From: Streptomyces sp. NRRL F-5126
GTDB taxonomy: Bacteria; Actinomycetota; Actinomycetes; Streptomycetales; Streptomycetaceae
Direction of reading: 5' to 3'
DNA: 64,000 bases
Assembly: GCF_000721265.1 (NCBI RefSeq)
Contig: NZ_JOFZ01000011.1
Location: forward strand, 248,001-312,000
Made by a program: the position numbers and the translations under genes. The stretch's first letter is position 1, and each line of letters opens with the position of its first letter. This document shows positions 1 to 64,000 of the stretch, piece by piece. The notes under the pieces were generated by a model that saw only the letters and a program-made list of their open reading frames with translations, had not been told where the DNA came from and searched no databases.

Positions 1-1575
<1,575 letters not shown>

Positions 1576-1657
1576 CCCGTCGCTTCCCTGGGGAAATCGC
1601 GGGCCGCGGCGTAGAGTTCCGGACTGCCCGACGAGCCGCGGACCCGGAGGCGTGCCC

Positions 1658-4600
1658 ATGCTGTTGTCAACGTCCGGAGTGCGCCGAAGACTTGGCGTCG
1701 TCCTGGCGGCGCTGGTGCTGTCGACGGTTTCGTCCGGCGCGCTCGACCCGTCGTCCGCCACGGCGGCCGGGGCGGCGACGGCCAAACAGCACCCGGCCAA
1801 ACAGCACCCGGCCAAGCAGCACCCGGCCAGGGGCAGCGGCGACGACTGGGTGCTCAGCACCACCGACCCGTCCACCGACTACACCCCCGCCTTCCTCGGC
1901 AACGGCTACTTCTCCACCCGGGTGCCCGCGGAGGGCGCCGGCTTCTCCGCCTCGCCCCTGCTCACCGAGTCCCAGCTCGCGGGCTTCTACGGGCAGGGCC
2001 CCGGCATCTCCGTCCAGCGCGTGAACATCCCCGCCTGGTCGACCCTCGGCATCTCCGACGGCAGCGCCACCTACGGCAACGTCGCATCGGCGGCCGGCTG
2101 CGAGTTCGGCACCCTCTGCGAGGCGGAGACCGGGAAGCTGACCGGCGGCGCGTTCGCCGCCACCAACCACAAGGACTACGGCGGTTCGGGATTCGTCGCC
2201 GGCTACGGCCCCGGCGGCAAACCGGCGCCCGGCGCCTCCGCGGCCGTGACCATAGGACACGCGCCGGCCGGCACCGCGCGCCTCACCGTCCGCTACTCCG
2301 CGGGCGGCACCACGGCGCAGACGCTCAGCGCGCAGGTGAACGGGGCCGCGCCCGTCCGGCTGCGGCTGCCGGTGACCGGCTCCTGGGACGCCTGGGGGAC
2401 GGCCACGCTCGACGTCCCGGTCACCGCCGGCACGAACACCGTGGCCGTCACCTGCGCCTCGGGCGACAGCTGCCTGGCGAACGTGGACGAGATCTCGCTG
2501 TCCGCCGTGGACACCGCACCGGCCCCCAAGACCCCGATCGGGACCACGTCCCACTACAAGCAGTCCCTCGACATGCGCCGCGGCACCATCACCACGTCCC
2601 TGACGTGGACTTCGCCGGCCGGCCGTGCGACGAGGCTGACCTACCGGGTGATCGTCGACCGGGCGAACGCCCACCTCGGCGTCACCCACGTCGACATCAC
2701 GCCGCTGAACTGGAGCGGGCCGCTGTCGGTGATCGACATGCTCGACGGGCGCGCCGACACCCTCCCCGCCAACCACCGGCTGGCCAAGCCCGTCGACCTC
2801 ACCCAGGTCTCGTCGGGGCGCGTCGACCGGTCGTCGGCGGCGATCAGCGAGAGCCTCACCACCCAGCAGATCGGCATGCGCGCCGGGCTCGCGTCCGTGC
2901 TGCGCGTGGACGGCCGCCGCATGGCGACCGAGCCGTACACGGACGTGCCCGCCGACTCGCTCGCGCAGCGCGCCGATCTCCACGTACGGGCCGGGAAGAC
3001 GTACGCGGCGACGAAGTTCGTCGGCATCGCGTCCTCGAACGACACCGCGCAGGGCTCGGCGCCGCTGGTGACCGACGGCCCGGCCGACCCGCGGGCGGCC
3101 GCGCTCGGCTACGCGACGCACGCCGCCCGGCAGGGGCTGCGGCCCGTCGAGACCGCGCACGAGCGTGCGTGGGCCCGCCTGTGGCAGTCCGACATCACGG
3201 TCCCCGGCGACACCGAGCTGACACAGCGGCTGCGCGCCGGCATGTTCTACCTGCTCTCCTCGGTGCGTGACGGTGTCGACTGGGGCCTTTCGCCCGGCGG
3301 CATGTCCTCCGCCGACTACAACGGCCACGTCTTCTGGGACGCCGACACCTGGATGAACCCCGCGCTGCTGGCCGCCCACCCCGACCTGGCGCGGGGCCTG
3401 CTCGACTACCGCTCGACGCTGCTGGGCGCGGCACGCGCCAACGCCGAGGCACACGGCTACCAGGGCGCCCAGTACCCGTGGGAGAGCGCGGACACCGGCA
3501 GCGACGTGGGCATCCACCCGCGGGAGATCCACATCGACTCCGACGTCGCGCTCGGCCAGTGGCAGTACTACGAGGCGACCGGGGACCTGGACTGGCTGCG
3601 CACCAAGGGCTGGCCCGTGATCAAGTCGGTGGCGCGGTTCTGGGCGAGCCGCGTCACGCCCGACGGCCACGGCGGCTACGACCTGGCGGACGTGCAGTCC
3701 CCCGACGAGAACCACGACCACGAGACCAACAGCGCGTACACCAACGCCGGCGCGATCACCGTCCTGGGCATCGCCACCGAGGCGGCGCGGCTCGTCGGCG
3801 AACAGCCCGACCCGCGGTGGGCGCAGGTGGCCGCCGGGCTGACCGTGTCCGTCGACCCGGCCACCGGCGTGCACCCGGAGTACGACGGCTACAACGGCAG
3901 CACGATCAACCAGGCCGACACCGTCATGCTGCAGTACCCGCTGAACTACCCGATGACCGACGAGCAGGCGCAGGCCGACCTCGACTACTACACGCCGCGC
4001 ACGGACATCAACGGCCCCTCCATGACCGACTCGATCAACCTGATCGACAGCGCACGCCTCGGCACGCCCGGCTGCGTCACCGAGACCTTCCTCAAGCGCA
4101 GCCTCGACCCCTACACGTACGCGCCGTTCGACCAGTTCGCCGAGAAGCGTGGGGGCGGCGCCTTCACCTTCACCACCGGCATCGGCGGTGTGCTGCAGGC
4201 CTTCACCTACGGCTTCACCGGGCTGCGCCTCGGGTCCGACGCGGTCACCGTCGACCCGATGCTGCCGCCAGGGATCCCGGGCATCGACCTCACCGGCCTG
4301 CACTGGCACGGCAACACCTTCGACGTCTCCATCCGGCACGACGGGACACGCGTGACACTGCGCGGCGGCCACACACTCGTCGTGTCGGCGGACGGGCATC
4401 GCACGAAGCTGCACGGGCACCACAGCATCACGGTCACCACCCGCCGCCCCGACCTGGCGCCGACGCAGGACGCGGCGCGCTGCAAGACGGTCAGCGCCAC
4501 CACGGCCGACCCCAGTTTCCCGGCGGTCGCCGCCGTCGACGGCAGCCCCAGCACCCGGTGGAAGGCGACAGGACCCGGTGCGTCCCTCACCGTCGACCTG

Positions 4601-4846
4601 GGGCGGGCCACGACGGTCGGGCGCGCGCGGGTCACGGCGTACGGCGCCACCACCGCGTACCGGATCGACGTGTCGGCGGACGGAAAGACGTGGACACCGT
4701 TCGGCGCGCCGGTCGCGGCGACGGCGGCGTCCGCCACGACGGTCACCGCCCCGCCGGTGCGGGCCCGCTACGTCAGGTACACCGCGGTGGGCACGGCGAC
4801 CGCGCAGGTGGTGGAGGTGGAGGTGTACCGGGGCCCGGCCGGCTGA
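1658..4846 (+). CDS. secreted glycoside hydrolase family 65 protein with C-terminal F5/8-type (discoidin-like) domain
   Basis: Exported enzyme of 1062 aa. The N-terminus is an Arg-rich n-region, a hydrophobic core (LGVVLAALVLSTVSSG) and an Ala-rich cleavage zone, followed by three AKQHP repeats. The body is the (alpha/alpha)6 GH65 fold. SPDENHDHETNSAYTN holds the candidate general acid Glu near residue 684, equivalent to the GPDEYH motif of maltose phosphorylases. The family includes acid trehalases, kojibiose/trehalose/maltose phosphorylases and glucosyl-galactosyl hydrolases, so the substrate cannot be fixed from sequence. The last ~130 residues (FPAVAAVDGSPSTRWKA to YVRYTAVG) resemble a discoidin carbohydrate-binding module. 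ATG 1658 is preferred over the in-frame GTG at 1652 because CGGAGG ends at 1650. Confidence 0.88.
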   Translation: MLLSTSGVRRRLGVVLAALVLSTVSSGALDPSSATAAGAATAKQHPAKQHPAKQHPARGSGDDWVLSTTDPSTDYTPAFLGNGYFSTRVPAEGAGFSASPLLTESQLAGFYGQGPGISVQRVNIPAWSTLGISDGSATYGNVASAAGCEFGTLCEAETGKLTGGAFAATNHKDYGGSGFVAGYGPGGKPAPGASAAVTIGHAPAGTARLTVRYSAGGTTAQTLSAQVNGAAPVRLRLPVTGSWDAWGTATLDVPVTAGTNTVAVTCASGDSCLANVDEISLSAVDTAPAPKTPIGTTSHYKQSLDMRRGTITTSLTWTSPAGRATRLTYRVIVDRANAHLGVTHVDITPLNWSGPLSVIDMLDGRADTLPANHRLAKPVDLTQVSSGRVDRSSAAISESLTTQQIGMRAGLASVLRVDGRRMATEPYTDVPADSLAQRADLHVRAGKTYAATKFVGIASSNDTAQGSAPLVTDGPADPRAAALGYATHAARQGLRPVETAHERAWARLWQSDITVPGDTELTQRLRAGMFYLLSSVRDGVDWGLSPGGMSSADYNGHVFWDADTWMNPALLAAHPDLARGLLDYRSTLLGAARANAEAHGYQGAQYPWESADTGSDVGIHPREIHIDSDVALGQWQYYEATGDLDWLRTKGWPVIKSVARFWASRVTPDGHGGYDLADVQSPDENHDHETNSAYTNAGAITVLGIATEAARLVGEQPDPRWAQVAAGLTVSVDPATGVHPEYDGYNGSTINQADTVMLQYPLNYPMTDEQAQADLDYYTPRTDINGPSMTDSINLIDSARLGTPGCVTETFLKRSLDPYTYAPFDQFAEKRGGGAFTFTTGIGGVLQAFTYGFTGLRLGSDAVTVDPMLPPGIPGIDLTGLHWHGNTFDVSIRHDGTRVTLRGGHTLVVSADGHRTKLHGHHSITVTTRRPDLAPTQDAARCKTVSATTADPSFPAVAAVDGSPSTRWKATGPGASLTVDLGRATTVGRARVTAYGATTAYRIDVSADGKTWTPFGAPVAATAASATTVTAPPVRARYVRYTAVGTATAQVVEVEVYRGPAG
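1781..1825 (+). repeat. three 15-bp tandem repeats coding AKQHP
   Basis: Three consecutive copies of a 15-bp unit (GCCAAACAGCACCCG; the third copy has one change) sit just after the predicted signal peptide of the GH65 protein. They encode a basic Ala-Lys-Gln-His-Pro linker. The repeat keeps the frame, so the copy number could vary without harming the enzyme. Confidence 0.9.
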
Positions 4847-4856
4847 GCAGCCGGCC
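4837..4856 (+). terminator. hairpin overlapping the GH65 stop codon
   Basis: A perfect 8-bp stem, GGCCGGCT with AGCCGGCC, around the loop GAGC. It spans the TGA at 4844-4846. There is no T-tract, which is common in high-GC genomes. It lies between two convergent genes and could serve both. Confidence 0.5.
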
Positions 4857-4876
4857 TGCCCCGCCGGGGTTCAGCC

Positions 4877-5665
4877 TCAGCAGCTGGGGAGCCTGCCGCC
4901 CGTCCCGAGCGCCTTGAGTGACGTGACCGCGCCGGTCAGCGTGGTGACGGGGACGAGCCGCATGTCCTTCGGCAGGTTGACCTGCGCGTCGGAGCACTCC
5001 GCCTTCGGCACCACGAACACCGTGGCGCCCGCGCGGGCGGCTGCCTGCGTCTTCAGCGCGACGCCGCCGACCGGGCCGACCTTGCCCGAGCCGTCGATCG
5101 TGCCCGTACCCGCGATGACGCGGCCGTCCGTCAGGTCGCCGCCCGAGCCGTTGCCCGCCAGCTTGTCGATGATGCCGAGCGTGAACAGGAGGCCGGCGCT
5201 CGGGCCGCCCACGTCGGCGAGGTGCAGCTTGATGTCGACGGACCCGGGCTTCCTGTGGAGGTAGGAGAGGGCCGCGCTGACCGCGTGGTTCTGCGACCGC
5301 ACCATGTCGCCGGTGTTCGTCTTCCGGATCTCCTTGACGGACTCGCCCGCCGGGTAGACGGCGTCGCGCGGCAGGACGGCCTCTTTGGGCCTGAACCAGC
5401 CCTTGGCGACGTCGGCGATGCGCACGGTTGCCGAGGGGCCCGTCGCCTCGATGGTCGTCATGCGCAGCTGGCCCGTGGTCGTGCGTACCGGGGCGCCGGT
5501 GACGGTGATGACCTTCTGCCCCTGATTCGTCCCGAGCACGTCGGCGGTCAGGCCTGGCACGGCGATCGCGTACGGCAGCGGCGCCAGGGCGACCACCGCG
5601 AACAGTGCCACGATCGGCACGGCGCACAGCGTGAGGAGGACGGGGCGCGAGAGACGAGTGAACAC
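4877..5665 (-). CDS. YlbL-type membrane-anchored Lon-like (S16) protease without a PDZ domain
   Basis: 262 aa. One N-terminal membrane segment (about residues 8-30) is followed by the extracytoplasmic YlbL-like region (PLPYAIAVPGLTADVLG). The C-terminal Lon proteolytic domain has the Ser-Lys dyad: Ser in GGPSAGLLFTLG and Lys in GGVALKTQAA. YlbL homologues usually carry a PDZ domain between the SQNHA segment and the Lon domain. Here SQNHAVSAALSYL runs almost directly into VDIKLHLADVGGPSAG, so the PDZ is missing or was never present. Substrates are unknown. It is convergent with the GH65 gene. Confidence 0.85.
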   Translation of the reverse strand: MFTRLSRPVLLTLCAVPIVALFAVVALAPLPYAIAVPGLTADVLGTNQGQKVITVTGAPVRTTTGQLRMTTIEATGPSATVRIADVAKGWFRPKEAVLPRDAVYPAGESVKEIRKTNTGDMVRSQNHAVSAALSYLHRKPGSVDIKLHLADVGGPSAGLLFTLGIIDKLAGNGSGGDLTDGRVIAGTGTIDGSGKVGPVGGVALKTQAAARAGATVFVVPKAECSDAQVNLPKDMRLVPVTTLTGAVTSLKALGTGGRLPSC

Positions 5666-5720
5666 GGTGCCAATCTATCGGCCGCACTCCCCGCCCGGCC
5701 CCGCGCCCTCGGCGCCCGGC

Positions 5721-5811
5721 GTCAGCGCAGTACGTCAGCACAGCACGTCAGCGCAGGGCGTCAGCGCAGGGCGTCAGCGCAGGGCGTCAGCGCGGGGCGT
5801 CAGCGCAGGGC
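5721..5811. repeat. seven-copy 13-bp tandem repeat spanning the IclR-gene stop codon
   Basis: Seven consecutive 13-bp units with plus-strand consensus GTCAGCGCAGGGC start at 5721, 5734, 5747, 5760, 5773, 5786 and 5799. Copies 3, 4, 5 and 7 are identical. The copy at 5799 encodes the end of the IclR protein (ALR-stop) on the minus strand. Each of the other units therefore repeats that coding end, with an equivalent TGA in most copies, downstream of the gene. Confidence 0.95.
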
Positions 5812-6441
5812 GTCCGCCACCTCGCGTGCCGCGTCGACGACCCGCGCGCCGACCCGCTCGGGCACGGAGTCGGCGAGCATCACGACGCCGACGCTCCCCT
5901 CGATGCCGCTGACCCCGACCAGCGCCGCCGCCGCGCCGCTCGCCCCCGTCTCCAGCTCGCCGTGCGTGAGCGCGCACGGCGGTTCCGTCAGCAGGGCGCC
6001 GCGCGCGGCGAGTATGGCCTTGCCCGCGGCGCCGCGGTCCAGGGCGTGCCTGAACCCCGTCCGGTAGGCGACGTGGTAGTCCGTCCAGCTCGGTTCGACG
6101 ACCGCCACGGCCAGCGCCTCGGTGCCGTCGACGAGGGTGAGGTGCGCCGTGGCGCCGATGTCCTCGGCAAGCGAGCGGAGTGCGGGCATGGCCACTTCCC
6201 GTACGAGCGGGTGCACCTGGCGGCCGAGGCGCAGCACACCGAGGCCGACCCTGGCGCGGCCCCCGAGGTCGCGGCGGACCAGCGCGTGCTGCTCGAGCGT
6301 GGTGAGCAGGCGGTAGACGACGGTCCTGTTGACACCGAGCTTGGCGGACAGCTCGGTGACGGTCAGCCCGTGGTCGGTGTCGGCGAGCAGCTTGAGGACA
6401 CGCAGGCCTCTGTCGAGCGTCTGGGATGTCTCGGCGGTCAC
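5800..6441 (-). CDS. IclR family transcriptional regulator
   Basis: 213 aa from GTG 6441, chosen because AAGGAG lies 8 nt upstream. The frame is open further upstream but that part is Arg-rich and unlike IclR proteins. The N-terminal winged HTH (TLDRGLRVLKLLADTDHGLTVTELSAKLGVNRTVVYRLLTTLEQHALV) occupies about residues 8-60. The effector domain follows, with AHLTLVDGTEALAVAVVEP and the RGAAGKAILA motif typical of the family. The target is unknown. Neighbours are a membrane protease and a helicase, neither an obvious catabolic operon. The stop codon lies in the 13-bp tandem repeat array. Confidence 0.9.
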   Translation of the reverse strand: MTAETSQTLDRGLRVLKLLADTDHGLTVTELSAKLGVNRTVVYRLLTTLEQHALVRRDLGGRARVGLGVLRLGRQVHPLVREVAMPALRSLAEDIGATAHLTLVDGTEALAVAVVEPSWTDYHVAYRTGFRHALDRGAAGKAILAARGALLTEPPCALTHGELETGASGAAAALVGVSGIEGSVGVVMLADSVPERVGARVVDAAREVADALR

Positions 6442-6757
6442 GACGCACTCTCCTTCGACGTCTCGGAGTGAGTGGCGACGGCGCTCTCCCCTGGCCCGGC
6501 ACCGGTGCCGTCGGCGGGTCGCGGCGAGGCCGCTACCGGAGCGGGACACGACGGCTGCGCTGCGCGGCGGCGCTGCCACGGCGCGTGTTCATGTGTCCGG
6601 ACAGTAGCGAGCCATACCGCTGAGCGGAAGACCCGGTCCAGAATCCGGTCACACGCGCCGAATTGATGGTGGAAAGAGCGTAGATGACACCATGTGCCCC
6701 GCATAGGGGGACGGGGTGTGTCTTTACCGGCGGTCCATACGCATCAGCCCACGCGTA
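6442..6757. other. 316-bp region between the helicase and IclR genes
   Basis: I see no supported gene here. The part next to the IclR start should hold that gene's promoter. The part near 6690-6720 is GC-rich with a short CCCCG/CGGGG stem that may act in termination of the helicase transcript. No operator motif stood out. Confidence 0.5.
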
Positions 6758-8581
6758 TCAGCGCATCCGCGTGGCCCACTCCTGGACCTTCTTGATCCGC
6801 TCGCGAATCTGCCCGGCCGTGGCCTCCGCGCTCGGCGGGCCGCCGCACACCCGGCGCAGTTCGGTGTGGATGACACCGTGCGGCTTGCCGCTCTGGTGCA
6901 CGTACGCGCCGACCATGGTGTTCAACTGCTTGCGCAGGTCGAGCAGTTCGCGGTGGGAGACCACCGGCCTGCGGTCGGCGGGCATTTCGAGGAGGTCGGC
7001 CTCCTCGTCGGGCTTCTTGCGGCTGTGCGCGATCTGCCGCGCCTGCCGGCGCTGGAGCAGTATCTGCACCTGGTCGGGCTCGAGCAGCCCCGGGATGCCG
7101 AGGTAGTCCTGCTCCTCCGCGCTGCCGGGGTGGGCCTGCATGCCGAACTCGGCGCCGTCGTAGAGGACCCGGTCGAAGACGGCGTCGGACTCGAGCGCCT
7201 CGAACGGCAGCGTGTCCTGCTCGCCGGTGTCCTCGTCCTGCTCCTTGTTGGCCTCGTCCATCTCCTTCTCGGACTCGGCGTACGGGTCCTCCTCGCCGCC
7301 CTTCTTCGGCTTGTCGAGCACGTGGTCGCGCTCGACCTCCATCTCGTTGGCGAAGCCCAGCAGGTCGGGGATGGTCGGCAGGAACACGGACGCGGTCTCG
7401 CCGCGCCGCCGCGACCGTACGAAGCGGCCCACGGCCTGCGCGAAGAACAGCGGCGTCGAGATGGTGGTGGCGTACACGCCGACGGCCAGGCGCGGCACGT
7501 CGACGCCCTCGGACACCATCCGCACGGCGACCATCCAGCGCGAGCCGTCCTCCGCGAACTCGTCGATGCGCTTGGAGGCGGAGGCCTCGTCGGACAGGAC
7601 GACGGTCGCCTTCGTGCCGGTGATCTCCCGCACGGTCTTCGCGTACGCGCGCGCGGAGTCCTGGTCGCTGGCGATGACCAGGCCGCCCGCGTCGGGGATG
7701 GCCTTGCGCACCTCGGTGAGGCGCTGGTCGGCGGCGCGCAGCACGTTGGGCATCCAGTCGCCGCGCGGGTCGAGCGCCGTGCGCCACGCCTGCGAGATCG
7801 CGTCCTTCGTCATGGGTTCGCCGAGGCGCGCGGCGATCTCGTCGCCCGCCTTGGTGCGCCAGCGCATGTTGCCGCTGTAACTGAGGAAGATGACCGGCCG
7901 CACGACGCCGTCGGCGAGCGCGTTGCCGTAGCCGTACGTGTAGTCGGCGGACGAGCGGCGGATGCCGTCGTTGCCCTCCTCGTACACCACGAACGGGATG
8001 GGGTTGGTGTCCGACCTGAACGGCGTGCCGGTCAGCGCGAGCCGCCGGGTCGCCGGCTCGAACGCCTCCAGGCACGCCTCGCCCCAGGACTTGGAGTCGC
8101 CGGCGTGGTGGATCTCGTCGAGGATGACGAGCGTCTTGCGCTGCTCGCACCGGTTGCGGTGCAGCATGGGCCGCACGCCGACGCCCGCGTAGGTGACGGC
8201 GACGCCGTGGTACTCCCTGCTGACCGGCCCCGCGCTGTAGTCGGGGTCGAGCTTGATGCCTATGCGGGCCGCGGCGTCCGCCCACTGCGTCTTGAGGTGC
8301 TCGGTGGGCGCGACGACGGTGACCTGCTGCACGACGTGGTGGTGCAGCAGCCACGACGCGAGGGTGAGCGCGAAGGTGGTCTTCCCCGCGCCGGGGGTCG
8401 CGACGGCGAGGAAGTCGCGCGGCTGCTCCTGCAGGTAGCGCGAGAGCGCGCCCTCCTGCCAGGCGCGCAGCTTGCCCGCGGTGCCCCAGGGGGCCCGGCC
8501 GGGGAAGGCGGGTGAGAGGTGGTGGGAGGCGGGAGTGGACACGGTCTCCGTTCCGAACCTGGCGTACGACAACCGGGCCAC
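6758..8581 (-). CDS. DEAD/DEAH-type superfamily 2 helicase
   Basis: 607-aa ATP-dependent nucleic-acid translocase. The order of SF2 motifs is clear: a Q-like LRAWQEGAL, Walker A ATPGAGKTT at about residue 61-69, Walker B DEIHHAG, motif III TGTPFRS, motif V VRMVSEGVDVPRLAVGV and motif VI QAVGRFVRSRRRGE. After the two RecA-like lobes comes an acidic stretch (about 440-480, rich in Glu and Asp) and a charged C-terminal region. The sequence resembles UvrB/type III-restriction-like helicases, and the precise role (DNA repair or RNA) is not determined. Start is GTG 8581. It is monocistronic, with a gap of about 60 bp to the MFS gene upstream. Confidence 0.9.
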   Translation of the reverse strand: MARLSYARFGTETVSTPASHHLSPAFPGRAPWGTAGKLRAWQEGALSRYLQEQPRDFLAVATPGAGKTTFALTLASWLLHHHVVQQVTVVAPTEHLKTQWADAAARIGIKLDPDYSAGPVSREYHGVAVTYAGVGVRPMLHRNRCEQRKTLVILDEIHHAGDSKSWGEACLEAFEPATRRLALTGTPFRSDTNPIPFVVYEEGNDGIRRSSADYTYGYGNALADGVVRPVIFLSYSGNMRWRTKAGDEIAARLGEPMTKDAISQAWRTALDPRGDWMPNVLRAADQRLTEVRKAIPDAGGLVIASDQDSARAYAKTVREITGTKATVVLSDEASASKRIDEFAEDGSRWMVAVRMVSEGVDVPRLAVGVYATTISTPLFFAQAVGRFVRSRRRGETASVFLPTIPDLLGFANEMEVERDHVLDKPKKGGEEDPYAESEKEMDEANKEQDEDTGEQDTLPFEALESDAVFDRVLYDGAEFGMQAHPGSAEEQDYLGIPGLLEPDQVQILLQRRQARQIAHSRKKPDEEADLLEMPADRRPVVSHRELLDLRKQLNTMVGAYVHQSGKPHGVIHTELRRVCGGPPSAEATAGQIRERIKKVQEWATRMR

Positions 8582-8645
8582 CCTATCGGGGGCCCGCCAT
8601 GATCCTCGTACGAACGCGGCGGCCCGGGCGCGGGTGCGGGATGTG

Positions 8646-10232
8646 TCACATCGCGGCGCCGGACGGCGCGGCCGCCGTGCGCACGCGGACGCGCGTGGCG
8701 ACCCGGATGCCGGCCAGCGCGACGAACGCCATCAGCACGAAGACGGCGGCGAACGCGGCGGGATGGGCGCCGGTGGCCCCCGCCGTCCCGGCGGCGGCCG
8801 AGGTGCCCGCGCCCGCGCCGCCGCCCACGGAACCGCCGCCGAGGGCGCCGAACGCGGCGCCGCCGACGGCCAGCATGAGGACGTTCGACAGGCCGTCGGA
8901 GATCTGCAGGGCGGACGAGTTGGCGCCCACCTCCTCCGGCGCGGAAAGGCTGAGCAGGACGACGCTCGTCGACGAGATGACGGTGCCCATGCCGACGCAG
9001 CCGACCGCCCAGGCGGCCCCCAGCACCCAGACGGGCACGGCGTGGATCAGGACGGTGGGCCCGGCGGCGATCCCGAGGGTCACCAGCACCATCCCGATCG
9101 CCATCAGCGACTCGCGGTGGCCCTGCAGGCTCGGCCGCGACTGGACGTACGACCCCAGCGACCAGGTCACACCGCCCACGGCGATCGTGAGTCCTGCCAT
9201 CGTCGGCGACAGGCCGCGCTGGGTCACCAGCATCAGCGGGACGAAGCTCTCGGCGGCGATGAACGACCCGGCGGCGACGCCGCGCAGCGCCACCACGGCC
9301 GGCAGCCCGCGCGCCGCGCGCCACGTCCCCGCGGGCAGCAGCTCGCGCACCGACGCGACGAGCAGGACGCCCCCGGCCGCGAAAGGCACGAGCGACAGCC
9401 AGCGCAACTCCTCGCCGGCGTACTGGAGCAGCCCCGCGCCCACGGACAGCGCGAGCGCGAGGACGATCCTGCGCCGGTCGAAGCCGGGCGCGGGCGCGTC
9501 CGGGTCGGCGCGCCCCGCCGCCATCCGCCGGATCGCGGGGAGCGCGAGCACGAGCGGCAGCACGATCAGGACGGGAATGCCGAGGAACACCCAGCGCCAG
9601 CCCAGCTGTTCGGTGACGGTCCCGGAGGCGAGCGGCCCCACCACGGACGGCACGACCCAGGCCGCCGCGAACCCCGCCATGATCGAGGGCCGCAGCCGCT
9701 CGGGGTAGGCGCGGCCGACGACCACGTACAGCGCGACGATGACGAGCCCACCACCGAGCCCCTGCACGGCGCGCCCCAGGATGAACACCCACATGCCGGA
9801 CGCGGTGCCCGCCACGACGAGCCCGGCGGCGAACATCCCGATGCCGGTCGCGAGCGGGGCGAGCGGCCCGTGCCGGTCGGACCACTGGCCGGCGAACACC
9901 ATGGCGAAGAGGCTGGTGGTGAAGTACGCGGAGAACGCGAATGCGTAGAGCGGGATCCCGTGCAACTCGCGCGCGGCGACAGGCATGGCCGTCCCGACGG
10001 CGGTCGCCTCGAAGGCGATGAGCAGCACGACGGAGACGATGCCGATGCTCAGGGCGCGATAGGGCGCGCTCAGCACGCCACCCGCGGCGACGGGTCCTCC
10101 GGCGTCCCCGGCGTCCCCGCCACCCGCGCCGCCGACGCCCGCGCCGCTGCTCGTGCTGCTCTCACCGACGGCGGAGGGCGTGACGAGGGCGGCAGCGGCG
10201 ACATCGGCGTCGCGCGGTTCGGGGGTGCTCAT
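8646..10232 (-). CDS. MFS transporter, drug/H+ antiporter (DHA) type
   Basis: 528-aa integral membrane protein with about 14 hydrophobic segments. The first begins near residue 55 after a Gly/Ala-rich, low-complexity N-terminus. The MFS signature between TM2 and TM3 is visible as AGQWSDRHGPLAPL, and RAVQGLGGGLVIVALYVVVGR matches the TM4/motif B region of multidrug exporters. Substrate is unknown. ATG 10232 is preferred; a GTG immediately upstream at 10235 is an alternative. It is divergent from the S9 peptidase gene, with a perfect 12-bp palindrome between them. Confidence 0.9.
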   Translation of the reverse strand: MSTPEPRDADVAAAALVTPSAVGESSTSSGAGVGGAGGGDAGDAGGPVAAGGVLSAPYRALSIGIVSVVLLIAFEATAVGTAMPVAARELHGIPLYAFAFSAYFTTSLFAMVFAGQWSDRHGPLAPLATGIGMFAAGLVVAGTASGMWVFILGRAVQGLGGGLVIVALYVVVGRAYPERLRPSIMAGFAAAWVVPSVVGPLASGTVTEQLGWRWVFLGIPVLIVLPLVLALPAIRRMAAGRADPDAPAPGFDRRRIVLALALSVGAGLLQYAGEELRWLSLVPFAAGGVLLVASVRELLPAGTWRAARGLPAVVALRGVAAGSFIAAESFVPLMLVTQRGLSPTMAGLTIAVGGVTWSLGSYVQSRPSLQGHRESLMAIGMVLVTLGIAAGPTVLIHAVPVWVLGAAWAVGCVGMGTVISSTSVVLLSLSAPEEVGANSSALQISDGLSNVLMLAVGGAAFGALGGGSVGGGAGAGTSAAAGTAGATGAHPAAFAAVFVLMAFVALAGIRVATRVRVRTAAAPSGAAM

Positions 10233-10299
10233 CACGCCAGAGTAAGGGGCACAAGCGGCTTTGACCCCTGGCGATCGTCGCGGCCGCCCTGGTCCGTTG

Positions 10300-10311
10300 G
10301 TCGTACGACCC
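10300..10311. promoter_or_regulatory. perfect 12-bp palindrome GGTCGTACGACC in a divergent promoter region
   Basis: Fully self-complementary 12-mer in the roughly 145 bp between the MFS gene and the S9 peptidase gene. It is a plausible operator for one or both, but no matching regulator gene lies next to it. Confidence 0.35.
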
Positions 10312-10378
10312 GAGACCGCTCCGATGCCTTAATTCGAACGCTTGAGCAATACCTGGTGGGCATGGCAGGGTGCCCGTC

Positions 10379-12409
10379 ATGCCGTCCGACACCCTCCCCG
10401 CCCAGATCTTCCGCACGGGACGCTTCACACACGGCGTCCCCGCGCAGTTCACCGTGGCACCGGACGGAGCGACGGTCCTCTACCTGCGCAGCAGGGCGGG
10501 CGACGATCCGCGGCCCTGCCTGTGGGCGCTGGACGCGGCCTCCGGCGCGGAACGTCTGCTGGCCGACCCCGCCGAACTGCCCGCCGCCGCGGGGATCGAG
10601 GGCTACGCAACGGACACGGCCGCGCGGACAGCCGCGTTCACGCTGGATGGCGACCTGTGGATGGCGGACGTCGCCACAGGCGCGACGAGGCGTCTACCGC
10701 TGCCAGGAACGGCAACCGACGCCCGCCCCGACCCCACAGGACGCCGCATCGGGTACGTCCGCGACGACGAGGCCCTGTGGCTGATCGAGGCGGACGGAAC
10801 GGACAACCACGCGATCGCGACCCCCGAAGGCCCCGCCGTGACGTACGGACGGGCCGAGCACACGGTCGCGACGTCGACGAGCGGACCACGCGGCTACTGG
10901 TGGGCGCCGGACGGCGAGCACCTGCTGATCGCGCGCACGGACAGCACGGACGTCCAACTCTGGTACACCACGGACCCGGCAGCCCCCGCCGACGCCCCTC
11001 GCCCCCTGCGCCACGCGGCGGCTGGAACGCCACAGGCCGACGTGACCCTCTGGGTCACGGCACTCGACGGCACACGGACCGAGGCCCGATGGGACCGCAC
11101 CGCCCTCCCCTACGTGACAGGGGCGGGCTGGGACGCGCACGGCCCGTACGCCGTGGTGCAGTCGCGCGACCAGCGCACGGTCCTGTTCCTGTCCATCGAC
11201 CCGGCGACCGGCGCCACCACCGTCCTGGACGAACTGCACGACGAGGCCTGGGTGCAGTGCGTCCCCGGGCTGCCGGCACGGCTGCGGTCGGGCGGCCTCG
11301 TCAACCACGCCGACCTGCGGAACACCCGCCACCTGACGCTCGACGGAACACCGGTGACCCCTCAGGACCTCCAACTACGGGAAGTACTCGCCGTCGACGG
11401 CGACGAGGTGCTGTTCACCGCGTCCGACGAGCCGACCGAGACCCACCTGTGGACGTACGGCGCCGCCCGCGGCCTGCGCCGGCTGAGCGACGGACGCGGC
11501 GTACACGCGGGAGCACTCGCCGGCGGCACGCTGGTACGGACAGCCCGGCACGCGGACCGGCCGGACGGTCACAGCGAGGTCGTACGCGCGGGCGGCCCGC
11601 CCCTCCCCATCGCCTCCCGGGCCGAACGCCCCGTGCTCGACGTCCACTCCACCCGCCTCGTCCTCGGAGAACGCGCCCTGCGTGCCACACTCCACCTGCC
11701 CTCCTGGCACCGCCCCGGCGAAGGGCGGCTGCCGGTCCTGCTCGACCCCTACGGCGGAGCCGCACTGCAGCGGGTCACTGCCGCACTCGACTGGAGCACC
11801 CTGGCGTCGCAGTGGTTCGCCGAGCAGGGCTTCGCGGTCCTGGTGACGGACGGCCGTGGCACGCCGGGACGCGGCCCGGAATGGGAACGCGCCGTCCACG
11901 GCGACCTGTTCGGACCCGTCCTTGAGGACCAGGTGACCGCCCTGCACGAGGCCGCCCGGCTCTTCCCCGACCTCGACCTGGGACGCGTCGGCATCCGCGG
12001 CTGGTCGTACAGCGGCTCGCTCGCCGCGTTCGCCGTGCTGCACCGACCCGACGTCTTCCAGGCGGCGGTCGCCGGAGCGGGCGTCACCGACCAGCGCCTC
12101 TACGACGCCCACTGGCGCGAACGATTCCTCGGCCACCCGGACGAGCACCCGGAGCGGTACCGCGAGAACTCGCTGCTCCTGGCGGCGCCCCGCCTGACCC
12201 GCCCCCTGCTGCTGATCCACGGCCTGTGCGACACGAACGTCCACCCCGCCAACACACTGCGCCTCTCCGAGGCCCTGCTCCACGCAGGCCGCCCGCACGA
12301 GACCCTGCTCCTGCCCGGCACCGGCCACCGCGCGATCGGCGGCCCACTGACCGAGCCGCTGCTCCGCCGCCAGGCGCAGTTCCTGCGGCGGCACTTGAAG
12401 GCGTCATAG
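10379..12409 (+). CDS. S9 family (prolyl oligopeptidase/DPP4-like) serine peptidase
   Basis: 676 aa with no signal peptide, so probably cytoplasmic. The first ~400 residues form a beta-propeller of repeats such as GATVLYLRSRAGD and RRIGYVRDDEALWLIEADG. The C-terminal alpha/beta-hydrolase domain has the nucleophile in GWSYSGS (Ser near residue 543), Asp in HGLCDTNVHPANT and His in GTGHRAIGG. PYGGAALQRV and FAVLVTDGRGTPGRGPEWERA are typical S9B/S9C loops. ATG 10379 is preferred over GTG 10370 because GGCAGGG is spaced 8 nt before it. It probably cleaves dipeptides or small oligopeptides. Confidence 0.92.
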   Translation: MPSDTLPAQIFRTGRFTHGVPAQFTVAPDGATVLYLRSRAGDDPRPCLWALDAASGAERLLADPAELPAAAGIEGYATDTAARTAAFTLDGDLWMADVATGATRRLPLPGTATDARPDPTGRRIGYVRDDEALWLIEADGTDNHAIATPEGPAVTYGRAEHTVATSTSGPRGYWWAPDGEHLLIARTDSTDVQLWYTTDPAAPADAPRPLRHAAAGTPQADVTLWVTALDGTRTEARWDRTALPYVTGAGWDAHGPYAVVQSRDQRTVLFLSIDPATGATTVLDELHDEAWVQCVPGLPARLRSGGLVNHADLRNTRHLTLDGTPVTPQDLQLREVLAVDGDEVLFTASDEPTETHLWTYGAARGLRRLSDGRGVHAGALAGGTLVRTARHADRPDGHSEVVRAGGPPLPIASRAERPVLDVHSTRLVLGERALRATLHLPSWHRPGEGRLPVLLDPYGGAALQRVTAALDWSTLASQWFAEQGFAVLVTDGRGTPGRGPEWERAVHGDLFGPVLEDQVTALHEAARLFPDLDLGRVGIRGWSYSGSLAAFAVLHRPDVFQAAVAGAGVTDQRLYDAHWRERFLGHPDEHPERYRENSLLLAAPRLTRPLLLIHGLCDTNVHPANTLRLSEALLHAGRPHETLLLPGTGHRAIGGPLTEPLLRRQAQFLRRHLKAS

Positions 12410-12475
12410 GGAACTCAGGGCTTGCGAAATTCCACGCCGCAACAGAGGCGGCACAAACACCGGTATCCCGCCAAC

Positions 12476-13120
12476 TCACCCCGAGACGAAGACAGGTACA
12501 GGCGGAAACGCAACATGCTTCGGGCAGTGAGCGGCGGCTACAATTTCCGCTCCGGCATGCTCGAGCACTGCGCGGCGCACTGGCAGATCGATCACACCCG
12601 GGCCCGCCGTCAGAAGACCCTCCAAAGATGGCGCCTTGCCGGGCATTCCGCAGTCGATGTCCAGTACCTCCGAAGGCAAGACCCCCGCAAGGGACCTGAA
12701 GTCAGCTGTCGCACCCTTCGGGAAACCGGTACCAACAGAGGGGCGGAAACTCATCGTGAAAAGCGGCCTGTCCTCCGCGTCATTCAAGCGACACTGAAAC
12801 AAAGTCTCATCGTCGTCACCTGAGGCGAGCTTCTTGACCAATTCAGCACGGGAGTACTCAAGGTAACTGAATACGTAGACCTTCTCCGTTTCGGCGTCGG
12901 CCCCGTGAACAGCCCGGACCGACGCAGCGTCGAAGATCCCCCCGCAGGCCCGTTCGAGCGTCGTCTCCTTACCCCAGTGGCGGCTGCGGTCCTTGCCCTG
13001 CTCACCACTGCCGCACGCCGCAAGCCCTACGAGCGCCAGCACCGAAACCACTGCCCCGAGCCCATGAACGCGCCGCCTCCTGCATGCAGCCCGTACACGG
13101 GGCACCGCTCGTCGCAACAC
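12476..13120 (-). CDS. putative lipoprotein A (DUF3558-like pair member)
   Basis: About 214 aa. A basic n-region and a hydrophobic segment lead to the lipobox LAACGS, so it is predicted to be a lipid-anchored extracytoplasmic protein. The mature part contains ACGGIFD and CRLNDAEDR and a hydrophobic end; function is unknown. It resembles the next gene in layout (an early CGG cysteine motif, a mid-protein Cys before a short beta segment, a late DCG/DCR motif), so the two look like diverged duplicates. ATG 13138 overlaps the neighbour's stop as ATGA. GTG 13120 has an AGGAGGA just upstream and is my preferred start. Confidence 0.72.
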   Translation of the reverse strand: MLRRAVPRVRAACRRRRVHGLGAVVSVLALVGLAACGSGEQGKDRSRHWGKETTLERACGGIFDAASVRAVHGADAETEKVYVFSYLEYSRAELVKKLASGDDDETLFQCRLNDAEDRPLFTMSFRPSVGTGFPKGATADFRSLAGVLPSEVLDIDCGMPGKAPSLEGLLTAGPGVIDLPVRRAVLEHAGAEIVAAAHCPKHVAFPPVPVFVSG

Positions 13121-13134
13121 CGTTCCTCCTCCCC

Positions 13135-13824
13135 TCATTTCATCCGCGGATCGCGTGTGGGTAGTGCGGTCGGCACCGTCACATGGTTGGTGCAGTTCAG
13201 TCCGGGCAGGATCTTCCGCGTAGCCGCGTAGAGAACCTGCGCCTCCGCGCGCGTGTCAGCACTCGGCATGTTGAGGAAGGCGTGCAGCGTCGCCGGGTAA
13301 CCGCCCGGCTCCACGTGGCCCGGCCTACGGCAGTCGACACTCAGCACGCCGTAACCCCCGTCATCGGAGAGGGCGAACGCCTTGCTGAGCCGCCTCACCC
13401 GTCCATCGCCGTCCGCAGTCGCAAAGTCCGAGAAGTCGTCCAGGTCCCAGTAGAACGACAACTCGAGGAGCCGCTTGCCGCTCTTGTCCGTCACCCGGCA
13501 CACAGAATCGTGCCCCGAGGCACCGGGCCCCTTCGCCAAGTCCTTCACCGCGACGGCGAACGCGTCATGCGTTGCGTTGCCATCACGGCCCCGAACCTTG
13601 TAGACGGTCTTACCGAGGTCGGAGTGGAGGCGAATATAGTGCTGCGTCTCGGAACTGATGATCCCGCCGCACACCTGTCCCCAAGCCCGGGGCTCCCCTG
13701 GCGACTTCGCATCGTCCGACCCGCCGCAGCCTGTCAAGCTGAGGAGCAGCCCCCCGAGCCCAGCGGCGACGCCAAGTCGCCGGACCATCCGGCTGCTGCG
13801 AGCAGCCTTCAGCAACGGCCTCAT
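13135..13824 (-). CDS. putative lipoprotein B, paralogue of the downstream gene
   Basis: 229 aa from ATG 13824, behind GGGAGGG with 8-nt spacing. A signal peptide ends in the lipobox LTGCGG (Cys near residue 33). The mature domain has VCGGIISSETQHYI, a central VCRVTDKSGKRLLELSFYWD and a late VDCRRPGHVEPGGYPA, with cysteines placed as in the downstream lipoprotein. It is transcribed first in a two-gene operon, with a 4-bp coupling overlap at the downstream ATG. It may be a DUF3558-like surface lipoprotein; this family label is a guess from layout only. Confidence 0.78.
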   Translation of the reverse strand: MRPLLKAARSSRMVRRLGVAAGLGGLLLSLTGCGGSDDAKSPGEPRAWGQVCGGIISSETQHYIRLHSDLGKTVYKVRGRDGNATHDAFAVAVKDLAKGPGASGHDSVCRVTDKSGKRLLELSFYWDLDDFSDFATADGDGRVRRLSKAFALSDDGGYGVLSVDCRRPGHVEPGGYPATLHAFLNMPSADTRAEAQVLYAATRKILPGLNCTNHVTVPTALPTRDPRMK

Positions 13825-13977
13825 GCCCGAAACCCTCCCCCGATCCAGCGAGATGCCTCGCCGGTCCCCCGTGATGCAGTCAGCACTACCGTCCGCTGTC
13901 CGGCAGTTACTTGATCGTACCTTCCCCTGCATTGCCGCAAGGGGCCGGCCTGGCCGCCGGAAAGGGAGCACACGGAC

Positions 13978-14009
13978 GCCGGGGACGGCAGGCAGCCGCC
14001 GTCCCCGGC
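13978..14009 (-). terminator. hairpin just after the DUF2236 oxygenase gene
   Basis: A 12-bp perfect stem (GCCGGGGACGGC with GCCGTCCCCGGC) and an 8-nt loop, starting 3 bp past the stop of the oxygenase gene. It is very stable and well placed to end the oxygenase transcript. Confidence 0.75.
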
Positions 14010-14012
14010 GGC

Positions 14013-15200
14013 TTACGGCACGTACGGGGTCGGACCCGGAGGCACCCAGCGGTGGTTCCGGGACGCCTGCGACCGCACGCCGTACTCCCCCTTGAGCTCC
14101 TCGGGAATCGCGTACTGCATGACCCTCCCGCGAGTGAGCGAGGCCAGTTCGAAGGTGGTGAGCAGGCCGCCCGCCTTGTCCAGGGCCCATTCGCCGAGTG
14201 GGCCGCTGTCCTCCACCGTCTCCATCAGGCCGAGCACGATGGGTACGGCCCTGGCGGCGGTGTCCCACGGACTGCGCGGGATCTGGAGCCAGTCGGCGAT
14301 GGTGGGGCCGACGAGGAAGCGGACCGTCGCGGGAACGATGGGGTCGAGGAGTGTGCCGGGGACGACGTCCTCGTACATCCGGATCAGTTGGTTGTTCAGC
14401 CGGACGCCGTCCTCGGAGGGGCCGAGGTTTCGGGTGAGGTAGAGATCCGCGAAGGCGCGGGCCTCGGTGAGGTTGTCCGGGGCGGCCTCCATGTCGCAGC
14501 CGAGCATGGAGCCGACGACCCGCCACGCGTAGTAGTACGCCTCTGCCCCTTCTTCGCTCATGTGGATGCCGAGCCTGTGCATGGCGTCCAGGACGAGGAT
14601 CGAGAAGCAGATCTGCCCCCCGATCAGGTCCTCCTGGCAGATGGGAACACCGTCCCCCTCGACGTCCCAGCGCCCCGACTTGGTGAGGTGGTGGCGTACG
14701 GCCGCGTGCAGCAGCCGCACCTTCTGCGCCGCCGGGATGAACTTGCTGCCCTCCTCGAAAGCGTTGGTCTGCATCAGGTACGTGACGAACTGGCCGGTGT
14801 TGGCCATCCGGCGCGACGGGTAGTCCATCGAGTGCGTCGACGCGAGGAGTTTGGCGACGCGCGGCACCGCGTACGTGGCGGGCATCGCGGCGAAGGACAG
14901 GCCGGTGTTGATGTGCGCGGCGTTGTCCATGAAGAAGAGGCGGGCGCGCTCCATGACGTCCCAGTCGACCCACGTCGGCGGCATGCCTGTGGCCTCAAGG
15001 AACGAGACGGCCGACTCCGGCAGTCCGTCGGGGAGTTTGTGACCTGCCGTGCTGAAGAAGCGCATGAGGGTGTTGAAGTCCCGCACCTCCCCGCGCTCGA
15101 ACATGGCGGCCACGGTGTCGTCCGCGAGCGGGTCGCCCTGGTCGCGCAGCTCGTCCAGCGTCGCGTCGGTGTACTGCTTCGGGGCCTGGGTCGTCGTCAC
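14013..15200 (-). CDS. DUF2236 / MpaB-family oxygenase, related to latex-clearing protein (Lcp)
   Basis: 395 aa from GTG 15200 (AGAGGAGC five nt upstream). The family comprises b-type-haem dioxygenases such as Lcp, which cleaves poly(cis-1,4-isoprene), and fungal MpaB. Recognisable segments are SFAAMPATYAVPRVAKLLAS, the RRMANTGQFV motif (Arg and Thr of the Lcp RxxKT motif; the Lys is Asn here), and the haem-His region RLLHAAVRHHLTKSGRWD. No clear Sec or Tat signal is visible, whereas Lcp proteins are exported, so this one is probably cytoplasmic. A polyprenyl diphosphate synthase gene lies 91 bp upstream in the same direction, suggesting the substrate is an isoprenoid; that is inference. Confidence 0.85.
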   Translation of the reverse strand: MTTTQAPKQYTDATLDELRDQGDPLADDTVAAMFERGEVRDFNTLMRFFSTAGHKLPDGLPESAVSFLEATGMPPTWVDWDVMERARLFFMDNAAHINTGLSFAAMPATYAVPRVAKLLASTHSMDYPSRRMANTGQFVTYLMQTNAFEEGSKFIPAAQKVRLLHAAVRHHLTKSGRWDVEGDGVPICQEDLIGGQICFSILVLDAMHRLGIHMSEEGAEAYYYAWRVVGSMLGCDMEAAPDNLTEARAFADLYLTRNLGPSEDGVRLNNQLIRMYEDVVPGTLLDPIVPATVRFLVGPTIADWLQIPRSPWDTAARAVPIVLGLMETVEDSGPLGEWALDKAGGLLTTFELASLTRGRVMQYAIPEELKGEYGVRSQASRNHRWVPPGPTPYVP

Positions 15201-15291
15201 GGCGTGCTCCTCTGTGGCGCGCGGGGCGCGTGTCGCGTGTCGGTGCTGTTCGAAGATGGGTACGGAGGCCGGCGGCGCAGAGCGGGCCGGT

Positions 15292-16395
15292 TCACAGCGT
15301 CCGCTCGGCCGCCGAGGTGGCCAACTCAAGCAGCGCTGACCGCGCTTGGAGCGGCAGCGATACCAAATCCAGGGCGCTGCGGGCCGCCGATACGCGCTCC
15401 GCGATCATTTCCTCGATGCGCCTGCGTGCCCCGCATTCGTCCATCAGCTGCCGCACCAGCGCCGCGTCGTCCTCGTCCAGCGCTGGGTTGTCGAGAGTCT
15501 TCTCCAGCAGCCGGCGTGCGTCGGGCGCCAGCAGGGAGAGGGTCGTGGCGAGCAGCGCGGTGGGTTTGCGGTCCCGGAGATCGTCCAGGTTCGACTTGCC
15601 GGTCTCGGCGGGGACGCCGAAGGTCCCGATCAGATCGTCACGGAGCTGGAAAGCCTCGCCGAGCGGCACCCCGTACGCGGTGAACGCCTCCATCATCCGG
15701 GGCGGGGCGCCCCCGAGGGTGGTGCCCATGTGCAGCGGACGCTCCACCGTGTACTTGGCGGTCTTGTAGCGGGCCACCTCCAGCGACTCGCCGACCTCGG
15801 ACGTATCGCTGCCGGTACGCAGCACCTCCAGGAACTCGCCCGCGACGGTCTCCCGCAGAAGCGTCGACCAGAGGGGCACCGTCCTCGCCACGTACGCCCC
15901 CGGCAACCCGCAGGTGGCAAAGACCTGGGCCGCGTAGCCGATCAGTAGGTCGCCGAGCATCATGGCGAGCGCGGCGGACTTCTCCTGCCGCACGGAGGTG
16001 TGCGGCAGGGGGCCATGCCGGACGGGCTCGAAGTGCGAGTCCTCACTACCCCATCGACGCGCGCCGGCCTCGGCGAAGGCGACGTGGGCAGTGGGCAGCC
16101 CGTGCCGCAGCCGACTGTCGTCGATGATGTCGTCGTGCGTGCACGCGGCTGCGTGCACCAGCTCCATGGCCGCCGCCGCCCTGATCACCCCGTCGCAGTC
16201 CGGCTGGCCCGCGGCCCGCCAGCCCCAGTACAGGAACGCGGCACGCATCCGCTTCCCCCGAGTGAGCGCGCTGCGTAACTGAACGCACAGCGGCGCCAGT
16301 TCAGGGGAGAGCCGTACGAGCTCGGCCTCCTCGTCGTCCGCCAGTTGATGCAGATACGTGTCGATGCGCTGCCGGAGCGCAAGAGCGTCACGCAC
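15292..16395 (-). CDS. polyprenyl diphosphate synthase (trans-isoprenyl synthase family)
   Basis: About 367 aa. It condenses isopentenyl diphosphate onto allylic primers. The first aspartate-rich motif is HDDIIDDS, followed by SRLRHGLPTAH. The second is LRDDLIGTFG, with the GKSNLDDLRDRKPTALL tail typical of GGPP-type synthases. Product length cannot be set from sequence. The GTG start at 16395 overlaps the upstream helical-protein gene by 8 bp; a longer start at 16428 is possible but adds a strongly basic stretch. It sits between a small helical protein and a DUF2236 oxygenase, all co-directional, so the three look like one transcription unit. Confidence 0.9.
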   Translation of the reverse strand: MRDALALRQRIDTYLHQLADDEEAELVRLSPELAPLCVQLRSALTRGKRMRAAFLYWGWRAAGQPDCDGVIRAAAAMELVHAAACTHDDIIDDSRLRHGLPTAHVAFAEAGARRWGSEDSHFEPVRHGPLPHTSVRQEKSAALAMMLGDLLIGYAAQVFATCGLPGAYVARTVPLWSTLLRETVAGEFLEVLRTGSDTSEVGESLEVARYKTAKYTVERPLHMGTTLGGAPPRMMEAFTAYGVPLGEAFQLRDDLIGTFGVPAETGKSNLDDLRDRKPTALLATTLSLLAPDARRLLEKTLDNPALDEDDAALVRQLMDECGARRRIEEMIAERVSAARSALDLVSLPLQARSALLELATSAAERTL

Positions 16396-16759
16396 GAGGC
16401 GGCGCCGCCTTGCCGTCCGCCGGGGCACTCCCGGTGATGCCGTTGCGCGCGATGGCCCGGTGGGCCATCAGCTCCAGGTAGTTCTCGCTGTCAGCGGCGA
16501 TCACGCGCTTCGACGCGAGCTCCCCGCGCACCTTCAGGTCTTGTACCCCGTCTGCGACGAGCTCCCGCAGGTCGGACCGGCTCGCCACACCCTGCCCCCG
16601 ATCGGCAGCCCGCCGCACCTGGTCGAGCGCCAGATCGACGGCCCCCAGCGCGAGCAGGCCGACCTGTTCCAGGGTGGCGAACGGATTCCAAGGTGTTTGC
16701 TGGGACGGTGATTGCGTCTGCTGGGTCTGATGCGACTGGTCCTGCGCTTGTCCGGTCAC
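16388..16759 (-). CDS. small helical protein, co-transcribed with the polyprenyl synthase
   Basis: 123 aa from GTG 16759, chosen because GAGGGGG lies 8 nt upstream. A Gln/Ser/Thr-rich N-terminus (about 25 residues) is followed by one long amphipathic helical region (LEQVGLLALGAVDLALDQVRRAADRG and EYLELMAHRAIARN as heptad-like stretches). It has no transmembrane segment and no known catalytic motif. The layout recalls phasin- or HbhA-like lipid-surface proteins, but I have no direct match. It is the first gene of the putative isoprenoid operon and could serve as a partner or scaffold. Confidence 0.65.
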   Translation of the reverse strand: MTGQAQDQSHQTQQTQSPSQQTPWNPFATLEQVGLLALGAVDLALDQVRRAADRGQGVASRSDLRELVADGVQDLKVRGELASKRVIAADSENYLELMAHRAIARNGITGSAPADGKAAPPRA

Positions 16760-16851
16760 GCCCGGTGCCCCCTCTGCACGACGGATCGTCAAGGAGCGTC
16801 CAGTCAACAGACCGCGACCCGGCCCTGTCCCTCTTCTGCCTCACAGTCCCT

Positions 16852-16893
16852 CGTCAGAGGCGCGCAATTCCTTCGTGTGAGTGAACTGTTCCC
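16852..16893 (+). repeat. imperfect 42-nt direct repeat, copy A
   Basis: Begins CGTCAGAGGCGCGC and matches copy B (17602-17643) at 34 of 42 positions; seven of the eight differences are transitions. It lies upstream of the helical-protein gene. The two copies bracket the YdeI-like gene. Confidence 0.8.
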
Positions 16894-16993
16894 ACGGCGC
16901 TCTGAACGGCGCAGGCGGCGTTGGCGGCTCCTGCCGGGCGCCGCACGCGCTCCGGGAGCCCACGGCAGGACACGGCGGCGGTCCCTTCCCGTG

Positions 16994-17569
16994 CTACGGA
17001 TGCAGCTTTTCGCCCTTCGCCAGCATCGCTACGTACTTTTCGATCCGGCGCGCCCGGGTCTCGGCCTTCTTGGCATCGTGGATCCGGTACAGGATCGCGT
17101 AGCGGTTCTGCCGGTCCAGTGTCTCGAAGAACGCCGCCGCGGCCGGGTCGTCGGCCAGGGCCGCCGCGAGGTCGTCCGGCACCGTGGCGGTCCTCGCGCC
17201 GGCGTAAGCCGCCTCCCAACGGCCGTCCGCCTTTGCGCGGTCGACCTCGGCCCGTCCCGGCGGCCGCATCCGGCCCTGCTCGATCAGGACGGCCATCTTG
17301 TCCCTGTTGGCCTGTGACCACTTGCTGCGCGGCCTACGCGGACAGAACCGCTGGAGCCACCACTGATCGTCGAACTTGGCCTTCTGACCGTCGATCCAGC
17401 CATAGCAGAGCGCCTCGTCGAGCGCCTGGGCGTAGTCCAGCGCGGCGACCCCAGGCCCCTTCTTGCGAAGCTTGAGCCAGATGCCGGGCGAGACGGCGTG
17501 GTTCTCGTCGAGCCATGCGCGGAATGCCTCGGCGGATTCGAACGCGACGATCTCCAAGTCCTGAGTCAC
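16994..17569 (-). CDS. YdeI/OmpD-associated-family protein
   Basis: 191 aa from GTG 17569. The family hallmark is the N-terminal segment FRAWLDENHAVSPGIWLKLRKKG, followed by LDEALCYGWIDGQ and RFCPRRPRSKWSQANRDK, and the C-terminal PDDLAAALADDPAAAAFFETLDRQNRYAILYRIHDAKKAETRARRIEK. Members are soluble cytoplasmic proteins linked in some reports to peptide or bacteriocin protection; the biochemical role is unknown. Arg/Trp-rich motifs are intact, so it appears functional. The start is uncertain, since no strong ribosome site is seen. It is flanked on both sides by 42-nt direct repeats. Confidence 0.85.
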   Translation of the reverse strand: MTQDLEIVAFESAEAFRAWLDENHAVSPGIWLKLRKKGPGVAALDYAQALDEALCYGWIDGQKAKFDDQWWLQRFCPRRPRSKWSQANRDKMAVLIEQGRMRPPGRAEVDRAKADGRWEAAYAGARTATVPDDLAAALADDPAAAAFFETLDRQNRYAILYRIHDAKKAETRARRIEKYVAMLAKGEKLHP

Positions 17570-17601
17570 ATCAGCAGCGAACCACAGACCCGGCCCGCTT
17601 G

Positions 17602-17643
17602 CGTCAGAGGCGTGCGACTCCCTCGTGCGAGCGAGCTGATCCC
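17602..17643 (+). repeat. imperfect 42-nt direct repeat, copy B
   Basis: Begins CGTCAGAGGCGTGC and is 34/42 identical to copy A at 16852. It lies upstream of the YdeI-like gene and downstream of nothing annotated. The copies could be remnants of a mobile insertion, of a duplicated promoter/leader, or of a repeat family. Confidence 0.8.
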
Positions 17644-17752
17644 CTGCGTTCCGTACGGGGCGTGCGGCGCCGCTGCACACGCCGACCCGGCCCGGCGGAA
17701 GCCACGACCTAGCTCAGGGCCATGACCGCCCGACAGCCGGCTGCCCGGCTAC

Positions 17753-17807
17753 CGTGCCCGTACGGTGCGTCAGCGTACGGACACACATTGTGGACGGTAC
17801 GGGCACG
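17753..17807. promoter_or_regulatory. 11-bp inverted repeat upstream of the XRE gene
   Basis: CGTGCCCGTAC (17753-17763) is the exact complement of GTACGGGCACG (17797-17807), 33 nt apart, with several GTGCGTCA-like half-repeats between and after. It lies about 80 bp upstream of the XRE start and is a candidate operator or leader structure for that gene. Confidence 0.45.
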
Positions 17808-17883
17808 AGTGCGTCACGCTGAGTCCCCATAGAGCCGAGTACGTGACGACGCGTCAGGTGCAGGGATGGACAGGGGAGGCGAC

Positions 17884-18786
17884 ATGGGCACAGATGACGA
17901 GGATTCGACGGGCGCCGCAAGGAGCACCGGGCGCGATGGCGCGGGAGCGGCACCCCCGGCAGCAGAGTACGAGCGGGAGCCACACCCGTCAGACAGCCTG
18001 CGCACGTTCGGTGCCTTCGTCCAGGCCCTGCGCGAGCACGCCGGCCTGAGCCGTGCCGACCTCGGTGAGCGGGTCAGCTACTCCAAACACACGGTGGAGT
18101 CGATCGAGCTTGGCCGCCGCATGCCGGACCAGACGTTCGTGGAACGCGCGGAGGAGGCCCTCGGCAACACCGGCGCGCTACGCAAGGCCGCCCGCCACCT
18201 CACCCGGGGCGAGGCAGGCCTGGCGACATGGTTCCGCCGCTGGGCACGGCTGGAACGAGAGGCAGTGAGCCTGTGCACATACGAGTGCCGGCTGGTGCCG
18301 GGCCTGCTGCAGTCGGAGGCCTACGCGCGGGCGGTCTTCGACAACAGCATCCCGCTACTCACCGACGAGCAGACCGAGGCGCAGGTCGCCGCACGAATGG
18401 AACGGCAGACGATACTGCGAGAGCGTCCGACTGTCCCCTTCGGTTTCATCATCGAGGAGTCCGCCTTCCGGCGCAGACTGGGTGGGACGCAGGTGCAGTC
18501 GAGCATGCTCGACCACGTTCTGGAGCTCACAGCGCCGCGCAACGTGAGCCTGCAAGTCGTACCGCTGGAGCTGGAGTTCCACGGATGCCTCGACGGACCT
18601 GTACAGGTGCTGGAGACGCCAGGGGGACGTCGCCTCGGGTACTCCGAGGGCCAGCAGAACGGACGGCTGATCTCCGACTCAAAAGAGGTGAGTCTGCTCT
18701 GCCGACGCTATGACACACTGCGCTCACAGGCCCTGAACCCCAAGGAATCCCGGGACCTGCTGATGCGATTGCGAGGACAGCTATGA
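17884..18786 (+). CDS. XRE-family HTH regulator with DUF5753 sensor domain (WhiJ-like)
   Basis: 300 aa from ATG 17884, with GGGGAGG 4 nt upstream (an ATG at 17866 lacks one). A disordered N-terminus of about 35 residues is followed by a Cro/CI HTH (FVQALREHAGLSRADLGERVSYSKHTVESIELGRRMPD) and the long DUF5753 region (SLCTYECRLVPGLLQSEAYARAVF through the Cys-containing ending). In Streptomyces such proteins pair with a small DUF397 protein encoded next door and control development or antibiotic genes. The ATGA overlap with the DUF397 gene shows translational coupling. The target promoter is unknown. Confidence 0.94.
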   Translation: MGTDDEDSTGAARSTGRDGAGAAPPAAEYEREPHPSDSLRTFGAFVQALREHAGLSRADLGERVSYSKHTVESIELGRRMPDQTFVERAEEALGNTGALRKAARHLTRGEAGLATWFRRWARLEREAVSLCTYECRLVPGLLQSEAYARAVFDNSIPLLTDEQTEAQVAARMERQTILRERPTVPFGFIIEESAFRRRLGGTQVQSSMLDHVLELTAPRNVSLQVVPLELEFHGCLDGPVQVLETPGGRRLGYSEGQQNGRLISDSKEVSLLCRRYDTLRSQALNPKESRDLLMRLRGQL

Positions 18787-18974
18787 GCAGCGGCACGAAG
18801 CAACTCATTTGGTTCAAGTCCACCTACAGCGGAACGCAGGGCGACAGTTGCGTAGAGATCGCAATCAACGAACGCGCTGTTCACGTACGGGACTCCAAGG
18901 ACTCGACCGGCCCGAGCTTCACTGTCGGCGGCCAGGGCTGGGGCCACTTCGTGCGCTTTGCGTCGAAGCGTTGA
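18783..18974 (+). CDS. DUF397 domain protein, partner of the XRE regulator
   Basis: 63 aa and entirely DUF397: FKSTYSGTQGDSCVEIAI, then VHVRDSKDSTGPSFTVGGQGWGHFVRFASK. It starts inside the stop of the XRE gene (ATGA). The pair behaves like a regulator-antagonist couple in known WhiJ-type systems, with the DUF397 protein acting through the XRE partner. Confidence 0.95.
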   Translation: MSSGTKQLIWFKSTYSGTQGDSCVEIAINERAVHVRDSKDSTGPSFTVGGQGWGHFVRFASKR

Positions 18975-18981
18975 CCTACGC

Positions 18982-19015
18982 GGGCGTGCTGCCCGCCCTG
19001 GTTGGCAGCACGCCC
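18982..19015 (+). terminator. hairpin after the DUF397 gene
   Basis: A perfect 12-bp stem (GGGCGTGCTGCC with GGCAGCACGCCC), 10-nt loop, beginning 8 bp after the stop. It is placed to end the XRE-DUF397 transcript. Confidence 0.8.
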
Positions 19016-19176
19016 AGAGCAGCCGCAACCCGAGTTCGCCAGGGGGCCTGCGGGCGCAGGATAACGGCCCGTCCACTCCAACTGCCCTACTCACACGGGT
19101 AGTAGCAGCAACGCTGCGATCTTCATCCATCTGCCCTGGAGACCGCGTCATCGGACACTGCGGCGGTCGGCGTAGA
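19016..19176. other. intergenic region between convergent transcripts
   Basis: No supported gene. It lies between the DUF397 hairpin and the stop of the low-GC lipoprotein gene. Base composition begins to fall here relative to the left side. Confidence 0.4.
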
Positions 19177-19929
19177 TCACTCTCGCCGAGTGGCGGCGGC
19201 ACTGGCAGATGACGACGATCCATGATGCTCAGCCACCAACTGCGGCTTCGCCATCGACCGCAGCCCGCCGTCATCGGTGCAGCCAAGGTGTTTACTCGCC
19301 GTAAGAGCGATCCCGTTGATCAGCACCAACTGCGCTTTCTGAACATCGGCTTCCTTGTGTCCGGGGAGGTGCCAAAGTGACGGAGCAACTTTCAGCTCCG
19401 CCCGCACCAGAGGGTGGTCAAGTGAGCTACCAGCCAACTGGTCACTGACACACTTGAAGTAGAGATCCGCCCCACCCGGATAGGAGTAGGCTGCATTTTT
19501 TCCGAGACGATATGTCCCCCCGTTTATATCACTAGATTCATCATGAATCTCACTATCGGAAACAATAGAAAGCTCGGCAGTGATCGCTCCCCACTCACCG
19601 TCGTGCAAGTTGATATCGCATGCACGCAGCTGTTTCACATCTTTGAGTGGGTCCGTTGGATGACCCGGCAGGTAATCTCCGGCAAGCGCATCTGCGGCAG
19701 CCTGAGGGCTGAGTCCGCCAAGGTCTTTATCGAATTTTGTAGAGTTTGCAAGGTACTCGACTGCTTTCGCCGCCTCCGGGGAAAGCCCATCGCTGCCACA
19801 CAAATGACGTGCGGACACAAAATGCGACGCGGACGAATGATGTTTTTCATCGCTACCCGCTGTACATCCCGCGAGTACGCAACAGAAGACACTCACCAAC
19901 ACTCCGACTGGCCCCAGCCGCCGACTCAT
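19177..19929 (-). CDS. putative lipoprotein at the end of the type VII-like cluster
   Basis: 250 aa. The signal peptide has a hydrophobic core (VGVLVSVFCCVLAGC) and lipobox LAGC. A His/Ser-rich linker leads to a domain with LCGSDGLSPEAAKAVEYLANS, LRACDINLHDGEWGAITAEL, LYFKCVSDQLAG and KHLGCTDDGG. It has four cysteines after the lipobox and may form disulfides. Function is unknown. It has noticeably lower GC than the core genes on either side of the block. It is last in the minus-strand run that begins at 26623 and lies about 60 bp after the DUF6571-like gene, so it may be co-transcribed. Confidence 0.78.
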   Translation of the reverse strand: MSRRLGPVGVLVSVFCCVLAGCTAGSDEKHHSSASHFVSARHLCGSDGLSPEAAKAVEYLANSTKFDKDLGGLSPQAAADALAGDYLPGHPTDPLKDVKQLRACDINLHDGEWGAITAELSIVSDSEIHDESSDINGGTYRLGKNAAYSYPGGADLYFKCVSDQLAGSSLDHPLVRAELKVAPSLWHLPGHKEADVQKAQLVLINGIALTASKHLGCTDDGGLRSMAKPQLVAEHHGSSSSASAAATRRE

Positions 19930-19988
19930 CCTTCTTACACCCTTCTGCCCTGCTCGTTGTCCTCAAAGCGCTTCCCGTAGAGACTTTG

Positions 19989-22361
19989 TCAGTCATTCGT
20001 CTGAGATTTACTCCGCAGCCAATAGGCGCGGTTTGAATTCTCCCCGTATGAATGGTCGCTCTGACTCAGAAGTGACTGCACATGCTCGCTTCCGTAGTGC
20101 AAGTGGTGGTTCCGGATGAACAGATTCAGGGGATGCTGCGCGTTTTTCCAGCCGGTTACAATGACGTCGCGAGATTGGTCACGACCCTCTTGCTCAATTT
20201 GGTCGGTTTGATCGCTCGTATCGAGCCAACCACCAGTAAGCTTTCCGAGGTAATGGTTTACTACTTCCTGACCGTTGTTCATGGCCAAAGGTACGAGAAC
20301 TGCCGACACACCGGCCGCAGGGGCAGCGATCGGCAAGGCTGCTACTCCTCCGGCAACTGCGGCTCCCGTGCCGAGATCCACCCAGAAGGATCTTTCTTCC
20401 ATGGATTTGCTGTACTCTTCTGCAGTATGCCCATGCTGGGCAGCAATCTCTGCGGCACGACCATCATCCAATGTGCCTTGCATCCCTGCTGTGAAACGAC
20501 CTACCTCATCGAGGCGCCCCCATTCGGGAGAATGGCCGTTAGAACCAGCGAATTTTTCCAGCGCAGAATCGGCATAGACACGGTTTGCCTGTGACAGCGT
20601 CGCATAAGCATCCGGACTCTGCCCGAGAGTGCTGACGAACTGTGTGGCCTCAACCTGGCCGATCTTTACGTGGCCTGCGGAATTGTCGGATGGAGCGAAG
20701 GCGCTGTCGGCATGGTCTCCGGAGGCGGCCCAGTTTAGATCGTCAACGTAACCCGCAGCCATATTCCCAAGACTGTCAGACAGAGCCTGCTGGTGCTTAA
20801 AGATCAGCTCGGCGCCGGAATCACCGCCGTAGGTCGTGATGACTTGCTTCATGATGCTCGCCGACAGAGCGTCGCGATGCTTCATAGCCTCGGTCGGATC
20901 GGGATTGGGATCGTCATACGGATACCCAAGTGTTGCCGACTCCAAAGCATGACCAAAAGCGTCTGTGGTGTAGCTGGCGGCGGCCTTCATGTCCTTCGGG
21001 TCCAGACTTGTACTGTCTGGCGCCATTTGGTAATCACCATTGGCGAAGAACTTGAAGTAGCTCTTGATCTCCTTACCGTCTGCGTCCTTCGGTGGTCCGC
21101 TGACCAGGTCACCATCCTGGTCGTAAGCATGCGGGGAGTCGTGGAAGAAATGCTTTGAGGCGTCCGGGCTGTGACCGAGCGCTTCGAGGACACCGTTCAC
21201 GGGATCATATCCCGCGCCGTCCTTCCCCGACGGATTGAAGAAGTTCGGATCGTTCGGGACATTGATCCCCTTGTTCTGCATGAACATGTAGGGGTCTTTC
21301 GCATGCAACTGCGTCACATGTTCCGCAATGGGATCCAAGAATTTCGGGTTGTAATTGTCACCGTATCGCAGCATTCCAGCGAGCAACTGATATCCGTAGG
21401 GTGCCGCGTTGGGGTTCATGGTGTTCTTGCTCAACTGCAGTTGCTGCGTCCCCAAGTGGCGCATTTGGCTAGACCACTTGGACGGCCAATCATCGTTCTT
21501 GCCCTGCGACTGCGTGGCCGTCGCCAACGTCATCCCCAGGTTCTTCTGGAGCACTTTAACGTCCTTGAGACGCTGCTTGTCGATGTCGTTGCCGAGCCCG
21601 TAGGGGCTCTCCGCGAGCTGCCCGTAGAATACGAGTGATTCCTTTGGCCCTAGATCCTTGTAGAAGTCTCGGGAGAATTCTCGTGACTTGCTGTTATCAC
21701 TCAGCAACTCATTCAGCTGCTGTAGTTGGGTGTGCGTTAGTTTTGCACCCTTCCTCGCCAGAGCGGCTGCGCGATGGGCTTCTTCGGCGTCCAGACTGCT
21801 GTACGCAGGAGTGCTGAACTGGTGCTTGTCCGGCGTAACATCGGCTTTGAGCGCATTGGAGGCAGAGATGTCCGCATCATCGCACGTCTCGACGATGGCG
21901 TCGACCCGCCTCTGCATGGCACGAATGCGGGATTGCTGTTTCCCGTAAATCTCGGAAAAGTCCGGGTCGTGCCGAGCGAGATTATTACTCTCGACCGGAT
22001 GGAGCGCCTCCACCTTGCCATGCGGCCCGATCACGAGGCCTTGCGCAGGGGCGTCATGATCGATGAGCTTCTGGAGGTCTTTCTGCGCCTTCTTGAAAGC
22101 GGTGTGCGCCTCCGAGATGATGGCGTGGATGCCTTTCGCTTCCTTGGCCGCGTCGCTGAATTCCTTCGCGGTCTTGTCGATGAAAGGCTTGGTGACGTCG
22201 GCGTTACTGCCGGTCCAGTACTCGTCCTTGGCCTTGTCAGCCATCGTCGTACGCGCCGTCTTGGCCAGTGTCTCCAACTTGCCGGCCATTGACGACCAGT
22301 CGTTCATGGCATCGGCAAGCTTGTCCAGTGGCACGTTGTAGACATCGTTGTAGGTCAGCAC
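19989..22361 (-). CDS. large ESX/LXG-like protein (DUF6571-type), predicted type VII secretion substrate
   Basis: 790 aa from GTG 22361, preceded by GGAG. The N-terminal ~110 residues are helical with a WXG-type turn (EYWTGSNADV) and an ESX-like second helix (FKKAQKDLQKLI). The long middle is mainly helical and contains FYKDLGPKESLVFYGQLAESPYG and FLDPIAEHVTQLHAKDPY. Near residue 690 a hydrophobic stretch (GAAVAGGVAALPIAAPAAGVSAVLVPLAM) may insert in membrane. The C-terminus, rich in Asn, His and Gln, has no identified toxin motif. The family is usually encoded with WXG100-like proteins. The DUF6571 label is recalled, not checked. GC is clearly lower than in the window core. Confidence 0.75.
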   Translation of the reverse strand: MLTYNDVYNVPLDKLADAMNDWSSMAGKLETLAKTARTTMADKAKDEYWTGSNADVTKPFIDKTAKEFSDAAKEAKGIHAIISEAHTAFKKAQKDLQKLIDHDAPAQGLVIGPHGKVEALHPVESNNLARHDPDFSEIYGKQQSRIRAMQRRVDAIVETCDDADISASNALKADVTPDKHQFSTPAYSSLDAEEAHRAAALARKGAKLTHTQLQQLNELLSDNSKSREFSRDFYKDLGPKESLVFYGQLAESPYGLGNDIDKQRLKDVKVLQKNLGMTLATATQSQGKNDDWPSKWSSQMRHLGTQQLQLSKNTMNPNAAPYGYQLLAGMLRYGDNYNPKFLDPIAEHVTQLHAKDPYMFMQNKGINVPNDPNFFNPSGKDGAGYDPVNGVLEALGHSPDASKHFFHDSPHAYDQDGDLVSGPPKDADGKEIKSYFKFFANGDYQMAPDSTSLDPKDMKAAASYTTDAFGHALESATLGYPYDDPNPDPTEAMKHRDALSASIMKQVITTYGGDSGAELIFKHQQALSDSLGNMAAGYVDDLNWAASGDHADSAFAPSDNSAGHVKIGQVEATQFVSTLGQSPDAYATLSQANRVYADSALEKFAGSNGHSPEWGRLDEVGRFTAGMQGTLDDGRAAEIAAQHGHTAEEYSKSMEERSFWVDLGTGAAVAGGVAALPIAAPAAGVSAVLVPLAMNNGQEVVNHYLGKLTGGWLDTSDQTDQIEQEGRDQSRDVIVTGWKNAQHPLNLFIRNHHLHYGSEHVQSLLSQSDHSYGENSNRAYWLRSKSQTND

Positions 22362-22377
22362 GCCTGCTCCTGTCCGC

Positions 22378-22827
22378 TCACTTGAAGTAAGAGTTGATGG
22401 CGGACACCTGCATCGAGGTCTTGATGTCGGCCTCTTCCTTGGCGTGCGACGATGCGCTGTAGTCCAGGTGGTTCGAGATGAGCGCACAGGCACCCAACAG
22501 GGTGTCGACCTGAGACTTCCAGTTGTCGTGCACCGTCTGCAAGGCTCGACCGGTCCGGAAGCTGCTGACTGTCAGCATCGATGCTGCGGTCTGCGTGCTC
22601 TCTTCCGCGAGACGCCCATCCGTCGTCAGCGTGTCGTGCAGGTGGTATGCGGCGCTGCCTAGCGCCCCGAGGTGGTCCTGGTTGACCTGCAAGTCCTTGG
22701 CGGACGGGCCACCCGAACCGCCTGGCTCAGGCGCCAGATGGTTCAGCTTCATACTGACGTTCTGTGCCGCCTGCCCCCGAGCAGACGCCCACTCATCTTC
22801 GAACGACAAGGTGCCCCGTCCTTCCAT
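22378..22827 (-). CDS. small ESX-like helical protein
   Basis: 149 aa. A predicted helical hairpin runs from VNQDHLGALGSAAYHLHDTL to LQTVHDNWKSQVDTLLGACALISNHL, with Trp in the turn region, as in WXG100-like partners. A Gly/Pro-rich linker sits near residue 35. It lies 16 bp upstream of the large ESX-like gene, so the two probably form a secretion pair. ATG 22827 has no good ribosome site. A TTG at 22809, behind GGACGGGG, is an alternative start. Confidence 0.7.
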   Translation of the reverse strand: MEGRGTLSFEDEWASARGQAAQNVSMKLNHLAPEPGGSGGPSAKDLQVNQDHLGALGSAAYHLHDTLTTDGRLAEESTQTAASMLTVSSFRTGRALQTVHDNWKSQVDTLLGACALISNHLDYSASSHAKEEADIKTSMQVSAINSYFK

Positions 22828-22970
22828 CCCCGTGTCGCCGCGCGCCAGGACGTCGCTCGGCTTCTCATGCGCCCGAGTACTTTATCGTCTCTTTGTCATC
22901 CTGCGGGAGTCCAATTACTAGAACGTATCGAGCTTTCTGGCCTTATTGGACAAAACAACGGGGCAACGGC

Positions 22971-22996
22971 TGTGTGCTGAAGCAATTAAGCACACA
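22971..22996 (-). terminator. hairpin downstream of the mycosin gene
   Basis: Eight-bp stem (TGTGTGCT with AGCACACA) and a 10-nt loop in a 234-bp gap between the mycosin stop and the next minus-strand gene. There is no T-tract. It may mark the end of the mycosin transcript, which would make the downstream gene pair a separate unit. Confidence 0.4.
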
Positions 22997-23061
22997 CCTG
23001 ACCTGCGGCCTTCTCTGTGGGAGTGAACCCGTAGCACCGCGGCTGGGTGACTGCCGACGCA

Positions 23062-24489
23062 TCAGGCTTCGGCCGATGGTGGCAGATTCCCTCCTCTGCC
23101 CTGCGGAGGCTGTGGTGGTTGCTGTCCCGGGTACGGCTGTGCCTGCTGGGGCTGCTGGCCGGGCGACTGTGGCGGGTAGTACTGCTGGGGCTGCGTCGTG
23201 TACGCGTAGTACGAGGGCGGCGGTGGGGCGGCCGCTGCGAGGGCTGCTGCCTTGCGGCGAGAGCGGGTTACCGCGTAGGCGCCGCCGCTGAGGACGACAA
23301 CTGCGGCTGCCCCTACGCCGATCCACAGGCCGAGACCGCCGCCTCCGCCGGCGTCCGAGACTGCTCCGGCTGTCGGCTTGCTGCTGTGCTCGCTGCCGGC
23401 GTTGCCCTTGTTGGCTGGAGAACCAGCCGAGACAGAGGGCGACGCCGACTTCTTCTCGGAGGCCGCCAGGTCGGGCAGGGGATAGACGTCGGCAGGTCCC
23501 GGGTTTCCGGGGTGAAGCAGGGCCTGGTAGGGGCGGACGGCACCGTAGCCGACGTTCTCGTTGTGTGTGTGCCCGTCGGTAGGGTGACTCGCGGTGTTCA
23601 ACAGAACGCGCAGAACCTGATTGTTGGTCCAGTGCGGATGCACCGACCAAAGGAGCGCCGCTGATGCAGACGTGAGGGCCGTCGCATCACTCGTACCGCT
23701 ACCACCACACAGCCCGGTGGTTCCGACACATGCCTTGATGATGTCTTGCGCAGGTGCAGAAATATCAACCTCCGGCCCGGTCTCCGAGAACGGCATGAGA
23801 GTGGCCTTACGGCTTAGGCCGCCTACCCCTACGACACCAGGCGTTCCGGCAGGATACTGCACCCGGTTTCCCTTTTCCGCATCGTTTCCTACGGCAGCAA
23901 AGATCAGCTTATTTTTACTGAGCGCATACTTCACAGCCGCCCGAAGTTCCGGACTGTCTCCACCCCCACTACCAACTGAAATGCTGAGGATTCTGGCCGA
24001 CGTATTCGCAGCCCACCTGATCGCATGGGCCATGCTGGTGTCTTCCGATTCACCATCCTTCGCCAGCGATTCAAACGAATAAGGAAGCCGAACGGGGATG
24101 ATTTTACTACCAGGTGCTAGGCCCCATGAGCCCTGCACCGGGCCCAGTTTCCCCGTGGCGGCGATGAGGGCCGCCATGCCTGACCCGTGCTCTGCGACGT
24201 CTGTATACTCGTCGCCCTTTTGCTTGGAAAAATCTTTTCCTGGCAGGACTTGCCCCTGCAAGTCAGGCAAGGACTTGTCCACACCCGAGTCGAGCACCGC
24301 TACCGAGACACCCTTGCCCGTGGTGATCTTCCAGATCGAGTCAGCCTCCATGGCATCCAGATGCCACTGCCTCTCTCGCACAGTGTCAGAAGCCCACGCG
24401 GGAAGAGCTGAAATACCCAGTAGCAACACGGCTACAGCTGATGTCGCGACAGCCTTGAGACCCAGCGACCGTCCATGTGCTCTGCGCAT
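23062..24489 (-). CDS. mycosin-type (MycP) type VII secretion subtilisin-like protease
   Basis: 475 aa from ATG 24489 (AGAGGAAT upstream). It has a signal peptide (ALPAWA cleavage region), then an S8 catalytic domain with the triad Asp in VAVLDSGVD, His in AEHGSGMAALIA and Ser in GTSDATALTSA; oxyanion Asn is in AAVGND. A Ser/Pro-rich linker precedes one C-terminal membrane helix (GLWIGVGAAAVVVLSGGAYAV, about residues 370-395) and a cytoplasmic tail rich in Gln, Pro and Tyr. This topology is that of MycP, a structural and proteolytic component of the ESX membrane complex. The Q/P-rich tail is longer than in mycobacterial mycosins. Neighbours are WXG-like substrates. Confidence 0.93.
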   Translation of the reverse strand: MRRAHGRSLGLKAVATSAVAVLLLGISALPAWASDTVRERQWHLDAMEADSIWKITTGKGVSVAVLDSGVDKSLPDLQGQVLPGKDFSKQKGDEYTDVAEHGSGMAALIAATGKLGPVQGSWGLAPGSKIIPVRLPYSFESLAKDGESEDTSMAHAIRWAANTSARILSISVGSGGGDSPELRAAVKYALSKNKLIFAAVGNDAEKGNRVQYPAGTPGVVGVGGLSRKATLMPFSETGPEVDISAPAQDIIKACVGTTGLCGGSGTSDATALTSASAALLWSVHPHWTNNQVLRVLLNTASHPTDGHTHNENVGYGAVRPYQALLHPGNPGPADVYPLPDLAASEKKSASPSVSAGSPANKGNAGSEHSSKPTAGAVSDAGGGGGLGLWIGVGAAAVVVLSGGAYAVTRSRRKAAALAAAAPPPPSYYAYTTQPQQYYPPQSPGQQPQQAQPYPGQQPPQPPQGRGGNLPPSAEA

Positions 24490-24515
24490 TATTCCTCTGA
24501 CCTATTCCGGCGGGC

Positions 24516-26087
24516 TCAATCGATCACAGGAGGCACAACCTGTCGGCTGCCCTGCTGCCAGGTTTCCTCGTCCTCTGTCAGGTAGTCCGGGCGCTCGCCG
24601 CCACGCTCATCTTCACGACGGCGTGACCTGTTCCTTCCGCGAGGCGTCATGCCCATACGGCCGTTCCTCGACTGCTGACGGGAGTTCTCCTCATCATCTC
24701 GTACGAGACCAGAGCCTCCCTGCGTGAACGGCCTGCCACCCAGCTTCCCAGGCTGTGCAGGTCTACCGACCACTCCACCTGGATCTGAAGCGAGCCTGCG
24801 TCCACCCACGAGACCGTTTCGCCCCGCTCCTGCAGCTCCTTCGCCGCCCATACGCATGGCCGAGGCGCCTCGGCCCATCATGGGGCGTCCAGACGATCCG
24901 TTCGAAGACTCCTCACCACCAACGACCATGCCGCGGGGCAACCGGGCAGGGGGCCTGCCGCTAGGTGACTGCACTGGCCGCCCGCCCGAGATGCCATTCG
25001 GGCGAGGCATAGAACCATTTGTGCCGACTGGCGTGGTGCCTTCTGAGAACTCGGAACCGAACCTTGGTACCCGCCCGCCCGAAAAGCCGCCTCCCGGGCG
25101 CACGCTGAAGTTGCCTCCTGGCCTGCCACCGAAGTGAGGGAGGCTTCCCGCTGGCCCTCCGAAAGATGGAGGGACGACACCCAACGGCGCCGCTTGTGAG
25201 CCGTTCGGGCTCGGAGTAGGAGCGCCATGAGTAATCGGGGTCGGTGGTGCTACCGGAGGAGCGGTGCTGTTGATCTCCATATGGGCATCGGGCACGTGCG
25301 GGATGGGCGCTGGGCTGTCTGTGCCACCTTCGTATGCAAGATGCTTTGACTCCGGCACACCCCCGCTGGGCGCAACGACGGAACTGTTGCCGCTCACGCT
25401 GTAAGCGTGCCGTGTACTACCGCCACCCGGCAGGGTGCTGCTTCCATACCCACCTGACGCTCCTGGGCGGCTTACATCGGCGTGAGATTCCCACCAGTCT
25501 TTATCCAGCTCGCTCGCCGGGGGCGGGAACGTAGGTGGCTTCAGGGCGTTGATCTGGCCGCCGTTGTGGACGTACGACGTTGCCAGCGCGCGCATCGCCG
25601 AGGCTGCGTCGCCGCGGGTCGACTCGATGCGCGAGTTCGCCTGTATCACGCTCTTCTCCAGGCTCGGGCTCGGAGAGTCGTGGTGCTTCAGTGCATTGTT
25701 CGCATGGTGCAGGTCCGCCTGTGCGCTTATCGTCTGGGAGAGCGTCGGCATTTTGGAGTGTGCATCCGCGATCGACTGCGCGACGACACCCGTGTACTTG
25801 CTGGCATCCTGCGCGTAGTCGCTCAGCCTCAGCGTGGCGTTCGCCGTCTGGTGGCTCCACTCTCGGAACGCGTCGCCGCCTTCGCCCTCCCATTGGAGGC
25901 CCGTGACGTGCGCCTTCAGGTGCTCGCCGATCGTGTTGACCGTCTTGGCCACCGCCGCCAGCTTCACGGACACGTCGCTGACCGTCTGGTGGTTCGCCGA
26001 CTTCAGTAGAGCCAGCATCTCCTCGTGCGTCATCGACTCGAAGTCGGTCGTGCCCGCGACCGGCTTGCCGCCCCCGTGTCCGCTCAC
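24516..26087 (-). CDS. WXG100/PPE-like type VII secretion protein with Pro/Gly-rich C-terminus
   Basis: 523 aa from GTG 26087 (GGAGGTG upstream), overlapping the stop of the preceding gene by 4 bp. The N-terminal helical hairpin has the WXG-like turn WEGEGGDAF at about residue 67. It continues as two more helices (LSDYAQDASKYTGVVAQSIADAHSKMPTLSQTI and LEKSVIQANSRIESTRGDAASAMRALATSYV). From about residue 205 the protein becomes a long low-complexity Pro/Gly/Ser/Arg tail (PVAPPTPITHGAPTPSPN, many GRP and RGG motifs). It is probably exported by, or a structural part of, an ESX apparatus. Confidence 0.85.
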   Translation of the reverse strand: MSGHGGGKPVAGTTDFESMTHEEMLALLKSANHQTVSDVSVKLAAVAKTVNTIGEHLKAHVTGLQWEGEGGDAFREWSHQTANATLRLSDYAQDASKYTGVVAQSIADAHSKMPTLSQTISAQADLHHANNALKHHDSPSPSLEKSVIQANSRIESTRGDAASAMRALATSYVHNGGQINALKPPTFPPPASELDKDWWESHADVSRPGASGGYGSSTLPGGGSTRHAYSVSGNSSVVAPSGGVPESKHLAYEGGTDSPAPIPHVPDAHMEINSTAPPVAPPTPITHGAPTPSPNGSQAAPLGVVPPSFGGPAGSLPHFGGRPGGNFSVRPGGGFSGGRVPRFGSEFSEGTTPVGTNGSMPRPNGISGGRPVQSPSGRPPARLPRGMVVGGEESSNGSSGRPMMGRGASAMRMGGEGAAGAGRNGLVGGRRLASDPGGVVGRPAQPGKLGGRPFTQGGSGLVRDDEENSRQQSRNGRMGMTPRGRNRSRRREDERGGERPDYLTEDEETWQQGSRQVVPPVID

Positions 26088-26623
26088 TTCGCACCTCCGC
26101 TTGCGCCGTAGCCGCCGACGCTCTTGCCGCCCGTGTGCTTGCTTCCGCCGTGCTTGTGGTACGGGTCCCGGTCCGGGTGGTACTGCGCCTCGATCTCGCT
26201 GTTCAGCTTGTGCATGCGGGCCTTGATGTCGTCGTCCAGGTTCTTGTAGCTCTTGCCGGACGTTTCGATCGCGAGGCTGAGGCTCTCGATCTGGAGACCC
26301 AGGGTCTTGGAGAGGTTTTCCAGCTCGTCGTGCACGTTGTTGTACGACGCGTAGAAGAACTGCGCCTCGTGGAAGCCGTGGCCGCCCAGATGTGTGCGGG
26401 CCATGCGGTCCTGGCCGACTCGGGTCGGGGACGCCTGGGACTTGTGGAGCATCGTGAGGAGGTCGTCGACGTCCTTCTTGAACTTCTTCATGTCGGCGAG
26501 GTCGCTCATGACGCCGTTGACCGCGGCGCCCACGCCGCCGATCACTCCGCCGAACAAGCCTCCGAACAGGCTGAGGCCGTCCGCCGGGGACCCTCCGCCA
26601 CCGCCCGCTGCTGCCGCTTCCAC
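26084..26623 (-). CDS. ESX-like helical protein, first gene of the type VII cluster
   Basis: 179 aa. A glycine-rich hydrophobic N-terminus (GLFGGVIGGVGAAVNGVM) is followed by a helical hairpin: DLADMKKFKKDVDDLLTMLHKS, a short GGHGFHEAQFF turn, then YNNVHDELENLSKTLGLQIESLSLAIETSGKSYKNLDDDIKARMHKLNSEIEAQY. The tail is rich in His, Gly and Lys. Size and helix pattern suit a WXG100-like partner, although the turn has no WXG. It is translationally coupled to the next gene (GTGA overlap). Confidence 0.78.
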   Translation of the reverse strand: MEAAAAGGGGGSPADGLSLFGGLFGGVIGGVGAAVNGVMSDLADMKKFKKDVDDLLTMLHKSQASPTRVGQDRMARTHLGGHGFHEAQFFYASYNNVHDELENLSKTLGLQIESLSLAIETSGKSYKNLDDDIKARMHKLNSEIEAQYHPDRDPYHKHGGSKHTGGKSVGGYGASGGAK

Positions 26624-26782
26624 GACTGTCTACCCCCGTCCCCGTCGCTGCGCGGATGGTCGTGCGCGCATCGCCCTGCTGGTGAATCTGCCGAAACCGG
26701 ACGCCAATCAGGTCTCTGGCCCAGTCTAACGACTACAAGTGACAGTACGCATCTGAGGGTTACCGGGGCAACGGTGTTGGCG

Positions 26783-29107
26783 TCACCCTTGGGCCACGGC
26801 CGCCTGGGGCCTGATGGGGAGGCGGCCGACCGGGCGGCCCGTTGCCGCGCGTACCGCCGAGGCGACCGCGGCCGGGGAGGTGACCACCGGGGCCGCGCTC
26901 GCGGGCTTGGCGCCGAAGGGGGCCACCACGTCGCGTTCCTCCACCAGGTGGACGATGCGGATGTCCGGGGCGTCCAGGGAGGTCGGGAGGGCGTAGCCCG
27001 TGAGGTCGGGGTGGCGCAGGAGGCCGTGGCTGCTGCGGAGGTTCTCGGTGAGGGCGGCGCCGATGCCCTGGGTGACGCCGGCCTCGATGCGGGAGCGCAG
27101 CTGGGCCGGGTTGAGGACGCGGCCGACGTCCTGGGCGACGGCCATCTCGACGACGCGGATCGTGCCGAGTTCGATGTCGACGTCAACGACCGCGCGGATC
27201 GCGCAGAAGGCCAGGCCGACGAAGGCGTCGCCCTGGCCGGAGTCGTCCAGCGGCTCCGTGGGGTGGGGGCGGCACTGGGCGGTGGCCCACAGTTCCTTGC
27301 CGTCCATGGCCTCGGTGACGGTCGTGGAGAGCACCCCGTCGTACGAGGTGATCTTGCCGTCGGCGATCTGGAGCAGCTCGGTCGACATGCCGAGCTTGTG
27401 GGCGAGGGGCTGTAGCAGCTGGGTGCGGACCATCTTGGCCGCGCGTTCCACCGCGCCGCCCGACACCCAGGTGTGGCGGCCGTGGGCGGCGGCGCCTGCC
27501 GGTGGCTGGTCCGTGTCGACAGGCGCCACGTGGACGTCCTCGATGCCCAGTGTCTCCTGGACGATCTGCCGGGCCAGTGTGGCGAATCCCTGGCCGGTGT
27601 CGACGGCCGCGCAGATGACCGTGGCGGCGCCGTCGTGGACCTTGACGGTGGCCGTGGAGACTTCGTCGGTGCCCTCGGCGCCGAGCATGTGGACCACGCC
27701 GAGCGCGTAGCCGACGCCTCGGCGCACCGCTCCCGGCTCGCCCGCGCCCTCCGGGCCGCCGGGCAGCAGCCAGGCCTCTTCCGGGGTGTCCTTGGGGAGT
27801 GTGGGGAGGGGGAAGTCCTTGACCGAGCGGAGGAGTTCGGCCACCGGGGCGGGGCAGGTGACGGTCTGGCCCGTGGGCAGGATGTCGCCGGTCGCGAGGG
27901 TGTTGCGCAGCCGCAACTCGGCCGGGTCGATGCCGAGTTTGGCGGCCAGTTTGTCCATCTGGCCCTCGTATGCGGCGCACACCTGCATGGCGCCCTCGCC
28001 GCGCACGTGGCCCGACGGCGGGTTGTTGGTGCGGACGGCCCAGCCCTCGACGAAGGCGTGCGGCACGGCGTAGGGGCCGCAGGCGAACGCGACGGCGGCG
28101 GCGAGCGATTCGGACGAGGCGTCCGCGTATGCGCCGGCGTCGAGCAGGATCTGCGCCTCGACCTTGACGAGCCGGCCCTCGGTGTCCGCGTGGTGGCGGT
28201 AGCGCAGCAGGGCGGGGTGGCGGTGGGCGTGGCCGAGGAAGGACTCCTCGCGGGTGGCGGCGAGCTTCACCGGGCAGCCGGTGCGCAGGGCGAGCAGGCC
28301 GAGCGGGATGTTGAAGCCGGGGTCCTCGCGGTCGCCGGTGGCGCCGGGTACGCCGGTCACGACGACCTTCACCTGTTCGGGCGGGAGGCCGAAGCAGGCC
28401 GCGGCGAGGTCGCGGTCGGTGTGCGGGTCGGTCGACGCGGTGTAGATCTCGACGCCGCCGTCGGGGCGCGGCACGGCGAGCCCGGCCTCGGCTCCGATGG
28501 GTGCGGGGTCCTGGCGGCCGATGCGGTAGAGGCCCTCGACGACCATGTCGCCCTGCACGGCGGGGTCGCCGTAGCGCAGCGGAATGTGGCGGATCAGGTT
28601 GCCGTCGGGGTGCAGCGGTTCGGCGGCGAACGCCTTCTCGGGGTCGGTGACCGGTTCGAGCACCTCGTACTCGACGGCGACGGCCGCGGCCGCGAGGCGT
28701 GCGGTGTCCGGGTGGTCGGCGGCGATGGCGGCGATGGCCTCGCCGTGGTAGCGCACGAGGTCGGAGGCGAAGACGGGGCGGTCGGCGACGCTCCTGCCGT
28801 ACGAGGAGTCCCCGGGCACGTCCTCGTGCGTCACGACGGCGCGCACGCCGGGCATGGAGGCGGCGGCGGTCGTGTCGATGGAGAGGATGCGCGCGTGCGG
28901 GTGCGGTGAGCGCAGGATCGCCGCCCACAGCAGGCCCTCGGCCCACAGGTCGGCGGCGTAGGGGTAGGTGCCCTCGGTCTTCGCCCGCGCGTCGGCCGGG
29001 GGCAGGGACGCGCCGATGCCGAGGGTCGGCTCCTCGCGTTCCTGGGCTTCGGAAGTGGCGGAGGAGGGCGAGGGGGAGGCGGGTGCGGTGGCCTGGTCGG
29101 TGCTCAC
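26783..29107 (-). CDS. xanthine dehydrogenase-family molybdopterin-binding large subunit, with a degenerate active site
   Basis: 774 aa. The aldehyde oxidase/xanthine dehydrogenase a/b hammerhead (YAADLWAEGLLWAAILRSPHPHARI) is followed by the molybdopterin-binding domain with CAAYEGQMDKLAAKLGIDPAELRLRNTL, DTGQGFATLARQIVQETLG, GGAVERAAKMVR and TQGIGAALTE. Two conserved motifs are altered. The first, usually GGGFGGK, reads GATGDRED. The C-terminal GAKGxGEP, which carries the catalytic Glu, reads GAKPASAAP. Hydroxylase chemistry is thus doubtful. It is the last gene of an FAD / Fe-S / Mo operon with GTGA overlaps. The physiological substrate is unknown. Confidence 0.88.
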   Translation of the reverse strand: MSTDQATAPASPSPSSATSEAQEREEPTLGIGASLPPADARAKTEGTYPYAADLWAEGLLWAAILRSPHPHARILSIDTTAAASMPGVRAVVTHEDVPGDSSYGRSVADRPVFASDLVRYHGEAIAAIAADHPDTARLAAAAVAVEYEVLEPVTDPEKAFAAEPLHPDGNLIRHIPLRYGDPAVQGDMVVEGLYRIGRQDPAPIGAEAGLAVPRPDGGVEIYTASTDPHTDRDLAAACFGLPPEQVKVVVTGVPGATGDREDPGFNIPLGLLALRTGCPVKLAATREESFLGHAHRHPALLRYRHHADTEGRLVKVEAQILLDAGAYADASSESLAAAVAFACGPYAVPHAFVEGWAVRTNNPPSGHVRGEGAMQVCAAYEGQMDKLAAKLGIDPAELRLRNTLATGDILPTGQTVTCPAPVAELLRSVKDFPLPTLPKDTPEEAWLLPGGPEGAGEPGAVRRGVGYALGVVHMLGAEGTDEVSTATVKVHDGAATVICAAVDTGQGFATLARQIVQETLGIEDVHVAPVDTDQPPAGAAAHGRHTWVSGGAVERAAKMVRTQLLQPLAHKLGMSTELLQIADGKITSYDGVLSTTVTEAMDGKELWATAQCRPHPTEPLDDSGQGDAFVGLAFCAIRAVVDVDIELGTIRVVEMAVAQDVGRVLNPAQLRSRIEAGVTQGIGAALTENLRSSHGLLRHPDLTGYALPTSLDAPDIRIVHLVEERDVVAPFGAKPASAAPVVTSPAAVASAVRAATGRPVGRLPIRPQAAVAQG

Positions 29108-31212
29108 GCCATGCCTCCTTCGTTCGTCCGGGGGTCGTGGGCGCCGTGGAAGCCGCCCGCTCCCGGTGGTGCCTGGTGGGGGATTCGCCCGTCCGTGGTG
29201 GGCCCTTCGGGGGCGTCGGAGGGTGCGGCGGCGGCCTCGGCCAGTGCGGCGCGGCCCGCGACGACCTCGCTGACGGCTTCGAGCACGCCGCGGTAGCCGG
29301 AGCAGCGGCAGAGGTTGCCGCTGAGTGCTTGGCGTGTCTCCAGTTCGCTGGGGGCGTGGTTGCCCTCAAGGAGGTCGTGCACGGTCATGGCCATGCCGGG
29401 CACGCAGAAGCCGCACTGCACGGCGCCGCTCGCGGCCAGTGCCCGCTGCACGTCGGACGGTTCGCCGTCGGTGGCGAGCCCCTCGACGGTGCGGACCTCG
29501 GACCCGGCGGCGGTCGCAGCCGGCACCAGGCAGGAGGCGACGAGCCTGCCGTCGACCTGGACGTTGCACGCGCCGCACTCGCCCTGGGAGCAGCCGTCCT
29601 TGGCGCCGGCGAGGCCGAGGCGCTCGCGCAGGACGTAGAGCAGCGACTCGCCGATCCAGGCGTCGTTGACGGGCCGCTCCTGGCCGTTGACGCGCAGGGA
29701 GTAGGAGCAGGAGGGGTGTTCGACGGTGTCGGTGCCGATGGTGAGCTGCTCGGGCATGGGCGCCGGTTCTGAGGCCGGTTCGACCGCCGGCTCGGATACC
29801 CCTGCGAGGGGTTCGGGGGCCGTGTCGGCCGCGGCCGCGGCGCCGGTGTCGGCGTCCGCGTCCGCCCCTGTGGCCGTCCGCGGGTCGGGCTCCGGTTCTG
29901 GCGCGTCGTCCGCCGCGAACGCGGGCTCGTACGGCGCCCGTGCGCCGGGCTCCGGCTCGTCCGCGACCGGGGCGGGCGGTCCGGCCGTCGGCTCGTCCGC
30001 CGGGGGCTCCTCCGGGTACTCCTCCGGCTCCGCGGGCCCGTCCTGCCCGTCCTGCCCGTCCAGTCGGGCCGGGGCTTCCTCCGTTACGTGCTCCGCGGTG
30101 CCATGCTCCCCGGCACCCGCTGCGGCGTGTTCGGCTTCCCCGCCGTCGGCCGTGGGCTCGTCGGCCGCCCACTCGGGCGCGCCGTCCGTCCCTGCGCGGT
30201 CCTGCGCCGCGGCGGCCGCCGTGGGGGCCCAGAACTGCTGGGCTGCGTCGGGACCGTGCGGGGCCGGCGGCGCCTGGTGCGCCTGGTGCGGCTGCACGGG
30301 CTCCGGGTCCGGCCCGGACTCGGGCCCGGGTGCCGGCTCGGGGTCGGTCGCCCAGGGGGCGCGGGCCCCGCCGGGAAGGGTGGCCGGGGGCGCGACGCCC
30401 GCGTTCCACGGGGACGCCGCGAGCGCGGCGCTCAACTCGCCCGAGTCGTCGGCCACCTCGCCGGTGGCGAGCGGGATGCGCCACTGCCCGGTGTGGGCGG
30501 GGGGCTCGTGTGCCGCGGGCGGCTCGGGGGGCGCGTCGTGGGGGGCGGCGGGGCCTGATTCGCCGAGGGCCTCGGTGAAGTTCCAGTGCGCCGTCGCGTG
30601 CGGGTCCTGGGAGTGCGGGTCGTGCGACTGCGAGGCGCGCGGGTCCTGCGGCTGCGAGGCGTGCGGGTAGCCCTGCCCGGGCCCGTCGTGCGGCTGCTCC
30701 TGCCCGTACGGGTCCTGGTCCCGCGGCTCGTACCCGTAGGAGCCCTGGCCGTAGGCGTCCGCCTGCGCGTAGGGGGCGTGGGCGTACGGGTCCTGGCCGT
30801 ACGGGCCCTGCGCGTAGGGGACCTGGCCGTACGGGTCGCCGCCGTACGGCTGCTGCGCTGCCTGCCGGTCGTCGGCCTGGGCCTGCGTCTGGCCCTGCTC
30901 GTCGACGGTCGCGCCGTGCTGCGCTGCCTGCGGGTCGGGCGCGCCCCAGGTGCCCGCGACGGACGGGTCGGGCTGGAGTGGTGTGATCATCGGCGGCACG
31001 TAGCCGTGGCCGGGCGCGGCGAGCGGCGCGTCCGCGCCGTCCTCGGGCGGCAGTTGGACGAAGGCGGTGGCCTCCGCGTCGTACTCGCCGCCGTGCGGCA
31101 CGGGCTGCCAGCCGCCCTGGTCGCCCTGGCCGCCGGGGTCGGGCTCCGGCCATTCGCCGGTGGGGCGGGCGCTGTTCCGGCCGCCCGCGCCTGGTGTTTC
31201 GTTGTCGGTCAC
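29104..31212 (-). CDS. [2Fe-2S]-binding subunit of a molybdenum hydroxylase with a very long low-complexity N-terminus
   Basis: 702 aa from GTG 31212 (GGGGAGGG 7 nt upstream, GTGA overlap with the FAD gene). The C-terminal ~200 residues are a canonical Fe-S subunit: a plant-type cluster in CSQGECGAC with a later Cys in VASC, and a second cluster in QCGFCVPGM plus NLCRCSGYRG. Family members are normally about 160-200 aa. Here about 490 residues precede the domain. They are rich in Pro, Gly, Gln, Tyr, Glu and Ala, with tyrosine repeats such as DPYGQ, VPYAQ, GPYGQ and DPYAH, and are predicted disordered and probably membrane-peripheral. No domain is recognisable in the extension. Confidence 0.9.
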   Translation of the reverse strand: MTDNETPGAGGRNSARPTGEWPEPDPGGQGDQGGWQPVPHGGEYDAEATAFVQLPPEDGADAPLAAPGHGYVPPMITPLQPDPSVAGTWGAPDPQAAQHGATVDEQGQTQAQADDRQAAQQPYGGDPYGQVPYAQGPYGQDPYAHAPYAQADAYGQGSYGYEPRDQDPYGQEQPHDGPGQGYPHASQPQDPRASQSHDPHSQDPHATAHWNFTEALGESGPAAPHDAPPEPPAAHEPPAHTGQWRIPLATGEVADDSGELSAALAASPWNAGVAPPATLPGGARAPWATDPEPAPGPESGPDPEPVQPHQAHQAPPAPHGPDAAQQFWAPTAAAAAQDRAGTDGAPEWAADEPTADGGEAEHAAAGAGEHGTAEHVTEEAPARLDGQDGQDGPAEPEEYPEEPPADEPTAGPPAPVADEPEPGARAPYEPAFAADDAPEPEPDPRTATGADADADTGAAAAADTAPEPLAGVSEPAVEPASEPAPMPEQLTIGTDTVEHPSCSYSLRVNGQERPVNDAWIGESLLYVLRERLGLAGAKDGCSQGECGACNVQVDGRLVASCLVPAATAAGSEVRTVEGLATDGEPSDVQRALAASGAVQCGFCVPGMAMTVHDLLEGNHAPSELETRQALSGNLCRCSGYRGVLEAVSEVVAGRAALAEAAAAPSDAPEGPTTDGRIPHQAPPGAGGFHGAHDPRTNEGGMA

Positions 31213-32105
31213 GAGAGCGCCCTCCCCAGTGCTCGCCGGGCCAGCGTGGCGACGGTACGCCGCAGGTGCAGTACGGCGGGCGAGGGCTGCGGCGCCTCTC
31301 CCCCGTCGGCGGGCGGCAGCGGGTCGGGGACGCAGGCGGCGGCGACGTACTCGCCGAAGGCCGCGAGCGCTTCCTGGGTGAGCCCGCGCGCGCCGTCCCA
31401 GTCGATGAGCGACGCGATCCACCGCTCGGCCTCCAAGGGCCGCAGCGGCATGGGCGCGACGGCGCCGACCGCGCACCGCACTCCGCGTCTCGCGGGATCG
31501 AGCACGACGGCGACCGAGGTGGTGGCGCGGCCTGGGCCGGTGCGCGCGGTCGCCTTGAGGTAGACCTGCGGGGCGTGCAGGAGCGGTACCCGGACGAAGC
31601 CGATGAGTTCGGCGGGCGCGAGCATCTCGCGCCCCGCGAGCAGGTGGGTGACGGGGATTTCGCGGCGCGCGCCGCCCGGACCGGCGACGACGAGGGCGGC
31701 CTCCAGCGCGGCGAGGACCGGCAGGGTGTCACCTGCGGGAGCGGCGGTGGCGATGTTGCCGCCGAGCGTGCCGGCGTTGCGGATCTGCGGCGGGCCCGCG
31801 GCGCGCGCGGACGCGGCGAGTGCGGGGATGAGCGCGGCGAAGTCGGGGCGTCCCATGCGCGCGTGCGTGAGGCCCGCGCCGAGCAGCGCGTGGCCGTCCT
31901 GGTAGTGCCAGCCGCGCAGTTCGCTCATGCGTCCGAGCCCGACGAGCGCGGCGGGCCGAAGCAGCCCCTTGTTGACGGAGGCCATGAGGTCCGTCCCACC
32001 TGCGACAGGCACTGCGGCGGGCATGGCCGCGAGCGCCGCAACGGCCTCGTCGAGCGAGGCCGGCAGCGTCACGGACTGTGCTGTCTGCGGTGCGTGCGTG
32101 GTCAA
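31209..32105 (-). CDS. FAD-binding subunit of a molybdenum hydroxylase (CoxM/xanthine dehydrogenase medium-subunit type)
   Basis: 298 aa from TTG 32105; GGGG lies about 8 nt upstream, and the longer frame upstream is Cys/Arg-rich and unlike the family. FAD-binding motifs are AGGTDLMASVNKG near residue 37 and AGPPQIRNAGTLGGNIATAAPAGDTLPVLAALEA near residue 110. LAGREMLAPAELIGFVRVPL and the CO-dehydrogenase flavoprotein C-terminal domain follow. It is the first gene of the three-gene operon, translationally coupled to the Fe-S subunit. Confidence 0.92.
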   Translation of the reverse strand: MTTHAPQTAQSVTLPASLDEAVAALAAMPAAVPVAGGTDLMASVNKGLLRPAALVGLGRMSELRGWHYQDGHALLGAGLTHARMGRPDFAALIPALAASARAAGPPQIRNAGTLGGNIATAAPAGDTLPVLAALEAALVVAGPGGARREIPVTHLLAGREMLAPAELIGFVRVPLLHAPQVYLKATARTGPGRATTSVAVVLDPARRGVRCAVGAVAPMPLRPLEAERWIASLIDWDGARGLTQEALAAFGEYVAAACVPDPLPPADGGEAPQPSPAVLHLRRTVATLARRALGRALS

Positions 32106-32368
32106 CCCAGCTGCCCCTTTCCGGTGTCCCCGGCAGTCCCGCCTGTGTGCCGTACCGTACGTGCTCACAGGCCGGACGTGGCAACTCTGGCACATCTTCG
32201 GGGCAGCCCGACGCGAGGGTCCACGAAGGGCGCATTCGCCCCTTACCCGAGGAACGCCGGATTCGCCCCGCCTTCAGCGTATCGGGCGGAACGCGGTATT
32301 CCCGGGCTGACGTGGGTACTTGTGCGGCTTGTGCGCCCACCGCGACTCATGCGTCCGCACGCGCCGCC

Positions 32369-34087
32369 TCACACGCTCGGGGGTGTTCCTTCGCGCGGGC
32401 GGCCGAGTACGCCGGGGCGGCGCTGCCAGGGCAGCGGGCCCGACGGCGGCCGGTAGGCGACGCCGAGCGCGTCGAGACGGCGGTAGTGCTCGGCCATGCG
32501 CTGTTCGAAGCCGGCGAAGTCCCGTTCGGCCGGGGCGCCGAGCGACGACCACACGCCCTCGGCGAACGCGGCGAGGCGCGGGAAGACCTGGTAGTCGATC
32601 CGGCCCATGTCCTGCATGACCTCGGTCCACACGTTGGCCTGGGCGCCGAGTACGCGCCGCGCCTCGGAGGCGTCCAGTTCCTCGGGGACGGGTTCGAAGC
32701 GGTAGACGTCCTCCAGGGTGCGCACGTAGCCGATCGGCATGGGTTCGTCGCCGCCCGGCGCCTGCCGGTGGTCGAAGTACACGTGCTGCTCGGGGCACAT
32801 GACCACGTCGTGGCCCGCCCTGGCCGCCGCGACGCCGCCGCCGTAGCCGCGCCACGACGAGACGGCGGCGCCGGGGGCGAGGCCGCCCTCCAGGATCTCG
32901 TCCCAGCCGATCAGGCGGCGTCCGCGCGCGGTCAGCCAGGTGTCGAAGTGCCTGATGAACCAGGCCTGCAGCTCGTACTCGTCGCCGAGGCCCTGCTCGG
33001 CGATGCGTTCGCGTGCGGCGGCGGACTCCTTCCACTGCTCCTTGGGGCACTCGTCGCCGCCGACGTGGATGTAGCGCGACGGGAAGAGTTCGAGCACCTC
33101 TTCGAAGACTCCCTCGTAGAAGCGCAGGACGGCGTCGGTGGGGGCGAGGATGTTCGAGTTGACGCCCCAGGTGTCCCAGACGCCGAGCGCGGACGTGTCG
33201 ACGGCATCGGCGTTGCCGAGCTCCGGGTACGCGGCGATGGCGGCCTGCGAGTGGCCGGGCACGTCGATCTCGGGCACGACGGTGATGTGCCGCTCGGCCG
33301 CGTACGCGACGATCTCGCGGATGTCGTCCTGCGTGTAGAAGCCGCCGTGCGGGGTCTCGCTCCACAGTTCGGACGCGCGGTGGCCCCACTTGGTGCGCGG
33401 GCGCCAGGCGCCGACCTCGGTCAGGCGCGGGTGGCGGCGGATCTCCAGGCGCCAGCCCTGGTCGTCGGTGAGGTGGAGGTGGAGGACGTTCAGCTTGTGC
33501 GCCGCGAGCAGGTCCAGGTAGCGCAGCACGCCTTCCTTGGGCGTGAAGTGGCGTGCGACGTCGAGCATCAGGCCGCGCCAGCCGAAGCGCGGGCCGTCCT
33601 CGACGGCGACGGCGGGCAGCCGCCAGACGCGGCCCGGGTCGAGCGGCGCGCGGCGGAAGGCGTCGGGGCCGAGCAGCTGGCGCAGGGTCTGGGCGCCCCA
33701 GAAGACGCCGGCCGGACCGCCGCCCTCGATGGTTACGGCGGGCGCGCCGTCGCCGCGGCCGGGGGGCGCGGTGGTGAGGGTGTACGCCTCGGGGCCGCGG
33801 GCTGCGGCGAGGTCCGCGTCGACGCGCAGGACGATCCGGGCATGTCCCGCACCGCCCGCGCCGTCCGTGGCGCCCGCACCGCCGGGCGCGGCGGCGTCCG
33901 CGAGCGGCAGGCCGGTCGCGGCGCCCAGCGTCGCGCGCAGCCAGCGCGCTGTCGCCTCCGTCCCTGGCCCGGCGTCCACGCGCAGTCCCGCCGGGACGGC
34001 GAAGTCCCCGCCGCCTGCGCGCGCGGCGCCTGGGGCGGGGATCAGTGCCGGGTGAGCGGTGTCCGGGGTCGCGGGGTGTGTCGCCAT
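32369..34087 (-). CDS. GH20 beta-N-acetylhexosaminidase
   Basis: 572 aa from ATG 34087 (GGAGGAG just upstream). It has no signal peptide, so it is cytoplasmic. The N-terminal GH20b domain is followed by the catalytic barrel: GWRGLMLDVARHF, LLAAHKLNVLHLHLTDDQGWRLEI, and the Asp-Glu pair in HVGGDECPKEQW (substrate-assisted catalysis). Trp-rich loops (NVWTEVM) form the subsite. It would release GlcNAc from imported chitooligosaccharides or muropeptides. A dre-like DasR site lies about 52 bp upstream, suggesting GlcNAc-responsive control. Confidence 0.93.
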   Translation of the reverse strand: MATHPATPDTAHPALIPAPGAARAGGGDFAVPAGLRVDAGPGTEATARWLRATLGAATGLPLADAAAPGGAGATDGAGGAGHARIVLRVDADLAAARGPEAYTLTTAPPGRGDGAPAVTIEGGGPAGVFWGAQTLRQLLGPDAFRRAPLDPGRVWRLPAVAVEDGPRFGWRGLMLDVARHFTPKEGVLRYLDLLAAHKLNVLHLHLTDDQGWRLEIRRHPRLTEVGAWRPRTKWGHRASELWSETPHGGFYTQDDIREIVAYAAERHITVVPEIDVPGHSQAAIAAYPELGNADAVDTSALGVWDTWGVNSNILAPTDAVLRFYEGVFEEVLELFPSRYIHVGGDECPKEQWKESAAARERIAEQGLGDEYELQAWFIRHFDTWLTARGRRLIGWDEILEGGLAPGAAVSSWRGYGGGVAAARAGHDVVMCPEQHVYFDHRQAPGGDEPMPIGYVRTLEDVYRFEPVPEELDASEARRVLGAQANVWTEVMQDMGRIDYQVFPRLAAFAEGVWSSLGAPAERDFAGFEQRMAEHYRRLDALGVAYRPPSGPLPWQRRPGVLGRPREGTPPSV

Positions 34088-34138
34088 TGCTCCTCCGCCG
34101 AGTGGTCGGGCCGACCGGTGCGGACCGGACGGGCCCGA

Positions 34139-34154
34139 ACAGGTCTGTACCAAT
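34139..34154 (-). promoter_or_regulatory. dre-like DasR operator upstream of the hexosaminidase gene
   Basis: Minus-strand ATTGGTACAGACCTGT matches 12 of 16 positions of the dre consensus ACTGGTCTAGACCACT, with both TGGT and AGACC halves intact. DasR is the GlcNAc regulator of Streptomyces. The position, 52 bp from the ATG, suits repression. Confidence 0.55.
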
Positions 34155-34529
34155 TACGAAAGACCAGCACACGGAGGCGGATACGGCAAGGGCGCCCGGG
34201 CGAGCCCGCCCGGGCGCGCAGGGCAAGGGCAAGCCCCGGGCGGGATCCACGACGGCGCCGCGAGACCGGGCACGGGAGAGCACCTGACGGACCCGCACGT
34301 CCGACGGCACGGACGCGGCGACGGCCCCGGCGGTGTCCGTCGTCGCGCTGAGCAGACCGGGGTCCACCATCGCGTCGCCCACCAGCACGGTGCGGTCGGC
34401 GGGCCCTTCACTGCACGGTTGAGCCGGAAGAGGGCAAGCGTTCGCGCGGGCTGCGGCCGGGAAGCTCCGGCCGCGCGGGGCGCCCGGGCCCCGGGCGGAA
34501 CAGCGCGGCCCGGGCGTCCCGCGGCGGCG
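34155..34529. other. region upstream of the hexosaminidase, no supported gene
   Basis: Mostly GC-rich sequence with proline/arginine-type frames in several registers. A minus-strand frame beginning MLVGDAMVDPGLLSATT near 34388 lacks a ribosome site and runs into the hexosaminidase gene in another frame. It may be a decayed gene remnant, but I cannot name a parent family. Confidence 0.4.
34453..34474 (-). terminator. hairpin downstream of the DUF3039 gene
   Basis: A perfect 8-bp stem GCGGCCGG / CCGGCCGC around the loop GAAGCT, about 55 bp past the DUF3039 stop on the minus strand. Confidence 0.6.
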
Positions 34530-34835
34530 CTACTTCTTGCCGCTCCTGTCGCCGCCCTTGCCCTTGTCCTTGTCGCCCTCGCCACCGGGGCCCATGGACT
34601 CGTAGATCTCCTTGCACATCGGGCAGACCGGGTACTTCTTGGGGTCGCGCCCCGGTACCCACACCTTGCCGCACAGTGCCACCACGGGGGTGCCCTCCAG
34701 GGCACTCGCCATGATCTTGTCCTTCTGGACGTAGTGGGCGAAGCGCTCGTGGTCGCCGTCGCCTCGCGACACCTGCGGTGTCGGCTCCACGAGGGTGCCC
34801 GTACCTGCCCCGCGCTCGGGCTCAAGAGTGCTCAT
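34530..34835 (-). CDS. DUF3039 zinc-binding-like small protein
   Basis: 101 aa. The family is conserved in actinobacteria, of unknown function. It contains Cys in VALCGKVWVPGRDPKKYPVCPMCKEIY, a CxnCPxC set that could bind zinc. The middle is GDGDHERFAHYVQKDKIMASALEGTPVVA; the C-terminus is a Lys/Gly-rich tail ending SGKK. ATG 34835 was chosen; a TTG three codons upstream (34844) is possible. It is followed by YqgE and MurA genes in the conserved Streptomyces order. Confidence 0.88.
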   Translation of the reverse strand: MSTLEPERGAGTGTLVEPTPQVSRGDGDHERFAHYVQKDKIMASALEGTPVVALCGKVWVPGRDPKKYPVCPMCKEIYESMGPGGEGDKDKGKGGDRSGKK

Positions 34836-34945
34836 AACAGCCAAGAGTACTCATCGGCCGTGGTTTTCCCGGAGGGCGGGTGGAAGCACTCCGCAGCCGG
34901 GCGCTCACGCTTTCGCGCCGCCGCCGGTCGGGCGAGGGGCGCCCG

Positions 34946-35506
34946 TCAGTTGAGCGATGGATCGTCCGGGTATGTCGCGACCATGGCGAGCTCGCCCCGC
35001 TGCCTGCGCAGGACGGCGCGCCACAGCGCCTCGGGGTGCGGCGAGGACACGTCGCCCGGCTCCGACTCCACCACGTACCAGGCGCCCTTCTTCAGCTCGC
35101 GCTCCAGCTGGCCCGGGCCCCACCCCGCGTACCCGGCGAAGATCCGCAGCGAGCCGAGCGCACGCGCCAGCAGCTCGGGCGGGGTCTCCAGGTCGACGAG
35201 GCCGATCGCGCCGTGCACCCTGCGCCAGCCGATGGGGCCCTCCTCGCCCGGGATGACGGCGAGCGCGAGCGCCGAGTCGAGCGAGACGGGGCCGCCCTGG
35301 AAGACCACGCCCGGGTCGCCCGTGTGCTCGGCCCACGGCTGAAGGATGTCCGCGACGTCGACCGGGGTGGGGCGGTTGAGCACCACGCCGAGCGAGCCCT
35401 CCCCGTCGTGGTCGAGCAGGAGGACGACCGCCCGGTCGAAGTTCGGATCCGCCAGGGCCGGTGTGGCGACGAGCAACCGCCCTGTGAGCGAGGACACCTC
35501 GGTCAT
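34946..35506 (-). CDS. YqgE/AlgH family protein (DUF179)
   Basis: 186 aa from ATG 35506. The family core is visible: LTGRLLVATPALADPNFDRAVVLLLDHDGEGSLGVVLNRPT, then VFQGGPVSLDSALALAV and RIFAGYAGWGPGQLERELKKGAWYVVE. These are small soluble proteins of unclear role. It is divergent from murA across about 270 bp. Confidence 0.95.
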   Translation of the reverse strand: MTEVSSLTGRLLVATPALADPNFDRAVVLLLDHDGEGSLGVVLNRPTPVDVADILQPWAEHTGDPGVVFQGGPVSLDSALALAVIPGEEGPIGWRRVHGAIGLVDLETPPELLARALGSLRIFAGYAGWGPGQLERELKKGAWYVVESEPGDVSSPHPEALWRAVLRRQRGELAMVATYPDDPSLN

Positions 35507-35773
35507 GCGACACATGATCCCGCATCCCGCGCTCCCGTGGGCACGCGCGTACGCGGCGCGTGTGCGCGCAGTTCAGGGTGCACGGGGAGCGCGGACGGCA
35601 ACTCCCGTGCCGGCGACCACCCGTGAGCGCCGCCGCACGCAGGGTGTTGTGCCGAAGTCATTACGTTCCCGACCCCTGCGCAGGCCTACGGAGGGGGGTC
35701 CGGCGCGCCTTACGCTTGTGCGGGCCGTATGTTCGGCCCACCCCCCGCCCGCCCACTCCGGAACGCGAGATTC

Positions 35774-37120
35774 ATGACCGGCACCGGCTCCGATGATGTC
35801 CTGCTTGTCCACGGCGGCACCCCGCTGGAGGGCGAGATACGCGTACGCGGCGCGAAGAACCTCGTGCCCAAGGCGATGGTCGCCGCCCTGCTCGGCGCCG
35901 CGCCGAGCAGGCTGCGCAACGTGCCGGACATCCGTGACGTGCGCGTGGTGCGCGGACTGCTGCAACTGCACGGGGTGACCGTGCGGCCCGGCGAGGAGCC
36001 GGGCGAGCTCGTGCTCGACCCGACGCACGTGGAGAGCGCCAACGTCGCGGACATCGACGCGCACGCCGGTTCCTCGCGCATCCCGATCCTGTTCTGCGGC
36101 CCGCTGCTGCACCGGCTCGGCCACGCCTTCATACCGGGGCTCGGCGGCTGCGACATCGGGGGCAGGCCGATCGACTTCCACTTCGACGTGCTGCGCCAGT
36201 TCGGCGCGACGATCGACAAGCGGGCCGACGGCCAGTACCTGGAGGCGCCCCAGCGGCTGCGCGGTACGAAGATACGGCTGCCGTACCCGTCGGTGGGCGC
36301 CACCGAGCAGGTGCTGCTGACGGCGGTGCTCGCCGAGGGTGTCACCGAGCTGTCGAACGCGGCGGTGGAGCCCGAGATCGAGGACCTCATCTGCGTGCTG
36401 CAGAAGATGGGTGCCATCATCGCGATGGACACCGACAGGACGATCAGGATCACCGGCGTGGACAGCCTGGGCGGCTACAACCACCAGGCGCTTCCCGACC
36501 GCCTGGAGGCGGCGTCCTGGGCGTCGGCGGCGCTCGCCACGGAGGGCGACATCTACGTGCGGGGCGCGCAGCAGCGCTCGATGATGACGTTCCTCAACAC
36601 GTTCCGCAAGGTCGGCGGCGCCTTCGAGATCGACGACGCGGGCATCAGGTTCTGGCACCCGGGCGGCTCGCTGAAGTCGATCGCGCTGGAGACGGACGTG
36701 CACCCGGGCTTCCAGACGGACTGGCAGCAGCCGCTGGTGGTGGCGCTGACGCAGGCATCAGGGCTGTCGATCGTGCACGAGACGGTCTACGAGTCGCGGC
36801 TCGGCTTCACGTCGGCGCTTGGACAGATGGGCGCGCACATCCAGCTCTACCGCGAGTGCCTCGGCGGCTCGCACTGCCGCTTCGGCCAGCGCAACTTCCT
36901 GCACTCCGCGGTCGTGTCGGGGCCGACCCGGCTGCAGGGGTCCGACCTGGTCATCCCCGATCTGCGCGGCGGCTTCTCGTACCTGATCGCGGCGCTCGCG
37001 GCGCAGGGCACGTCGCGCGTGCACGGCATCGATCTGATCAACCGCGGCTACGAGAACTTCATGGACAAGCTCGCGGAGCTGGGCGCGAAGGTGGAGCTGC
37101 CTGGCGGCCCGCTGAGCTGA
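35774..37120 (+). CDS. murA: UDP-N-acetylglucosamine 1-carboxyvinyltransferase
   Basis: 448 aa from ATG 35774. It catalyses the first committed step of peptidoglycan precursor synthesis, transferring enolpyruvate from PEP to UDP-GlcNAc. Landmarks are the N-terminal Lys region IRVRGAKNLVPKAMVAALL, the catalytic Cys in PGLGGCDIGGRP, and the HPGFQTDWQQPLVVALTQ and DLRGGFSYLIAALAAQGTSRV motifs. Presence of the Cys implies fosfomycin sensitivity. An in-frame ATG at 35729 is an alternative start with no better ribosome site. Two strong hairpins follow the gene. Confidence 0.96.
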   Translation: MTGTGSDDVLLVHGGTPLEGEIRVRGAKNLVPKAMVAALLGAAPSRLRNVPDIRDVRVVRGLLQLHGVTVRPGEEPGELVLDPTHVESANVADIDAHAGSSRIPILFCGPLLHRLGHAFIPGLGGCDIGGRPIDFHFDVLRQFGATIDKRADGQYLEAPQRLRGTKIRLPYPSVGATEQVLLTAVLAEGVTELSNAAVEPEIEDLICVLQKMGAIIAMDTDRTIRITGVDSLGGYNHQALPDRLEAASWASAALATEGDIYVRGAQQRSMMTFLNTFRKVGGAFEIDDAGIRFWHPGGSLKSIALETDVHPGFQTDWQQPLVVALTQASGLSIVHETVYESRLGFTSALGQMGAHIQLYRECLGGSHCRFGQRNFLHSAVVSGPTRLQGSDLVIPDLRGGFSYLIAALAAQGTSRVHGIDLINRGYENFMDKLAELGAKVELPGGPLS

Positions 37121-37131
37121 CGGCGGCAGCA

Positions 37132-37152
37132 GCCCGGGCCGCCGGCCCGGGC
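37132..37152 (+). terminator. hairpin 12 bp past the murA stop
   Basis: A perfect 9-bp stem GCCCGGGCC / GGCCCGGGC with a 3-nt loop GCC. It is the first of two tandem hairpins between murA and hupA. Confidence 0.55.
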
Positions 37153-37156
37153 GACG

Positions 37157-37194
37157 ACACAGGCGGCCTCCGACGTTGCGGAGGCCGCCTGTGT
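37157..37194. terminator. bidirectional terminator between murA and hupA
   Basis: A perfect 16-bp stem (ACACAGGCGGCCTCCG with CGGAGGCCGCCTGTGT) and a 6-nt loop. It lies between the convergent genes murA and hupA. In the plus direction it is followed by CTTGCC. It is one of the strongest terminators in the window. Confidence 0.88.
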
Positions 37195-37236
37195 CTTGCC
37201 GTATCGCCGTCCTGCGGGGCAGGACCGTCGCGAGGA

Positions 37237-37518
37237 CTACTTGCCCTTGGCGGCTTCCTTGAGCTTGGAGCCCGCGGAGACCTTCACGCTGTAGCCGGCC
37301 GGGATCTGGATCGGGTCGCCGGTCTGCGGGTTGCGCGCGGTACGAGCGGCACGGTGCGTGCGCTCGAAGGTCAGGAAGCCGGGGATGGTGACCTTCTCGT
37401 CACCCTTGGCGACGATCTCGCCGACGGTCTCGGCGAAAGCCGCCAGAACGGCGTCGGCGTCCTTGCGGGTCACCTCGGCACGGTCGGCCAGGGCGGCCAC
37501 CAGCTCACTGCGGTTCAT
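37237..37518 (-). CDS. hupA: HU-family nucleoid protein (HupA type)
   Basis: 93 aa, the normal HU length without the Lys-rich tail of HupS. It has MNRSELVAALADRAEVTRKDADAVLAAFAETV and the DNA-binding arm KVTIPGFLTFERTHRAARTARNPQTGDPIQIPAGYSVKVSAGSKLKEAAKGK. ATG 37518 with GGAG 8 nt upstream. It compacts and bends chromosomal DNA. It sits between murA and a malic enzyme, as in other Streptomyces as I recall. Confidence 0.97.
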   Translation of the reverse strand: MNRSELVAALADRAEVTRKDADAVLAAFAETVGEIVAKGDEKVTIPGFLTFERTHRAARTARNPQTGDPIQIPAGYSVKVSAGSKLKEAAKGK

Positions 37519-37861
37519 GTTCTTACTCCCGTGTTCTTCTTGCCTGTGAGGCGTGAGATCGAAGCCGATGCTGCCAGGGCCCTCGGACACTCCCCGGACC
37601 CGGGCCTTCTTTCGAGAACCCTCGCGCCCCGTGGGGGTGTCCCCGAAACGTCGTCCCAGGGAGTATCAGGTCTCCCCAGGACCGAGTCCCTGTGACTGCA
37701 TCCTGCCCCCACCAGCGGCGGGAAAGCCAATCCGATACCCCCGCCGTCACACGGAAAGCCGCCCATGGGGCGGCGGGGGGTCATGGTCCGCCACCCTAGA
37801 CGGGGCAACCTGCACGCCCGACGCGCGACGCGCCGGGCGTACGGGCCGCGTGGGGCCTGTT
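37519..37861. other. 343-bp region upstream of hupA and downstream of the malic-enzyme gene
   Basis: No supported gene. A perfect 7-bp stem (GCCGCCC / GGGCGGC, loop ATG) at 37758-37774 may terminate the malic-enzyme transcript. The stretch next to 37518 is expected to contain the hupA promoter, but I could not pick a convincing -35/-10 pair. Confidence 0.5.
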
Positions 37862-39304
37862 TCAGGCCTGAGTGGCGTCCGTGGAGGTGTCCACTGTCAC
37901 ACCGGCGGCCTTCGCCGCGTCGCGGACCGCGCCGGCGACGGCGCCCGCGACCTTGTCGTTGAAGACCGACGGCACGATGTAGTTCGGGTTGAGTTCACTC
38001 TCGGTGACGACATCGGCGAGCGCGGCGGCCGCGGCGAGCATCATCTCCGTGTTGACGGTGCGCGACTGCGCGTCGAGCAGGCCGCGGAAGACGCCGGGGA
38101 AGACCAGCACGTTGTTGATCTGGTTGGGGAAGTCGGAGCGGCCCGTGGCCACCACGGCGGCCGTCTCGCGGGCGATCGCCGGGTCCACCTCGGGGTCCGG
38201 GTTCGCGAGCGCGAAGACGATCGCGCCGTCCGCCATGCCGGCCACGTCGGAGCCGTCCAGCACGTTCGGGGCCGAGACCCCGATGAAGACGTCCGCGCCC
38301 GCCACGGCCTCCTTGAGGGTGCCGGTGACGCGCTCGGGGTTGGTGTTGTCGGCGACCCAGCGCAGCGGGGACTCGGGGGCCGCGTCGACGAGGTCCTCGC
38401 GTCCCGCGTGCACGACGCCGTGGATGTCCGCGACGACCGCGTGCCTGACGCCCGCCTCCATGAGGAGCTTGAGGATGGCGGTGCCGGCGGCGCCCGCACC
38501 CGACATCACCACGCGGACGTCCTCGAACTTCTTGTTGACGACACGCAGCGCGTTGGTGAGCGCGGCGACGACGACGATCGCGGTGCCGTGCTGGTCGTCG
38601 TGGAAGACCGGGATGTCGAGGGCCTCGCGCAGCCGGGCCTCGATCTCGAAGCAGCGGGGCGCGGAGATGTCCTCCAGGTTGATGCCGGCGAAGCCGGGCG
38701 CGATGGCCTTGACGACCTCGACGATGGCGTCGCTGTCCTGCGTGTCGAGGCACAGCGGCCAGGCGTCGATGCCGGCGAACCGCTTGAACAGGGCCGCCTT
38801 GCCCTCCATCACGGGGAGCGCGGCCTTGGGGCCGATGTTGCCGAGGCCGAGGACGGCGGAGCCGTCGGTGACGACTGCCACGGTGTTGCGCTTGATGGTC
38901 AGGCGGCGCGCGTCGTCGGGGTTCTGCGCGATGGCCATGGAGACGCGTGCCACACCCGGCGTGTAGACCATGGAGAGGTCGTCGCGGTTGCGGATGGGGT
39001 GCTTGGACTGCATCTCGATCTTGCCGCCGAGGTGCATGAGGAACGTACGGTCGGACACCTTGCCGATGGCGACGCCCTCGATGCCGCGGAGCTTGCCGAC
39101 GATCTCGTCCGCGTGCGCGGTGGAGCTGGCGGCGATCGTGACGTCGATCCTGAGCTTCTCGTGGCCCGACGCGGTCACGTCGAGGCCCGTCACGGACCCG
39201 CCGGACGCCTCCACCGCCGTCGTGAGCTGCGAGACCGCCGTGCCACTGGCCGGGACCTCAAGACGGACCGTCATCGAGTACGAGACGCTAGGCGCCGTTG
39301 CCAT
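37862..39304 (-). CDS. NAD(P)-dependent malic enzyme with N-terminal ACT domain
   Basis: 480 aa from ATG 39304 (AGAGGAA six nt upstream). The N-terminal ACT domain (YSMTVRLEVPASGTAVSQLTTAVEASGGSVTGLDV) is a small-molecule regulatory fold. The malic-enzyme body follows: SMVYTPGVARVSMAI, TVAVVTDGSAVLGLGNIGPKAALPVMEGKAALFKRFAGI, NLEDISAPRCFEIE, HDDQHGTAIVVVAA and the Rossmann motif VMSGAGAAGTAILKLL. It decarboxylates malate to pyruvate. Cofactor preference is not readable with confidence, although the family in Streptomyces is mainly NAD-linked. Confidence 0.94.
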   Translation of the reverse strand: MATAPSVSYSMTVRLEVPASGTAVSQLTTAVEASGGSVTGLDVTASGHEKLRIDVTIAASSTAHADEIVGKLRGIEGVAIGKVSDRTFLMHLGGKIEMQSKHPIRNRDDLSMVYTPGVARVSMAIAQNPDDARRLTIKRNTVAVVTDGSAVLGLGNIGPKAALPVMEGKAALFKRFAGIDAWPLCLDTQDSDAIVEVVKAIAPGFAGINLEDISAPRCFEIEARLREALDIPVFHDDQHGTAIVVVAALTNALRVVNKKFEDVRVVMSGAGAAGTAILKLLMEAGVRHAVVADIHGVVHAGREDLVDAAPESPLRWVADNTNPERVTGTLKEAVAGADVFIGVSAPNVLDGSDVAGMADGAIVFALANPDPEVDPAIARETAAVVATGRSDFPNQINNVLVFPGVFRGLLDAQSRTVNTEMMLAAAAALADVVTESELNPNYIVPSVFNDKVAGAVAGAVRDAAKAAGVTVDTSTDATQA

Positions 39305-39491
39305 GGCGGGTTCCTCTGCTTTCACTGAGCCGCTGTGCCCTTCCGCCGGGGGACACCGGGCGGAATCCTTCAGATGGTCGCACCTACCACTCGGTAACGG
39401 CTAAAGCCGACCCTTTCGGAAAGACACTTCCATCATGCGGAGCGTAACAGTGGGGGGAGGACGGGGATGAGCCGGTGGCGGCAAAAGCGGC

Positions 39492-39520
39492 GGGCCCCCA
39501 CCGCTTCACGGTGAGGGCCC
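39492..39520. terminator. terminator-like hairpin between the HelD-like and malic-enzyme genes
   Basis: A 12-bp stem (GGGCCCCCACCG against CGGTGAGGGCCC) with one mismatch and loop CTTCA. It lies about 240 bp past the HelD-like stop on the minus strand. Confidence 0.55.
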
Positions 39521-39682
39521 GTCCTACGTTCAGCGACACCGACCCGCCATGCTCGCCTCGCGGCAAGTGGTCGCTCGAAGCGACTATGGTTGGGCCCGGG
39601 GGCTTGGATCGGGCCGGTGCCGTATACAGGCTAACAAACCACCCCCGCCCAGTCTTCCCCCGAGACGCGCCCTGTTGGGACT

Positions 39683-39757
39683 TTTCCGCCGGGACTCTTC
39701 CGCTGAGGCTTTCCGCTGGGGCTTCCCGCTGGGGGTTTTCCGTTCGGGCCTGTCCGC
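39683..39757. repeat. 13-14 bp imperfect tandem repeat directly downstream of the HelD-like gene
   Basis: The plus-strand unit TTCCGCTGGGGCT recurs imperfectly with its CCG aligned at 39686, 39700, 39713, 39726, 39740 and 39754. It ends just before the helicase stop codon (39759-39761). It is degenerate compared with the repeat at 5721 but shares the period and the position at a gene's 3' end. Confidence 0.7.
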
Positions 39758-39758
39758 A

Positions 39759-42254
39759 TCAGTCGCGCAGCAGGTCGGGGACCCCCTGGTCGTCGGGAGC
39801 GTCCCGGTGCGTCGAGACGACCGTCAGCTGCCGCGTCGCGCGGGTCAGCGCCACGTACAGCACCCGCAGGCCGACCGAGGCCGGTGAGGCGTCCGCGATC
39901 TCCGCCGGCGACACCAGCACCGTCGCGTCGTACTCGAGTCCCTTCGCCTCCAGGCTGCCGAGCGCCACGACCCGCTCGCCGAGGCCCGCGACCCACTCGG
40001 CGGCCTGTTCGCGCCGGTCCATCGACGCGACCACGCCCACTGTCCCGTCGACGCTGTCCAGCAGCAGCCGGGTCTCCTCGCGCACGGCCTGTGCGAGCGC
40101 CTCGTCGGACGGGCCCCGCACCGCGCGGAACCGCGGCCGCACGCCCGTCGAGCGGACGGCGGCGGGCGCCTCGGCGCCGGGCAGCGCGAGCGCGAGCACC
40201 TTCGCCGCGAGTTCCGCGATCTCGGCCGGGTTGCGGTAGTTGACGGTCAGCGTGAAGCGGCGGCGCGGCCTGCGGCCCAGCGCCTCCTCGCGCGCGGCGG
40301 CCGCCTCCTCCTGGTCGGGCCAGGAGGACTGGGCGGGATCGCCCACGACCGTCCAGGTCGCCGCCCTGCCCCTGCGGCCGACCATCCGCCACTGCATGGG
40401 CGTGAGGTCCTGCGCCTCGTCCACGATGACGTGCGCGTACTCGGTGCGCTCGGCCGCCAGCCGCTCCGCGCGCTCGCGCTGGGTCTCCTCGCGCTGCGGC
40501 ATGAGCTCTTCGAGGCCGGTGAGCGCGTCGAGCGGGTCGAGTTCCCTGTGCTGCCTGCGCGGCCTCGGCGGCGTGCCGAGCAGCGCGTCGAGCTCGTCGA
40601 GCAGCGCAACGTCGTGGACGGAGAGCGGTCCCGTGCCGTCAGGACCCACGCGGCGCAGGGAGCGGGCGAGGCGGCGGGCCTCGCCCGGCGTGAGGATGCG
40701 GCGCGCCCAGCGGGCCAGCCGCCGCTCGTCGGCCATCGCCGCCAGCACGGCGCGGGGCGTGAGCTCGGGCCACCACGCGTCGAGGAACGCGGCGAACGCG
40801 TCCTCGGACGAAACGTCCTCGTCGAAGCCCGAGCGCAGCTCGGCGGCGAGTTCCGCGTCGCCGCGCGAGACGTACTCGTCGGCGCGCGAGGCCGCGCCCG
40901 ACTGCGCCCACAGCGCGTCGAGCAGCAGCCTGCGGGCGCGCGGGCGCAGCAGGTTGACGGGTGCGGTGCCGCCGAGCACGGCCTGCCTGACGCGGTGCAG
41001 CGCGTCCGCGTCCAGCTCAAGGCGGCGGCCGAACGCGACGACGCGCAGCAGGTCCGTGCGGACCCTGGGGCCCGTGTCGTCGGCGGCCTCATCGGCGGCA
41101 GCCGCCGCGTCGTCGAGCGTGGGCCGGCCGGGCACGTCCTGCCCGCCGCGCCCGCCCGGCGCCGGTTCGAGCGCGCCGCGCGCGGCCCTGCGCAGCAGCC
41201 GCGGCATGCGCGCGGAGCCCTTGACGCGCGCGACGGCGGGGTCGTCGTACGCGGTGGCCTCCGCGCCCTCGGCGAGCGAGCCGAGCGCGCGGATCGCGAC
41301 CTGGCCCTCCTCGCCGAGCGACGGCAGCACGCCCTCGGTGTACGCGACGAGCAGCGGCGTGGGCGAGACGACGAGGATGCCGCCCGCGTAGCGCCGCCTG
41401 TCCTGGTAGAGCAGGTAGGCGGCGCGGTGCAGCGCCACGGCGGTCTTGCCGGTGCCGGGACCGCCCGACACCTCGGTGACGGACGCGGCGGGCGCCCTGA
41501 TCACCATGTCCTGCTCGGCCTGGATGGAGGAGACGATGTCGCGCATGGTGTGGCCGCGCGCCTGCCCGAGCGCGGCCATCAGCGCGCCGTCCCCGATGAC
41601 GGGCAGCGGCTTGCCGTCCAGCGTGGCGGTCAGCTCGGGCCGCATCAGGTCGTCCTCGACGCCCAGTACGCGGCGGCCCTTGGAGCGGATCACGCGGCGG
41701 CGCACCACCCGGCCCGGGTCGACGGGCGTCGCACGGTAGAAGGGGGCGGCGGCCGGCGCGCGCCAGTCGATGACGAGCGGCGCGTACTCGGCGTCCAGCA
41801 CGCCGATCCTGCCGATGTGCAGGGTCTCGGCGATGCGCGCGGTGCCGTCGGGCTCCACGGCGCCGTCCGCCGGCTCGACCGAGGTGTACGCGCCGTCGGG
41901 GCCCTTCGCACCGTCCTTGCCCGCGAGCAGGTCGACGCGGCCGAAGAGGAAGTCCTCGAACTCGTTGTTCAGCCGCGTCAGGTGCACCCCCGCCCTGAAG
42001 ACCTGCGCGTCCCGCTCGGCGAGCGCGCCCGGCGTGCCCACGTGGCCGCGCCTGGCCGCGTCGGCCATCAGGAACTCGGCTTCGTGGATCTTCTCCTCAA
42101 GACGGCGGTAGACGCGGTCGAGATGGTCCTGCTCGCTCTCGATCTCACCGGCGCGCGCGGAGTCCTGCCCCGAGCCGGGCCCTGCGGCACCCGGCTCGGG
42201 TCCTGACCGCCCCGCGGCTCCGGCGGAATCGACAGCGGCATCCTGCGCGGCCAC
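39759..42254 (-). CDS. HelD/HelR-like UvrD-family helicase, predicted RNA-polymerase recycling factor
   Basis: 831 aa. An Ala/Gly-rich start precedes a coiled-coil N-terminal arm (EQDHLDRVYRRLEEKIHEAEFLMADAARRG). Then come the HelD-typical segment IGRIGVLDAEYAPLVIDWRAPAAAPFYRATP, Walker A GGPGTGKTAVALHRAAYLLY, SPTPLLVAYTEGVLPSLGE, motif II VIVDEAQDLTPMQW, motif III GDPAQSSWP, motif IV LTVNYRNPAEIAELA, and C-terminal motifs LGSLEAKGLEYDATVLV and LRVLYVALTRATRQL. HelD proteins pry stalled RNA polymerase off DNA, and some (HelR) protect against rifamycins. No rifamycin-associated element is evident upstream. Confidence 0.88.
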   Translation of the reverse strand: MAAQDAAVDSAGAAGRSGPEPGAAGPGSGQDSARAGEIESEQDHLDRVYRRLEEKIHEAEFLMADAARRGHVGTPGALAERDAQVFRAGVHLTRLNNEFEDFLFGRVDLLAGKDGAKGPDGAYTSVEPADGAVEPDGTARIAETLHIGRIGVLDAEYAPLVIDWRAPAAAPFYRATPVDPGRVVRRRVIRSKGRRVLGVEDDLMRPELTATLDGKPLPVIGDGALMAALGQARGHTMRDIVSSIQAEQDMVIRAPAASVTEVSGGPGTGKTAVALHRAAYLLYQDRRRYAGGILVVSPTPLLVAYTEGVLPSLGEEGQVAIRALGSLAEGAEATAYDDPAVARVKGSARMPRLLRRAARGALEPAPGGRGGQDVPGRPTLDDAAAAADEAADDTGPRVRTDLLRVVAFGRRLELDADALHRVRQAVLGGTAPVNLLRPRARRLLLDALWAQSGAASRADEYVSRGDAELAAELRSGFDEDVSSEDAFAAFLDAWWPELTPRAVLAAMADERRLARWARRILTPGEARRLARSLRRVGPDGTGPLSVHDVALLDELDALLGTPPRPRRQHRELDPLDALTGLEELMPQREETQRERAERLAAERTEYAHVIVDEAQDLTPMQWRMVGRRGRAATWTVVGDPAQSSWPDQEEAAAAREEALGRRPRRRFTLTVNYRNPAEIAELAAKVLALALPGAEAPAAVRSTGVRPRFRAVRGPSDEALAQAVREETRLLLDSVDGTVGVVASMDRREQAAEWVAGLGERVVALGSLEAKGLEYDATVLVSPAEIADASPASVGLRVLYVALTRATRQLTVVSTHRDAPDDQGVPDLLRD

Positions 42255-42316
42255 CCGGGCCCCCTTCGTGACGTGCGACGAGAGCCGTCAACCGTACGCG
42301 AAAGCGGACGCCGGTG

Positions 42317-43375
42317 TCAGTCAGGGACGCGCACGAGCCGCTTCCCGTCGAGCGTCGTCACATCGAAGTGGTCGATGTCCCCGGGGCGCAGGGCCGCACC
42401 GCCGAGCACGTACAGGGGCTGCCGGGCGCCGCCGGTCCCCGCGGGCGCGCCGTAGCCGGACGCGGGGACCGCCCAGGACGAGACGACCTGCCGGTCGCCC
42501 GACCTGGACACGGCCACGAGGTGGCAGCTGAGCGGGCCCTTGACGTTCTTCAGCTCGACCATGGCGCTGGTGCCCCACGGCTCGGGCCGCAGCGCGACGG
42601 TCGCGCTGACGTCGGTGGCGGGGTCGGTGGCGGCGTGCTTGGTCTCCATCGACTCGAAGACCGCCTTCAGGTCGGCGTCGTCCGTGTGTGATCGGTCCCT
42701 CCCGGCGGTGGCCGGGGCGCCGTCCTGCGCGGTGGCGATGAGCGCGGCGGCCGGGCCCCCGGCGATCAGCACGACGGCGACCGCCGCCAGGTAGTAACCG
42801 CGCCGCCTGCGCCCGGCGCGCCGCGCCGCCACCTCGTCGACCAGCCGGTCGAGCAGGTACGGCTCCGGACGGACGGATGCGCGGGGTGCCTCGTCCGGCG
42901 GCCCGCCGCGAGCGGATGCGTCGGCACCGCGCCCAGGACGGGCGGCGCTTACCGCCCGAGCATGGCCGTGCCCTGCGGGGCCGTGGCCCTGCTCCGCACC
43001 GTCTTCACGCGGCGGGCCGCCGGGCGCGGCGCCGTCTGCCCGGTCGGGCAGGCCTTCGGGCGCCGCCGGTCCCACGCCTCCCCCGCCCGCACCGGGTGCG
43101 CGGCGGTCATCGGGCTCGTCCGGGCCTGCCGGTTCGTCCGCGAGCAGTGCCAGCACCGGCTCCATCCCGGCGAGCTCCTCCAGGCGGTCCGCGCACAACG
43201 GGCAGCCCGCCAGGTGCTCCTCGAAGGCGGCGGCGCCTTCCGCGTCGAGGATCCCGAGGGCGTAGGCGCCCACGGCCTCGTGCGCCTCGTACGCCTCGTG
43301 CGCCTCGTGCGCCTCGTACGCCGAACCGTCATCGCGCCCGTCCGCGTGCGCGCCGCGGCCACCGTGCGCCGTCAT
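42317..43375 (-). CDS. rsuA: zinc-binding (ZAS) membrane anti-sigma factor, partner of the ECF sigma gene
   Basis: 352 aa. The N-terminal anti-sigma zinc domain has FEEHLAGCPLC, the HxxxCxxC signature near residue 53. An acidic, Gly/Pro-rich linker (about 75-180) follows. A single membrane helix (YYLAAVAVVLIAGGPAAALIATA) near residue 195 leads to an extracytoplasmic domain of about 140 residues (AVFESMETKHAATDP to the end) that may sense an envelope signal. A (Y/H)EA repeat precedes the zinc domain. It starts at an ATGA overlap with the sigma gene. By position this matches RsuA beside SigU in S. coelicolor; the symbol rests on remembered synteny. Confidence 0.85.
   Translation of the reverse strand: MTAHGGRGAHADGRDDGSAYEAHEAHEAYEAHEAVGAYALGILDAEGAAAFEEHLAGCPLCADRLEELAGMEPVLALLADEPAGPDEPDDRRAPGAGGGGVGPAAPEGLPDRADGAAPGGPPREDGAEQGHGPAGHGHARAVSAARPGRGADASARGGPPDEAPRASVRPEPYLLDRLVDEVAARRAGRRRRGYYLAAVAVVLIAGGPAAALIATAQDGAPATAGRDRSHTDDADLKAVFESMETKHAATDPATDVSATVALRPEPWGTSAMVELKNVKGPLSCHLVAVSRSGDRQVVSSWAVPASGYGAPAGTGGARQPLYVLGGAALRPGDIDHFDVTTLDGKRLVRVPD
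43275..43319. repeat. five 9-bp tandem repeats in the anti-sigma gene
   Basis: Five units of GCCTCGTGC or GCCTCGTAC, encoding alternating HEA and YEA tripeptides on the minus strand. The repeats keep frame and end just before the zinc-binding domain. Confidence 0.9.
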
Positions 43376-43974
43376 GCCGAGACCCCCCTCTCCTCAAGCG
43401 CCAGCTTCATGGACCGCAGCGCGTAGAACACCCGCGAACGCACGGTCCCGCTGGGAATGCCGAGCCTCTCGGCCGCCTCACCCACCGTCCGCCCCTTGAA
43501 GTACGTCTCGACCAGTACCTCACGGTGAGCGGGCGTCAGGGCGTCCAGGGCGTCCGAGAGCGTCATCAGCCGGAGCGCCTTGTCGATCTCGTCGTCCGCC
43601 GCCATCACCTCGAGCGGTGCCGGATCGACCTCCTGCGGCCTGGCCTGCCGGCTCCTGTGCCCGTCGATGACGATCCGGCGTGCGACCGTGACCAGCCACG
43701 GGCGCACGGATCCCGTCGCGCCGCCCAGCCGGCCGGCGTTCTTCCAGGCGCGGATGAGCGTCTCCTGCACGACGTCCTCGGCGCGCTGCCGGTCGCCCGC
43801 GACCAGGCGCAGCACGTAGGCGAGCAGCGGACCCGCATGCTCCCGGTAGAGGGCGCGCACGAGTTCCTCGTCCGGTGCGGTCAGCGCGCGCCGGCCGCGC
43901 CCGGTGCGCGGAGGGTCGCCGCGGCGCCTGTCCCGCCTCGGAGGGTCGTCGGCCACGGCGGCATCCTCGCGCAC
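43372..43974 (-). CDS. sigU: ECF-subfamily RNA polymerase sigma factor (SigU-like)
   Basis: 200 aa from GTG 43974, behind a near-ideal GGGAGG with 5-nt spacing. The frame is open to 44046 but without such a site. Sigma region 2 is LYREHAGPLLAYVLRLVAGDRQRAEDVVQETLIRAWKN with SVRPWLVTVARRIVIDGHRS, and region 4 is LMTLSDALDALTPAHREVLVETYFKGRTVGEAAERLGIPSGTVRSRVFYALRSMKLALEE. It is coupled to a zinc anti-sigma gene. Synteny with murA-hupA-malic enzyme-helicase suggests SigU, whose release in S. coelicolor affects secreted proteins and morphology. The symbol is by synteny. Confidence 0.9.
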   Translation of the reverse strand: MREDAAVADDPPRRDRRRGDPPRTGRGRRALTAPDEELVRALYREHAGPLLAYVLRLVAGDRQRAEDVVQETLIRAWKNAGRLGGATGSVRPWLVTVARRIVIDGHRSRQARPQEVDPAPLEVMAADDEIDKALRLMTLSDALDALTPAHREVLVETYFKGRTVGEAAERLGIPSGTVRSRVFYALRSMKLALEERGVSA

Positions 43975-44073
43975 GCGTACCTCCCGGTCGAGTCCTCCTC
44001 GGCTGCCCACACCGTTCAGTACGGACGCGGGCGGCGCCGTGCTCACCGACGAGCGGAAAACGCGGGTGATCCG

Positions 44074-44907
44074 TCACACAGCGGGCGGCCGTGCCGGCAG
44101 TTCGTCGCAGAGCAGCTGGACGAGCGGCCCGAGCCTGGCCCGCTCGGGTTCGCGCGTCGCCACCCCGCGCTCGCGCAGCGGCGCCGCCGTGACGGAGCCG
44201 ACGCACGCGGCGAGCACGTCCCGGCCCAGCGCGCCGAGCAGCCCTTCGAGCGCGCCGCGCTCCGCCGCCCTGGCGAGCAGGGACGTGGCGGCGGGCGCGC
44301 TGGTGAACGTGACGGCGGCCAGTTCGCGGGCGACGGCACGCTCGATGAGGTCGTCGAGCGGTACGGGGTCGAGCGGCGGCAGCCACCGGTAGACGGGGAC
44401 GGCGACGACGTCGGCGCCCGCCTCGGCCAGCGCCTCGCGGAACCCCGCCATGGACTCGCCGTGCAGTTGCAGTGCGACGCGGCGGCCGTCGACGCCCTCG
44501 GCGACGAGGCGGTCGACCACCTCGGCCAGCGACTCGGAGGCGGGCGCCCACTCCTCCCTGAGCCCGGCGGCGCGGACCGCGCCCGTCACCTTCGGCCCGC
44601 GCGCGTAGAGCCGGGCGCCGCGCAGCCGCTCCAGCAGCGCACCGCCCTCACCCCAGCCCTCCGCGGCCTCGAGCCAGCCGCGGAAGCCCACCGCGGTGGT
44701 GGCGACGACGGTGTCGGGCGGGGCATCGAGCAGCGCGCGGGTGGCGGCGCGAAGCTCGGTGTCGTCGGCGAGCGGCACGGTCCGCATGGCGGGCGCGAGC
44801 ACGACGCGGGCGCCGCGGCGCCGCAGCAGCGCCGCCTGCTCGTCGGCGCGCCGCGCCGCGGTGACGCCGACGGTGAACCCCGCCAGGGGCGCGTCACGCT
44901 CCGCCAT
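44074..44907 (-). CDS. uroporphyrinogen-III synthase (HemD-like)
   Basis: 277 aa from ATG 44907 (GAAGAGG six nt upstream). It cyclises hydroxymethylbilane in tetrapyrrole synthesis. Visible parts are GFTVGVTAARRADEQAALLRRRGARVVLAPA, TTAVGFRGWLEAAEGWG, AGADVVAVPVYRWLPPLD and AVTFTSAPAATSLLARA, matching the two-domain HemD fold, and ACVGSVTAAPLRERGVA. This is an unlinked copy with no other haem genes nearby, so it may be an accessory form, for example for sirohaem or nitrogen-linked regulation. Upstream is an acyltransferase gene 44 bp away. Confidence 0.87.
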   Translation of the reverse strand: MAERDAPLAGFTVGVTAARRADEQAALLRRRGARVVLAPAMRTVPLADDTELRAATRALLDAPPDTVVATTAVGFRGWLEAAEGWGEGGALLERLRGARLYARGPKVTGAVRAAGLREEWAPASESLAEVVDRLVAEGVDGRRVALQLHGESMAGFREALAEAGADVVAVPVYRWLPPLDPVPLDDLIERAVARELAAVTFTSAPAATSLLARAAERGALEGLLGALGRDVLAACVGSVTAAPLRERGVATREPERARLGPLVQLLCDELPARPPAV

Positions 44908-44951
44908 GCCGTACCTCTTCCCGTCGCGTCGTGCACGTACTACCAGCCCGT

Positions 44952-46226
44952 TCAGCCCGTTCGGGCCGTTCCGCGTCCCATTCTGCGCGTGCGTCCGTCC
45001 GGCCACAGACGCGGCCGGCGTTTCGCCGCCAGGTCCTCGAACCACCCGAGCAGCACGATCGCCGCCGCGAGCAGTGGCCACACCAGCACCAGCGAGAGCA
45101 CCGAGTAGGACGCGTCGAGTTCGCTGCCGAACCGGTCGATCCCCGGGATGTTCCACGCCTGGTCGATGATCGGGAAGGTGACCATGATCAGGAGGTTGTG
45201 CCACAGGTAGATCGTCACGGCCCGGTTGTTGGCCAGGGTGATCAACGGGTCGAACCTGGCCAGCCGGTCGGGAAGGCGCTTCCACGACGGCGAGACCTGG
45301 AGCAGGATCGTCACGAACCCGAGCGACCACAGCGCCTGGCCGAGCGGTATCTCGTCGAGGTTCCACCCCTCCGACGTCAGGTGCCCCGACGCCCACCACA
45401 GGCCGGCCGCCATCATGAACGACGCGCACGAGACGGTGAGGTAGCGCGGGATCCCGCGGAACAGGCCGTCGTGGTGGGCGAACCCGAGCACCCAGCACGC
45501 GCCGTACGTGGCGAAGTCCGTCACGGCCTCGCCGGTCTCGCCCGGGATCGTCACGATCCCCGTCGAGCACACCGCGCACAGCACGAGCGGCAGGGCGAGC
45601 GCCGCCCACGGCGCCCTGCGGAACAGCCTGAGCAGCAGCGGTGACGCCAGCACGAACCACAGGTAGGCGCGGATGTACCAGAGCGGACCCGCCGCCTGGT
45701 CGGCCCAGCTGGAGTCCAGCCAGCCCCACGGGTGCGCGGCCGGGTCCGGGTACGGCGGAGCGCCGACGGGGACGATCCAGTTGAGCACGGAGACGATGCC
45801 GGTGATCCCGCCGCCGTGCCGCGACGGGTGCCAGCCCGCGTACAGCAGGGTCCCCACGACGAACAGCCCGAAGACCCACATCGGCGGCAGCAGGCGCCGC
45901 ACCCGGCCCTTGATGACGCGGGTCGCGCCGCGCTGCGACAGCGACCTGGCCATCAGCGACCCGGCGAGGGCGAACATGACGCCCATGGAGGGGAAGACGA
46001 TCGTCAGCCACGTCCAGCTGAAGATGTGGAAGACGACGACGCGCACCAGCGCGATGGCGCGCAGCGTGTCGAGGTAGCGGTCCCTGCCACCGCCGGCGGA
46101 AGCCGTGCCCGGGGCGGTCTCCGCGGGTGGCTGTAGCGCGGGCTGTGTCGCGACGGGCCCACCGCTCCCCGCGCGGTGGCGCGCCGGCCCCGGCAGCCGC
46201 GGTGTGCCCGCGTACGGGGTGCTCAT
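44952..46226 (-). CDS. acyltransferase 3 family membrane protein, last gene of the mat operon
   Basis: 424 aa. A disordered N-terminus of about 45 residues precedes roughly ten membrane helices. The family motif LDTLRAIALVRVVVFHIFSW with the catalytic-site His is near residue 65, and SLSQRGATRVIKGRVRRLLPPMWVFG follows. It transfers acyl groups to sugars or cell-wall polymers. Its ATG overlaps the matB stop by 4 bp (ATGA), implying coupled translation, so it probably decorates the MatAB polysaccharide. This is an inference from operon structure. Confidence 0.88.
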   Translation of the reverse strand: MSTPYAGTPRLPGPARHRAGSGGPVATQPALQPPAETAPGTASAGGGRDRYLDTLRAIALVRVVVFHIFSWTWLTIVFPSMGVMFALAGSLMARSLSQRGATRVIKGRVRRLLPPMWVFGLFVVGTLLYAGWHPSRHGGGITGIVSVLNWIVPVGAPPYPDPAAHPWGWLDSSWADQAAGPLWYIRAYLWFVLASPLLLRLFRRAPWAALALPLVLCAVCSTGIVTIPGETGEAVTDFATYGACWVLGFAHHDGLFRGIPRYLTVSCASFMMAAGLWWASGHLTSEGWNLDEIPLGQALWSLGFVTILLQVSPSWKRLPDRLARFDPLITLANNRAVTIYLWHNLLIMVTFPIIDQAWNIPGIDRFGSELDASYSVLSLVLVWPLLAAAIVLLGWFEDLAAKRRPRLWPDGRTRRMGRGTARTG

Positions 46227-48406
46227 GCGACCGGTCTCCTGTCTTCGGCGCGGTCACGCCGCGCGGTCACGGCGGGCGCGGACGCCACGACGCCCGAGCG
46301 GCGCAGCTTCTGCCAGCGCAGCCGGCCGCCGGTCAGCGCGGTGACCCAGGACTGCACGAGCACCACGTACATCAGCACCCGGTAGAGGAGCTGCTGCAGC
46401 GGCAGCGCGATGAGGTGCCGCATCGGCTCCCGGTCGAGCCGGAACGCGTAGACGGCGCAGACCAGCTGGATGGCGAGCAGCGAGAGCCAGCTCGCGACGG
46501 TCTTCCCGGTGGGCCCGAAGACCAGCCCGTAGAGGAGGAACAGGTCGATCAGCGGCGCGAGGAGCGGCGCGACCACCATGAACGCGGCGACGAACGGGAG
46601 CCCGACGCGGCCGAACCGCCCGGAGGGGCCGCGTTCGACGACCGCCCTGCGGTGCTTCCACATCGCCTGCATCGTGCCGTAGCACCAGCGGTAGCGCTGC
46701 GACCACAACTGCCGCACGCTGTCCGGCGCCTCGGTCCAGGCACGGGCCTCCGGCGCGTACACCACCTGCCAGCCCTTGCGGTGGACGGCCATGGTGATGT
46801 CGGTGTCCTCGGCGAGCGTGTCGTCGCTCATCCCGCCGACCTGCCGCAGCGTCTCCATGCGGAACGCACCGCAGGCGCCCGGGATGGTGGGCATGCAGCG
46901 CAGCAGGTCGTACATGCGGCGGTCGAGGCCGAATCCCATCACGTACTCGATGTGCTGCCACGCCCCGATGAGCGAGTCCCGGTTGCCCACCTTGGCGTTG
47001 CCGGAGACGGCGCCGACGGCGGGATCGGCGAACGGCCGCACCAGCTCACCCACCGTGGACGGTTCGAAGACGGTGTCGCCGTCCATCATCACGACGATGC
47101 CGTACCCGGCGTGCCGGATGCCGTTGTTCAGCGCGGCGGGCTTGCCCGCGTTGTGCTGCCTGATGACGCGGACGTTCGGCAGCCGCAGCCCCTCGACGAT
47201 GTCGGCGGTGCCGTCGGTGGAACCGTCGTCGATGACGATGACCTCGATGGGGTGCTCGCTGCCCCCGAGGGAACGCACGGTGTTCGCGATGCACTTGCTC
47301 TCGTTGTACGCGGGCACGAGCACCGTCGCCGGCTCCGCGAGGGGCGGTGGCGCGCCGCCGCCGCGCTCGCGCCTGCGGGTGCGGCGCGCGTGGACGAAGG
47401 CGAGGACGAGCATCAGCGCGAACCGGCCGACGACGAGCACGCCGACGAACGCGATGCAGCCGATCAGGCCCTTCGTCACGTTGTCCGAGACGGTGACGGC
47501 CGCGACGAACGCCTTGCCCTTCAGCTTCTCCGTGCCGCGCACGGGTGTCTGGGCGCTGGGCGCGCCGAGGGCCTGCGTGACCGTCTTGAACCGGTAGCCC
47601 CTGGACCGCATCAGGTCGATGTAGCGGGGCAGTGCCTTGAGCGTCTCGCTGCGGTCGCCGCCGAAGTCGTGCATCAGCACGACGGCTCCCTTGCCGTGCC
47701 TGGGCGTGGCGTTGTCGATGATCTTTTCGACACCGGGCAGCTGCCAGTCCTCGCTGTCGACGGTGTCGAACACGCCGATGTAGCCGAGGCTGCCGACGTA
47801 CCGCATGACCGGCCAGGACTTGTTGTCGAGTGCGTCGGCGAACGACGAGTACGGCGGCCGGAAGAGTGCGGTTCTGATGCCCGCGGCGCCCTCGATCGCC
47901 AACTGCGTCTGGGACAGCTCGCGCTTGATGGTGGGGGCCTTGAGGTAGGAGAGGTCGGGATGGTCGAAGGTGTGGACGCCCACCTCGTTGCCCTCGGCCA
48001 CCGTCCGCTTGACGATGCCGGGATTGCGGGAGGTGTTGGTGCCGGTGATGAAGAACGTGGCGTTGACGCCGTGCTTCCTCAGGATGTCGAGGATTTTCGG
48101 CGTCCACTTCGGGTCGGGACCGTCGTCGAAGGTGAGGACGATCGTCCTGTCCGGTATCCGCAGCGACTTGGCCGGTCTCGATGTGTCGCGCGCGTCGATG
48201 ACGGGGCCGCCGTCGAGGATGCGCTCCGGGACGTGGCTGGTCGCGGCGGGCGGCCTGACGCGGTGGTCGGGGACGAACGAGCTGTACACGTAGCCGCGCA
48301 CGAGCAGCATGCCGGCCATGACGAGGAGCAGGAGGGCGGGCAGGGCGTAGCGCATGGGCATGCGGGGTCTGCCGCGTTTCGTGCCGCGGCCGTGGGAGGC
48401 GGCCAT
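46223..48406 (-). CDS. matB: MatB-like bifunctional polysaccharide deacetylase / family 2 glycosyltransferase
   Basis: 727 aa from ATG 48406. A short basic N-terminus and one membrane helix (ALPALLLLVMAGMLLVRGYVY) lead to a NodB deacetylase domain (TIVLTFDDGPDPKWTPKILDIL, VGVHTFDHPDLSYL, LFRPPYSSFA, GAVVLMHDFGGDRSETLKAL). A second helix region is followed by a GT2 domain (VLVPAYNESKCIANTVRSL, VIDDGSTDGTADI, MDGDTVFEPST, AEDTDITMAV, QRYRWCYGTMQAMW), then several membrane helices. MatAB make poly-beta-1,6-GlcNAc needed for hyphal aggregation in S. lividans/coelicolor; the fusion of deacetylase and synthase matches that. Confidence 0.93.
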   Translation of the reverse strand: MAASHGRGTKRGRPRMPMRYALPALLLLVMAGMLLVRGYVYSSFVPDHRVRPPAATSHVPERILDGGPVIDARDTSRPAKSLRIPDRTIVLTFDDGPDPKWTPKILDILRKHGVNATFFITGTNTSRNPGIVKRTVAEGNEVGVHTFDHPDLSYLKAPTIKRELSQTQLAIEGAAGIRTALFRPPYSSFADALDNKSWPVMRYVGSLGYIGVFDTVDSEDWQLPGVEKIIDNATPRHGKGAVVLMHDFGGDRSETLKALPRYIDLMRSRGYRFKTVTQALGAPSAQTPVRGTEKLKGKAFVAAVTVSDNVTKGLIGCIAFVGVLVVGRFALMLVLAFVHARRTRRRERGGGAPPPLAEPATVLVPAYNESKCIANTVRSLGGSEHPIEVIVIDDGSTDGTADIVEGLRLPNVRVIRQHNAGKPAALNNGIRHAGYGIVVMMDGDTVFEPSTVGELVRPFADPAVGAVSGNAKVGNRDSLIGAWQHIEYVMGFGLDRRMYDLLRCMPTIPGACGAFRMETLRQVGGMSDDTLAEDTDITMAVHRKGWQVVYAPEARAWTEAPDSVRQLWSQRYRWCYGTMQAMWKHRRAVVERGPSGRFGRVGLPFVAAFMVVAPLLAPLIDLFLLYGLVFGPTGKTVASWLSLLAIQLVCAVYAFRLDREPMRHLIALPLQQLLYRVLMYVVLVQSWVTALTGGRLRWQKLRRSGVVASAPAVTARRDRAEDRRPVA

Positions 48407-48407
48407 G

Positions 48408-49466
48408 TCATACCGCGCTCTCTGACGGGGCCGCGCTCGGCGCGCTGCCTGCCGCGCCGCCCGCTGTGCCCGCCGCGCTGCCCGCCGCCCGGTTCGATGT
48501 CCCCGGCGGGTTCTGGGCGCCGGTCGTTCCCGTGTCCCCCGTGGTGCCGGAGCCTGTGGTGGTGCCGGTGGTGCCGGTGGTTCCGGTGCCGCCCGTGGTG
48601 GTGTCGCCGCCCGAGCCCGTGGTGGCGCCCGTGCCTCCCGATGTGCCGCCCGTGGTACCGGTCGCGCCGGTGGCGCCCCCGGCGCCGCCCGCGCCGCTCG
48701 TCGTTCCCGTGGCTCCAGAGCCTGACTGTCCGCCGGTGCTGGCGGACCCCGCGGTCCCGCTCGTCCCGCTCGTCCCGCCCGTTCCGCCCGTTCCGCCGGC
48801 ACGGGTGCCGCCGGCCGTCGAGCCGCCGGTGCCTGCGGCGGCGCCGCCACCGGCCTTGCCGGTGCTTCCCGCGGCGCCGCCGGCCGTCGCGGCGGACACG
48901 CCGCCGCCGGTGCCGGTCGCGGCCGCGTCGGACGCGCCGGACGCCGGCTTGCCCGCGTGCCCGGTGGCGCCGCCGCCCGTAGCGGCCGGGACGGCCACGA
49001 CGTGGCCGTTCGCGTCGGTCACCGAGGGGACGGGTCCTGGAGCGCCGGACCCGGGCGAGGCGTGCGCGCTCGCCGAGGGGTCCGTGGTGACCGTGTGCGC
49101 CGGTTTTCCCCGGTCGGCCAGGCCCGGGACGCCGGGTATGTTCAGCAGCGGCGCGGTGGATCCGCCGCCGGCGAGCGCCGCGATCAACGTGACCGCGTAC
49201 GCGGCGCACAGGGCCGCGACGCCCCAGCCGACACGCCTGAGTTTCCTGCTCCTGCGGCCGCTGGCGTCGACGAAGACGGGGCCTCCACCGCCCCGTTGCC
49301 GTTCCTTTTCCGCGTCTTCTGCGCCGGCCTTTTCCAACGGTGTCGTCACGTCGGTGAGTTCATTTTTCCTGCGGCCGAGTCCGTCGATTTCGACGGTGAC
49401 ATCGTCCGGTTCGTGCATACGCCCGGAAAGGGCGTCTTCTCGCCAGTTCTCCACTGTTGGGCACAT
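48408..49466 (-). CDS. matA: MatA-like membrane protein with Gly/Thr/Ser-rich extracytoplasmic region
   Basis: About 352 aa. A cytoplasmic N-terminus with EPDDVTVEIDGLGRRKNELTD precedes one membrane helix (VGWGVAALCAAYAVTLIAALAGG, about residues 78-100). The rest is a long low-complexity tail of TGGTG, GTTGTT and SGTSGT-type repeats. The gene ends 1 bp before the matB start, so the two are co-translated. It is the partner of MatB in exopolysaccharide production. The start is uncertain: ATG 49466 has GGGGG too close, and a GTG four codons on and an ATG at residue 16 are alternatives. Confidence 0.75.
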   Translation of the reverse strand: MCPTVENWREDALSGRMHEPDDVTVEIDGLGRRKNELTDVTTPLEKAGAEDAEKERQRGGGGPVFVDASGRRSRKLRRVGWGVAALCAAYAVTLIAALAGGGSTAPLLNIPGVPGLADRGKPAHTVTTDPSASAHASPGSGAPGPVPSVTDANGHVVAVPAATGGGATGHAGKPASGASDAAATGTGGGVSAATAGGAAGSTGKAGGGAAAGTGGSTAGGTRAGGTGGTGGTSGTSGTAGSASTGGQSGSGATGTTSGAGGAGGATGATGTTGGTSGGTGATTGSGGDTTTGGTGTTGTTGTTTGSGTTGDTGTTGAQNPPGTSNRAAGSAAGTAGGAAGSAPSAAPSESAV

Positions 49467-49895
49467 CCCCCACTGATGTTTCCGGGGTGCGCGCACGGCT
49501 CGCCGGAATGCCGTCGACCGGGCCCCCACCCAGCCGAGCGCCCCCTGTTCCCTGCATCCGGGCCATGAATGTAGCGCACAGTACGGTCATACGTACTTCC
49601 GCTTGCGAGATTTACCGGCGTCCGGTAGGCGCCTTTCCAGCGATCTTGACCCCGCACGGAGTGGTTCAGACCATTCCGCTTTCCCGACCTCACCCACTCT
49701 GATCAGGTGTTTTGCCTTGCCAGGGTGGCGACTGAGAGCCATACGGTATAGACACAGAGTAGAGGGAAGGTGTCCGACATCGCTGGAAAATTCGTGGATG
49801 AGTGTCACTGATCGGACGGTCGTGGCGGCGGTCGGCCGGCCGCGCGCCCCCTGCGCGCACCCCGGCACGCCCCCGATCCGCGTCCGGACATGGCG
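49467..49895. other. region upstream of matA, no supported gene
   Basis: 429 bp that should include the matA promoter. It is less GC-rich than its surroundings between about 49590 and 49810. A 13-codon plus-strand frame (GTG 49770, ending TGA 49811) has a GAGGGAAG just upstream, but it is too short and too close for confidence. No known RNA motif was recognised. Confidence 0.5.
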
Positions 49896-49928
49896 AAGGC
49901 CCCGCTGCCTGTTCGGCGGCGGGGCCTT
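49896..49928 (-). terminator. terminator after ssrA
   Basis: A perfect 10-bp stem (AAGGCCCCGC / GCGGGGCCTT) with a 13-nt loop, about 18 bp past the tmRNA 3' end on the minus strand. Confidence 0.8.
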
Positions 49929-49945
49929 GGCCCACATGGGAATCG

Positions 49946-50329
49946 TGGAGATGGCGGGAATCGAACCCGCGTCCAACGGTGCGGAATCAGGGCTTCTCCG
50001 AGCGCAGTCCACTACGATTTTCTCAGCCCCGGAGATCACGTGGACAAGTCTCCGACGGGCTCAGTCACTGTTTGGTTTCCCTACCCACCCCGTGACCGGG
50101 CGAGCAGGTTTAGTCCCCTAGCTGATGCCAGGATCCGGGTCGGGAACACCCCCGGGCTGACACTCCGCGGAGTCTTCGCTAGCTGCTAATTAGGCAGCAA
50201 GGGCGAAGGCGGAGGAATCGCGCTTGGAATTGGCGATTATTGTTTGCGACATATGGTTTACGAGATCATTGCCGCTTCCTCGGCTCGCTTCCCCTGCTTC
50301 GACAGCCGCTGTCGAAACCGATCATCCCC
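49946..50329 (-). ncRNA. ssrA: transfer-messenger RNA (tmRNA)
   Basis: 384 nt, with CCA not encoded. The 5' end GGGGATGATCGGTTTCGACAG pairs with the 3' CATCTCC to give a 7-bp acceptor stem, including one G-U pair. The T-arm reads GGTTCGATTCC. The tag ORF (50190-50234) reads A-N-S-K-R-D-S-S-A-F-A-L-A-A, then TAA. It rescues stalled ribosomes and tags the nascent peptide for proteolysis. Upstream of it on the same strand is smpB, its protein partner. Confidence 0.97.
50190..50234 (-). other. tmRNA tag-peptide open reading frame
   Basis: Fourteen codons, GCC first and TAA last, giving ANSKRDSSAFALAA. The ALAA end is the usual protease-recognition sequence. The resume codon GCC is set by keeping the frame that ends at TAA. 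A frame starting at the upstream GCA AAC AAT does not reach this stop. Confidence 0.85.
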
Positions 50330-50345
50330 ATGTTGATTTTTCAAT

Positions 50346-50372
50346 CAGCCCCACACGTCCTGGCTGGGGCTG
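50346..50372 (-). terminator. hairpin between smpB and ssrA
   Basis: An 8-bp stem (CAGCCCCA / TGGGGCTG) with an 11-nt loop, about 60 bp after the smpB stop and just before the tmRNA 5' end. In the minus direction it is followed by ATTGAAAAATC. It may end smpB or be part of the ssrA leader. Confidence 0.6.
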
Positions 50373-50433
50373 TGTCGCCCATCGTACGGGATCAACGCCG
50401 TCGCGTGCCAGCGCATTCCCCGGAACGGGCGAG

Positions 50434-50913
50434 TCAGCCCCGCTGGCGACGGCGCACGGCCGAGACGGCGCGGTCCGTCTCCCTGCGGTCCTGCTTCTCC
50501 CGCAGCGCCTGCCGCTTGTCGTACTCCCGCTTGCCCTTGGCCAGTGCGATCTCGACCTTCGCCCTGCCGTCCTTGAAGTACAGGGCCAGCGGAATGATCG
50601 TGTGCCCGGTCTCCTGTGCCTTGGACTCCAGCTTGTCGATCTCCATCCGGTGCATCAGCAGCTTGCGCTTGCGCCGCGCGGAGTGGTTCGTCCACGTGCC
50701 CTGGCTGTACTCCGGCACGTGCACGTTGTGCAGCCACGCCTCGTGCCCGTCGATCTGCACGAATCCGTCGACCAGGGACGCCCGCCCCAGGCGCAGCGAC
50801 TTCACCTCGGTCCCCGTCAGCACGAGCCCCGACTCGTACGTGTCGAGGATCAGGTAGTCGTGCCGCGCCTTCTTGTTCTGCGCGATCAGCTTGCGCCCTT
50901 TTTCCTTAGCCAT
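50434..50913 (-). CDS. smpB: SsrA-binding protein SmpB
   Basis: 159 aa, the normal length. The OB-fold core is clear: [79 protein letters not shown] and [35 protein letters not shown], ending with a basic tail. It binds tmRNA and delivers it to stalled ribosomes. It is adjacent to ssrA. Confidence 0.98.
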
Positions 50914-50984
50914 AGTCCCGCCATTTTCTCACTACGGTGCAACCCGTTTTGCCGTCCTGCTCAGGAGCCGCCCGGCCCGCCCGC

Positions 50985-52163
50985 TCAGGCCCCTGCGCCC
51001 AGACCGGTCAGCACGGTCTCGGCACGTGCCTGAGCGCCGTCCGCCACCACCAGGTCCGGCGTGATGCCCCGGCCGTCCACCGCGCGCCCCGCGGGCGTCC
51101 TGTAATGCCCCACGGTCAGCTCGGCGACCGATCCGTCCGGGAGCGTCGTCGGCATCTGGATGGACCCCTTGCCGAACGTCCTCGACCCGACGACGACCGC
51201 CCTGCCCCTGTCCTGCAGCGCGCCCGTCAGCAACTCGGCGGCGCTCATGGTGCCGCCGTCCACCAGCACCACCACGGGCCGCTCGGTGTCGCCGCCGTGC
51301 TCCGCGTACAACGCGTGCTGCCGCCCGTTCATGCCGTACGTGGCGACGAGGCCGCCGTCGAGGAACGCGGACGCGGCCTTGACGGCCTCCGACACCAGAC
51401 CGCCGCCGTTGCCCCGCAGGTCGAGGACGATCCCGGCGCCGCGCGGCGCGTCACGCACCGCCCGCCGCACGTCGTCCCCCGTGCCCCGGGTGAACGACTC
51501 GACCGCGATGCGGCGCGCGCCGTCCGGGAGGGCGGACACGGACACCGACGGCGCGTCGAGCCTGGCCCTGCGCACGGAACGCGAGGCGCGGTGGCCGTCC
51601 CGCTCGGTGCCGAGCGCGACCGCGCTGCCGGGGGCCGCGGCGCGGGAGCCCGCGGAGTCACCCCGCAGCATCCCCATGACCTCGGTGACGGGGAGGCCGG
51701 TCACGCTGCGCCCGTTGACGGACTTGAGCACGTCGCCCGGGCGTACGCCGGCCTGCTGCGCGGGGCCGCCACGCTGTACGCGGGTGATCTCCAGCAGCCC
51801 GTCGGCCGTACGCCGCGCGCCGACGCCCACGCCCGTGTACCGGCCGTCCAGCGCCTGCTCGAACTCCTCGTACTCGTCCTTGTCGTAGACGGTGCTCCAG
51901 CGGTCACCGCTGCGGCTGACGACCTGCTGGGCGGCGTCCGTGCCCGAGTCGCCGCGCGCGATCGCGCGCGCGGCCGCCTTCGCGACCGTGCCGCCGTCGA
52001 GCGTCACCGCGGCGGGTCGAGGGCGCGCCTCGCGGGAAGCTCCGGACCCGGGAAGGGAGTCGGTGGCGGCGGCCGTCCCGAGCACCCCCACGAAGACCAA
52101 CGTCAGAGCCGCCCCGCGGCCGAATCCGCGGGGCCATGGACGCTGCGGCACGGAACCCGACAT
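50985..52163 (-). CDS. S41-family C-terminal-processing peptidase
   Basis: 392 aa from ATG 52163. A membrane anchor/signal segment (GAALTLVFVGVLGTAAA) is followed by a PDZ domain (YTGVGVGARRTADGLLEITRVQRGGPAQQAGVRPGDVLKSVNGRSV, about residues 110-160). The protease domain has catalytic Ser in DGGTMSAAELLTGAL and Lys in SRTFGKGSIQ. LDLRGNGGGLVSEAVKAA is the S41 signature. It is a periplasm-side protease. It lies 12 bp from ftsX on the same strand (ftsE, ftsX, S41 order), which suggests a role with cell division or peptidoglycan processing. Confidence 0.92.
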   Translation of the reverse strand: MSGSVPQRPWPRGFGRGAALTLVFVGVLGTAAATDSLPGSGASREARPRPAAVTLDGGTVAKAAARAIARGDSGTDAAQQVVSRSGDRWSTVYDKDEYEEFEQALDGRYTGVGVGARRTADGLLEITRVQRGGPAQQAGVRPGDVLKSVNGRSVTGLPVTEVMGMLRGDSAGSRAAAPGSAVALGTERDGHRASRSVRRARLDAPSVSVSALPDGARRIAVESFTRGTGDDVRRAVRDAPRGAGIVLDLRGNGGGLVSEAVKAASAFLDGGLVATYGMNGRQHALYAEHGGDTERPVVVLVDGGTMSAAELLTGALQDRGRAVVVGSRTFGKGSIQMPTTLPDGSVAELTVGHYRTPAGRAVDGRGITPDLVVADGAQARAETVLTGLGAGA

Positions 52164-52232
52164 GGCGCCTGAGTCTAGGACAACCCCCGCGTCACGACGG
52201 GGCCTTGGCCCAGGAAACACACAGGGTGCTTG

Positions 52233-53150
52233 TCACACCCTCAGATACTTGCGCAACGCGGCGAACGCGGCCACCGCGGGCATCAGCAGGCCGATCGCGA
52301 GGACGAGGGGCAACTTCGTGAGGACCGCGTCCCACCCGATGAACTTGACCAGTTGCATCTTCTGCTGCAGGTCGAGGCCGCCGTCGATGAGGAAGTAGCG
52401 GCCGAGCATCAGCATGCCGCAGGCCACCACGCCGCCGATCAGCCCGGCGAACGCGGCCTCCATGATGAACGGCAGTTGGATGTAGAAGCTCGACGCGCCG
52501 ACGAGGCGCATGATGCCCGTCTCACGCCTGCGGCTGAACGCCGACACTCTGACGGTGTTGACGATCAGCATCAGCGCGATGATCAGCATCAGCGCCATCA
52601 CGCAGAGCGCGGCGACGTTCATGCCGTTCATCAGCGAGAACAGGTTCTCCAGGATGGAGCGTTGGTCCTGCACGGACTGCACGCCGTCCCGCCCTGAGAA
52701 GGCCGTCGCGATGACCTTGTACTTCTGCGGGTCCTTCAACTTGACCCGGAACGACTCCTCCATCTGGTCCGGCGTGATAGAGGACGCGTAGGCGGTTTTG
52801 CCGTACTGCTGCTGGTAGTGCTTGTACGCCTCGTCCTCGGACTCGTGGTAGACGTGCTGCACGATGCCCATCTTGTCCAGGTCGGCCTTGATCGAGGCCT
52901 TCTCCTGATCGGTGACGGCACCCTTCGTGCACGCGGGGTCGCTCTGCGCGTCCCCCTTGTTGCACAGGAAGATGGAGACGTTGACCTTGTTGTACCAGTA
53001 GTCCTTCATCGTGCTGACCTGCTCGCGCATGAGCAGCGCGCCGCCGAAGAGCGCGAGCGACAGGGCGACGGAGACGACGACGGCGAAGGTCATCGTGAGG
53101 TTGCGACGGAGACCGACGCCGATCTCCGACAGGACGAACTGGGCGCGCAT
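52233..53150 (-). CDS. ftsX: cell-division ABC-transporter permease FtsX
   Basis: 305 aa. Four membrane helices: the first near residue 20-45 (FAVVVSVALSLALFGGALLM), a long extracytoplasmic loop with two Cys (FLCNKGDAQSDPACTKG), then three more (ALCVMALMLIIALMLIVNTV, LPFIMEAAFAGLIGGVVACGMLML, LPLVLAIGLLMPAVAAFAA). With FtsE it transmits division signals to peptidoglycan hydrolases. It lies 74 bp downstream of ftsE. Confidence 0.97.
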   Translation of the reverse strand: MRAQFVLSEIGVGLRRNLTMTFAVVVSVALSLALFGGALLMREQVSTMKDYWYNKVNVSIFLCNKGDAQSDPACTKGAVTDQEKASIKADLDKMGIVQHVYHESEDEAYKHYQQQYGKTAYASSITPDQMEESFRVKLKDPQKYKVIATAFSGRDGVQSVQDQRSILENLFSLMNGMNVAALCVMALMLIIALMLIVNTVRVSAFSRRRETGIMRLVGASSFYIQLPFIMEAAFAGLIGGVVACGMLMLGRYFLIDGGLDLQQKMQLVKFIGWDAVLTKLPLVLAIGLLMPAVAAFAALRKYLRV

Positions 53151-53224
53151 GGCGTCCTTTCAGCTGTGTGCCTCGTTGCTTCGCGCGGTCCACCGGGGCC
53201 CGCGCCACGTCAGTGCGCGGTGCG

Positions 53225-53914
53225 TCAGTGCTGGTAGCCGTAGACGCCGCGGACCTGGTCGCGGACCAGCCGGCCCTTCTCGAGCTCGATGACGCGCTTG
53301 CGCATCTGGTCGACGATGTTCTGGTCGTGGGTGGCCATCACCACGGTCGTGCCCGTGCGGTTGATCCGGTCGAGCAGCTTCATGATGCCGACGGACGTCT
53401 GCGGGTCGAGGTTTCCGGTCGGCTCGTCCGCGATCAGCAGCATCGGCCGGTTGACGAACGCGCGCGCGATGGCGACGCGCTGCTGCTCACCACCCGACAA
53501 CTCGCCCGGCATGCGGTCCTCCTTGCCGCCGAGCCCGACGAGATCGAGCACCTGGGGCACGGACTTGCGCGTCTCGCCGCGCGGGCGCCCGATGACCTCC
53601 TGGGCGAACGCCACGTTCTGCGCGACGGTCTTGTTCGGGAGCAGCCGGAAGTCCTGGAAGACGGTGCCGAGCTGGCGGCGCATCTGCGGCACCTTCCAGT
53701 TGGACAGGCGCGCGAGGTCCTTGCCGAGGACGTGCACCATGCCGTGGCTCGCCCGCTCCTCCCGCAGCACGAGGCGCAGGAAGGTCGACTTGCCCGAGCC
53801 GGAGGAACCGACGAGGAAGACGAACTCGCCCTTCTCGATCTCCAGCGAGACGTCCCGCAGCGCGGGACGGTTCTGTTTGGGATAGGACTTGGAGACGTTG
53901 TCGAATCGGATCAC
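53225..53914 (-). CDS. ftsE: cell-division ABC-transporter ATPase FtsE
   Basis: 229 aa from GTG 53914. It has Walker [15 protein letters not shown], the Q-loop [12 protein letters not shown], signature [15 protein letters not shown], Walker [14 protein letters not shown] and the H-loop VMATHD. Starts with [36 protein letters not shown]. It is the ATPase half of FtsEX. It is transcribed ahead of ftsX. Confidence 0.98.
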
Positions 53915-54195
53915 GATGCACCACGGGTCGGCCGGGAGTAGGTGTGCGTGACCTTACGCGAACCGGGTATGTGCGCGCAGTCCGCGTCCTGCGTTGGCCG
54001 AATTGTCACGGATACGCCCGGCTTCCGCTCGTTCACGGACCGTACGCGGCCGTGCCAGGCACCCGGTCGGGCGCGCCGAAACGGCCGGAACCTGGCACGA
54101 TGGTAGGGGGAACGGATGCGTTTCCCTGGGCGTTGGGCGGAGAAGTAACCGGTGAGTGGTGGGCGGCTCCGCCGCGCGGTGGAGGAGGAGAGCGC
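53915..54195. other. divergent intergenic region, ftsE / zinc-ribbon gene
   Basis: 281 bp. It should contain promoters in both directions. I see no further gene; the plus-strand frame open from 53944 is GC-bias shadow upstream of the real ATG at 54196. Confidence 0.5.
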
Positions 54196-54390
54196 ATGAC
54201 CTACGACAGACTGGTGTGCGCCAACTGTGCGGGTCCTGTCAGCGAGGGCAGGTGCCCGGTGTGCAGGGCCAACCGTGAGCGGCTCCAGCAGAGCGGCCCC
54301 TTCGGCGGGCTGAGCCTGGCGGCGATCCTCACCGTGGTGGTCCTGCTGATGGCGGCGGTGGCGCTCGTGGCGGCCTACCAGCCGGCCTGA
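54196..54390 (+). CDS. small zinc-ribbon membrane protein
   Basis: 64 aa from ATG 54196, behind GGAGGAGGAGAG. An N-terminal CANCAGPVSEGRCPVCR (two CxxC pairs, a zinc-ribbon shape) is followed by LSLAAILTVVVLLMAAVALVAAYQPA, one membrane helix reaching the C-terminus. It is conserved between ftsE and prfB in Streptomyces as I remember. Function unknown. Confidence 0.8.
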   Translation: MTYDRLVCANCAGPVSEGRCPVCRANRERLQQSGPFGGLSLAAILTVVVLLMAAVALVAAYQPA

Positions 54391-54409
54391 GCGACCCGTA
54401 GAGACGGGA

Positions 54410-54446
54410 GAAGGGCCCGGGCGGCTTGTTGCCGCCCGGGCCCTTC
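54410..54446. terminator. bidirectional terminator between the zinc-ribbon and collagen-like genes
   Basis: A perfect 16-bp stem (GAAGGGCCCGGGCGGC / GCCGCCCGGGCCCTTC) with loop TTGTT. It serves two convergent genes. Confidence 0.88.
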
Positions 54447-54450
54447 CGTG

Positions 54451-55263
54451 TCACCGGTCCCGATGGTCTGCCGTGGGTCCGGCGGCCGTGTTCCGGCTCG
54501 CGAGACGCGGCAGGAAGCGGAAGCCGACGCCACCCGCGATCATGGTCGCGGCGCCGAGGATCAGGAACGTGGTGTCCCCTGACCCGGTCTCCGCGAGCTG
54601 CGACGTCCCGGCGCTCTGCTCGGCCGGCTTGTTGCCGACGCTGTCCGGGCTGGTGTTGTCGGCGCACTTGACGCTGTCGAGGTCGACGGTGCAGGTGTTG
54701 ACGCTCCCGCCGGTGGCGGCGGAGCCGCCGGTGGCGCTGGAGCCGCCGGTGGCCGACGAGGACCCGGTCGAGCCGGTGGACCCGGTGGAGCCACCGCCGG
54801 TGGCGGCGGAGCCGCCGTTGCCGTCCGTGGACGACCCGCCGTTCCCGCTGCCGTTGCTGGAACCGCCGCCGACCGCGCCGCCGTTCTGGTTCCCACCGGC
54901 GCCGTTGGTACCGGTCTCACCCGTTGTGCCGGGAGCACCGTTCGTACCGGTCTCACCCGTCGTGCCAGGAGCACCGTTCGTACCGGTCTCACCCGTCGTG
55001 CCAGGAGCACCGTTCGTACCGGTCTCACCCGTCGTCCCGGGAGCACCGTTCGTACCGGTCTCACCCGACTGCCCCTGGCTGACACCGTCGGGTCCACCCG
55101 TACCCTGCTCACCCTGCGGCAGGAATACGTTCGCCTTGACGGGGCCAACGTCCACGCCGACGCCGGCGGCCTGCGCAGCCCCCGCGGCGGTCAGCGACGC
55201 GCCGGCGACGATCACCGCGCCGGCGGCGATACGTGCCACGCGGACACGCGTCTTCTTGGTCAT
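54451..55263 (-). CDS. collagen-like, sortase-anchored (LAETG) surface protein
   Basis: 270 aa from ATG 55263. A signal peptide ([20 protein letters not shown]) is followed by about 60 residues of [12 protein letters not shown] 12-residue repeats, a collagen-like Gly-X-X pattern. Next comes a Gly/Ser/Thr/Ala-rich stretch, a two-Cys segment ([17 protein letters not shown]) and the sortase motif LAETG, then a membrane helix ([21 protein letters not shown]) and a basic tail. LAXTG is the class E sortase motif used for chaplins in Streptomyces. It is likely linked to peptidoglycan. It is convergent with the zinc-ribbon gene and downstream of prfB. Confidence 0.9.
54901..55067. repeat. 36-bp tandem repeats in the collagen-like gene
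   Basis: Four full 36-bp units start at 54901, 54937, 54973 and 55009, plus a partial unit from 55045. Units 2 and 3 are identical; units 1 and 4 have a few changes. Each encodes 12 residues ([12 protein letters not shown] register). Their near-identity at DNA level points to recent slippage or unequal recombination. Confidence 0.95.
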
Positions 55264-55489
55264 CTGCCTGGTACCCCCAAGTAATTCAGTCGTCATGGGC
55301 GCAGCGCCCAGGGCAGCGGCCGCGGGGAGTACGCGTCTTCGCCTGTCCCCCGGTCACACGCGCCCCAGAATTACGCATGCCACGCGTCAGCTTTCCGAGT
55401 TTCCATATACGCGTCAAGGCCGTTGCGTCTGCGATGGCCGCGAATGCGTTGGTTGTCCGGGACGTCCCGACGTAATCGTGACATGAAAA

Positions 55490-55518
55490 GGAACTGCCGC
55501 TTCCGAAACGGCAGTTCC
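55490..55518 (-). terminator. Rho-independent terminator after prfB
   Basis: A perfect 10-bp stem (GGAACTGCCG / CGGCAGTTCC), 9-nt loop, followed on the minus strand by TTTTC. It lies about 20 bp past the prfB stop. Confidence 0.9.
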
Positions 55519-55539
55519 CTTGTCGACAAAGCGTGAGTT

Positions 55540-56646
55540 CTAGTTCTCCTGCTGCTTGCGCCAGCGAATTCCTGATTCCAGGAAGCCGTCGATCTCGCCG
55601 TCGAGCACGGCCTGCGGGTTGCCCACCTCGTGGCTCGTGCGCAGGTCCTTGACCATCTGGTACGGGTGCAGGACGTACGAACGCATCTGGTTGCCCCAGG
55701 AGTTGCCGCCGTCGCCCTTGAGCGCGTCCATCTTGGCCTGCTCCTCCTGGCGGCGGCGTTCGAGGAGTTTCGCCTGGAGGACGTTCATCGCGCTCGCCTT
55801 GTTCTGGATCTGCGAGCGCTCGTTCTGGCAGGAGACGACGATTCCCGTCGGGATGTGCGTGATGCGCACGGCGGAGTCCGTGGTGTTGACGCCCTGGCCG
55901 CCGGGGCCCGACGCGCGGTAGACGTCCACGCGCAGTTCGGACTCGTCGATCTCGACGTGGTCGCTCTGCTCGACGACGGGCAGCACCTCGACGCCCGCGA
56001 ACGACGTCTGGCGGCGGCCCTGGTTGTCGAACGGCGAGATGCGGACCAGGCGGTGCGTGCCCTGCTCCACCGAGAGCGTGCCGTACGCGTACGGGGCCTT
56101 GACGACGAACGTGGTCGACTTGATGCCGGCCTCTTCCGCGTACGAGGTCTCGTAGACCTCCGTGGCGTAGCCGTGCCGCTCCGCCCAGCGCAGGTACATG
56201 CGCTGGAGCTGCTCGGCGAAGTCCGCCGCGTCGACGCCGCCGGCCTCCGCGCGGATGTTGACGAGCGCCTCGCGCTCGTCGTACTCGCCGGACAGGAGCG
56301 TGCGGACCTCCATCTCGTCCAGCGCCTTGCGCACCGCGTCGAGCTCGGTCTCGGCCTCCGCGCGCGTATCCGCGTCGTCCTCGTCCGCCGCCAGTTCGAA
56401 GAGCACTTCGAGGTCGTCGATGCGGCCGCGCAGCGCCTCGGTCCTGCGGACCTCGGCCTGCAGGTGGGAGAGCCGGCTGGTGATCTTCTGCGCTGCCTCC
56501 GGGTCGTCCCACAGGGACGGCGCCGCGGCCTGCTCCTCGAGCACAGCGATGTCTGCCCTCTTCTTGCCGAGGTCCAGAACGGCCTCGATCGACTCCATGG
56601 TCGAGGAGAGGGACTTCAACTCTTCGGATACATCCACGACTGCCAC
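55540..56646 (-). CDS. prfB: peptide chain release factor 2
   Basis: 368 aa from GTG 56646 (protein begins [15 protein letters not shown]). It recognises UGA/UAA with the SPF tripeptide in [14 protein letters not shown] and hydrolyses peptidyl-tRNA with the GGQ in [13 protein letters not shown]. It reads straight through, so there is no E. coli-type internal UGA frameshift. Kinase genes are upstream, and the terminator lies downstream. Confidence 0.97.
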
Positions 56647-56704
56647 GCGTCCAAGCGTAACCGCTGCCCGGCCCCCGGCTCTCCCGCCGTACTGCGGCGC
56701 AGGC

Positions 56705-57946
56705 TCAGGGCGCCGGCTGCGTGGACTGCTTCGCGTCCTGCGGGCTGGTGCCGTCGCCGACCGCGAACCAGCCGCCGAGGCCCAGCGCGACCGCGAGCAC
56801 CCCGGCCCCCACACCGAGCGTGACGCGGCGCTTGCGCACGGCGGCCGCCTTGTGGCTACGGGCCGAGCCGGGGCGCGGGCTGCCGGGCGCGCGCGGGACG
56901 CGTGCCGTGCCGCGGGCGCCGCCCGCGAGTTCGTCGGGCGCGGGCACGCGCATGCTGGTGTGGGTGTCGCGGTTGGAGTCCGGCGCCGCGCCCGGGACCA
57001 GGGCCACCGCGCCGCGCCTTCGCGGCTCGTCGCCGCCGGGGGCGGCCGTCTCCCGGGCGGTGTCCTGCCGCTCGGGCTCCTCGTGCTCGGTGCCGGGCTC
57101 GTCGACGTCGAGCGGCGGGATGCCGGCGAGCAGCGGGAGTACCTCGTGCAGCCGCGCGGCGAGCTCCGAGGCGCGCAGCCTGGAGGCGGGCGCCTTGGCC
57201 AGGCACTGGACGAGGAGCTGCCACAGCTCCTCGGGGATGCCGGGCAGCGGTACGACGGTCTCCGTGACATGCCTGCGCAGCACGGCGCCCGGGTGGCCGC
57301 CGCCGAAGGGCGTGAAGCCGGCCAGCAGCTCGTAGAGGACGGTGGCCAGCGCGTAGATGTCGACGGCGGCGCGCGGCGGCAGGCCCTCCACGATCTCGGG
57401 TGCCAGGTAGTCGGGCGTGCCGATGATGCGGGTGGTCTTGGTGCGGCTCGGGGTGTCGATGAGCTTGGCGACGCCGAAGTCCGTGATGAGCGCGGGGTGC
57501 GCGCCGCCGGGACCGAGCGGCCCCTCCATGTCGAGCAGGATGTTCTCGGGCTTCACGTCGCGGTGGACGACGCCCTTCGCGTGCGCGGCGGCGAGCCCCT
57601 CCGCGACGTCGGCGGCGATCGCGACGGCGGCCTCGGGCGCGAGGCGGCGCTCGCGGTCGAGGCGGGTGCGCAGGTCGGTGCCGCGGACGAGCCGCATGAC
57701 GAGCGCCAGGTCGTTGCCGTCGACGACGAGGTCGCGCACGGAGACCACGTGCGGGTGGTCGAGCCCGAGCAGCGCCGTGCGCTCCTGGACGAAGCGCCCG
57801 ACCAGCTCCTGGTCCGCGGCGAGGTCGTCGCGCAGCAGTTTGACGGCGACGGGGCCTTCGGGCCCCTCGCCGAGCCACACCGTGCCGGCGCTGCCGCGGC
57901 CCAAGATCTGGGTCGCGGTGTACCGGCTGCCGATATTCCGTGCCAA
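56705..57946 (-). CDS. pkaB: Ser/Thr protein kinase (PkaB-like), membrane-anchored
   Basis: 413 aa from TTG 57946, with GAGGGAGC upstream. Hanks motifs are [14 protein letters not shown] (Lys near residue 36), HRDVKPEN (Asp near 130), [16 protein letters not shown] and [15 protein letters not shown]. After the kinase domain come Ala/Pro-rich and basic stretches, then one membrane helix near residue 375-398 and a short extracytoplasmic end without PASTA repeats. The size fits the 417-aa PkaB of S. coelicolor as I remember it, beside pkaA. The symbol is by synteny and size. Confidence 0.93.
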
Positions 57947-58153
57947 GACTGCTCCCTCAGCGGCTGGCGTTGCCCCTCGGTCGCCCCTCAAAGTACGCGG
58001 CCTTCGGGGTGTTGCGTGCCCAAGACGGCGGCAATCTTCACTTCCGGGGAGGAAATCACCCCCGATATTGTGCCGGAAATCGACATAGCTACAGAGCCGC
58101 CGCCGCCCGGGGCGCCGGGGACGCGAGGACGCCGGTGCGTCCCCGGGGCTCCG
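57947..58153. other. intergenic region between the two kinase genes
   Basis: 207 bp, both neighbours on the minus strand. AT-richer near 58010-58090. It likely holds the promoter of the PkaB-like gene. I see no small gene. Confidence 0.45.
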
Positions 58154-59797
58154 TCAGGAGCCGGAGCCTCCGCCGATGTTGGAGATCCAGTGCGAGACCG
58201 ACGAGATGCCGTTGCCGATCTCCGACCAGTAGCCCTCGCCCTGGTGGATCCAGCTCTGCAGGGGCGTCAGGTCCCAGACGAGCCAGCCGATGATCAGCAG
58301 TACCACGATCACGACCACGCAGCCCTTGAGGCAGCCGAGGCCGGGGATGTGCATCGGGTTGGCGCTGCGCCTCCTCGGCGCCCTGGGCTCCGGCTCGGGG
58401 CGGGGCGCGGGCTGCCGGGGCGGCGCGTACTGCTGCGGCTGCGGTGCGTACTGCTGCCGCGGCGGTGACTGCGGCCGGTACTGCTGCGGCTGCTGCCCGT
58501 ACTGCTGCGGGTAGGGCGCCGGAGCCTGGCGCTGGGGCGGGTAGCCGCCCTGCGGGGGCTGCTGCCTGTGCGGGCGGTGGCGCAGCGGGTCGAGGCTCGG
58601 GTCGACGGGCTGGACCTGCGTCTGCTCGTTGCGGTCGCGCGCGGCCCGCAGCTGGTTCTGCCAGGGGTGCGGGCCCTGGCGGCTCTCCTGGCCGCCTGTG
58701 GTGGGCATCACGTTGGTGGCGGCGGCCGGATCGTGGGAGCCGGGCAGGCCGGCGCCGGGCAGGACGCTGGTGGGGGCGTCGGCGCCCGTGCCGGGCAGCA
58801 CCTGGGTCGGATCGGCGGCCGAGCCGCCCGCCGGCAGGACCTGGGTGGGATCGGCGGCGCCCGGCGTGCCGGGGACGGCCGTGGGCGCCGGGTCGGGCAC
58901 GAGCAGCGACGCGACGCCGAGGGCGGCGTCCACCTGCCCGGGCGTGGCGTGCACGCCGATGCCGGGTGCGACCGTGCGCAGCGCGGTGGCCAGGTTGACG
59001 GCGCTCGGCCGCTGGTCCGGGTCCTTGCGCAGGCAGCGCTCGACGACGGTCCACAGCGGCTCGGGCACGGTGGTGGGCCTGCGGGGCTCCTCGCTCAGGT
59101 GCTTCTGGAGCACTTCGAGCGAGGTCGCGCCGGAGAACGGCGGGCGCCCGGTGAGCAGCTCGTACAGCAGGATGCCGGCGCCGTACACGTCGACGGCGGA
59201 CGTCTGCGGCCTGCCCTCGGCGGACTCGGGCGCGACGTACGCGGGCGTGCCGACGAACTCGGCGGTGCGGGTGAGCCCCGGCGAGTCCGCGAGGCGCGCG
59301 ATGCCGAAGTCGGTGAGCATCGGGTGCAGCTGCTCGCCGTCGTCCTTCAGCAGGACGTTGGCGGGCTTGAGGTCGCGGTGGACGACGCCCTGCGCGTGGC
59401 TCGCGGCGAGCGCGTCGGCGATCTGCGCGGTGAGCAGGGCGGCCGCGACCGGCGTGAACGGGCCGTTCTCGCGCAGGTAGCGGTGCAGGTCGGGGCCGTC
59501 GACGAGGTCCATCACCAGCGCGAGCAGGTCGCCCTCGACGACCAGGTCGCGCGTGCGCACGATGTTGGGGTGCGTGAGCATCAGCAGGACGGAACGTTCG
59601 CGCAGGAAGCGCATCACGACGTCCGCGTCGCTCGCGAGCTCTTCTCTCAGTACCTTGATGGCGACGGTCTCGCCCGGCTGTCCCGGCACGGCCGCCTCGG
59701 CTCCGGCGGTCTCCCGCTGCGAAGCGCGCCAGACGGTGCCCGTGGCACCGCGCCCGAGCGGTTCCTCGAGCAGGTACTTGCTGCCTACCGGCCGCAC
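58154..59797 (-). CDS. pkaA: Ser/Thr protein kinase (PkaA-like), with Gln/Pro-rich linker and C-terminal membrane anchor
   Basis: 547 aa from GTG 59797 (GGGAGCAC upstream). Kinase motifs are GRGATGTVW, TVAIKVLREE (Lys near residue 48), HRDLKPAN (Asp near 142), DFGIARL, GTPAYVAPE and DVYGAGILLYELLTG. A linker of about 160 residues has DPTQVLP repeats and a QPQQYGQQPQQY-type Gln/Pro/Tyr stretch. A membrane helix (GCVVVIVVLLIIGWLVWDL) and a short extracytoplasmic tail end the protein. The DPTQVLP Thr residues are plausible autophosphorylation or FHA-docking sites. Size fits the 543-aa PkaA of S. coelicolor as remembered. Confidence 0.93.
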   Translation of the reverse strand: MRPVGSKYLLEEPLGRGATGTVWRASQRETAGAEAAVPGQPGETVAIKVLREELASDADVVMRFLRERSVLLMLTHPNIVRTRDLVVEGDLLALVMDLVDGPDLHRYLRENGPFTPVAAALLTAQIADALAASHAQGVVHRDLKPANVLLKDDGEQLHPMLTDFGIARLADSPGLTRTAEFVGTPAYVAPESAEGRPQTSAVDVYGAGILLYELLTGRPPFSGATSLEVLQKHLSEEPRRPTTVPEPLWTVVERCLRKDPDQRPSAVNLATALRTVAPGIGVHATPGQVDAALGVASLLVPDPAPTAVPGTPGAADPTQVLPAGGSAADPTQVLPGTGADAPTSVLPGAGLPGSHDPAAATNVMPTTGGQESRQGPHPWQNQLRAARDRNEQTQVQPVDPSLDPLRHRPHRQQPPQGGYPPQRQAPAPYPQQYGQQPQQYRPQSPPRQQYAPQPQQYAPPRQPAPRPEPEPRAPRRRSANPMHIPGLGCLKGCVVVIVVLLIIGWLVWDLTPLQSWIHQGEGYWSEIGNGISSVSHWISNIGGGSGS

Positions 59798-60154
59798 GTC
59801 ATGTGCTCCCTGCTGATAGAGATCACTGCATCGTCCCGCGTTCCGGGGACTCCGGCCCACTTTAATGCCGCCGGACGGGTCACCGAGCGTCATCGCACGT
59901 GACCCTCGCGCGTGACGGCCGCGGGCCGCGTCCCGGGGAGGACGCGAGCAGCGCACGGATGGTTGCCGCCGCACGGTCCCGAGCGCGCGGGACACGATCG
60001 CAAGCAGGCATTTATGCACGCACAGCCGACCAATCAAGATCACTTGAGACCGGGGCGCGGGCGTGTTGTCAGTGGCAGGTGCGAGGATGCCCTCACGTAC
60101 CGGTCGGGCGCCGTACCCGCCGGACACCCTGTGCAGAAGGGACCGCTGACGGCT
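59798..60154. other. divergent intergenic region, kinase / FHA-FtsK
   Basis: 357 bp with no supported gene. It contains the PafBC/RecA-NDp-like promoter at 60066-60088 for the FHA-FtsK gene. The AT-richer stretch 60000-60050 (CAAGCAGGCATTTATGCACG) may contain the minus-strand kinase promoter. Confidence 0.5.
60066..60088 (+). promoter_or_regulatory. RecA-NDp / PafBC-type DNA-damage promoter
   Basis: TTGTCAGTGGC, a 6-nt spacer AGGTGC, then GAGGAT. The published LexA-independent (RecA-NDp, PafBC) motif of actinobacteria is TTGTCAGTGGC-N6-TAGggT. The first half matches exactly and the second has G for T at its first position. It is about 66 bp upstream of the FHA-FtsK ATG. Confidence 0.7.
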
Positions 60155-63100
60155 ATGCAGATCCGGCTGACCGTCCTCGCCGCGGGGCGCGCGTGCGACG
60201 TCCTCGTCACCGCGCCGGCGGGCACGGCGCTCGCGGCGGTGGCGTCCGGCCTCGTCACCTCGGTCCTCGGCCCCGACGCCCCCGGCGCGGCGGCGCTGTA
60301 CGCGGACGGTGTCCGGCTGGACGCGCAGCGTGCGGCCCTCGGCGACCCGCCGCTGGTCGACGGCGCGGTGCTGTCGCTCGGCGCGCCCGCCGCCGACGAG
60401 GGGCTCACGCGTGGGGCGCCGGCGCAGCTCAGGGTGGTGGCCGGCCCGGACGCGGGCGGGGTGCACCTGCTGCACGGCGGCCGCGTGGTGATCGGCCGCT
60501 CCGCCGAGGCGGACGTGCCCCTGGACGACCCGGACGTGTCGCGGCTGCACTGCGCTGTGACGCTCGCGGCGGACGGCGCCGTGGCGGTGGCCGACCTCGG
60601 CTCGACGAACGGCACGACGCTCGACGGGGCGCCGGTCGGCTCGTCGCGGGTCCCGCTGCCGCCGGGCGCGGCGCTGCGCCTTGGCGAGTCGACGGTGACG
60701 CTCGCCGTGGGCGAGCGGGAGGCGGCGCTGGCGACGGTCCCCGACGGCGAGGGCCACCTGCGGGTGACGCCGGGGGACGCGCGCGCGGCGGACGCCGGGG
60801 TCCATGCCGGGGCCGATCCGCGGGAGCTCGGCGGCGAGCGGCTCGGGGCCGCGCCCCGCCGCGTTCCGGCCGCCGCGCCCGGCTCCGGCCTCCCGCACGC
60901 GCCGGGCGGCACGGGGCAGGACGGCGGGCACGCGTTCGGCGGACCGCAGGCACAGGCCGGCCACGGCCACCCGGAGGGCGGCTCCTCCGGCCCGTCCCAT
61001 CCCTCCGGCCCCGCCATCGCGAGCGAGGTGCCGCATGTGCCGGGCCAGCGCGACGGCACGCAGGACGACGCGGCGTCCGGCAGGCGCCGCGGCCTGGGCG
61101 CCTGGGCACGCAGGTTCGGCGGGGGCGCGGGGCGCGGCGAGACGCATGTCGGCGTGCCGCTCCAGCGCGGCGGCGAGCGGCCCGCAGGGCGGACTCCCCT
61201 CGACTCCACGTGGCCGGACGCGGCCGAGCTGCTGCTCACCGCTCTCGCCCCGGGGCCCCGCCTGTGGGAGCGCGGCCCCTCCCATCCCCAGGCGCTGGTG
61301 GTCAGGCTGGGCACGGCGGACAGGCCAGACCGCCACGCGCCGGTGACGGTGGGACTGCTGGAGGCCGGCTCGCTTGGTCTCGCCGGGCCGCGCGCGCGTC
61401 TCGTCGGCCTCGCACGCTCCGTGGTGGCGCAGCTCGCCGCCCTGCACCCGCCGTCGGAGCTGGAGATCGCGCTGATCACGACGGATCGCGCGCTGGGCGT
61501 CGAGCAGCGGCGCGCGGACTGGGGCTGGCTCGGCTGGCTGCCGCACGCCAGGCCGGGCCACGGGCAGGACTGCAGGCTGCTTCTCGCGTACGACAGGGAG
61601 CAGGCGGCGGCCAGGGCCGCCGAGCTCAGCCGGCGGCTTGACGAGGGGCCGCTCGGCCCCGGCTGGGCGTCCGCCGAGCCCGGCGCGGTCGAGGCCGCCG
61701 CCCGGCGCCACACCGGCCAAAGGACGCTGCTCGTCGTGGACGGCGACCCCGGCTCCGCGGCGCTGCGCGAGACGACGGCGCGTCTCGCGCAGGCCGGTCC
61801 CGCGGCGGGCATCCATGTGCTGTGCCTGGCCGAGACGCCCGCCGCGTCCGCGGTCTCGTCCGTCACGGCCACCTATGACGCGGCCTGCGCGGCGTCGCTG
61901 CCGTTCCGCGAGTGCGGCGCCGTCGCGCTGCTCAGCGGGGACGTGGCGGGCGCGCTGCGGGTGCTGCGCACCGCGCCGGGGCAGCCCGTCGGCGACGGCA
62001 GGGGCACGGTCGCGGTCGTGGACGCGGTGTCGGCGGCGTGGGCCGAGCGGTTCGGGCGGGCGCTCGCGCCGCTGCGTACGACGGTCGCGGCGGCGGGCCC
62101 GCGCCCCGCCGCGGAGCTGCCGCGCACCGCCAGGCTGCTGGACGAGCTGGGCCTCGCGCGGGCCACGCCCGCGTCGCTGCTGGCCGGCTGGGCTCGGGCG
62201 GCCGACGCCGGCCAGGAGTGCGCCGTGGTGCTGGGCGCGGGGCCGCGCGGTCCCGTGGCGGCCGACCTTGTGCGCGAGGGCCCCCACCTGCTGGTCGAGG
62301 GCCCGCCCGGCAGCGGGCGCACGGAGCTGCTGCGGGCGCTCGCCGCCTCGCTCGCGGCGGGCGCGCGCCCGGACGATCTGGGTCTTCTGCTGGTCGACGG
62401 CGCGGGCGGCATGAGGGGAGAGGGCCTCGCCGCGCTCACGGAGCTGCCGCATGTGACGGAACACCTGGTGGCCTCTGATCCCGTCAGGATGCGTGCGTTC
62501 GCGCAGGCGCTCGGCGGGGAGCTCAAGCGCAGGGCCGAGCTGCTCGGCCCGCTCTCGTTCGCCCAGTGGCACGAGGCGCGGCAGGCCGGGGACGCGCGCG
62601 AGGAGCGCGGGGAGCAGCAGCCGGGCGACGCGCCCCTGTCGGCGACGCGCACGCTGCGGCTGCGCCCGGGCGGGCAGCGGCCGGGGCAGGACGTGCGGCG
62701 CGCGCCCAGCCCGTTGCCGCGGCTGGCCGTGCTCGTCGACGACCTGGACGCGCTGGCGGCTCCCGCGCTCGGCAGCCCCGGGCGCCCCGCCGCCGGATCC
62801 GTGATGCGGGCGCTCCAGGCGATCGCGCGCGACGGCGAGCGGCTGGGGGTGCACCTGCTGGCGGCGTCCGGCGCCCATGACCGCACCGCGTCCACGGAAC
62901 TGGCGCGTACGGTGCGCCTGCGCGCCGTGCTCGACGCGCCGCCGACGGCGCCCGCGCCCGAGGATCCGACGCCGGGCCGCGGCCGCCTCGTCGGTCCCGA
63001 CGGCGGCGCGACGCCCTTCCAGGCGGGCCGGGTGACGGGCCGCATCCCGCGCACGGCGACCCGGCGCCCGACGGTGGCGCCCCTGGAGTGGGAGCGGATG

Positions 63101-63241
63101 GGCGATCCGCCGACGCGCCGCCCGTTGCGCGAGCTGGGCAACGGGCCGACGGATCTGGCGCTGCTCGCCAGTGCCATGGACCGGGCGGCGCGTTCCATCG
63201 CGGCGGCCCCGGTCGCCCCGCTCTCGCCCGTGCACCCCTGA
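60155..63241 (+). CDS. FHA domain plus FtsK/SpoIIIE (EccC-like) ATPase protein with Arg in its P-loop
   Basis: 1028 aa from ATG 60155. The N-terminus contains a beta-rich stretch with LTVLAAGRACDVLVTAPAGTALAAV, then an FHA domain (VIGRSAEADVPLDDPDVSRLHCAV to DLGSTNGTTLDGAPV, about residues 95-165). A low-complexity Gly/Ala/Pro linker (about 200-330) follows. The FtsK-like part has PRARLVGLARSVVAQLAALHPPSELEIALITTD and VEGPPGSGRTELLRALAASLA, where Walker A Lys is Arg (near residue 721). Walker B-like LLLVDGAGG and VLVDDLDAL follow. It may be a type VII/ATPase-like machine or a regulatory pseudo-ATPase. The adjacent PkaA/PkaB genes make a phospho-Thr link plausible. Confidence 0.85.
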   Translation: MQIRLTVLAAGRACDVLVTAPAGTALAAVASGLVTSVLGPDAPGAAALYADGVRLDAQRAALGDPPLVDGAVLSLGAPAADEGLTRGAPAQLRVVAGPDAGGVHLLHGGRVVIGRSAEADVPLDDPDVSRLHCAVTLAADGAVAVADLGSTNGTTLDGAPVGSSRVPLPPGAALRLGESTVTLAVGEREAALATVPDGEGHLRVTPGDARAADAGVHAGADPRELGGERLGAAPRRVPAAAPGSGLPHAPGGTGQDGGHAFGGPQAQAGHGHPEGGSSGPSHPSGPAIASEVPHVPGQRDGTQDDAASGRRRGLGAWARRFGGGAGRGETHVGVPLQRGGERPAGRTPLDSTWPDAAELLLTALAPGPRLWERGPSHPQALVVRLGTADRPDRHAPVTVGLLEAGSLGLAGPRARLVGLARSVVAQLAALHPPSELEIALITTDRALGVEQRRADWGWLGWLPHARPGHGQDCRLLLAYDREQAAARAAELSRRLDEGPLGPGWASAEPGAVEAAARRHTGQRTLLVVDGDPGSAALRETTARLAQAGPAAGIHVLCLAETPAASAVSSVTATYDAACAASLPFRECGAVALLSGDVAGALRVLRTAPGQPVGDGRGTVAVVDAVSAAWAERFGRALAPLRTTVAAAGPRPAAELPRTARLLDELGLARATPASLLAGWARAADAGQECAVVLGAGPRGPVAADLVREGPHLLVEGPPGSGRTELLRALAASLAAGARPDDLGLLLVDGAGGMRGEGLAALTELPHVTEHLVASDPVRMRAFAQALGGELKRRAELLGPLSFAQWHEARQAGDAREERGEQQPGDAPLSATRTLRLRPGGQRPGQDVRRAPSPLPRLAVLVDDLDALAAPALGSPGRPAAGSVMRALQAIARDGERLGVHLLAASGAHDRTASTELARTVRLRAVLDAPPTAPAPEDPTPGRGRLVGPDGGATPFQAGRVTGRIPRTATRRPTVAPLEWERMGDPPTRRPLRELGNGPTDLALLASAMDRAARSIAAAPVAPLSPVHP

Positions 63242-63482
63242 CCGGCGGGACCGGGCGCCGGCATCCACTCAACCCTCAAGGCTTTACCGTGTGTTGGTTG
63301 CCGGTCCTGGAGCGTTACGAGCGCATCACGATCACCGCGTACGGCTCGGTGACGCTCTTGCCTGTCATGAACACCCGGCGTAGGACTGGTCCGCACGGAA
63401 CGTGGCGGCGCCGGCACGTCGGGCGGTGGTGCCTGTTCCGAGCGTGGATCCACACGCGCACGGGAGAGACGGGGATGCAGCG
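63242..63482 (+). other. region upstream of the solute-binding lipoprotein gene
   Basis: 241 bp, likely the promoter of the ABC-transporter operon that runs off the right edge. The palindrome-like GGACTGGTCC near 63379 is short. I do not see a convincing dre or other operator. Confidence 0.45.
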
Positions 63483-64000
63483 ATGCGCACAACTCGTACG
63501 GCAGGCAAGGATCTTGCGCACAGACCGCTGGGCGTCCGGGCGGCGGTGGCACTCGTCGCCGTCGGCGCGGCGGCACTCGCGGGATGCGGCGGCTCCGGCT
63601 CGGGCGGCAGCGCGTCTGACGGCGGGGCGTCGGGCGGCGGGGCGAGCGCGTCGTCCGGGCAGAGCGGCAGCGGGCTGCACCTGCCGAAACTGACCGGCCA
63701 GAAGATCGAGGTGGCCGCGGTGTGGACGGGCCCAGAGCAGGCCAACTTCACCAAGGTCCTCGACGCGTTCGAGAAGCGCACAGGCGCCACGGTGACGTTC
63801 GTGCCCGCCCAGGATCCCATCATCAACTTTCTCGGCACGAAGATCGCCGGCGGCAGCCCGCCCGACGTGGCCATGCTCCCCCAGGTCGGGGCCATCGACC
63901 AGGCGGTGGCGAAGAAGTGGGCGAAGCCCGTGGGTGCCGCGGCCAAGGCCGAGCTGGCGAAGAACTACAGCAAGGGCTGGCAGGACCTCGGCGCGGTGGA
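63483..64000 (+). CDS. ABC-transporter extracellular solute-binding lipoprotein, partial
   Basis: The frame opens at ATG 63483 and is still open at the window edge (172 residues seen, of about 430-450 expected). A basic n-region, hydrophobic core (VRAAVALVAVGAAALAGC) and lipobox LAGC mark a lipoprotein. A Gly/Ser linker leads to the family-1 binding-protein start (KIEVAAVWTGPEQANFTKVLDAFEKRTGATVTFVP, then GSPPDVAMLPQVGAIDQAV). It likely binds a sugar or oligosaccharide; permease genes would follow outside the window. Confidence 0.9.
   Translation, partial: MRTTRTAGKDLAHRPLGVRAAVALVAVGAAALAGCGGSGSGGSASDGGASGGGASASSGQSGSGLHLPKLTGQKIEVAAVWTGPEQANFTKVLDAFEKRTGATVTFVPAQDPIINFLGTKIAGGSPPDVAMLPQVGAIDQAVAKKWAKPVGAAAKAELAKNYSKGWQDLGAV

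Follow-up and report, generated by a model that had tools for sequence, protein, structure and literature searches.

Streptomyces carry a conserved type VII secretion system whose cargo is poorly known. In mycobacteria, T7SSa substrates of the PE-PPE or EspB-EspC type bear WXG on one helical partner and YxxxD/E nearby, and the pair described below is alike in its WXG and may be so in its YxxxD/E. Actinobacterial WXG polymorphic toxins, as described by Zhang et al. 2012 (PMC3482391), combine a T7SS-type N-terminal domain with an exchangeable C-terminus and an immunity gene, an architecture that our locus resembles, and an Ntox38 example given there has a mycosin-like protease nearby. Within a mostly open-access scope, no title or abstract among the matches listed dealt with Streptomyces T7SS effectors in connection with toxins, immunity or competition, and no paper on DUF6571 was found in the open-access literature (subscription papers being mostly beyond the reach of the search). 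Here, we describe a run of six genes in a 64,000-nucleotide stretch of Streptomyces sp. NRRL F-5126 (hereafter, the window; Table 1), which forms a satellite detached from the T7SSa core of the same genome and probably includes a polymorphic T7SSa effector cassette with surface-anchored immunity.

The six minus-strand reading frames reported by the initial annotation are all present. Their proposed ATGA/GTGA overlaps or short gaps hold in part, since the sole overlap is a GTGA between esx179 and wxg523 and the other genes are separated by 26, 252, 16 and 59 nt (computed with the corrected start of the small gene, 22809). A division into two units, with 252 bp between the mycosin and the small partner gene, describes the run better: unit 1 is esx179, wxg523 and the accessory mycosin, and unit 2 is the 143-aa partner, the 790-aa protein and the lipoprotein. 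Window positions 22700-23200 show no match to a promoter or terminator consensus, Rfam returned no RNA element in the run at gathering scores, and a hairpin-like stretch 5' of the small partner gene does not stand out (z -0.78). A phage origin was rejected, with no phage record matching the 790-aa protein at E<=1e-5, as was a known antiphage component, with PADLOC returning nothing for five of the six proteins (all but the mycosin).

Table 1. Features of the gene run and its surroundings (positions in the window)
Feature	Position	Strand	Details
esx179, 179-aa helical protein, candidate PE/EsxB-like partner of wxg523	26084..26623	minus	
wxg523, 523-aa WXG/PPE-like protein	24516..26087	minus	G/P-rich middle, conserved C-terminus RPDYLxEDEETW
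Accessory mycosin, subtilisin-like, 475 aa	23062..24489	minus	triad D67/H101/S267
Small Esx/EspC-like partner, 143 aa	22378..22809	minus	TTG start, as in relatives; HMM-defined partner gene
790-aa DUF6571-family protein, candidate exported effector	19989..22361	minus	
Effector N-terminal candidate export domain, residues 1-195	21777..22361	minus	WXG 49-51, YxxxD 187-191, also on Ntox44 proteins
Effector C-terminal exchange module, residues 481-790	19992..20921	minus	
Hydrophobic hairpin, about residues 660-696	20274..20384	minus	within variable C-terminal part
250-aa lipoprotein, candidate surface-anchored immunity protein	19177..19929	minus	lipobox LAGC
Low-identity tract vs. S. montanisoli	18250..20800	n/a	effector C-terminus, lipoprotein and part of flanking regulator region

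The run is not a complete T7SSa (ESX) locus, which would comprise EccC together with EccB, EccD and EccE: profile searches find none of the four inside it, as had been noted from the sequence. The search of the rest of the genome that the initial annotation proposed for eccB/C/D finds the full core on another contig, C13, as a complete EccB-MycP-EsxA-EsxB-EccC-EccD-EccE locus. Four frames in the genome carry an FtsK domain, on C13, C5 and C8 and at 59912-63241 of the window; of the two scored against the EccC models, the C13 frame passes and the window frame does not. Because the full type VII core lies on another contig, the cluster is a detached satellite and not the reduced system that had been offered as one option. 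A decayed or reduced locus without function is hardly credible: the missing Ecc genes and the GC content of the run (0.56-0.66 vs. 0.71 for the window) might suggest it, but the six frames are all open, the partner (dN/dS 0.02 vs. the sister strain) and the effector trunk are under purifying selection, the core is present elsewhere in the genome, DUF6571 is recurrent, and low GC is a trait of the DUF6571 family, being below the flanks in 68 of 71 genes.

The C13 core speaks for the other option, that of an orphan effector-protease module served by another ESX locus, and so does the near-absence of DUF6571 from EccC-negative Streptomyces. A comparison across the genus finds a DUF6571 protein in 168 of 246 genomes, that is, in 166/225 EccC-positive vs. 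2/21 EccC-negative genomes (Fisher p 7e-9), with weak matches in the latter two and none in the remaining 59 EccC-positive genomes. From this genome-level association we infer EccC-dependent export of the DUF6571 protein, and the C13 core may be the machine that exports the module. In 9 of 63 stretches, members of these gene families are found close to EccB/EccC/EccD/EccE genes (the window's own FHA-FtsK gene was not taken as a core gene; stretches were hand-picked from ranked matches with long contigs favoured, and such fractions are not population frequencies); therefore, the gene set is common rather than unique, and to this extent the locus is a routine one, as the initial annotation had allowed.

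The 790-aa protein was at first described as LXG/DUF6571-like. An LXG toxin is rejected, with no LXG match in Pfam at E<=1 and a WXG instead, at residues 49-51; WXG occurs within the first 80 residues in 113 of 118 DUF6571 proteins (118 of 125 ORFs were kept, with length 680-1000 and a start codon found), and this N-terminal domain is predicted to be helical. As to the DUF6571 assignment, several relatives are so named, although PF20211 misses E<=1 on the protein itself; among five relatives, four (48-51% identical, picked because they were already flagged for PF20211) exceed the cut-off and the closest (74%) falls under it. YxxxD/E occurs at effector residues 180-198 in 77/118 proteins vs. 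a 6.5% background. As first reported, the protein has no recognisable toxin domain (Pfam, NCBIfam and PADLOC searches), and no convincing solved-structure relative was found for DUF6571 or its partner. The suggested "new kind of effector or appendage" is supported as to the effector, in the sense of an uncharacterised polymorphic effector family, with nothing speaking for an appendage. The effector N-terminal domain is also fused, on plasmids, to the toxin domain Ntox44; an HMM of the DUF6571 C-terminus finds no match in the Ntox44 portions of such proteins.

Alternatively, DUF6571 might not be a toxin at all but be exported for a structural or signalling role in development or in the envelope, with its lipoprotein keeping it on the cell surface and its C-terminal variation reflecting fast evolution of recognition (e.g., mating, aggregation or phage receptor). 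The large size and fairly constant length of the protein, the strong constraint on residues 1-520 (dN/dS 0.03-0.07 between sister strains), the lack of a recognisable toxin domain and reference titles that link the Streptomyces ESX system to development all fit this alternative. We nonetheless consider it unlikely, given the Ntox44 proteins that carry the same N-terminal domain, the exchange of C-terminus and lipoprotein as a pair, and the additional lipoproteins, of which 10 of 61 stretches together carry 16 copies (every DUF6571 match counted).

The small gene upstream was initially assigned 149 aa from 22827; its start is most likely the TTG at 22809, giving 143 aa, since relatives start there and the database copy has this length. 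An HMM-defined partner gene lies before 112 of 118 DUF6571 genes (71/71 in the first set and 41/47 in the held-out set, with none found for the other six), and the YxxxD/E export arm is present in only 10 of these 112 partners. The effector N-terminus and the partner coevolve: among the 37 held-out genes used, the partial r is 0.731 (0/300 permutations). Genes entered these correlations if they had a partner, a next ORF and a hydrophobic N-terminus in the latter, leaving 37/47 held-out and 69/71 first-set genes, and 6 of the 40 held-out stretches share their genome with one of the first set. Together with one annotated partner-effector fusion, this coevolution supports a predicted pairing of the small helical protein with the effector.

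At the other end of the effector, the lipoprotein, which may start 11 codons later (the database copy has 239 aa), matches no Pfam or NCBIfam family and has two homologues in the protein database, one apparently the window's own. By the same rule, an ORF with a hydrophobic N-terminus lies 3' of 111/118 DUF6571 genes vs. 41/516 other genes, and one with a lipobox pattern 3' of 95/118 vs. 11/516; the next ORF is missing for 2/71 first-set and 2/47 held-out genes. The C-terminus and the lipoprotein correlate at a partial r of 0.571 in the first set and 0.488 in the held-out set (n=37, 0/300 permutations), and the crossed pairs at -0.04 and 0.04 (held-out, n=37), the first set likewise giving crossed values close to zero. 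Hence, the effector is a candidate three-part protein, in which residues 1-~130 evolve with the partner and 481-790 with the lipoprotein.

Shared history from recombination tracts could produce such correlations with a lipoprotein functionally untied to the C-terminus, the more so as the two adjoin each other and the sister-strain tract (below) continues into the next gene. Linkage does account for part of the lipoprotein signal, because residues 241-340 correlate with the lipoprotein in both sets and the middle part shows some correlation as well (0.37 after conditioning on the C-terminus in an initial analysis of 49/69 genes; 0.164 for residues 261-470 in the held-out set, 1/300 permutations). 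As the whole explanation, however, linkage is improbable, since the module splits fall inside the protein (~130 and ~480) and the modules cross gene borders. In the non-redundant matrix (42/69 and 26/37 genes after a 70% identity filter), the partner correlates with effector residues 1-130 at 0.86/0.79, exceeding 1-130 vs. 131-260 (0.61/0.46), and the lipoprotein with residues 481-640 at 0.59/0.44, exceeding the contiguous 371-480 vs. 481-640 (0.43/0.16). Further, the lipoprotein correlation is roughly flat along the effector from residue 481.

The C-terminus itself has changed type repeatedly. The hairpin is lacking from 52 of 118 DUF6571 proteins; on a quick tree of the trunk, its presence or absence switches 11 times, with supported branches forcing 10 of these switches. 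C-terminal type and the length of the lipoprotein are associated (Fisher 4e-7 and 9e-4, with a length threshold set after looking at the first set). BLAST E-value clustering of the C-termini gave one cluster only, so the classes were defined from the presence of the hairpin and from similarity matrices. Between the window and S. montanisoli, a sister strain, identity in 150-base windows is 0.89-0.99 from 22900 to 20801, falls to 0.56-0.83 inside a replacement tract and returns to 0.96-1.00 beyond 18250. The collapse runs from about effector residue 520 through the lipoprotein, the divergent tract continues past it into the regulator, and unit 1 also has divergent patches.

In unit 1, esx179 has the YxxxD motif YKNLD at residue 126, and YxxxD/E is present in 19 of 22 relatives. 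For wxg523, described initially as WXG/PPE-like, WXG100/T7SS_signal profile matches are all sub-threshold; of its relatives, 30/32 have WXG and 26/32 a C-terminal YLxED form. The MycP-type protease with intact triad and Q/P-rich tail is confirmed: it scores 290.8 bits with TIGR03921 (curated cut-off 278.75), D67, H101 and S267 fall on the catalytic triad when aligned to subtilisin, and hydrophobic segments occur at the N-terminus and, once, close to the C-terminus, in addition to the tail. A mycosin tree groups it with accessory mycosins and away from the core MycP.

Under the favored cassette model, the 143-aa Esx/EspC-like protein would pair with the WXG-bearing N-terminal domain of the 790-aa protein and deliver this protein to the EccC machine of the other contig. 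Unit 1 would assist export, with esx179 and wxg523 as an accessory pair and the mycosin as the protease that processes it. The C-terminal part (about 481-790) would be the active module, and the lipoprotein, placed outside the membrane by its anchor, the cognate immunity protein. The hairpin ahead of the last ~95 residues in the window variant suggests a membrane action, TspA-like and presumably colicin-like. The cassette appears to work like a polymorphic toxin system, having a conserved N-terminal trafficking part, a C-terminus that is exchangeable (hairpin changes, the tract and Ntox44) and a linked candidate immunity gene that changes with it and occurs in extra copies; lacking a recognised toxin domain in the 790-aa protein, it is placed near such systems by likeness and not by proven membership.

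A broader and more tentative reading, which may well prove wrong, is that DUF6571 proteins are Streptomycetaceae-wide T7SSa weapons among related strains, with C-termini traded together with antidote lipoproteins of the cell surface, with satellites that have their own accessory mycosin and PPE-like pair, and with the window's common class inserting its hairpin into the target membrane. If true, this reading would give the Streptomyces ESX system a role in antagonism. Should the cassettes prove to be effector-immunity pairs, some two thirds of the sampled Streptomyces genomes (168/246) would carry at least one predicted contact weapon with testable pairs, and detached clusters with an extra mycosin and without EccC would be accounted for. 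The three-module coevolution map indicates where to cut and which partners to test.

To our knowledge, the TspA system of S. aureus has no mycosin, unlike the window cluster. Compared with mycobacterial PE-PPE or EspB-EspC pairs, only the window system has a separate immunity-like lipoprotein and C-terminal exchange. As described in PMC7456083, S. aureus TspA-TsaI resembles the cassette in lying away from the core locus, in its polymorphic C-terminus, and in having several immunity copies with an immunity protein at the membrane; TspA has a membrane-active C-terminus, and the hairpin variant of the window may be alike. TspA is, however, a membrane-depolarising LXG protein of a T7SSb, whereas the candidate effector of the window is a WXG protein, presumably of a T7SSa; TsaI is described as membrane-bound, whereas its window counterpart is a lipoprotein; and TspA is presented without small partner genes in PMC9600955, whereas the window protein has one. 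For S. intermedius TelC-TipC with Lap1/Lap2, PMC6193138 and PMC9600955 describe adjacent small helical partners that bind the effector N-terminal domain, as is predicted for the window pair, and an immunity protein, TipC, that is anchored outside the membrane and has paralogues, similar to the candidate immunity lipoprotein of the window. TelC differs in being an LXG/T7SSb lipid II phosphatase with two partners rather than a WXG/T7SSa protein with one, and Lap1 has an FxxxD motif whereas partners of the window type mostly lack YxxxD/E. Unlike the WXG toxins of PMC3482391, the window protein has a C-terminus that matches no Pfam/NCBIfam toxin domain, and its linked gene encodes a lipoprotein without a family match. 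Finally, Ntox44 proteins share the DUF6571 N-terminal domain, and the likeness to EspC extends to a plasmid relative of the partner, which matches PF10824 (EspC) above the cut-off.

The six-gene run, which encodes esx179 (179 aa), wxg523 (a WXG/PPE-like protein of 523 aa), a mycosin (475 aa), a small Esx/EspC-like partner, P0002 (the 790-aa DUF6571-family candidate effector) and P0001 (a 250-aa lipoprotein), is best read as two units, esx179-wxg523-mycosin (unit 1) and partner-DUF6571-lipoprotein (the cassette), because 252 bp separate the mycosin from the partner when the latter is read from a TTG at 22809. The partner is the small gene that the initial annotation had given as 149 aa; the gene is present but most likely starts at this TTG, giving 143 aa. 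The mycosin scores above the curated TIGR03921 cut-off and retains D67, H101 and S267 in alignment to subtilisin. P0001, P0002 and P0005 occur in one copy each in the genome. The GC content of the run is low for the host (0.56-0.66 per gene vs. 0.71 for the window), and DUF6571 genes were lower in GC than their own flanks in 68/71 cases.

Coordinates of the features discussed
Feature	Location	Strand	Remarks
Window	contig C11, bases 248001-312000		genome 7.18 Mb, 167 contigs
Six-gene run	window 26623 to 19177	-	
HTH_31/DUF5753 regulator	window 17866-18786	+	convergent to lipoprotein
OmdA-domain protein	window 16994-17680	-	C-terminal PF13376
wxg523 C-terminal motif	window 24558-24593	-	RPDYLxEDEETW
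P0002 residues 241-340	window 21342-21641		
FHA + FtsK/SpoIIIE protein	window 59912-63241	+	1109 aa; PF00498, PF01580
Further mycosin	G000 contig C10:219191-220213 (L018:8191-9213)	-	above TIGR03921 cut-off

The partner gene precedes the DUF6571 gene in 71/71 cases in the first set (set 1) and 41/47 in the held-out set (set 2), and an ORF of 150-290 aa follows it in 69/71 and 45/47; the N-terminus of this ORF is hydrophobic in 69 and 42 cases, respectively. A lipobox pattern was found in 95 of the 114 next ORFs (in some members a transmembrane anchor replaces it, based on sequence inspection), and the gap to the DUF6571 gene is ≤20 nt in 92/114, with overlap in 48. The rule for picking the next ORF favours a hydrophobic N-terminus, and the same rule was run as a control after 516 other coding-like frames of the same stretches: such an ORF lay behind 203, with a hydrophobic N-terminus in 41 and a lipobox in 11. 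The lipoprotein is therefore a trait of the DUF6571 gene family. Additional lipoprotein relatives, part of them in tandem, were found in 10/61 stretches.

The Ecc components that the initial annotation proposed to seek elsewhere in the genome are present. Our profile search (FtsK/SpoIIIE, mycosin, Ecc) recovered one full core on contig C13, all of whose members exceed their own curated cut-offs: EccE, EccB, MycP, two WXG100 proteins, EccC and EccD. Four frames in the genome carry an FtsK domain (C13 core, window, C5 and C8), and the EccC models were applied to those of C13 and the window; the latter, the FHA + FtsK/SpoIIIE protein, matches the EccCa model at 139.6 bits, well under the cut-off of 509.15, and is possibly part of another ATPase-linked export system. 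The window mycosin falls, in our tree, in an accessory-mycosin clade (29 rows, support 100/99) separate from core MycP. The further mycosin on C10 lies close to infC, rpmI and rplT.

Relatives of P0002 were found in 168/246 genomes of the genus and, in the family draw, in 60/121 genomes and 12/17 genera; in a class-wide draw (296 genomes, 114 genera) that left out the other genera of the family draw, 22/22 matches belonged to the window's genus. EccC_b exceeds its cut-off in 225 of the 246 genomes, and a DUF6571 match occurs in 166/225 EccC-positive genomes vs. 2/21 of the remainder (Fisher p 7e-9, kinship ignored), the latter two both being weak (E 1e-14 and 3e-4). Of 63 stretches, the window's among them, 9 have Ecc genes nearby and 38 carry a match to a mycosin or wxg523; therefore, the module occurs both adjoining the core and detached from it. 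The comparison across Streptomyces thus bears out detached copies, as initially suggested, but not a unique arrangement.

Within the cassette, the two ends of the DUF6571 protein covary with different neighbours. In the first analysis (49/69 genes), partial r was 0.52 for C-terminus/lipoprotein and 0.62 for N-terminus/partner, vs. 0.07 and 0.04 for the crossed pairs; the middle part also correlated with the lipoprotein given the C-terminus (0.37), and a sliding window placed the steps in correlation near residues 260 and 480. For the held-out set (40 new stretches, 6 from genomes sampled earlier), predictions were fixed after collection and before analysis, and the corresponding values (37/47 genes) were 0.488, 0.731, -0.04 and 0.04, with 0.164 for residues 261-470 vs. 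the lipoprotein, equalled in 1/300 permutations. In set 1 and set 2 alike, P0002 residues 241-340 show a small further correlation with the lipoprotein, outside the main C-terminal block. A non-redundant matrix resolves three blocks, namely partner plus residues 1-130, residues 131-480, and residues 481-790 plus lipoprotein. Linkage may add to the coevolution signal; however, simple distance-dependent linkage does not predict block edges such as these, which sit within the DUF6571 protein and not at gene borders.

The C-terminal block is also exchanged. An uncharged hydrophobic stretch (the hairpin), mostly of 31-38 residues and about 115 residues before the end, was scored in 66 of 118 proteins and not in the other 52; the hairpin label changes 11 times on a tree of residues 1-470, 10 of them forced by well-supported branches (quick tree, no bootstrap). 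Lipoprotein length is associated with C-terminal type (Fisher 4e-7 in set 1 and 9e-4 in set 2, with the length threshold picked once set 1 was known). Compared with the sister strain Streptomyces montanisoli (L019), identity is 99% for the partner and 94-98% for residues 1-520 but 85% at 521-650, 72% at 651-780 and 62% for the lipoprotein, and synonymous divergence climbs from 0.13-0.41, reaching saturation in 521-780 and 1.3 in the lipoprotein. Nucleotide identity falls at window ~20800 and recovers at ~18250, and the start of the HTH_31/DUF5753 regulator is near-identical whereas its lipoprotein side is divergent. Judged from this alignment, the low-identity stretch looks like a replacement tract that moved the C-terminus and lipoprotein jointly, plus part of the next genes. 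Unit 1 also holds patches divergent from S. montanisoli. A small DUF397-like gene may follow the regulator, and the nearby OmdA domain is of the family named bacteriocin-protection, YdeI/OmpD-associated.

The N-terminal domain is shared with known toxins. The first ~190 DUF6571 residues match proteins annotated as polymorphic toxin type 44 in 5/23 plasmid records, and Pfam identifies Ntox44 in both fetched proteins of those five records (64.0 and 72.8 bits against a cut-off of 24). Both N-termini are also hit by an HMM built on DUF6571 residues 1-200 (E 1e-38 and 6e-31), and a partner-like gene lies upstream of each (partner HMM E 3.5e-13 and 1.1e-4; all at million-sequence database scale); elsewhere, one partner-like gene exceeds the PF10824 (EspC) cut-off. 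The DUF6571 C-terminus showed no resemblance to the Ntox44 parts of the plasmid proteins. An annotated 414-aa protein of Streptomyces sp. NBC_01006 joins partner (1-118) and N-terminal domain (138-337), and this short fusion may be a remnant. The 23 records, covering DUF6571 and Ntox44 relatives with this domain on Streptomyces/Kitasatospora plasmids, include 21 typed non-mobilizable.

Building on the observed cassette anatomy, linkage, exchange and shared N-terminal domain, we propose that partner and WXG domain would form an export complex recognised by EccC, that the C-terminal module would work outside or within a neighbouring cell, and that the lipoprotein would give protection at the outer membrane face. 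The hairpin suggests that the window's class may act on membranes, a tentative reading that we hold to be somewhat less likely than not. Canonical YxxxD/E occurs in only 10/112 partners, and within the effector itself in 77/118. In unit 1, YxxxD/E in 19/22 esx179 relatives, together with WXG in 30/32 and C-terminal YLxED in 26/32 members of the 523-aa family, looks like the signature of a PE/PPE-type pair; that unit 1 takes part in export is a guess. YLxED is absent from 5/7 wxg523 relatives close to core genes (L069, L084, L086, L087, L092) and from L070; the window's longer wxg523 C-terminal motif is almost invariant.

As for comparable systems, a genome paper describes one or more ESX systems in every selected Streptomyces except one, and other WXG100 genes elsewhere in the genomes (PMC8401907). 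WXG-type toxins of Actinobacteria are listed by Zhang et al., with a mycosin-like protease near one (PMC3482391). The LXG effectors TelC and TelD are described as requiring small helical partners, one bearing FxxxD (PMC9600955). TspA is reported to be encoded away from the ess locus, to depolarise membranes through a polymorphic C-terminus, and to be neutralised by membrane-bound TsaI, of which several homologues exist (PMC7456083). Immunity genes in tandem are described in Firmicutes (PMC9484751), and TipC is presented as an immunity protein with known paralogues and an anchor outside the membrane (PMC6193138).
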